A stretch of DNA of 32,054 nucleotides, taken from assembly GCA_021163295.1 (NCBI GenBank), contig JAGGXD010000201.1:1-32054 (forward strand), in the 5' to 3' direction. The first letter of the stretch is position 1. Each line of letters starts with the position of its first letter. Under the pieces are notes generated by a model. It was not told the origin of the DNA. It saw only the letters and a program-made list of their open reading frames with translations, and did no database searches. This document shows, in pieces, positions 1 to 32,054 of this stretch. The position numbers and the translations under genes were made by a program. The DNA is from Bacteroidales bacterium. GTDB taxonomy: Bacteria; Bacteroidota; Bacteroidia; Bacteroidales; VadinHA17.

Positions 1-100
1 GTATATATGCATGATTGTATAATATTAATGTTTGGCACAAAATATGATAATCGATGTACAGCTTTCTAATCTTTAATTTATAACTAAAAAACTAATCAAT

Positions 101-379
101 ATGTCGAAAGTAAATGTAAAACCATTAGCCGACAGGGTTTTGATCGAACCCCAGGAGGCAGAAACCAAAACAGCCAGTGGTATCTATATCCCTGACTCAG
201 CTCAGGAAAAACCTATGCAGGGAAAAGTTATTGCCGTAGGGGCGGGCACTAAAGATATTAATATGGAATTAAAGGTTGGGGATACCGTATTATATGGTAA
301 ATACTCCGGATCAGAAATTACTGTAGATGGTAATGATTACGTAATTATGCGTCAATCTGATGTTTTAGCAATATTGTAA
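101..379 (+). CDS. groES: Co-chaperonin GroES
   Basis: 92 aa; N-terminal [16 protein letters not shown], GxxIPD and [11 protein letters not shown] match the Cpn10 family; directly upstream of groEL. Confidence 0.98.
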
Positions 380-420
380 CAAATGATTAATAATTAAAAT
401 ATAATTTTAAAAATAAATAA

Positions 421-2079
<1,659 letters not shown>

Positions 2080-2108
2080 TAATCACACACTCAATAATAA
2101 TTTCAAAA

Positions 2109-2136
2109 CCTCCGTCGTTATTCGGCGGAGGTTTTT
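2109..2136 (+). terminator. Rho-independent terminator downstream of groEL
   Basis: cctccgtcg-ttatt-cggcggagg hairpin followed by ttttta. Confidence 0.85.
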
Positions 2137-2222
2137 ATTATCCATTTTTAATAACTTTAGACACTTTAAACTTAAGCTACTGAATAGTTACAATCGATAT
2201 AATTCACTTAAAATCTTATGTT

Positions 2223-2639
2223 ATGAAAAAATCTGCTGTATTACTTTTATTACTTTTTAGTTTTCTTGTGGTTCGGGGACAGGAGACACCTAAACCCGTT
2301 GCTCCTTATAGTCAATCAGTAATGACAAAATCCGGAATATTATTTATTTCGGGTCAGATACCTATAAATCCTGAGACCAACAAACTTGTAAAAGATGATA
2401 TTAAGGTTGCTACCGGGCAGGTAATGAAAAATATCGGGACTATTCTAAATAAAAACGGGATGGATTATTCAAACATTGTAAAATGCACCATTTTTCTCAC
2501 TGATATTAATGATTATGGCGCTGTAAATAAGGTTTACGGAAGTTTTTTTGAAGGGCAATACCCTGCCAGAGAAGCCATAGAGGTAGTTAACCTGCCACTT
2601 GGTGCTGTTATTGAAATCTCCGCTATTGCATCGGAATAG
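2223..2639 (+). CDS. RidA/YjgF/Rid-family protein with an N-terminal signal peptide (predicted exported)
   Basis: APYSQSV, GILFISGQIP and PAREAIEVVNLPLGAVIEISAIA are Rid signatures; preceded by MKKSAVLLLLLFSFLVVRGQE, signal-peptide-like. Confidence 0.9.
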   Translation: MKKSAVLLLLLFSFLVVRGQETPKPVAPYSQSVMTKSGILFISGQIPINPETNKLVKDDIKVATGQVMKNIGTILNKNGMDYSNIVKCTIFLTDINDYGAVNKVYGSFFEGQYPAREAIEVVNLPLGAVIEISAIASE

Positions 2640-2705
2640 ATACTCCGGTATTAAAATATTGTAATCTAACATTTGAAAAGTTAAATTTGCAAAGGTAATT
2701 TTCCG

Positions 2706-2780
2706 GGGACATTAGCTCAGTTGGTTTAGAGTACTTGCTCGACAAGCAAGGAGTCGGCAGTTCGATTCTGCCATGTCCCA
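2706..2780 (+). tRNA. tRNA-Val (anticodon GAC), CCA not encoded
   Basis: Perfect 7-bp acceptor gggacat/atgtccc, D arm gctc/gagt, anticodon stem cttgc/gcaag with loop tcgacaa (GAC at 2741-2743), T arm ggcag-ttcgatt-ctgcc, discriminator A. Confidence 0.93.
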
Positions 2781-2786
2781 CAAAAT

Positions 2787-2819
2787 AAAAACCCTGATCT
2801 TTTCCGATCAGGGTTTTTT
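2787..2819. terminator. Probable bidirectional rho-independent terminator (tRNA on + / efflux operon on -)
   Basis: aaaaaccctgatc-ttttcc-gatcagggttttt: 13-bp stem with an A tract 5' and a T tract 3'; lies between the tRNA and the end of the minus-strand operon. Confidence 0.85.
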
Positions 2820-2854
2820 ATTCGCTAATCTATGATCATTACTGATTATACATT

Positions 2855-3565
2855 TTAAATAAATTTCTCCCTTTTCTGAAGATTGAAAAGTCCGAATAGC
2901 AGGAAAAGAATACTACCTGTCACCAGAAAAATTCTGTTTTTCAAGGCGATATTATGCCAGATAAGCTCATTCATGTCGCGGGGTAAGTTAAAAGGGTTCA
3001 GGAAGATATTCCACATGGTTCTTTCTACCATATCTGTGAGTATTAACAGAAATACACCGATAATAACCATTACTACCGCAGTGCCGTTCCCGTTTTTAAT
3101 AATAGTGGAAAACATAAACCCGAGACTGCCGATAAATAGGAGGGGAAACATTAGCTGACCGGCCATCTCAAATATCCTGACCGGGTAAATACCAACTGAA
3201 CCAATGACTGTAAACCCAATAACAATCAGGAAAGTGATGGCGTAGATCATTACCAGCCGTACCAGCCAAACCTTAAACCTGTAATCGGGAATACCAAATA
3301 ACAACTCAAGAACATTTGCGTCAACATCCTTTTGAATGCCAAACACAGTAGGGTAAAAGATTAAAAGTATTCCGGGGAACAACATAATGCCGTAAATAAA
3401 TGACTCATCCAGGGAGGCGTTATCGAAAATAGCCTGTATGCTTATAAATACATAGAAACCAAATGCAGCAAGCAAAAACCATATAAACTGACCGGCAAAT
3501 ATGATCTTCATGTTGTACTTGATGATCTTCCTGAATAAGGTCCAGTTATTTATAAGTTTTCGCAT
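2855..3565 (-). CDS. ABC-2-type transporter permease, about 6 TM
   Basis: 236 aa hydrophobic protein with ABC-2 permease layout; last gene of the efflux operon, directly after the RND-ABC fusion gene. Confidence 0.75.
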   Translation of the reverse strand: MRKLINNWTLFRKIIKYNMKIIFAGQFIWFLLAAFGFYVFISIQAIFDNASLDESFIYGIMLFPGILLIFYPTVFGIQKDVDANVLELLFGIPDYRFKVWLVRLVMIYAITFLIVIGFTVIGSVGIYPVRIFEMAGQLMFPLLFIGSLGFMFSTIIKNGNGTAVVMVIIGVFLLILTDMVERTMWNIFLNPFNLPRDMNELIWHNIALKNRIFLVTGSILFLLFGLFNLQKREKFI

Positions 3566-3601
3566 ATTATTTTATTCTAAAAAATGAGTTATCACGGTAT
3601 T

Positions 3602-6600
3602 TTAATTGGTTGCCACAGTCATATCATTAAGCAGGCACAGGTATGCATCTTCAAGCATGGGCACTGCCGGTTCTGCCTCTTTGACGGGCTTCTTTTCAGA
3701 GATCATCCTGATTTTTATTTGATCCCCGTCCCGTATATGGGATACAATGTGCTGTTTGTTTTCCAGCTTTTCAAATTCTGAAGCCGGTACTTTAAAATGC
3801 CATACCAGTCCTTTCGCCTGCTCAGACATTTTATAAGGAGTTCCGGTGTACTTAAGCAAACCCTTATTAATTACTGCAACATTATTGCATGAACTGGAAA
3901 TATCTTCAATGATATGTGTGGAAAACAGCACGATACGCTCACGCCCCAACTCAACCAGCAAATTCCTGAATCGTATCCGTTCACGTGGATCAAGTCCTGC
4001 CGTTGGCTCATCCACCACCAAAATCCGTGGAAGGTGTATCAATATCTGGGCAATGCCAATCCGTTGTTTCATTCCTCCTGAATAGGAGCCTATTTTTTCA
4101 TTCCGGTGCCTGTACATTTGTACCGATTTAAGAACATATTCCAGGCGTTCGTAACGCATTTTACGATCATTAAGACCTTTTAAAATGGCTTGATAGTCCA
4201 GGAATTCCCAGGAAGTCATTTTTTCGTATGTGCCAAATTCCTGTGGCAGGTACCCGATAAGTCCCTGCAGCTCTTCTCTTTTTTCGAGAGTGTCGAAGCC
4301 ATTGATCCATATTTTTCCATAACTCTGGTCCAGGATACCACAAACAATGCGCATCAACGTTGATTTCCCGGCACCGTTGGGTCCGAGTAAACCATACATC
4401 CCTGTTCCAATATCGAGGGATACACCACTCAGTGCTTTAAAAGCTTCGTTTTGTTTTCCAATAACCGGAATTTGTTTTATAAGTCTGAAGAACCCCCTTC
4501 TCATTCCACCGAATTTTCCGGTAATACGGTCAATATTTACTTGTTCACTGTATAATACTTTTGAAATAGCGTACACTCCAAGTCCGCAATACCACAAAAC
4601 AGCCACTGTAATTACCATACCAATGTTATCCCAGTTAGTATAAAACCATACCAGGTTTATTGTGGGGATACCCCAAAGAAGGATTTTGTAAATAACCCGG
4701 TTTATCCGGGCGAATAATTTTTTCCCTGACGATTTTCTTTTATTCTCAAGGAGTTTTGAGAATGGTAAATAAAGTATAAATACAAACAGATGCACTAAAA
4801 CAGTAAGTACAACGATCCACAAATTGGATTCCAGGTAGAAATAGGTAAAGAAAATCAGGAAGCCGAAGAGCAGACTTTGCCATATAAGATCATTGAAGTC
4901 GCGAGCCCGGGTATATTCCTTTTCCAGCCCAATTCTTTTCCTGATCTTTTTCCCGCTTTTCCATTCCCTTTTGAATCTCGATTCTCTTTCGTAGATTTTC
5001 ACTAAACTTTGAATTTTAATAGACATAGGGTCGTCGTCAGAGATCAATTTTACCGAGGCTTTACGCAGGCTGGTCAGGACAAACCAGGTGCCTCCTGGTA
5101 TCAGGATAATAAGGAGTACATATAATATAAACTGCCATAAAATCGCATCTATTTTAAGATAGATTAAAACCGCCCCGGAAATCATCAGAACCAATTGAAA
5201 CAATTTTACTTTGCCGCTCAATTGACGAAACCAAATTATGCTGTTTTCCATCCCGAAATAAAAAGTTGGTATAAAAACCAGTGTCAGGATAGTACTCATT
5301 GTAAGTCCGCCAATGACCGTAATAGCAAAAGGGGCTCCGATCAGGCTAACATATTCTGCCTTTCCCATTGCCAATGGAAACATTGCAACAATTGTGGTTA
5401 TGGCTGTGATGAGTATAGGTCTTACTCTGGAAATGCCGGCAGCCATAAGAGCTCGTTCTTTACGATAACCTTGCTTTTGCATCATCCTGGCAAAATCAAT
5501 CAAAATAATGCCATTGTTTACAACTATTCCCAACAAGATTACAAAACCGGTAAGTGTATTGGCATTGAACAGACTGTTCCCTGTTAAAATTAAGGCAATC
5601 AGCGATCCTATTGCTGCCAGGGGAATGGAAAACATGAGCACAAAAGGTGTGGAAACCGACTCGAAAACAGCAGCCAGGATCATGAGTATCAGAAGAAAGG
5701 CTGCTCCTATCAGAAAGTAAAAATCGTGGAACAAATTTTCCTTATGTATTACTTCAACTGCAACACCGCCTGGCAGATTATACCCGGCAACAATATCATC
5801 TATTTCATAGCGGTAAGCTTCAAGCAGGTCTTTTGATTTTTCCGCTTCGCTAATAAAGGAGTAGGTTAGTTCAATCTGTTTTTCCTGGTTAACCCGGTTG
5901 ATACCAAAGAGACCGTTAGCAAAAACCAGATCAGATATCGTCTGAAGATCATGCACACCTCCTTGCTGATCAGGGATCTGTAGCTGTTTTAAATCCGTGA
6001 TCGTTTTTTCATTTTCCTCTTCCGTATCTGAGCTCCCTTTCTCTTTGATAATTATATCATACTCTTCAGTTCCCTGTTTAAATTGCAGTCCTGAAGAAAA
6101 TTCTTTTGAGAATGAGCTCAATTCAGATGATATACTATTTAGTCCTATACCATATTCAGCCATTAAAAGCTGGTTGAACCAGATTTGCACCTCGGGATTA
6201 TTATCGGAAATATTCAGGGAAGTTTCGTCTATAGATTCCAGATTATCGATATAATATTGAAGATCTTCGGCTACGCCTCGCATTACCTTAAAATCCTGCC
6301 CTTTTATCAGGATCCTTTCCTGTGAAGATCCAATTCCAAGAAATTTTTCGAAAGCCAAACCTGGATTATTTCCGGAACCCCGAAAACTCTTGCTGGAAGG
6401 AGGCGGTGTAAAGCTTATCTCGGCTGTAGAAATATTCTCAAGGTCGCCTTCCACAGCTTCTTTTACTGTTTCCAGATTTCGTCCGTTTATTTCTTTAAAA
6501 TCTTTCTGAAGCTTGAGGGTGAGTATAGCCTCTTCTTCTCTGATCTGACTAAGCAAATCCTTTTTTTCTGCCAGATCAGTTAGCCTGTTTTCAACTTCCA

Positions 6601-8323
6601 TCACTACCTTATCTGTGATTTGCAGTCCGGAGCCTGCCGGCATAGTCACATATATTTGGAATTCATCGTTTTCAACCTCGTTCAGGGAATTTACACTTAT
6701 AGCCATACTAACGATAATGGAGACAAAGAAAATAACAATGGCTCCAATTATGGTTCTGGCCGGGTAGCGCATGCTGGCTTTAAGAAGGACAATATAGATC
6801 TGGATGATACGGTTGTTTGTAGATACTTTTTCGAAAAATATTGTTTTACTGCTTCTTGCCTTCAACAAGAAATGAGTGGACATGGGAATCAGTAGTAGGG
6901 CAACGAACAGCGAAACTGTAAGGGTGGAAATGATGGATATACCTATATGGTTCCCCATAATTCTAACCATGAAATTAGAGGAAAAGAGAAACGGAAAAAA
7001 AACAACTATTGTGGTAATTGTTGCTGCCAGTATTGGGCGAAGAACTTCTTTTGTTCCTCTGATAACAGCCTCATTGGGCGAAAGCTTTTGGGCTGAAAGC
7101 CGGTAAATATTTTCAAGTACTACAATACTGTTGTCCAACAACATCCCTATGGCAAGTGCCATTCCAACCAGGGTTAATGTGTTTAAGCTGATGTTGTTCC
7201 AGTAGAAAAAGTTAAATGCAGTAAATACTGATATTGGTATGGCGAGTGCGATGAATGATACGATTCGTAGATTTTTCAGGAAGATCCACAACATGAATAT
7301 AGCCAGAACACCACCTATCAATGCGAGATTTATAATCTGGTTGATGTTTTTTTCCATTATCTCTGCAGAATTGCTCTGAACAACGATCTCTATATCTTTT
7401 TGCTTATACTTTTTGTTTAATTCCTTAAGGAGAGCTACTGTTTTGTGCGATAAGTCAATAAGATTGGCCTGCGAGTCATTGATTACCATTACCGTTACTG
7501 CGTCTTTGCCATTTACACGGCTCAGCGTGGTTTCTTCCTTAACGCCGAAATATATATCGGCTATGTCTTCCAGTAACACCGGACCGGGTGCAACAATAAC
7601 CTTTTCAATATCAGTGATTTTCTCATATTCGGCCTGCACATGTACAAAATATTGTTTGGCAGACTCGTAAATATGGCCAACGAAAGTTCTGTTCTGGTTG
7701 TTGCTTCTCAGTGCCGCAGAAATATTTGCCGGGGTGATATTATAGGCTTCACAGGCTTTTTTATCAAATCTTATTTCGATAGTTTTCTCATGTCCTCCAT
7801 ATACATTTACATTGGCAATACCGTCAGTGTTCTCAAGCTCCGGAACAATGTTCTGGTCGGCAAAATTTCTGACTCTGTCTGTGCCTCCGCCACCTCTAAC
7901 TTGCAGCTCCATAAATTGGTTATCCATTTGCTGGAGGTCAATTTTTGCTACATTGACAAAGAAATTATCAGGCAGGGAAGATTTTACCTGATTTATTTTT
8001 TCTTCGAGTCGCAGGAAAATGTATTTTGAGTTAACATTATCTTTGAAAGTTACAATGATGCTGGCCTGACGGGGATTAACGTAAGATTCAATATTATCAA
8101 TACCTTCCATGGTACCAATGGCTCCTTCCAATGGTATCACTGCCTGGTTTTCAACATATTCAGGATCTGCTTCAATAGTTGAATTAACCTGGACAAATAA
8201 AATTGGTAATTCAGCATTTGGATATAGCTCAACGGGTAATTGTTTATAAGAGACATATCCCAGAAGGGTAAGTCCGATAAACAACATACTGATGAGTATT
8301 TTCCTTTTTATTATAAACTCCAT
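3602..8323 (-). CDS. RND efflux permease fused to a C-terminal ABC transporter ATPase domain through an extra ~6-TM region
   Basis: Single 1573-codon ORF. Residues ~1-1035 are a complete RND permease (MLLDNSIVVLENIYRL; GIVVNNGIILIDFARMM; RPILITAITTIVAMFPLA). About 250-260 aa with three hydrophobic hairpins follow (~4465-5210). Then a full ABC ATPase: Walker A GPNGAGKST (~4356-4396), YSGGMKQRIGIAQ signature (~4045-4085), Walker B ILVVDEPTAGLDP (~3991-4034), FSTHI H-loop. Confidence 0.95.
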   Translation of the reverse strand: MEFIIKRKILISMLFIGLTLLGYVSYKQLPVELYPNAELPILFVQVNSTIEADPEYVENQAVIPLEGAIGTMEGIDNIESYVNPRQASIIVTFKDNVNSKYIFLRLEEKINQVKSSLPDNFFVNVAKIDLQQMDNQFMELQVRGGGGTDRVRNFADQNIVPELENTDGIANVNVYGGHEKTIEIRFDKKACEAYNITPANISAALRSNNQNRTFVGHIYESAKQYFVHVQAEYEKITDIEKVIVAPGPVLLEDIADIYFGVKEETTLSRVNGKDAVTVMVINDSQANLIDLSHKTVALLKELNKKYKQKDIEIVVQSNSAEIMEKNINQIINLALIGGVLAIFMLWIFLKNLRIVSFIALAIPISVFTAFNFFYWNNISLNTLTLVGMALAIGMLLDNSIVVLENIYRLSAQKLSPNEAVIRGTKEVLRPILAATITTIVVFFPFLFSSNFMVRIMGNHIGISIISTLTVSLFVALLLIPMSTHFLLKARSSKTIFFEKVSTNNRIIQIYIVLLKASMRYPARTIIGAIVIFFVSIIVSMAISVNSLNEVENDEFQIYVTMPAGSGLQITDKVVMEVENRLTDLAEKKDLLSQIREEEAILTLKLQKDFKEINGRNLETVKEAVEGDLENISTAEISFTPPPSSKSFRGSGNNPGLAFEKFLGIGSSQERILIKGQDFKVMRGVAEDLQYYIDNLESIDETSLNISDNNPEVQIWFNQLLMAEYGIGLNSISSELSSFSKEFSSGLQFKQGTEEYDIIIKEKGSSDTEEENEKTITDLKQLQIPDQQGGVHDLQTISDLVFANGLFGINRVNQEKQIELTYSFISEAEKSKDLLEAYRYEIDDIVAGYNLPGGVAVEVIHKENLFHDFYFLIGAAFLLILMILAAVFESVSTPFVLMFSIPLAAIGSLIALILTGNSLFNANTLTGFVILLGIVVNNGIILIDFARMMQKQGYRKERALMAAGISRVRPILITAITTIVAMFPLAMGKAEYVSLIGAPFAITVIGGLTMSTILTLVFIPTFYFGMENSIIWFRQLSGKVKLFQLVLMISGAVLIYLKIDAILWQFILYVLLIILIPGGTWFVLTSLRKASVKLISDDDPMSIKIQSLVKIYERESRFKREWKSGKKIRKRIGLEKEYTRARDFNDLIWQSLLFGFLIFFTYFYLESNLWIVVLTVLVHLFVFILYLPFSKLLENKRKSSGKKLFARINRVIYKILLWGIPTINLVWFYTNWDNIGMVITVAVLWYCGLGVYAISKVLYSEQVNIDRITGKFGGMRRGFFRLIKQIPVIGKQNEAFKALSGVSLDIGTGMYGLLGPNGAGKSTLMRIVCGILDQSYGKIWINGFDTLEKREELQGLIGYLPQEFGTYEKMTSWEFLDYQAILKGLNDRKMRYERLEYVLKSVQMYRHRNEKIGSYSGGMKQRIGIAQILIHLPRILVVDEPTAGLDPRERIRFRNLLVELGRERIVLFSTHIIEDISSSCNNVAVINKGLLKYTGTPYKMSEQAKGLVWHFKVPASEFEKLENKQHIVSHIRDGDQIKIRMISEKKPVKEAEPAVPMLEDAYLCLLNDMTVATN

Positions 8324-8337
8324 ATTGTCATCTTCAT

Positions 8338-11300
8338 TTATCCATTGGTTTCAACAGACCGGTTTCTCCTGAGCCGGTCAAGCAGGTCGTACAAACATGG
8401 AATAACCAATAGTGTCAACAGGGTTGAGGTAACCAGCCCCCCGATTACTGCCAAAGCCATGGGGGAACGTAAGCTTGCACTTTCTCCTACACCAATACTC
8501 AATGGAAGAAGAGCGATGATGGTTGTCAGGCTGGTCATTAATATAGGCCTTATTCGTTGCTGCACTGCTTTCACAATGGCATCAGCCCGGTCCACCCCTT
8601 CTTTTCTCAATTGATTGATCCGGTCCACCAGGATGATGGAATCATTCACCGCAATACCCACAAGGATAATTATCCCGATAATGGCCATAACGCTAATAGG
8701 TTTTCCCAGGAAAAAGAACAACAGAATAGTTCCTACAACAGCCAGCGGGATTGTTAACAGAATTGTAAAAGGGTGAATAAGAGATTCAAACTGGGAAGAC
8801 AAAACCATATATACAAGAACAATAGATAATAAGAGTGCAAAGCTGAGATTATTAACAGAATCTTTGCGTTTTTTCTCCTCGCCGGTAACCTGGATCCGGT
8901 AATTTGCGGGAAGTGATATTTCAGCAAGTTTCTCCACGATTTCTTCTGATATTTTATTCAGTGCCACACCCTTTTCCATTTGGGCAAATACTTTTCCGAT
9001 ACGTACCTGGTTACGCCGAATGATCTTTCTTGGGGCAATAGAGGTTTCAATGCTTGCAATCTCATCCAGCCTGATAATCTGTTCCCCATTCGATATGGTC
9101 ATATTCATAAACGAAGAAAGATCTTTCTCCGGCAGCCGGACAGTAATATCTCGCATTTCCCCGCCATCTTCCATTTTTCCTGCACTGGCACCCTCCAGCT
9201 TATTCCTTATTTTTTCCGTTACAGAGGCTACACTCAGGTTGAACATTCCCGCACGCATACGGTCAATGATCACGTCAATTTCCGGAGAACCATCTTCAAT
9301 GGAAGTTTGCACATTGAAAATGTGGGGCAATAGCATAATTTTATCACTGACTTCCCTTGTGAGTTGTTCAATAACTTTAAGGTCATCACCGCTTATTTCC
9401 ACTATAATCGGTGCCTCTTCGGTTCCCAGGATGCTTCTGAGAGCCATTTCATCCTGTATGTAATTAATTTCTAATCCGGGAATATCTGCAAAAACTTTGT
9501 CAATGGTTTCAATCAGGTGGTTGGAAGTATATTTTGCATTTTCCCCTAATTTTATTTTCATATAGCCGGAATTTTCATTTGTGAATATGGCTTGCTCATC
9601 TCCGGTAAGAATTGTTTCCGGACCTATATGACTGTATAATTCGTATTCCTGGCCTTCCAGCAGATCTTGAAGCACCAGCTCCATATTGGCTATTGTTGAT
9701 TCAGTACGTTCAAGCCGTGTACCTTCGGGCAGATTAATTTCAACATCAAACTCTCTTACATCGGCTTTGGGCATGAATTCGGTGCCCACCTTTGGAAAGA
9801 TAAGAACTGCCGTGCCAATAAGAAGTGCAGCACCTAAAATTACGAAGAGTTTATATTTCAATGCTTTCTTAAGAAATTTGCCATAAGCCGTGAACTTAAC
9901 CGATTTTCCAAAAGGAGGGGAGAGGCGATTCTTAAAAACAAGGTGATAAAGCATGGGAATGAGAAATATTGCGATAAGCAATGATGAGAGCAGGGAAAAA
10001 GCCACGGTCCATGCTTCGTCTTTAAACAATTCGCCTGATGCACCATGCAGATAAACTATGGGTAAAAACACAACGATGGTAGTAATGGTTGAAGCGATAA
10101 TAGCCCCGCTTACCTCAGATGCCCCTTTTATGGCTGCCTCTTTTACAGATAAGCCGCTTTCATGGTTTCTGAAAATATTTTCCATTACCACGATGGCATT
10201 ATCAACCAGCATCCCTGCTCCGAGTGCCAGTCCTCCCAGGGTCATAATGTTCAGTGTGAGATCTGCAAAATACATCATATTGAAAGTGGCAATGATTGAA
10301 ATAGGTATTGCCAGACTGATAATCAGGGTAGTGCCAAAACGTCTCAGGAAAATAAAAAGGACAAAAATGGCTATAACAATTCCAATCAGAGCCGTTTGTT
10401 CAACCTCCTTTATGGCAGAAATGATAAAATTTCCCTGATTGGCAACAATGTTCAGGTGATAACCGGGGAGAGCTTTTTCAATATCTTCAAGAGATTCGGA
10501 AATCTGCCGTACCGCTTTAACCGTGTTGAACCGGGTTTCCTTGTAAATTGAAAGACCTATGCATCGCTGGCCATTGAGCCTGACAATATTGACCGGCTTT
10601 TGGTTTACCATTTCAATTTCGGCGACATCTTTTAAAAACACAGGTGCTTTACCGATATTGGAGGTCCCGGTAGCAGGGTCTGTCTGTTCCACCGATCTGT
10701 AACCAACAATAATATTTTGAAAATCCTTTACCTCGTTCAGAATACTTACCCCTTTTACGACGTATTGAAGCCCCATTTCAGAAACGGTACCTCCGGAAAC
10801 ATTCCGGTTATAATTTTGAATTTGCCCGCTTATATCGTTCAGACTAAGATTAAATGCTTTTAACTTATAATTATTGGTGGAGATTTGGATTTCACTTTCT
10901 TCCTGTCCGGAAAGTTTTACGTCAGCTATACCCTCGAGTCTTACCAATTCATTCCGGATATAGTTTTCACCTACTTTGCGCAATTCGTTCATATCGGAAA
11001 TTCGTTCATGAGTCAGACCAATGAGCATGACAGGAGCAGTATTCGGATCATGTTGAGTAATATTCATTTCCTCAATTTCCTGCCCCTGACCAAATGACGA
11101 AAGGTTTTTCTGGAGGTCGAGAAATGCTTCATCCATGTCTGTATCCCAACTGTATTCAACATTTATTTGAGCTGATCCTACCATACAAATAGAGGAGACC
11201 TGGACTACACCCTTCTGCCTTATGGCAATGGATTCAATATTCCCGACATACTGTTTCTCCATTTCTTCAGGTGGTCGTTCCCCTGCTTTTATTTCAACGA

Positions 11301-11439
11301 AAATGCGAGGATTATTCAAGTCAGGAAACAGATCAACACCAAGCTTTTTGTATGAGATACCCCCAAGCAATACTATACCGAGGACGATCATGGAAATAGT
11401 TACCGGGAAATTTATGGCGAATGCTGTAAGTTTTTTCAT
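8338..11439 (-). CDS. RND-family efflux permease (AcrB-like/HAE type)
   Basis: 1033 aa; GMLVDNAIVVMENIFRN in TM4, GIAVNDSIILVDRINQLR, RPILMTSLTTIIALLPL; complete RND length. Confidence 0.97.
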   Translation of the reverse strand: MKKLTAFAINFPVTISMIVLGIVLLGGISYKKLGVDLFPDLNNPRIFVEIKAGERPPEEMEKQYVGNIESIAIRQKGVVQVSSICMVGSAQINVEYSWDTDMDEAFLDLQKNLSSFGQGQEIEEMNITQHDPNTAPVMLIGLTHERISDMNELRKVGENYIRNELVRLEGIADVKLSGQEESEIQISTNNYKLKAFNLSLNDISGQIQNYNRNVSGGTVSEMGLQYVVKGVSILNEVKDFQNIIVGYRSVEQTDPATGTSNIGKAPVFLKDVAEIEMVNQKPVNIVRLNGQRCIGLSIYKETRFNTVKAVRQISESLEDIEKALPGYHLNIVANQGNFIISAIKEVEQTALIGIVIAIFVLFIFLRRFGTTLIISLAIPISIIATFNMMYFADLTLNIMTLGGLALGAGMLVDNAIVVMENIFRNHESGLSVKEAAIKGASEVSGAIIASTITTIVVFLPIVYLHGASGELFKDEAWTVAFSLLSSLLIAIFLIPMLYHLVFKNRLSPPFGKSVKFTAYGKFLKKALKYKLFVILGAALLIGTAVLIFPKVGTEFMPKADVREFDVEINLPEGTRLERTESTIANMELVLQDLLEGQEYELYSHIGPETILTGDEQAIFTNENSGYMKIKLGENAKYTSNHLIETIDKVFADIPGLEINYIQDEMALRSILGTEEAPIIVEISGDDLKVIEQLTREVSDKIMLLPHIFNVQTSIEDGSPEIDVIIDRMRAGMFNLSVASVTEKIRNKLEGASAGKMEDGGEMRDITVRLPEKDLSSFMNMTISNGEQIIRLDEIASIETSIAPRKIIRRNQVRIGKVFAQMEKGVALNKISEEIVEKLAEISLPANYRIQVTGEEKKRKDSVNNLSFALLLSIVLVYMVLSSQFESLIHPFTILLTIPLAVVGTILLFFFLGKPISVMAIIGIIILVGIAVNDSIILVDRINQLRKEGVDRADAIVKAVQQRIRPILMTSLTTIIALLPLSIGVGESASLRSPMALAVIGGLVTSTLLTLLVIPCLYDLLDRLRRNRSVETNG

Positions 11440-12501
11440 CTACTTAATCACCTTTACTTTCGACCGGTTTCTAAGAGTTTCAAATCCTTTAGTTACAAGG
11501 CGATCATTTAAAGAAAGTCCTTTTAAAACTTCAGCTTTTTCCTGGTTTTCAAGTCCAATAGTTATTTCCCGCTGGAAAGCGGTGCCTTGTTCTACAACAA
11601 ATACTTTTTTACCGGTTGGACTGGAAAGGATAAGATCTTTACTAATAACAATAGTACTATCCTTGCTCCTGATAATGATATCAGCATTTACAAACATTCC
11701 GGGTTTAAGCTGGAGTAAGGGATTATTTATCAGTATTTTTCCTTTGAAAGTGCGGGTTTCTGTATTAATTGCCGGGGAGAGCTCATGGATCTTCCCGCTC
11801 AGTGTATCTTCCGGCAATGTGTAATTTGTTATTCTCACCGTCTGACCCGGTTTAACTGTTGACAGATACTTTTCGGGCAGGTTTGTTTCCATATACATCT
11901 TTTTATAATCAAGCAATTCCATCAGCATATCTCCTGTATTAATCCGGGTACCCGGTGTGAAATAAGGCAGGTCTACAATTACACCGGCAATGGGAGCCTT
12001 AATGCTCATCTTATCCAACATTAATTGTGCATTCCTGTAATCATATTTTGCATTGATAAAGGAGACTTCCGCATTTCGCATTTCGCGAAGTGTAACACCT
12101 CCCTTGTCAAAAAGTGATTTTTGTTTTTCATGTTCCTGCTGCGATATTTCAAGGTTTAACCTTTTTGATTCTATGGCAATATTGTTTTCATATTCCTTAT
12201 CCTCAAGGCGTATAAGTGTTTGTCCTTCTTTCACTTTATCACCTAATTTATATGGCTGTCCTGTTGTTGGATTGGTCATTAGTTTGTAATGGCCGGTAAT
12301 TTCTGCTTTTATCTCTGCTTTGCTTAGAGCCATTGCTGTACCTGTGGTATTTACATATTCCTCAATTGCCCCGGCTTTTATTTCCATAGTGGATACAGGA
12401 ATAGCAAGATCTGTTTCTGTTTTATCATCCGACCTGTTGCAGGAAGTGATAGTTAGCAGGCCAATAATTAAGATTGAAAGATTTGTAAGAAGTTTCATCA
12501 T
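11440..12501 (-). CDS. RND efflux periplasmic adaptor (membrane fusion protein), predicted lipoprotein
   Basis: 353 aa; lipobox-like LTITSC; barrel-sandwich and hairpin pattern (KEGQTLIRLEDKEYE ... IKAPIAGVIVDLPYFTPGTRINTGDMLMEL ... LKPGMFVNADI). Confidence 0.95.
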   Translation of the reverse strand: MMKLLTNLSILIIGLLTITSCNRSDDKTETDLAIPVSTMEIKAGAIEEYVNTTGTAMALSKAEIKAEITGHYKLMTNPTTGQPYKLGDKVKEGQTLIRLEDKEYENNIAIESKRLNLEISQQEHEKQKSLFDKGGVTLREMRNAEVSFINAKYDYRNAQLMLDKMSIKAPIAGVIVDLPYFTPGTRINTGDMLMELLDYKKMYMETNLPEKYLSTVKPGQTVRITNYTLPEDTLSGKIHELSPAINTETRTFKGKILINNPLLQLKPGMFVNADIIIRSKDSTIVISKDLILSSPTGKKVFVVEQGTAFQREITIGLENQEKAEVLKGLSLNDRLVTKGFETLRNRSKVKVIK

Positions 12502-12529
12502 TATAGTTTATGGTTAAAAATTTTAATAT

Positions 12530-14017
12530 TTATTTTTCTTTAAACAACTCTTCAGGTATTAAAGGTTTTTTATTAACAAAATCGTATAGTGTTTGAATTT
12601 TTAAATTCAGTAATTCAATTTTATAGTTGATAAGAGCCTGGACATAAGCCGTTTTCTTTCCAGACAGCTGAGTTTGATAAAGATTAAGATCCATGCCTGT
12701 CAGATCACCGTTCTGGTATCGTTCAAGGTTGATCTCGTATGTAAGCTGAGCATTTATTTCGTTTTGTTTAGCAATTTCAATTTGATTTTGCTGGTTGATC
12801 AGGTTTCTGTAAACTTTGCGGATATCAATAATAATTTGCTTTTTTTCCTCAGACAGATTTAGCTCCTGGGTTTGGACAACTGCCTCCTGGGCTTTAATGC
12901 GTGCCTCTCGTTCTCCCCAGTCAAATATCGGTATGTTAAACGAAACAGCTACCCTTGGGTTTTGAGTGGGGTTATTGTAGATGTCTGTGAAGTTTTCATT
13001 ATCGCCGGTTAAACCAATGGATAATTCCATATCTCCCCTGAACTCATTCAGGGCCTTAGTTCGGATTAGCTGAAACTGCGAAGATTGCAGGTCAATTTCA
13101 CGTTGTCGCAACTCCATTCTTGAGTTTAGCCCATAATTCACGGCTTTCTCCATGTCCACTTCAACCGGTGAAGTAGTGATGTCGGCTGCAATGAGTATTT
13201 CCTCATACAGGTCCATGCCCAGGAAGCGGATAAACTCGTCTTTAGCATTTTCAAGGGTTACCTCCTGATTTTGCAGACTTGATTTGGCTGTAGCCAGGTT
13301 TAACTCAGCCTGGTAGAGTTCTTCTCTTGCTGCAAGTCCGGCATCCACTTTGTTTTTAATTATCGAATAACTTTCCTCTGTATTTTCCAGCTCTTCCTGT
13401 GCAATAGTCAGATTCATTTGGGCCATATATACATTATAAAAGAATTGTGTTACATTTTTTTCAAGATTAAGTTCTTGAAGAGTATAGCTTATATGTGCAT
13501 TTTCGTAAGCCAGCTCAATTTCTTTCAGATCCAGTTTTGTTTGGTTGTATGTAAACAAAGGCTGGTTAAGACTCAGGTATAAGTAGTTAATAAATGATTC
13601 ATTATCGGATTGAACATTTTGAAAATCAGATTTGCTTTTTTGCCATCTAAGATTATTAACAAGCGATAATGTACCATCAGAGAACGGAATGCGCTGGTCA
13701 ACCCTGAATGTACCGGATGTCCTGAATGATTCGTTCGTGTACCATTCTGAGAACCGGGTGTCAAACTGCCGGGTTTTGCTGTATTCTGCCGGGGTTAGAT
13801 TGAACCTGAATTGTGATTTCTGGGAAGCTTTTTGTGCATTCAGCGACTCCCTGTAACGTTGGAGGTTCAGCATAGATATTTTAATATCAGGACTGTTAAC
13901 GCCGGCAATATCAATCGCTTTTTCGAGTGTAATCAAAGTTTGTGCCGGTAGAGTTAATGTCATTAGGGAAAGTGTGAACAAGATAACAGATCGCACTATT
14001 TTTTTTTCAGTACTCAT
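12530..14017 (-). CDS. TolC-family outer membrane efflux protein
   Basis: 495 aa; signal peptide, long helical repeats typical of TolC/OMF (LEKAIDIAGVNSPDIKI, QAELNLATAKSSLQNQEVTLENAKDEFIRFLG, VAVSFNIPIFDWGEREARIKAQEA). Confidence 0.95.
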   Translation of the reverse strand: MSTEKKIVRSVILFTLSLMTLTLPAQTLITLEKAIDIAGVNSPDIKISMLNLQRYRESLNAQKASQKSQFRFNLTPAEYSKTRQFDTRFSEWYTNESFRTSGTFRVDQRIPFSDGTLSLVNNLRWQKSKSDFQNVQSDNESFINYLYLSLNQPLFTYNQTKLDLKEIELAYENAHISYTLQELNLEKNVTQFFYNVYMAQMNLTIAQEELENTEESYSIIKNKVDAGLAAREELYQAELNLATAKSSLQNQEVTLENAKDEFIRFLGMDLYEEILIAADITTSPVEVDMEKAVNYGLNSRMELRQREIDLQSSQFQLIRTKALNEFRGDMELSIGLTGDNENFTDIYNNPTQNPRVAVSFNIPIFDWGEREARIKAQEAVVQTQELNLSEEKKQIIIDIRKVYRNLINQQNQIEIAKQNEINAQLTYEINLERYQNGDLTGMDLNLYQTQLSGKKTAYVQALINYKIELLNLKIQTLYDFVNKKPLIPEELFKEK

Positions 14018-14028
14018 GTTTTTTAATA

Positions 14029-17000
14029 TTATTGTTTAACAAATTTTATTGCATCTGCAACTACAACACGACTCTCTGAATTGTTTGTCAGCTCAACAAT
14101 TGCTGTATCAGGAGAAAAATAGTAGGAGCCGAGGTGGTTCCAGCCTGTTTGATCATTATTCAGCGAGAGAACCGGCTCGTCGGTTCCGTTATTATGATGA
14201 ATTACAAATTGGTATTCCCCCTTAGGTTTATCTTTTGACCGTCTCTGTTGTACATTTTCAATATAATAGTAAACATCATAATAAGCGGTTTCTTTTATTG
14301 GTACTTTCCAAATGGCTTTCCGGTCGCCTGATCCTGACCTTACATAACTGGCAGAACGGATATATTTACCATAAAATGAAGAGTTTGTTGTGGGGGTCCA
14401 GTTAATGGGTGCCCGCCAGGTTCGAAAGCCGGTATATTCTACATCGGATTCATCAGGAGGGAATAAAAGTTTAATTAACAAACCTTCACTCTCGGGCTGG
14501 ACCACAGAAAACTCAGGGTCTTCATTATCGATAATGATCTCATTTTCTTCTAAATTTCGAACAGGATTATCAGTTAACCTTTCATATTCCACCGATTGTA
14601 TCTTGAAATTATCTTCAAGTTTCGGAAAGTTTTTTGTAATTGTAGATGGAATATTTTTGGATGTCAATGTATGGATTGTCATCATTCGGGGATCATTATC
14701 GAATAAATAGCTAAGCTCCTTGGTTTGTCCCTTCTCCAGATAAATCACTTTTTCAACCGTATTATCCTCTTCCTCTTTACCTCCCTGGAATCTGCCTCTT
14801 CCCCTTCCCCTTCCACCTCCCTGGGAGCTCAATCTGAATCGTATCTTTATTACTCCATCAGCGTTTTCTAAATTAGACACTTTAAACTGAACCATGCTAA
14901 GAATCCGCTCGCCATCTTTCACGTTTTTTCCAATAATCGGACTGAATAAAAAACCCGGCATCTGAATACCGCTGAACCAGTTATCCATGTATTGGTTTAG
15001 ACTAAGGTTAAATTTTTCGTAAAGTTTTTCATTGAATTCTTTAAAACTGACTTTCCGGTAAAGATTTTCGGTAAAAAAATCATACAGGAACTTGTCAAAC
15101 TCTTCCTGTCCTGCTTTTGTTTTAATAATAGAGAATAAAACTTCGCCCTTTAGTTTAATTATATTATCAATAATTGTTTTTTGTTCCTTATCCAGCAACA
15201 ATTCACTAAAGCTTTTATATTGTAATGCCATGTTAGCTTTTTCATCTTCACTAACACCGGTAAAATCTCGCATCCATGTAAAGCGCTCATCTGAATTTGA
15301 GCTTTGAAGATAAGCTTCTACAATTCTGTTTATTATAGGCCAGTTTTCTGATTCGATATAGTTTGAGAAGTTGTAAAAAATTGGAAAAATAAAATAGTGA
15401 TTGAGTGTTTCTTCCGGTTGCCAGGTGCCCCTTCCACTACCTCTTTGCCAATTGGGTCGTCCCATTTCATTTATAAACAGGTTACAGAAATCGTTCAGGG
15501 CACGCACCTGGTATTGTTTATCTGTAGAACTTTCTTTAGACCATTTCGACCACCGTTTAAATTTTTTCACCTGTCCCTTAAAATCAACTTCCTGGGTTAG
15601 TAAACCTTTTTCAGGAAAGAAAATGATCTCGGGCTGCACGATCCCGAATCCACTTGACCAGATATGATTGTACGAGGCAAACTGAACAGGTGTTTCAACA
15701 ATACTAAACCGGGAGAATGGGTAGCTAAGGTTAATATTTCGCTGGTAGTCCTCAAACCGCTCAAATATTATCGCGGTGATAGTATCTTTTATTTCCGGCA
15801 GGGATCCGGAAAAAAAGTCGTGGCCTGTTTTATAATATACACTGAATTGAATATTGTTTGTGTCAATAGTTATTTTTTCATAATCTCCTATGGCAAGCGA
15901 TATTTGCGGCAGAGGGTGCTCCGGGGAAAACATCCATCCATTTTCTTTTTCCAGTATTTTCCCCTGGGAGACGGGAATAATATTGTGACTTGTTTGAACA
16001 TCCAGTGTAAATTCCGTAAAATCTTTGTGTAGCCAATTGGGGTTGGTTGAGCTGTATGTCACACCACTCTTTGGGTACCAGCCTGTTTCCTGGGTCAGCA
16101 ATACATATTCAGGGGAGATAAAACTGTACTTTTTGGGAATATTAAATATATCCGGTCCGTATTTTGTTTGACGTGTCTCTTCGTCAATATCAAGATAACA
16201 ATATGACTCAATAATATTGCCCCTGTATTTAATGGTTAGTTGAAATGTATCGGCAGAAGAAATTTCCCGGCCGGGTTGTATGATTATCAAATGTTGTTTT
16301 CGTAAATACTCAAGTTGATCTGTACCGGAGTGAATTGATTCAACTACAAGCCCCGGATTCAGGTTTAGAATAATTTCATCTGCAGATGAATTATTATTGT
16401 TTTGAAGTGTGATCTTTGAATCCACTTCAATAGTTTTACCGGTATGCTGCAAAGAAATATTATGACGTGTGATATCAAAAACCGGCTCAGAAGCATACCG
16501 GTTGTTGAGAGAAATGATAGAATCACGGGTTTGTTGATCGTGCTGGAATCTTTGGATATGGTTGTTCATGAGACCGATACTGAATGCAATAGCCAATATG
16601 CCAAAAATTAGCGATACATAATTCATGCCCTTTGATTGGGGTAGTCTTTTTAGGAGAAAAACAGTTAGAGAAATAAATCCGAGACCAAGAAAAAAATAGA
16701 TACCCCGGTGAACCAAAATTTCATTCAAATTACTAAAGCCTACAAATTCCGATTTCATCAGGGGGATATTGAAAGCCATGTAATCAAAGAGGTAGTACAC
16801 TTTGGTTTTCAGGTAAAAAAGTGTGAGGGCAATATAGCCAAGAAGCAGGATAAATGTAATAGCCTGGTTCCTGATGATGCTCATTAGCAGAAAAGATGCA
16901 CCTAAAATGAACATAAGAGTAGGAAGGCTGATAAGTAGTAAGTAGTAAATGTACGCCATAAAATCGGTTTCATGACCCTTAACAGCCATATTAAATATCA

Positions 17001-17388
17001 GCGCCATGAGCAGTACGATAAAATTAATTGCAAAGAAAACAACTAAATTGCCTACGGTTTTTCCAATAACATAATCTCCGTTAGTCATCGATCGCATATA
17101 AATTACCTCGGTGGTGTCCAGTTTTTTATCCCGTTTCAGAAAATCGGAAGCAAGAAAGACTGCGATTATTGCCTGCGCTACATTTAAAATTAGCAGATTA
17201 GCATAAGGAATACCTGCTGGAATAGCCACGATATTCCATTCCGGACCTTCAATGTTGGTCTGCGTCATCAGATTAAAGAAAAACAGAACGACCAGGGATA
17301 ATATTCCGAAAATGCGAAAAAACCAGCTGCGGGAGAGCGTTTTTACCTCGTATTTTGCAATGGAACGGATATGATATATCGAGATCAT
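14029..17388 (-). CDS. ABC-2-type permease fused to an M1-peptidase-like (degenerate) ectodomain and a golvesin-like C-terminal domain
   Basis: 1119 aa; N-terminal ABC-2 TM bundle, additional TMs, then an M1-like beta-rich region lacking HExxH, a Gly/Arg-rich stretch, and a C-terminus WNHLGSYYFSPDTAIVELTNNSESRVVVADAIKFVKQ resembling golvesin-like domains. Start overlaps the upstream ATPase stop by 4 bp (ATGA). Confidence 0.8.
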   Translation of the reverse strand: MISIYHIRSIAKYEVKTLSRSWFFRIFGILSLVVLFFFNLMTQTNIEGPEWNIVAIPAGIPYANLLILNVAQAIIAVFLASDFLKRDKKLDTTEVIYMRSMTNGDYVIGKTVGNLVVFFAINFIVLLMALIFNMAVKGHETDFMAYIYYLLLISLPTLMFILGASFLLMSIIRNQAITFILLLGYIALTLFYLKTKVYYLFDYMAFNIPLMKSEFVGFSNLNEILVHRGIYFFLGLGFISLTVFLLKRLPQSKGMNYVSLIFGILAIAFSIGLMNNHIQRFQHDQQTRDSIISLNNRYASEPVFDITRHNISLQHTGKTIEVDSKITLQNNNNSSADEIILNLNPGLVVESIHSGTDQLEYLRKQHLIIIQPGREISSADTFQLTIKYRGNIIESYCYLDIDEETRQTKYGPDIFNIPKKYSFISPEYVLLTQETGWYPKSGVTYSSTNPNWLHKDFTEFTLDVQTSHNIIPVSQGKILEKENGWMFSPEHPLPQISLAIGDYEKITIDTNNIQFSVYYKTGHDFFSGSLPEIKDTITAIIFERFEDYQRNINLSYPFSRFSIVETPVQFASYNHIWSSGFGIVQPEIIFFPEKGLLTQEVDFKGQVKKFKRWSKWSKESSTDKQYQVRALNDFCNLFINEMGRPNWQRGSGRGTWQPEETLNHYFIFPIFYNFSNYIESENWPIINRIVEAYLQSSNSDERFTWMRDFTGVSEDEKANMALQYKSFSELLLDKEQKTIIDNIIKLKGEVLFSIIKTKAGQEEFDKFLYDFFTENLYRKVSFKEFNEKLYEKFNLSLNQYMDNWFSGIQMPGFLFSPIIGKNVKDGERILSMVQFKVSNLENADGVIKIRFRLSSQGGGRGRGRGRFQGGKEEEDNTVEKVIYLEKGQTKELSYLFDNDPRMMTIHTLTSKNIPSTITKNFPKLEDNFKIQSVEYERLTDNPVRNLEENEIIIDNEDPEFSVVQPESEGLLIKLLFPPDESDVEYTGFRTWRAPINWTPTTNSSFYGKYIRSASYVRSGSGDRKAIWKVPIKETAYYDVYYYIENVQQRRSKDKPKGEYQFVIHHNNGTDEPVLSLNNDQTGWNHLGSYYFSPDTAIVELTNNSESRVVVADAIKFVKQ

Positions 17389-18287
17389 AATGCTTGAATT
17401 ATTTCTCTGGTTTCCTGTTTGTTTTCCATAAAATGAATGTATGCATGCTCCAGGTTAGGATCGATTTTTTTTGCCCTGAAATCGTTTAGTTTGTCGGCAA
17501 CAACCTGTATTTCCCAACCACCTTCAACAGGAATACTGGAAACAACAGGGTATCTTTTATTCAGTTCAAGGTAATCTTTTTCATTTGCTTGCACAAGCCA
17601 GACATGCCCTTTGGTTTGTTGGATAAGTGTGTCGGGTGGACCTGAAAACACCAACTCCCCCCGGTCGAGCAAAGCCATTTGATTACATGTGCTTGAAATA
17701 TCCCCTACAATGTGAGTGGAAAGGATGATGATAATATCTTTTGTACTCATTGTTGAGAGCAGGTTTCTGAATCGTATCCTTTCCTCGGGATCGAGGCCGG
17801 TAGTAGGTTCATCAATAATTATGATTTTTGGCTCATTTATAAGTGCCTGTGCAATACCAAGCCGCCTTTTCATTCCACCCGATAGTTTGCTTGCTTTACG
17901 GTCCCGGGCTTCAAATAAACCAACTTCTTCGAGCATCTTTTCCACGGCAATGTTCCGGCTGTGGCGGTTTTTCATGCCGGATAAGCGGGCGGCATAATCC
18001 AGGAATTCAGAGGTGCGTAATTTTGAAAAAAAGCGAAAATCCTGTGGAAGATAACCCATCATAGCACGTATCTCTTTACGGTTTTTAATCAGGTCCAGTT
18101 GATTTACTTTTACCTGACCTGTGCTTGGTTTCATCAGTGTAACCAGAATTCTCATCAGGGTTGATTTTCCGGCACCGTTCGGACCAAGTAATCCAAACAT
18201 TCCGTTCTCAATGTTCAGGGTTACCTCTTTCAGGGCATTGTTTCCGTTCCGGTAGGTCTTACCCAGATTTTCAATTGTTATTTCCAC
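17385..18287 (-). CDS. ABC transporter ATP-binding protein
   Basis: 300 aa; GLLGPNGAGKSTLMRIL Walker A, KLSGGMKRRLGIAQ signature, IIIIDEPTTGLDPEERIRF Walker B, STHI H-loop. Confidence 0.97.
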   Translation of the reverse strand: MEITIENLGKTYRNGNNALKEVTLNIENGMFGLLGPNGAGKSTLMRILVTLMKPSTGQVKVNQLDLIKNRKEIRAMMGYLPQDFRFFSKLRTSEFLDYAARLSGMKNRHSRNIAVEKMLEEVGLFEARDRKASKLSGGMKRRLGIAQALINEPKIIIIDEPTTGLDPEERIRFRNLLSTMSTKDIIIILSTHIVGDISSTCNQMALLDRGELVFSGPPDTLIQQTKGHVWLVQANEKDYLELNKRYPVVSSIPVEGGWEIQVVADKLNDFRAKKIDPNLEHAYIHFMENKQETREIIQAL

Positions 18288-18443
18288 AGGAAACCAGAAT
18301 TTAGGAGTGTCATATTATTAGACGTGTTAATGCAATAAAAATTTCATAAAAATCCAAATATTTTGATAATAAATTAGATTTCTCAGAACGAGCTATTATT
18401 TATAGACAGTTTATTAAGAATATTGCTGCTTTTTATGTTTGGA

Positions 18444-19745
18444 TTATCCTCTCTTTTCCTTAACGATAGTTTTTACAGCGTTTACAAATTTATCCAATTC
18501 CCTGGTAGTTGTATATAGATTAGGAGTTACTCTTATTCCGTGAATATTTTCCCAGTTAATAACAATTGTGTAAATTTTATATTTGTCAAGCAGTGCTACC
18601 TGAATATCAGCTGGGTCAATTCCCTCAATGGCAAAATTTCCTAAACCGCATGCATATTCAGGCTTAAAAGAGGTAAAGAATTTAGCCCCTGTTATTTCAT
18701 TTATTCCGTTCATCCAGTAGTTTTTCAGGTATCTGAGTCTTTCTTCTTTTCTTTTCGCTCCAATCATATAATAAAAATCAATAGCCTTGCCAATTGCCAG
18801 CTCAGCCGGGAACGAACGTGTACCCATAGCTTCAAATTTAATAATATTATCTGATTGGGGATCGCCCGGAGCTGTGAGAGGCCATATCTTCTTTATTTTG
18901 TCTTTCTTAACATAAAGCATACCGGTGCCAAAAGGTGCATAAAGCCACTTATGCAAGCTTGTGCCATAGTAATCAACTTCAGTATCAGGAATTTTAAATT
19001 CGAAATGTGCAAAAGCATGGGCTCCATCGAGCATTACTTCAATACCTCGTTTATGTGCTTCGCGTGCTATCTTTTTAGCAGGTAATATCTGACCTGTCCA
19101 GTTTATTACATGCATTATCTGAATTATCTTTGTTTTTGAGGTGAATGCATCAACATAAGTTTTAACAATAAGATCATCATCCTCAACAGGTTGGGGTAGA
19201 TTAATCCATTTCAGTACAATACCATCCCGTTTTTCTCTTTGTTTCCATGCATTGATCATATTTGGATAGTCTTGTTTAGTAAGCACCACTTCATCTCCTT
19301 TTTCAAGTTCAAGTCCGAAAATTACAGTTTCAAGCGCTTCAGTTGTGTTTCTCTGAATAGCGATCTCTTCAGATGAACATCCTGCCAGTTTAGCCAGCGA
19401 TTCTCTAACCGATTCTCTTCCTTTTCCAAATACATGCCACATATAATATGCAGGACCTTCATTACATATACGGTTATATTTTTCAAATGCATCCTGAACT
19501 ATTTTGGGTTGCGGACAAACACCACCATTATTCAGATTCATCATATTTGATGATGAGGTAAAGGAGCGTTGAACCCAGTACCAAAAATCCTCATCAGTAG
19601 CTACTTTCTCCGGTGGTAAAAGTGAAACACGGTTCAGGGCTTTTTCAGCTTCACTACCATAAGCACTTTTAAACATTGAACTTAGTGCCAGCGTGCCGGC
19701 GGCAGTCAATGAATTTTTCAGAAATTTTCTTCGGTTTGATTTCAT
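18444..19745 (-). CDS. Aminotransferase class V-fold PLP-dependent protein, with Tat-like signal
   Basis: 433 aa; NRRKFLKNSLTAAGTLALSS twin-arginine leader; NTTEALETVIFGL, MLDGAHAFAHF, YYGTSLHKWLYAPFGTGMLYV with putative PLP Lys. Confidence 0.9.
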   Translation of the reverse strand: MKSNRRKFLKNSLTAAGTLALSSMFKSAYGSEAEKALNRVSLLPPEKVATDEDFWYWVQRSFTSSSNMMNLNNGGVCPQPKIVQDAFEKYNRICNEGPAYYMWHVFGKGRESVRESLAKLAGCSSEEIAIQRNTTEALETVIFGLELEKGDEVVLTKQDYPNMINAWKQREKRDGIVLKWINLPQPVEDDDLIVKTYVDAFTSKTKIIQIMHVINWTGQILPAKKIAREAHKRGIEVMLDGAHAFAHFEFKIPDTEVDYYGTSLHKWLYAPFGTGMLYVKKDKIKKIWPLTAPGDPQSDNIIKFEAMGTRSFPAELAIGKAIDFYYMIGAKRKEERLRYLKNYWMNGINEITGAKFFTSFKPEYACGLGNFAIEGIDPADIQVALLDKYKIYTIVINWENIHGIRVTPNLYTTTRELDKFVNAVKTIVKEKRG

Positions 19746-19894
19746 AACAGGTATTTTTGTTTTTTATAAAAAGTTATCATTAATCAACTGAATACTTATC
19801 ATTATATAATCAAATAAAAATACCCAATTTCATCTAGATTGCAAAATGAAATATTGAAAAGAGGAAGAAAGAGATTCATATTTAATGAAAAGAA

Positions 19895-19902
19895 TATCTT
19901 TG
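19895..19902 (+). promoter_or_regulatory. Putative Bacteroidota -7 element for lepA
   Basis: TATCTTTG matches TAnnTTTG, 28 nt upstream of the lepA ATG; no correctly spaced -33 TTTG seen. Confidence 0.45.
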
Positions 19903-19930
19903 TGGGATATTTCAATGGCGTAAGGGAAAA

Positions 19931-21718
19931 ATGAAAAACATAAGGAACTTTTGCATAATTGCTCACATTGATCACGGAAAGAGTACGATTGCCGACAGGT
20001 TACTCCAAAAAACGGGGACACTTGATGGCAGGGATTTTCAGGATCAGGTGCTTGATAATATGGATCTTGAGAGAGAAAGGGGAATTACGATCAAGAGTCA
20101 TGCAATTCAGATGGAATATTTTTCAGGCGACCGGAAATACTTTTTGAACCTGATTGACACTCCGGGGCATGTTGATTTTTCATACGAAGTATCACGGTCA
20201 ATAGCATCATGCGAAGGAGCTTTACTTATTGTTGACGCCACACAGGGAATACAGGCACAGACAATTTCAAATCTTTACCTTGCAATAGAACATGATCTGG
20301 AAATAATTCCTGTATTGAATAAAATGGATCTGGACAATGCCATGCCTGAAGAGGTAAAAGACCAGATAACAGATCTTCTAGGGTGTGAAAGGGATGATAT
20401 TATTGAAGCCAGCGGGAAAACAGGAATGGGGGTTGAATTAATATTAGAGGAGGTTATCCAGAAAATCCCTTCTCCTGAAGGTGATCCGGATGCCCCATTG
20501 CAAGCCTTGATTTTTGATTCGATTTTTGATTCTTTCCGTGGGATACATGCATATTTTAAAATTATTAACGGCACGATACAAAAAGGGGACCCGGTACAAT
20601 TTGTTGCGACTGGCAAGAAGTACCATGCTGATGAAATAGGTGTTTTGAAACTTAAACTGGAACCAAGGAAAGAATTAAGTGTCGGTGATGTGGGATATAT
20701 TATATCGGGGATCAAAACTTCATCAGAGGTGAAAGTAGGAGATACTATCACTCATGTTGACAGACCGTGTGGTAAAGCGATTGAAGGTTTTGAAGATGTA
20801 AAACCAATGGTTTTTGCAGGTATATATCCTGTGGATGCCGATGATTATGAGGAATTAAGAAACTCTATTGAGAAGCTTAAGCTGAATGACGCATCACTTA
20901 CTTTTGAACCGGAATCATCTGCAGCACTGGGATTTGGATTTCGCTGCGGGTTTCTTGGTCTGCTTCACATGGAGATTGTTCAGGAGCGGCTCGACCGTGA
21001 GTTTGATATGAATGTGATAACAACGGTTCCCAATGTATCTTACCTTGCATATACAACCAGGGGGGAGGTTATTGAAGTGCATAATCCATCAGGATTGCCG
21101 GAGCAAACTCATATTGATTACATTGAAGAACCTTACATTACTGCACAGATTATTTCGAAGGCAGAATATGTAGGGTCTGTTATGAATTTATGTATAGAAA
21201 AGAGAGGGGTTATTAAAAACCAGGTCTATCTGACAAGCAACAGGGTAGAATTGACTTTTGTACTGCCTCTTGCTGAAATTGTATTTGATTTTTACGATAA
21301 GCTAAAGAGTATTTCAAAAGGGTATGCCTCTTTTGATTATTTTCAATCGGGGTTTGAAAAAGCTAATCTTGTGAGACTTGATATTTTGTTGAATTCAGAA
21401 ATGGTGGATGCTTTGTCATCATTAATTCATAAGGATAATGCATATGCACTGGGCCGCAAAATGTGTGTAAGGCTCAAAGAACTTATTCCAAGGCAGCAAT
21501 TTGATGTCCCTATCCAGGCGGCAATCGGATCGAAAATTATTGCCCGCGAAACAATAAAAGCTTTGCGGAAAGATGTAACTGCAAAGTGTTATGGAGGTGA
21601 TATTACTAGAAAGAGAAAGTTGCTGGAAAAGCAGAAAAAGGGGAAAAAGCGAATGAGGCAGGTTGGAAATGTTGAAGTTCCTCAGCAGGCTTTCCTGGCT
21701 GTTCTGAAGTTGGACTAG
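19931..21718 (+). CDS. lepA: Elongation factor 4 (LepA)
   Basis: 595 aa; [41 protein letters not shown]-terminal [35 protein letters not shown]. Confidence 0.99.
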
Positions 21719-21748
21719 CGCGAAAAACTATTACATCAGATTTCAAAT

Positions 21749-22432
21749 TCAGCAAATAAGTTTAAAGCCTTTCCCATGTACATTTATGATCTGAATTGAC
21801 GGATCATCTTTCAGGTATTTGCGTAGCTTAGTGATATATACATCCATGCTACGGGCATTAAAATAATTATCATCAATCCATATAGTGCGTAGTGTAAAAT
21901 TTCTTTCAAGAACTTTATTCTTATTGTTGCAAAGAAGTTTCAGTAATTCTGATTCTTTAGTTGTAAGCTTCTTTTTTTTGTTTCCTTTCTTAAGGAATTG
22001 ATTTTGTTTGTCAAAAATATATTTACCAATCGGGCAGGTTTTATTTTCCTGCAAAGTTTCTTGTTTAGTACGGCGAAGGATAGCTTCGATTCGGTAAAGA
22101 AGCTCTTCCATGCTGAAAGGCTTCGTAATATAATCGTCAGCGCCTATTGAAAACCCTTCCAAAACATCTTCTTTCATCGATTTTGCAGTGAGAAAAAGTA
22201 TTGGTATATCGCTGTTTATTTGCCTTATTTCTTTGGCAAGCGTAAATCCATCCTTTTCAGGCATCATAACATCCAGAAGGCAAAGATTAAAATATTCTTT
22301 TATAAAACCTTTGTATGCTTTGTTCCCGTCACCGTAGAGCTCAGTTTCATAGCCTTTTGCATTCAGATATTCCTTTAACAGAGATCCCAGGTTCTCATCA
22401 TCTTCTGCTAGCAATATTCTTGTCTTATCCAT
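21749..22432 (-). CDS. rprY: OmpR/PhoB-family response regulator, RprY-like (likely start MDKTRILLAEDDENLG rather than the longer ORF)
   Basis: Receiver ILLAEDDENLG...LLDVMMPEKDG...FLTAKS...GADDYITKPF plus a C-terminal winged helix; ATG at 22430-22432 overlaps the kinase stop by 8 bp. Confidence 0.88.
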   Translation of the reverse strand: MDKTRILLAEDDENLGSLLKEYLNAKGYETELYGDGNKAYKGFIKEYFNLCLLDVMMPEKDGFTLAKEIRQINSDIPILFLTAKSMKEDVLEGFSIGADDYITKPFSMEELLYRIEAILRRTKQETLQENKTCPIGKYIFDKQNQFLKKGNKKKKLTTKESELLKLLCNNKNKVLERNFTLRTIWIDDNYFNARSMDVYITKLRKYLKDDPSIQIINVHGKGFKLIC

Positions 22433-24026
22433 GGTTATTTGTATTAAGAGGGAATGATAATATAAAGCGTGAGCCTTTTCCGGTTTGACTTTCAATATTT
22501 ATTGATCCCCCGTGTTCTTCAACAATGGTTTTAACATAACAAAGACCAAGTCCAAATCCTTTTACGTTGTGAATATTACCAGTTGAAACACGATAAAACT
22601 TTTCAAATATTCTTTTCTGGTCTTTTTTTGAGATACCAATCCCATTGTCTTTTACTGCAATAAACAATTTTTTCCTGGTATCCCATGCAGAGAGAGTTAT
22701 TTCCGGTTCTGTATTACAATATTTTATAGCATTATCAACGAGGGTTGACAAGACATTTAAAAAATGTACTTCATCTGCTCTGATAATTCTATTTTTTGCG
22801 TTTATGTCCAAAATAATATTGCCATTTTTATTCTTGATCTGCATCTCAAAGTTTGATGCTACATTGGATAGCAGTAAATGGGCATCAATTTCTTCATAAT
22901 TTAATTTAATTTTTCCTTTATCAAATATTGCCATTTGGAGCACTTTTTCAACCTGGTAACCAAGGCGTTTACTTTCTTGTTCAATTATTCCTGAGATATG
23001 TTTAAGTTTTTTTCCTGTAATGCCTATCCCCTTATCTTTGAGCATTTGAGAGGCAAGAGAAATAGTTGAAATGGGCGTTTTTAATTCATGTGTCATATTG
23101 TTCACAAAATCTGTCTTAATTTGTGATAGCTTTTTCTGTCTGAATATTATTAACAACGTAGCAATAAATGTCATTATCAGGAAGATTGTCAGGAAAGTTG
23201 AAGAAGCTCCTATGAACCCCAGTGATTTATAAAATAGTTTTTTTTCTTTTGGAAAATACAGGGCAAGAAATGCCCTGGATGAAAACAGATCGTTTGGAAA
23301 CAGTGCCCGTAAATATACATCCGATTTAGTTTTCGTTCTAAAATCATTCGTTTTACATAGCATGCCGGCGTTCACTTTTTCTATAGCAAACTGATAGTTT
23401 ATATTAATACCACGCTTTTTGAGTTCCTTTTCCAATAACTTATTCATGGTGTTAAAATCAATTCTTTTTTCAATTTCCGGTTTTCTTTTGATCATCTTAT
23501 TCATAACCTTATTAATGATCACGGTTTTGTTATTTACTTTTTGCTTCAAATATGCGTTAGCAATCTGGTTAGGATAGGAAAAAATTTCTCGGGGATCATT
23601 CATGTCCGGATCAATAATACTTACCCCGATACTATCACGAATAGAAAAACTATTGTTTTGTAAACTTTCAAATAGGTAAAGATCTTGTTGATAAAATGAA
23701 GTGTTTGTTTCGATCTTTATATCATTTAACCTGCCATTTTCTTTTGAAAATTGAAACCCAATATCAGAATAGGAAGAGAAATTGTATTGAAATGGTTTGA
23801 CTGCTGAATCAACCCCTGAAAGCACCATTTCATCCACAACATAAATAAGTGCTTCTCTTACTTCCAACTCATTTATTACAGCTGATAACGCCTGGTTTAC
23901 AAAATACTTAAATTGTTGCTCTTTAAGTTTAACAGCCCTTTTTATCCAATATCCCTGTACAAGTATCAGACCCAGTAAACCAAGCGTCATGAGGATAGCT
24001 AAAACCCAGATTTTCTTCTTGCTCAT
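22425..24026 (-). CDS. Sensor histidine kinase (RprX-like)
   Basis: 533 aa; two TMs flanking a periplasmic domain; H-box NNMTHELKTPISTISLASQML, N-box DNAIKYC, G-boxes DNGIGISKKDQKRIFEKFYR and KGFGLGLCYVKTIV. Confidence 0.95.
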   Translation of the reverse strand: MSKKKIWVLAILMTLGLLGLILVQGYWIKRAVKLKEQQFKYFVNQALSAVINELEVREALIYVVDEMVLSGVDSAVKPFQYNFSSYSDIGFQFSKENGRLNDIKIETNTSFYQQDLYLFESLQNNSFSIRDSIGVSIIDPDMNDPREIFSYPNQIANAYLKQKVNNKTVIINKVMNKMIKRKPEIEKRIDFNTMNKLLEKELKKRGININYQFAIEKVNAGMLCKTNDFRTKTKSDVYLRALFPNDLFSSRAFLALYFPKEKKLFYKSLGFIGASSTFLTIFLIMTFIATLLIIFRQKKLSQIKTDFVNNMTHELKTPISTISLASQMLKDKGIGITGKKLKHISGIIEQESKRLGYQVEKVLQMAIFDKGKIKLNYEEIDAHLLLSNVASNFEMQIKNKNGNIILDINAKNRIIRADEVHFLNVLSTLVDNAIKYCNTEPEITLSAWDTRKKLFIAVKDNGIGISKKDQKRIFEKFYRVSTGNIHNVKGFGLGLCYVKTIVEEHGGSINIESQTGKGSRFILSFPLNTNNHG

Positions 24027-24069
24027 ATCAATACAAATATAGTTCTGATTTTATTATTCATATTGTTTT

Positions 24070-24106
24070 TTAACAATATTTAACATCCTCTTAATATTTG
24101 TTAACA
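24070..24106 (+). repeat. Four helically phased TTAACA-type direct repeats, putative OmpR-family regulator box
   Basis: TTAACA 24070-24075, TTAACA 24080-24085, TTAATA 24091-24096, TTAACA 24101-24106; start-to-start spacing 10, 11, 10 bp. Confidence 0.65.
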
Positions 24107-24125
24107 TTAGTTTAGCCTATCTTTG
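24097..24125 (+). promoter_or_regulatory. Bacteroidota-type promoter for the secreted acidic protein gene
   Basis: TTTG at 24097-24100, 17-bp spacer, TATCTTTG (TAnnTTTG) at 24118-24125; 26 nt from the ATG. Confidence 0.7.
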
Positions 24126-24151
24126 TTTCAGGAATTATTAAAATCATAATC

Positions 24152-24754
24152 ATGAAAAAAACCAGTCTCAAAAAAATATTATTTGCTGCAAGTTTCTGCC
24201 TCTTTACCGGAGCTTTTCTTTTTGCCCAGGAAAAAGATAATAAGAAGGTTCATATTACAGTAAAGAAAAATGACGCAACAACCGTTGATACTTCATTTAC
24301 TCTTGATGAAGATATGGATAAAGATGAAATTCAAAAGATGATCCATGAACTATCGGGGATGGATGTTAAGGTTCATCACGGAGATAAAATGGGTCATGTT
24401 TATGCATTTTCAGTTAAAGATTCTGTTGACTTTGATACAGATATAGATGTAGATATGAAAGAAATGGAAATTAAAGTAATTGTTGATGATGATGGAGAAA
24501 GTTTTGCGGATATGCATAAAGATGATAAGGGGAATGTTTTTATAATGAAAAAAGAAGCTGATGATAAAAGTATTATTGTACTGGAAAGCAGCGAAAAACC
24601 TATACGTTTTGTAACAAAAGATGGGAAAGAACTTGAATTTATTGTGAAAGACAAAAAATCTGGCACGGATATTGCATTAAATAAGGTGAAAGTGATTACG
24701 ATCGAAACAAGTGAGGATGGAGTTATAAATATTGTTGTTTCAGATAAGAAGTAA
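24152..24754 (+). CDS. Small secreted acidic protein of unknown function
   Basis: 200 aa; signal peptide MKKTSLKKILFAASFCLFTGAFLFAQ; very D/E/K-rich mature region (DEDMDKDEI, DFDTDIDVDMKEMEI, VDDDGESFADMHKDDKG); divergent from the two-component system. Confidence 0.85.
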   Translation: MKKTSLKKILFAASFCLFTGAFLFAQEKDNKKVHITVKKNDATTVDTSFTLDEDMDKDEIQKMIHELSGMDVKVHHGDKMGHVYAFSVKDSVDFDTDIDVDMKEMEIKVIVDDDGESFADMHKDDKGNVFIMKKEADDKSIIVLESSEKPIRFVTKDGKELEFIVKDKKSGTDIALNKVKVITIETSEDGVINIVVSDKK

Positions 24755-24793
24755 TATTTTTTTTTTCATAGGTAAGTTAATTTAGGGTTAAAG

Positions 24794-24823
24794 AAGGGAT
24801 TGCATAAGCGGTCCCTTTTTTTA
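24794..24823 (+). terminator. Rho-independent terminator after the secreted acidic protein gene
   Basis: agggattg-cataag-cggtccct hairpin (two G-U pairs) followed by tttttt. Confidence 0.7.
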
Positions 24824-25243
24824 TTCAATAATAAGTCTATTCTTTGATTTCAGAGTATTTATATCCAGCTTGAAAACGCCGGAAACCCCTTTAATATTCT
24901 TAACTGAAGAAATGACCTGTTGTTTTTGGTTGTCTGATAGATCTCCGTGAATTTGCAGGAAATAATCAATGTTACGTAATTCTTCAATTAAAAAACCCTT
25001 CTCGCTTTTATTGACGATTAAAAAATATTGCAGGTAGGCTTCTTCATCATAAAATGTGTAAACCGAAAAAACCTGTTCAATTTCTTTCCTTTTAGTAAAA
25101 TGGTCGGCACCTTTTTTCAGACTGATTTCCAGTACTTTATTCATCTCCCAGCTAAGATGATAGTCATTCTCTGAAGATGAAATACCAAGCAGGAAAAAGT
25201 TGAAATCAAATTGAAAAGTTAGTTTATGTTTTTTCTTTTTCAA
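24821..25243 (-). CDS. IPExxxVDY-family protein (variant motif)
   Basis: 140 aa; LIEELRNIDYFLQIHG aligns with the family motif; position downstream of rnc is typical of Bacteroidota. Confidence 0.7.
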   Translation of the reverse strand: MKKKKHKLTFQFDFNFFLLGISSSENDYHLSWEMNKVLEISLKKGADHFTKRKEIEQVFSVYTFYDEEAYLQYFLIVNKSEKGFLIEELRNIDYFLQIHGDLSDNQKQQVISSVKNIKGVSGVFKLDINTLKSKNRLIIE

Positions 25244-25298
25244 AACTCAATTAAAAATTTCTTAAATGTACGAAATTTTGGAATTTGGAGAAAAGAAA

Positions 25299-26033
25299 TC
25301 AATTGCCATTTTTAATCCGGAGGAGTGCTTGTTCAGCGGCATTTTGTTCAGCTTCTTTCTTGGACATTCCCTTACCTGATCCGGCTTTTTGGTTTTCAAT
25401 TATTAGTGTTGAAAAAAACAGGTGTTCATTTTGATAGTTGTTTGGCATTTCTTCGTTTGAAAAAATAATTTCATTTTTATTTTTCTGCCCCCACTCAAGT
25501 ATTTGGCTTTTAAAGTCGGTTCCATTAGTAATTATCTCTTCAGTAAGGAAGTTGTCAGAGAGAATTTTTTTTACAACATACTTTTTTGTTTTATTGTATC
25601 CCTTATCAAGATATATTGCTCCAAGCAGAGATTCCAGGGCATTACCAAAAGGATTAAGTGTGGTATTGTCTTTATTTATCTGGGATTGAAGCAATTGTGG
25701 AATACCCAAATCTACAGCAATATGATTAAGAGTATCACGCTGTACAATTCTGGCGCGGACCTTCGAAAGAAAACCTTCATTTTTATTAGGGAACTGTTTA
25801 TATATGATATCAGATACAATAGCTTCGAGAATGGCGTCACCAAGGAATTCAAGCCTTTCGTTATTCAATAGCGATCCGTTATGCAATTTAAGAGGTGCAG
25901 AGCTATGAATAAAAGCAAGTTTGTATAAATAAAAATTCCCGGGAATAAACCCCAGGAACTTGGTAAACTTTAAACGGGTTCGAAGACCCTTCGAAAAAAT
26001 CATTTGAGAGGTTAAATTTGAGTTTTTTGTCAA
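25299..26033 (-). CDS. rnc: Ribonuclease III
   Basis: NNERLEFLGDAILEAIVSDIIY catalytic signature, second ALESLLGAIYLDKGY, C-terminal dsRBD GSGKGMSKKEAEQNAAEQALLRI. Confidence 0.98.
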   Translation of the reverse strand: MTKNSNLTSQMIFSKGLRTRLKFTKFLGFIPGNFYLYKLAFIHSSAPLKLHNGSLLNNERLEFLGDAILEAIVSDIIYKQFPNKNEGFLSKVRARIVQRDTLNHIAVDLGIPQLLQSQINKDNTTLNPFGNALESLLGAIYLDKGYNKTKKYVVKKILSDNFLTEEIITNGTDFKSQILEWGQKNKNEIIFSNEEMPNNYQNEHLFFSTLIIENQKAGSGKGMSKKEAEQNAAEQALLRIKNGN

Positions 26034-26035
26034 GA

Positions 26036-27289
26036 CTAAACAATATGTTTCTTTAATATTATGCTGGCATTATGACCACCAAACCCAAAAGTGTTACTTA
26101 GAACAACGTTAATTTCACGTTTCTGGGCTTTATTCAGAGTAAAGTTCAGCTTATTATCAATTTCAGGATCAGGAGTTGTATGATTAATTGTCGGAGGTAT
26201 AATGCCATTTTTCAAAGCAAATATTGAAATAATAGCTTCTGCAGCACCTGCTGCTCCCAGCAAATGACCTGTCATTGATTTAGTGGCACTAATGTTCATT
26301 TTATAAGCATGCTCTCCGAACACATTAAGTATCCCAAGAATTTCAGAAATATCTCCACGGGGAGTTGCAGTTCCGTGAATATTAATATAGTCGATTTCTT
26401 CAGGTTTCATTCCTGCATCATCTAATGCATTTTTCATTACTAAAACAGCACCAAGCCCTTCCGGGTGGGGTGCAGTTAAATGATACGCATCAGCCGACAT
26501 TCCTCCGCCGGCAACTTCAGCATAAATTTTAGCACCACGTTTAATAGCATGGTCATATTCTTCAAGAATAAGCGTTCCTGCTCCTTCCCCCATAACAAAA
26601 CCATCACGATTTGCATCAAGCGGCTTTGAGGCAGTTTTGTAATTCTCGTTGTTGGTTGAAATGGCTTGCATTGAGTTAAACCCACCAACACCGGCAGCAT
26701 TAACAGATGCTTCAGATCCGCCGGACACAAAAATATCAGCTTTGCCAAGGCGTATATAATTATACGCGTCCAGTAATGCGTTAGTAGAAGTGGCACATGC
26801 CGAAACAGTCCCGAAATTTGGCCCCCTGAATCCGTATTTTATGGAAATGTGACCCGCAGCAATATCAGAGATCATCTTCGGGATAAAGAAAGGACTGAAA
26901 CGCGGAGTCCCATCACCCTTAGCAAAATCTACTGCTTCCTTCAGGAATGTTTCTATTCCGCCAATACCCGAACCGTAAATCACTCCAACCCTGTCTTTGT
27001 CCACTTTCTCAAGATCAATGCCTGAATCAGTAATGGCTTCGTCTGTAGCTACCAATGCATATTGTGCATATCGGTCAAGCTTGCGGAGCTCTTTCCTGTC
27101 AAAGTGTTCTTTAGGATCGAAATTCTTTACCTCACAGGCAAACCTGGTTTTGAATTTCTCGGCATCGAAATGTGTAATAAGGTCACAGCCACTTACACCA
27201 TTCTTCAGGGCTTCCCAGAAATCACTAACTGTATTGCCCAATGGTGTAATAGCACCAATTCCAGTGACTACTACCCTTTTTAACTCCAT
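26036..27289 (-). CDS. fabF: 3-oxoacyl-[acyl-carrier-protein] synthase II (FabF)
   Basis: 417 aa; VVVTGIGAITPLGNTV, VSACATSTNAL active-site Cys, INIHGTATPRGD, TKSMTGHLLGAAGA, SNTFGFGGHNASIIL. Confidence 0.98.
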   Translation of the reverse strand: MELKRVVVTGIGAITPLGNTVSDFWEALKNGVSGCDLITHFDAEKFKTRFACEVKNFDPKEHFDRKELRKLDRYAQYALVATDEAITDSGIDLEKVDKDRVGVIYGSGIGGIETFLKEAVDFAKGDGTPRFSPFFIPKMISDIAAGHISIKYGFRGPNFGTVSACATSTNALLDAYNYIRLGKADIFVSGGSEASVNAAGVGGFNSMQAISTNNENYKTASKPLDANRDGFVMGEGAGTLILEEYDHAIKRGAKIYAEVAGGGMSADAYHLTAPHPEGLGAVLVMKNALDDAGMKPEEIDYINIHGTATPRGDISEILGILNVFGEHAYKMNISATKSMTGHLLGAAGAAEAIISIFALKNGIIPPTINHTTPDPEIDNKLNFTLNKAQKREINVVLSNTFGFGGHNASIILKKHIV

Positions 27290-27324
27290 TTTCGATGTTG
27301 TTTTTGGGAAATTAGAGGCAATTC

Positions 27325-27561
27325 TTACTTGATGCTTTCTTCGAGATGCTTGATTGCTTCTCCTACGGTTGAAATATTTTCAGCTTGATCATCAGGAATT
27401 CCAATGTTGAATTCTTTTTCAAATTCCATGATCAATTCAACAGTGTCAAGAGAGTCAGCACCCAGATCGTTTGTGAAACTGGCTTCCGGTGTAACTTCAT
27501 TTTCATCAACACCTAATTTGTCAACGATAATCGCTTTTACTCTTGATGCAATGTCAGACAT
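27325..27561 (-). CDS. acpP: Acyl carrier protein
   Basis: 78 aa; [21 protein letters not shown] phosphopantetheine-attachment site. Confidence 0.99.
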
Positions 27562-27737
27562 ACCTTTAAATTTTAATTAATACTAAAAAAGATAAATAAT
27601 TACGCTGCAAAGAAATGTAAATCAAAATTATTATTCAAATAAAAATAATGTTTTTTAATCTATTGTCTATCTTTTTTTAAAAAAAAAGAAAATAAATTTT
27701 AATTTTGAATATAGTTAATGAATATAAAGCGTTAAAA

Positions 27738-28304
27738 ATGAAACATATCTGTATTTTTGCCTCAGGTAACGGAACAAATGCAAAAAATATCATTGAATAC
27801 TTTAAAAAGACGAGTAATATTGAAGTATCCCTGGTCTTATCCAATAAAAGGGAGGCCTATGTGCTTCAGCGAGCACAATTATCAGGTGTATCAAACAGGT
27901 TTTTCTCCAGAGAAGATTTCAATAATTACACTGTATTGAAACTTCTTGAGGAATACAAGATTGATTTTATTGTGTTAGCAGGATTTCTCTGGTTGATGCC
28001 AAAAGATTTTTTAAGAGCTTACCCGAATCGTATTGTCAATATTCATCCTGCACTTCTTCCCAAATACGGAGGAAAAGGAATGTACGGGGCCAGGGTGCAC
28101 GAGACTGTTCTGGAAAACAAGGAGAAGGAATCAGGAATCTCTATTCATTATGTAAATGAAGAGTATGATAAAGGGGATATCATTTTTCAGGCAAGGTGTA
28201 AAATTGAACAGGGTGAAACAGCAGGTTCATTGGCGAACAAAGTACACAAACTCGAATATGAACACTACCCGCTGGTGATTGAAAAATTAGTGGACAGTAT
28301 TTAA
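27738..28304 (+). CDS. purN: Phosphoribosylglycinamide formyltransferase (ATG start at 27738 rather than the ORF-track TTG at 27705)
   Basis: ICIFASGNGTNAKNIIEYF, VLAGFLWLMPKDFL, NIHPALLPKYGGKGMYGARVHE, SGISIHYVNEEYDKGDIIFQ. Confidence 0.97.
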   Translation: MKHICIFASGNGTNAKNIIEYFKKTSNIEVSLVLSNKREAYVLQRAQLSGVSNRFFSREDFNNYTVLKLLEEYKIDFIVLAGFLWLMPKDFLRAYPNRIVNIHPALLPKYGGKGMYGARVHETVLENKEKESGISIHYVNEEYDKGDIIFQARCKIEQGETAGSLANKVHKLEYEHYPLVIEKLVDSI

Positions 28305-29564
28305 CAAATCGGTAATAACACTTTTTACTTTTTCGTAATCTTCCCTGTTTTCTTCTGAAACCGGTTCTACCGGTGGTGCTTTTACCTTAAGAGGATCAAT
28401 GGGAGTTCCATATTTATAGAATCTGAAATCCAGATGAGGACCTGTTGATAATCCTGAGCTGCCTACATAACCGATTATATCCCCTTGTTTAACATATTTG
28501 CCCGACTTTACACCCTTCCCATACCTGCTAAGATGCATATAAGCAGTTGTATAAACAGAATTGTGCCTGATCTTTACCATTCGTCCCGCACCACCAAAAT
28601 ATCCTGTTTTAATTATTTTTCCATCACCGATAGCATGAACAGGCGTACCGACAGGAGCTGCATAATCCACCCCATGGTGGGGGCGTCGGATTTTTAATAT
28701 TGGATGTAAACGGCTGTTTGAAAACCTGGAACTTATCCTGGAAAATCGTAACGGGGCTTTCAGAAATGCCTTCCTGAGACTATTCCCGTTAATATCAAAA
28801 TAACTTTCACTGTTGTTCTGAACAAACGGAATTGCAAAAAAGTCTTCCCCCATATGGTTAAACCAGGCAGCATAAATTTTACTGATCCCTATTGAAGTAC
28901 TGTCAACATACTGTTCTTCATATACTATTTTAAACGAATCGCCTTTTTGTAATCCGAAAAAATCTATACTCCAGGCAAAAATTTCAGAGAGATCATTTAC
29001 AAGAACCAAATTAAGGCTTTCCTCGTTTATTGTATTCCACAATGAAACAGATATTATACCCGAAGCTGTTTTCTGTTCGGCAATAATTTGTTTGGTTTCT
29101 TTATAAACATTTATTGAATCTCCCAGGTCAAAGACAATGTAATCTGTTGGCGTATGTTCATATACTACGTACCTTGTTCTATTAAGACTGTCTTTGGTTT
29201 GAAAAACAACGTAAGGATTACCCCTTTTAATTTTCCTGACATCAAATACTTCACGGGATAATTGGACAACCTGATTAATATCAGGGTTGGGAACTCTATA
29301 TTCTGATAAGAGATCGGAGAGGAACTGGTTTCTTCTTATTTTCCCTTCAATTATATTTAATGAATCATACGAAATGCCATATTTTAAATGAACAGCTTTT
29401 GGCGTTGTAATACTGTCTGTTGGTAATACCTCGCTAAAAGTACCGGTAGTTCTTTTGCAGGCAGGGTTAATAAATATTAGTATCCCTGAAAATAGCAGAA
29501 ACAAAAAATAAACAATTTTCCTATTCAATTTTTTATTTTTTTCTGATACTTCATACCACAACAT
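28287..29564 (-). CDS. M23-family (LytM-type) metallopeptidase, membrane-anchored or exported
   Basis: 425 aa; N-terminal TM/signal [44 protein letters not shown] ... [20 protein letters not shown]. Confidence 0.95.
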
Positions 29565-31950
29565 TTACTATTCGTTTGGGAACAACGATTAATTTCTTAG
29601 GCTTTTTCCCGTCGAGCCACCGTTCTGCTCTTTTGTCATTCAGAACAGCCTCTTCTATTTCCTCCTTGCCCAGTGAGATGGAAAGCTCTATTTTAAATCT
29701 TAGTTTTCCATTAAATGAAACAGGATACTCGAAAGTGTCTTCTTTAAGAAATTCTTCACTATATGCCGGAAATTTTTCATTTGCAATACTCGGTTCATTT
29801 CCAAGTACCTCCCACAGTTCTTCAGCCAGGTGAGGAGCAAACGGTGATAATAATTTAGTAAATATTTCTGCTGTGTTTCTTGTAACAGTCCCGGCTTTCA
29901 GACAATGATTTGTAAAGATCATCATTTGCGAAATCGCAGTATTGAATCTTAACCCTTCAATATCATTTTCAACTTTCTTTATGGTTTGATGCAGAGCTTT
30001 AAGTGTATCAGGATCTTCGGTTTCTTTATTGATATTATCAGGATTTGCAAAAAATTTATATGTTCTGATAAGGAAACCAAACACCCCTTTCACTCCATTT
30101 TCCGACCATGGTTTCACTTTTTCAAGAGGTCCCATAAACATTTCATATAATCTCAGGCTATCGGCTCCATAATTTTCAATAACACTATCGGGATTAATAA
30201 CATTACCTCTTGATTTACTCATTTTCTCACCATCTTCACCTAGTATAAGCCCTTGATTTACAAGTTTTTTAAAAGGTTCTTTTGTGGAAACCAGTCCGAG
30301 GTCGTACAGTACTTTATGCCAGAAACGGGCATATAATAAATGCAGTACAGCATGCTCTACACCACCAACATAAAGATCTACCGGCATCCAGTATTTTTCT
30401 GCTTCATCCGACCATGCCTTTTCGTCATTCCCGGGATCACAGAATCTGAGGTAGTACCAGCAGCTTCCTGCCCACTGAGGCATTGTATTTGTTTCGCGCC
30501 TGGCTTTTTTACCTGTTTTCGGATCGGTAATATAGAGCCATGAATCGATAGTGGCAAGTGGTGATTCCCCGGTTCCCGAGGGTTCATATTTGTCAACATC
30601 CGGCAAGGTGACAGGAAGCTCATCTTCATCAAGGCAGCGGACAGTTCCGTCTTCGTATTTCAGGACAGGGAATGGTTCACCCCAGTACCGTTGCCTGGAA
30701 AATACCCAATCGCGTAATTTATAATTAATTTCTTTTTTGCCTATTTTTTTCCCAATAAGCCAGTTGTCCATTTTGTTTACTGCATCCTCTTTACCGAGAC
30801 CATCCAGGAAGCAGGAATTAATATGTGCCCCATCTTCAATAAAAGCCTCTTTTTCAATATCGCCCCCTTCCAGTACGGGAATAATCGGAAGATCAAAATG
30901 GCGGGCAAATTCCCAGTCACGCTGATCATGAGCCGGAACAGCCATAATAGCACCCGAACCGTAAGATATTAATACATAGTCGGCTACCCATATAGGGATT
31001 TTTTGATTATTTGCCGGGTTAATGGCATATGCCCCGGTAAAAACCCCGGTTTTTTCCTTTGCCAGATCAGTCCTTTCCAGATCGCTTTTAACAGTTGCTT
31101 TTTGAATATATTCCTCTACTGTTTTCTTGTTTTCCGGTATAGTTATTTTGGCTACCAGTTCATGCTCGGGAGCCAGCACCATATATGTAGCACCAAACAG
31201 GGTGTCTGATCGTGTAGTGAAAACCTCAATTATCTGGTTATTATCTGCAATTTTAAATTTAATATTTGCTCCTTCAGATTTGCCGATCCAGTTACGCTGC
31301 ATCTCCTTAATATTGTCCGGCCAGTCAAGCTCGTCAAGATCTTCCAGAAGCTTATCGGCATATTCAGTGATTTTCAGCATCCATTGCCGCATTGGTTTAC
31401 GAATAACCTTATGACCTCCAAGTTCTGATTTTCCATCGACTATCTCTTCGTTAGCCAGAACAATTTTCAGATCGGGGCACCAGTTTACCTGTATCTCATC
31501 TTCATAAGCAAGTCCTTTATTGTACAATTTGGTAAATATCCACTGTGTCCATTTGTAATATTTGCTATTGCTTGTGGCAATTTCCCTGTTCCAATCGTAT
31601 GCAAACCCCAGGGATTTTAGTTGTCTTTTAAATACCTGAATATTTTTTTGTGTAATAATATTGGGATGTGTACCGGTTTTTATAGCATAATTTTCCGTTG
31701 GTAATCCAAAACTGTCCCATCCCATCGGATGGAGAACATTGTACCCTTTCATACTCTTGAATCGCCCTACAATATCTGTGGCTGTATATCCTTCGGGATG
31801 TCCTACATGAAGACCGCTTCCTGATGGGTATGGGAACATATCAAGAATAAAAAACTTGGGTTTTGAATGATCAACTTCTACCTTAAAGGTTTTGTTTTTT
31901 TCCCAGTATTCCTGCCACTTCTTTTCTATCTCGTTAAATTTATACTCCAT
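29551..31950 (-). CDS. leuS: Leucyl-tRNA synthetase (likely start [16 protein letters not shown])
   Basis: [39 protein letters not shown]1 editing [29 protein letters not shown]. Confidence 0.98.
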
Positions 31951-32054
31951 AAATGGATTGCTTTTCTTTTTGTAAAAATACAACTTGCGAAATTAGGGAA
32001 TCTTTATGAATTTTCAATTTTTATAGTAATTATAAAATTTGCATCGGTTTGCGA

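Follow-up and report, generated by a model that had tools for sequence, protein, structure and literature searches.

Gene content of the locus

The window, by which we mean the entire stretch of 32,054 nucleotides analyzed here (contig JAGGXD010000201.1 of a Bacteroidales genome assembly), contains a cassette of seven genes on the reverse strand, in the order ATP1, ABC-2/M1-like permease, TolC, adaptor, RND1, RND-ABC fusion and PERM2. ATP1 (17385..18287), recognized by Pfam and by comparison of loci, is a stand-alone ABC ATPase, and the next gene (14029..17388) encodes an ABC-2 permease of 1119 amino acids with M1-peptidase-like and golvesin-like domains (Pfam), in which a motif search found no HExxH. 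These are followed by a TolC-family outer-membrane channel (OEP, 12530..14017; Pfam), a periplasmic adaptor (MFP, 11440..12501), for which the RND_mfp match was over the cut-off, and RND1 (8338..11439; open frame and Pfam), an RND permease of 1033 amino acids that is the second one in the cassette. The RND-ABC fusion protein (3602..8323, 1573 amino acids) was identified by its open frame, Pfam matches and homologs in relatives, and PERM2 (2855..3565), an ABC-2-like permease of 236 amino acids, is the last gene. Downstream of PERM2, there is a terminator-like hairpin with a 13-bp stem (2787..2818, same strand; one found, compared to 0.4 +/- 0.8 in shuffled sequences), which likely marks the end of the operon. 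The presence of RND, adaptor and OEP genes together in one operon corresponds to the tripartite RND efflux arrangement. The original prediction concerned the fusion and gave an incomplete account of the locus, missing both the second RND permease and the second ABC module.

The same seven genes in the same order were found in all 14 loci that could be read across the entire cassette, including the window. The genes that flank it in the window, groEL and an aminotransferase gene, do not recur beside the cassette in the other loci, and we therefore regard the seven genes as the unit. The aminotransferase, of class V and cysteine-desulfurase-like, is encoded at 18444-19745 on the same strand, 156 bases upstream of the cassette. 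In several genomes of the family (loci L074, L075, L089 and L090), the cassette adjoins an LpxD-like gene and, in some of these, also rimP/nusA/infB-like genes, all named from the starts of their sequences only.

A conserved single-frame fusion

The frame of the fusion gene opens with ATG and runs through 1573 codons with no internal stops. The RND permease domain (residues 1-1023, 5255..8323) gives a match to ACR_tran over residues 2-1023 with 560 bits (cut-off 28), covering profile positions 3-1018, that is, nearly the whole profile, and ABC_tran matches residues 1299-1442 with 92 bits. The two parts are connected by a linker of about 267 amino acids (residues 1024-1290), for which a total of six membrane helices is predicted. 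Thus, the original prediction of a single 1573-codon frame that joins a full RND permease to an intact ABC ATPase was borne out, along with its coordinates, lengths and list of motifs, and the ATPase motifs are kept in the aligned orthologs.

A search of 118 relatives identified the fusion in 37 genomes, with the full-length copies showing 49-94% identity; a 38th listed carrier (G091) was rejected because its match, at 27% identity, is to an ordinary RND permease. Searches across the class and the phylum added two genomes of the same order (G224 and G430), two from another family of the class (G316 and G433) and two from another class of the phylum (G590 and G796). The homologs from the other family and the other class are full-length, at 52-56% identity. 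The frame runs on unbroken in all 38 genomes (32 + 6) in which the RND-ABC junction falls inside a contig. Five further copies are incomplete, none of them being split at the junction: those of G021 and G084 stop at contig edges, that of G043 is in two pieces on two contigs where the contigs end, and that of G030 has a frameshift near residues 411-422 in addition to a contig edge. An apparent split in G009, with the two parts (L082 and L083) lying 2.3 Mb apart, was discarded as a scaffolding gap rather than a biological separation, both halves ending in N runs.

The source genome is a draft assembly in 272 contigs, so that a chimeric assembly or a missed stop joining two genes had to be considered. 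The conservation of the fusion across genomes refutes this reading, the chance of which we consider negligible: 38 genomes, at 49-94% identity, have an unbroken junction, there are conserved residues inside the linker, and the broken copies are accounted for by contig edges, N runs and a distant frameshift. The fusion is not an artifact, as had been argued from the window sequence alone, and separate RND and ABC genes in close relatives, which had been named as the sign of a misreading, were seen in none of the 38 genomes with the junction covered.

Proton-path residues of the RND part

The TM4 aspartate of the GMLLDN motif (residue 397, 7133..7135), which in the ortholog alignment and the comparison of RND proteins is equivalent to D407 of AcrB, had been pointed out as retained, and is indeed invariant in the 29 aligned orthologs. 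Both RND proteins of the cassette contain this residue and the TM11 arginine (in the RPI motif), and asparagine stands at the places of the second TM4 aspartate and the TM10 lysine of AcrB. The same asparagine pattern is present in two other RND proteins of the source genome (L003 and L005); it is a subfamily trait and hence not diagnostic. Given that the TM4 aspartate and TM11 arginine are kept and that the asparagine pattern is shared with L003 and L005, proton coupling of the RND part appears plausible as judged from these residues.

A nucleotide-binding domain apparently split by a membrane insert

Across diverse loci, conservation of the fusion protein is highest in its ATPase, with 67-72% identity compared to 48-61% for the RND part. 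The bulk of its nucleotide-binding domain, together with a C-terminal extension, comprises residues 1291-1573 (3605..4453), as delineated by Pfam, motifs and AlphaFold, and includes the Walker A motif GPNGAGKST (4358..4384), the ABC signature YSGGMKQR (4061..4084), the Walker B motif with the D-loop (RILVVDEPTAGLDP, 3986..4027) and the H-loop region (IVLFSTHIIEDI, 3899..3934). Walker A, the Q-loop, the signature (SGGMKQR), the Walker B glutamate (VVDEPTAGLD) and the H-loop (STHI) are conserved in the 29 aligned orthologs, except that the last of these motifs are missing from one ortholog that is truncated by the end of its contig.

When the core of the fused ATPase is compared to a profile of its stand-alone relatives, the alignment begins only at profile position 16-17, and the first strand and the A-loop are absent from their usual place in front of the core. 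A 12-residue stretch of the linker, MSIKIQSLVKIY (residues 1100-1111, 4991..5026), lies apart from the remainder of the domain. As found by alignment and profiles, it follows the I-x-I-x-x-L-x-K-x-Y pattern that is usual for this element, and all 29 aligned orthologs have its VKIY sequence unchanged. Of 28 linkers with a match to the profile of the ATP1 N-terminus, 27 are matched at this site. We then joined each 12-mer of the linker (about 255 of these) ahead of the core and scored the products with an independent profile. The 1100-1111 segment was top-scoring in all 28 orthologs, which are kin rather than 28 independent tests, adding 8.1-13.2 bits compared to 3.4-9.5 bits for the best other place.

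Hydropathy over the alignment of 29 orthologs predicts two transmembrane helices before the first-strand stretch (at about residues 1040-1083, 5075..5206) and four after it, the latter within an insert in the ABC domain (residues 1112-1290, 4454..4990) that was delimited also by profile scoring. In the predicted topology of the linker, the positively charged loops face the side that has to hold the ATPase. Since, judged by sequence, the linker contains the first strand and the A-loop tyrosine that the ATPase core lacks, we conclude that the nucleotide-binding domain is probably split, right after the A-loop, by a membrane insert of about 180 residues with four helices. Accordingly, the stretch that had been described as extra membrane-like sequence does contain predicted membrane helices but is not only that, since it also carries the first strand of the ABC domain. 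In G224, the fusion (L087:1665-6584) reaches 1640 amino acids, the cytosolic loop that follows the A-loop strand being longer by about 33 residues.

In the AlphaFold model of the fused ATPase (19 alignment rows, deliberately trimmed so that the first strand was not fed in), the core adopts the fold of a nucleotide-binding domain with a pLDDT of about 90, and its Foldseek matches include TM_1403, NosF and TM0544. The linker region is modelled with pLDDT below 60 and the membrane region is uninformative; only four near-identical sequences were available there, so that the model is silent on the packing of the first strand. By sequence, the nearest solved relatives of the fused ATPase are the ABCA phospholipid exporters, followed by NosF; the ATPases of both are served by ABC-2-type membrane domains. 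We know of no ABC domain with a comparable membrane insert.

Candidate partners of the two ATPases

PERM2 was assigned to the ABC-2-like permeases by the pattern of its alignment and by weak ABC2_membrane matches of its orthologs (Pfam, 5e-5 and 5e-4 at best), the copy in the window giving no such match; its co-occurrence with the fusion was considered as well. No match to PERM2 was found in the PDB, and profile comparison with the other ABC-2 permease of the cassette (hhalign) detected no similarity (probability 0.4%). In the profile search of 118 relatives, PERM2 was found in 33 genomes, all 33 of which also carry the fusion, and it lies directly downstream of the fusion wherever a locus was read past the end of the fusion gene; in the fusion carriers without a PERM2 match, the contig ends there. 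Because PERM2 occurs only with the fusion, it is likely the partner of the fused ATPase, as far as gene neighborhoods can tell. The original prediction, which envisaged that the fused protein could in principle couple to both the proton-motive force and ATP, overlooked that the next gene encodes an ABC-2-like permease, a constant companion of the fusion and a simpler candidate for what the ATPase serves.

In the phylogenetic tree of the ATPases, the fused, ATP1 and stand-alone sequences form three separate clades, with the fused ATPase and ATP1 being about 40-46% identical. In six stand-alone loci that we examined, the ATPase gene adjoins a gene for a permease of about 1200 amino acids, which Pfam shows to be of the ABC-2/M1 kind in two of these. 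The HExxH motif is kept in the permeases of all six two-gene ABC relatives (L135-L140), whereas 16 of the 17 cassette permeases, including the copy in the window, lack it, the remaining one having HETKH. Judging from this difference, the cassette permease is most likely a pseudo-peptidase that has kept the M1 fold without the active site.

Horizontal transfer

Two loci from another class of the phylum (L097 and L098) contain the complete cassette. When the fusion proteins are placed in a tree, those from the other class nest inside the family of the window, with strong support for the surrounding forks, and this topology indicates that the fusion was transferred horizontally. The cassette probably moved as a unit given that the gene order in the other class is identical. 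A search of plasmids found no homolog of the linker, and a search of viral contigs found no fusion.

A possible envelope-spanning machine and competing readings

The sequence shows a conserved fusion with intact catalytic motifs in a fixed cassette that also has a second RND permease, an adaptor, TolC, a second ATPase and two ABC-2-type permeases. We tentatively favor, at somewhat less than even odds, a scheme in which the products of all seven genes make up a single export machine spanning the envelope, with the fused ATPase powering PERM2 and an RND heterotrimer expelling the substrate via TolC. In favor of this scheme are the fixed gene order, the constancy of PERM2, the conservation of the fused ATPase and its affinities to ABCA and NosF, the two RND genes in one operon, the TM4 and TM11 residues of both RND proteins and the complete cassette in another class; the weak profile matches of PERM2 and its lack of a PDB match speak against it. 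RND1 and the fusion protein, as the two-gene arrangement suggests, would pair up as a mixed trimer similar to MdtBC, the active form of which has been reported as a B2C heterotrimer (PMC12802153). By analogy with this MdtABC-like gene pair, a 2:1 ratio appears conceivable, and if there were two fusion chains per trimer, these would bring along precisely the pair of ATPase domains required for an ABC dimer. On the cytosolic face, the fused ATPase, through a putative contact with PERM2, would drive this permease, which could transfer a substrate of hydrophobic or lipid-like nature to the periplasmic side; the proton-driven RND trimer would then take the substrate from PERM2 and expel it through the adaptor and TolC. 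The covalent fusion would hold the ABC step beside the RND step, and ATP1 with the pseudo-M1 permease could be a second ABC module of the same machine.

The two ABC modules might instead form one heterodimeric exporter, in which the fused ATPase and ATP1 dimerize and power the pseudo-M1 permease together with PERM2, the whole being anchored to the RND pump. That both ATPases and both permeases always occur together, and that the two ATPases, at the level of identity given above, each form one clade, fits such an arrangement. Many heterodimeric ABC exporters, however, have one degenerate site, whereas here both ATPases have complete canonical motifs. In addition, the two permease families show no profile similarity, and the relatives of ATP1 outside the cassette adjoin an ABC-2/M1 permease alone, so that this pair needs no second ATPase. 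We consider this reading unlikely although it is the strongest of the competitors. Less probable still is a dually energized RND pump, in which the fused ATPase would drive or gate the cycle of the RND trimer, adding ATP to protons in one polypeptide. The ATPase is joined covalently to the RND part by way of six additional membrane helices, four of which lie within the ATPase domain, and this would suit such a role, as would the intact ATPase and RND residues, but we know of no ATP-driven RND protein that could serve as a precedent, the three-fold symmetry of RND trimers is at odds with ABC ATPases, which work as dimers, and the adjacent, ever-present ABC-2-like permease already explains the ATPase. 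We give even less credence to the idea that the ATPase domain serves mainly in regulation or assembly, sensing ATP and locking the RND complex but not energizing transport: there are ABC domains that have no part in transport, and nothing more specific speaks for it here, whereas the complete catalytic motifs conserved in orthologs and the constant ABC-2-like partner speak against it.

Relation to other export systems

The combination of the parts, all of which belong to known families, and the split ABC domain are the new elements. We found no description of an RND-ABC fusion in the open-access literature searched, although an uncharacterized database annotation may well exist, and the passages of a large review of tripartite systems that contain "fused to" or "gene fusion" name none. 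The fusion therefore appears to be undescribed, in agreement with the original prediction, which knew of no characterized protein with such an architecture. RND pumps and ABC exporters are regarded as two distinct energy classes in envelope export, and a conserved, horizontally transferred cassette that fuses one to the other offers a natural system for measuring how ATP and proton energy cooperate across two membranes. The fusion is also a test case for the ability of an ABC domain to tolerate a four-helix insert right after the A-loop, and the cassette poses the question why an M1 peptidase fold persisted after the loss of its active site.

The closest parallels each cover a part of the cassette. 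MdtABC and MuxABC share with it two different RND genes and an adaptor in one operon, together with a TolC-type channel, but, to our knowledge, there is no ATPase fused to either RND protein and there are no ABC genes in those operons, unlike here. The ABC-2 or type V exporters (ABCA, NosDFY, NatAB-like) resemble it in the affinities of the fused ATPase and in the adjoining ABC-2-like permease; in the cassette, however, the ATPase resides on the RND chain and its domain appears to be split by the four-helix insert. ATP1 and the 1119-amino-acid permease resemble the two-gene systems of Bacteroidota that consist of an ABC ATPase and an ABC-2/M1 aminopeptidase, which differ in keeping HExxH and to which the cassette adds RND genes. 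MacAB-TolC likewise joins an ABC ATPase with an adaptor and TolC; according to one published account (PMC8277102), the N-terminal ATPase of MacB is fused to its own permease domain rather than to an RND protein. Pfam gave no match to a MacB/FtsX-type membrane domain in the cassette proteins. RND-OEP fusions are similar to the RND-ABC fusion in that an RND permease carries a partner of the efflux path fused at the C-terminus, the partner being an outer-membrane-channel domain instead of an ATPase. The source genome itself encodes such a protein, a permease of 1450 amino acids with a C-terminal OEP domain (L001:1477-5826).

Follow-up and report, generated by a model that had tools for sequence, protein, structure and literature searches.

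The window analyzed here, a stretch of 32,054 nucleotides from a Bacteroidales contig, carries a gene for what is most likely an RND permease of 18 TM helices whose C-terminus bears an ATPase of the ABC-2 class (Table 1). Combining sequence comparison, structure prediction and gene context, we favor, at a probability of roughly 60%, a reading in which this RND pump and its tethered ATPase, the latter predicted to be interrupted by a membrane insertion, would form part of a single TolC-dependent exporter encoded by a seven-gene operon.

Table 1. Features of the RND::ABC fusion gene and of the operon that contains it, with positions in the window.
Feature	Position	Strand	Basis or remark
Strong terminator-like hairpin, 13-bp stem	2787..2818	(-)	Immediately follows the final operon gene
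ABC-2-type permease, 236 aa	2855..3565	(-)	No Pfam match; AF2 fold like NosY/PmtCD/ABCG
RND::ABC fusion gene, 1573 aa	3602..8323	(-)	Single open frame; architecture repeated in 100+ loci
Remaining NBD (motifs intact) and C-terminal extension	3605..4435	(-)	Pfam, alignment, Foldseek to ABC-2-type NBDs
NBD insertion, residues 1112-1296, with TM15-TM18 and three basic stretches (predicted)	4436..4990	(-)	Alignment, PSSM, AF2
TM15-TM18, residues 1142-1163, 1169-1188, 1214-1233 and 1240-1258 (predicted)	4550..4900	(-)	AF2, homologues
NBD strand 1 and A-loop, MSIKIQSLVKIY, residues 1100-1111 (predicted)	4991..5026	(-)	ATPase alignment, PSSM, AF2
TM13-TM14 hairpin, residues 1041-1084, link from RND TM12 to NBD (predicted)	5072..5203	(-)	AF2 and homologue alignment
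RND permease domain, residues 2-1023	5255..8320	(-)	PF00873 match
Second, ordinary RND permease, 1033 aa	8338..11439	(-)	Pfam
Periplasmic adaptor, HlyD/MFP family	11440..12501	(-)	Pfam
TolC-type outer membrane factor	12530..14017	(-)	PF02321
ABC-2 membrane domain, M1-peptidase-like domain without HExxH, and C-terminal Golvesin_C	14029..17388	(-)	
Free ABC ATPase	17385..18287	(-)	Nearest in the genome to the fused NBD

Organization of the fusion protein

The PF00873 match of the fusion (E 9.5e-168) covers profile positions 3-1018 of 1021, as in a full-length HAE-type RND (AcrB/AcrD/AcrF) whose ACR_tran domain has two porter repeats and 12 TMs, and PF00005 (ABC) is matched at residues 1299-1442 (E 8.3e-26). 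Automated family searches score the gene best as an RND permease, and proteins of this kind are therefore easily overlooked. The order shown by alignment and by the AF2 model is predicted to be RND TM1-12, TM13-14, NBD strand 1 with the A-loop, TM15-16, TM17-18, and the remaining NBD, and it is read from one open frame at all full-length loci except a few frame-broken draft contigs.

The sequence-only reading had counted six TM segments between the RND domain and the PF00005 match, and this count and the coordinates given with it are confirmed: a fragment model of moderate quality (mean pLDDT 72, pTM 0.46, 21-sequence alignment), in which the RND helices are poorly modelled because the remainder of the RND domain is missing, places helices at residues 1037-1057, 1061-1090, 1140-1163, 1167-1199, 1203-1230 and 1234-1259. 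All six segments remain hydrophobic throughout 94 homologues. The basic loops described earlier were also found across these homologues, with mean net charges of +7.5, +4.2 and +8.8 in the cytoplasmic loops, as compared to -0.8, -0.4 and 0 in the periplasmic ones. This positive-inside pattern agrees with the expectation that an even number of helices would keep the ABC domain in the cytoplasm, and the NBD is thus predicted to be on the cytoplasmic side.

Placement of the last four helices is better seen by comparison with the free ATPase of the operon. The start of that protein (EITIENLGKTY) aligns with IKIQSLVKIY of the fusion, residues 1102-1111 at 4991-5020 of the window, between the second and third extra helices. 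When scored with a PSSM built only from 16 operon ATPases, the strand-1 stretch is the single best site in 94/94 fusion tails, with a mean of 18.0 bits versus 1.7 for the next-best site; shuffled linkers score a mean of -0.5 and a maximum of 9.5. Because strand 1 and the A-loop come after helix 2 but before helix 3, helices 3 to 6 fall inside the ABC domain. Walker A lies a median of 214 aa from the start of the strand in the fusions, but for the free ATPase of the window this distance is 34 aa, and therefore about 180 aa appear to have been inserted between NBD strands 1 and 2. In the AF2 model, residues 1102-1108 form a strand and no further strand occurs before residue 1301, so this strand must pair with the NBD. 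Alignment and model together indicate that the last four helices are a membrane insertion of about 180 residues within the NBD, splitting strand 1 from strand 2. The six helices had been described earlier as one block joining the RND and ABC domains; the helices themselves are real, but the block is divided by strand 1 of the ABC domain, which follows helix 2.

Two variants of the fusion were observed. At one locus (L041:13037-17644) the NBD insertion is shrunk to about one TM hairpin and an even TM number is kept, so half of the insertion appears to be dispensable in nature with the topology retained. At another (L040:1665-6584) an extra Ser/Asp-rich stretch of about 30 residues lies between the A-loop and TM15, from which it appears that this cytoplasmic loop tolerates insertions.

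The ATPase motifs are strongly conserved, with the A-loop Y1111, Walker A K1320, Q-loop Q1361 and signature S1415 present in 94/94 homologues and the Walker B D1438, catalytic E1439 and H-loop H1470 in 93/94. Judged by these residues, the fused NBD appears catalytically intact. The loop residues LVKIY and R/W/G around the insertion are also invariant. The fused NBD is 46% identical to the free ATPase of the operon (next in the genome, 41% and 38%), and because neither of the two has a closer relative in the genome, they may well have arisen by duplication, to which this relationship points. By fold, Foldseek matches the fused NBD to ABC-2-type NBDs, NosF and LptB. GldA and DrrA are the best NCBIfam ABC matches and lie under the cut-off, the scores relevant to GldA being 174.8 and 206.8 bits versus a cut-off of 402.6. 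A link to defence systems was considered and rejected, as the PADLOC matches were generic ATPase hits only.

The AcrB-type proton relay consists of D407, D408, K940 and T978, with Lys940 essential. With the TM4 register set by alignment to MdtF, Asp397 in TM4 is invariant in the 94 fused RND homologues, and the position of AcrB D408 is Asn in 90/94. With registers assigned by motif rather than structure, the position of AcrB K940 is Asn936 (TM10) in 94/94, and Thr977 in TM11, tested as the counterpart of AcrB T978, is invariant. Proton coupling by the fused RND is uncertain because Asn occupies the D408 and K940 positions. The second RND of the operon, only 27% identical to the first, also has Asn at the Lys940 position in TM10, and this residue may simply be the norm of the RND subfamily.

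The operon and its distribution

The genes of the operon run in the order ATPase, ABC-2/pseudo-M1/Golvesin protein, TolC, adaptor, RND, RND::ABC, and ABC-2 permease. This order is collinear in 109/109 fusion loci up to the point where the contig or the retrieved stretch ends. All seven genes are present in 20 of the 109 loci as well as in the window, and six genes in 63 more, where the 10-kb flank mostly ended before the ATPase gene. Gaps between the open frames are small, with medians of 4-28 bp, and only a few draft contigs among the fusion loci have split frames; one of the 109 loci has an extra RND gene 2.4 kb upstream. As in other tripartite exporters, an adaptor and an outer-membrane factor are encoded with the pump. 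Among the 20 complete loci, no flanking gene that might hint at a substrate recurs in more than two. The hairpin after the last gene is the best of 14 found where 12.9 are expected by chance overall, and as a possible intrinsic terminator closing the operon it is individually suggestive only.

The gene directly downstream of the fusion encodes a permease with a predicted ABC-2 fold, and so the NBD would have a ready partner in trans. This 236-aa family has no match in Pfam or NCBIfam. Its AF2 model (pLDDT 85) finds the membrane domains of NosY, PmtCD and ABCG in Foldseek, with probabilities of 0.97-0.99 for the best nine matches at E values of about 0.2-0.4; with an E value of 0.16 at a probability of 0.99, the ABC-2 assignment is based on fold and context. 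The family is strongly conserved, with invariant FYP, QxDxD and Q-RExF motifs. In the ABC-2/pseudo-M1 protein the HExxH motif is missing in 16/17 full-length copies, and the one remaining HETKH lies C-terminal to the expected M1 site. Relatives in the Cytophagales retain HEVAH. The M1-like domain looks like a former peptidase turned periplasmic binding domain.

Fusions with open frames were found in 22/197 other genomes of the order, which argues that the six-helix observation is not due to chance. Among close relatives the count is 20/59, the distribution being patchy even inside the genus, and single cases occur in other families and in another class of the phylum. A GTDB pattern scan returned 337 related stretches; of the best 80, all but one, which is labelled Chlorobiota, bear titles of Bacteroidota or of one of its subgroups. 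The seven-gene unit is an accessory cassette, either old or horizontally spread. One Draconibacterium MAG carries two copies of the cassette (L048 and L056).

A proposed mechanism for the exporter, and its alternatives

We propose that TM13-14 return the chain to the cytoplasm after RND TM12, and that the NBD would then start with the A-loop strand, exit into the membrane as TM15-18 at the turn between strands 1 and 2, return, and be completed. Most likely, the inserted helices would hold the NBD against the membrane beside the RND TM bundle. So positioned, the fused NBD would power the adjacent ABC-2 permease, and the free paralogous ATPase and the ABC-2/pseudo-M1 protein probably act together with it; either one heteromeric or two homomeric ABC transporters could be built from the two NBDs and the two ABC-2 permeases. 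A substrate drawn from the membrane or the cytoplasm would be carried by the ABC part, either within the inner membrane or out of it, and handed on to the RND/adaptor/TolC conduit, such that one exporter would draw on two energy sources, ATP and the proton gradient, with the coupling between them inferred. As a caveat, the symmetries of an RND trimer and an ABC dimer have no simple match. A heterotrimer of the two RNDs containing two copies of RND::ABC, a speculation modelled on MdtBC, would join exactly two NBDs.

Two of the alternatives concern what the gene is. The contig belongs to a draft assembly of 272 contigs, in which a chimera or frame error might have joined two genes, but the same architecture is found at more than 100 loci of other genomes, including those of the isolates Maribellus luteus and Prolixibacter bellariivorans; these homologues refute an assembly artefact, the probability of which we regard as negligible. 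The six helices had also been suggested to be a cryptic ABC membrane domain, in which case an RND pump would be fused to a complete ABC half-transporter. The number of helices, the NBD that comes after them, and the size of the segment, which fits an ABC-2 or type IV half-transporter, would all suit such a domain. Profile comparisons do not support it: the linker profile shows no similarity to the ABC-2 permease of the operon (hhalign probability 0.5%), its alignment matches no PDB chain by sequence, and among the Pfam matches of all 21 linker members there is no ABC membrane family, nor any family that two or more members match. Foldseek with the whole fusion tail, linker and NBD together, gives matches dominated by the NBD. 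The helices are moreover broken 2+4 by a strand that the NBD itself appears to contribute, the L041 protein does without about one inserted hairpin, and separate ABC-2 permeases, two of them in the operon, are always encoded alongside the fusion. We therefore consider a cryptic membrane domain improbable. The other earlier suggestion, that the module is novel, holds by sequence, as the helices are unlike anything in Pfam or PDB.

The remaining alternatives concern what the NBD does. It could act on the RND directly, with ATP binding or NBD dimerization gating or resetting the RND cycle via the inserted helices. The covalent tether and the four helices beside the A-loop would fit mechanical coupling of this sort, the ATP-site residues are invariant, and the Asn in TM10 at the AcrB Lys940 position could mean that the proton relay is altered. 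This Asn is shared by the partner RND, however, an ABC-2 permease gene always adjoins the fusion, and the closest relatives of the NBD serve ABC-2 permeases, so that we judge direct action on the RND to be unlikely, if less so than a membrane domain in the linker. It might also be that the NBD serves chiefly as an assembly tag anchored in the membrane and that the fusion merely co-localizes two independent exporters sharing TolC and the adaptor. Fusion of neighbouring genes is common in evolution, and both the NBD motifs and the full RND domain are intact. Such a tag would leave the conserved NBD insertion and its invariant loop residues unexplained, as well as the fact that more than 100 loci never show two separate genes, and we think there is little chance that it is correct. 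The single exporter containing an RND pump and a tethered ABC-2 ATPase is the reading that we prefer. Whether it further represents a new kind of exporter, in which one covalent subunit would carry both the proton-driven pump and an ATP-driven motor wired into the membrane through four helices, so that a single TolC-dependent machine couples ATP to proton-motive force, is a tentative idea that we hold to be possible but would not bet on. A conserved RND and ABC subunit in a fixed seven-gene cassette makes the combination of ATP and proton energy in one exporter testable, and an NBD interrupted next to its A-loop by four membrane helices, if true, would be an unusual way of anchoring an ABC motor.

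Comparison with known systems

Every part of the RND::ABC cassette belongs to known families. In current usage, tripartite pumps of the RND and ABC kinds are kept apart as classes that draw on different energy sources, and the parts of a 2021 review available to us likewise handle the two as separate transporter families (PMC8277102). No description of an RND/ABC fusion was found in the literature searched, including a search on ABC permeases and M1 aminopeptidases, an absence that is weak evidence given that subscription papers lay largely outside it. A search of plasmids for the fusion returned only free relatives of the NBD. Among these, ATPases on plasmids of the Cytophagales Hymenobacter and Spirosoma share about 41-45% identity with the fused NBD and are adjoined by ABC-2 and M1 genes, as in the operon; no RND, TolC or adaptor genes are nearby, and their M1 protein retains HEVAH, unlike that of the operon.

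MacAB-TolC resembles the window operon in combining an ATP-driven inner-membrane part, an adaptor and TolC in one system. It differs in having no RND, and the NBD of MacB is uninterrupted and fused to its own TM domain, which has four TM helices. As presented in sections of the same review, this NBD is also N-terminal, unlike the C-terminal, interrupted NBD of RND::ABC (PMC8277102). Like the window operon, MdtABC-TolC has an adaptor, TolC and a pair of unlike RND permeases. To our knowledge, it lacks both ABC genes and a C-terminal ATPase. The MdtBC pump is described in that part of the review as a heterotrimer (PMC8277102). The NosFY, GldA-type and PmtCD systems share with the operon their class of NBD and a small ABC-2 permease. 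In these systems the NBD and TMD are separate proteins, whereas the NBD of the window is fused to an RND permease and appears to be split by four TM helices.
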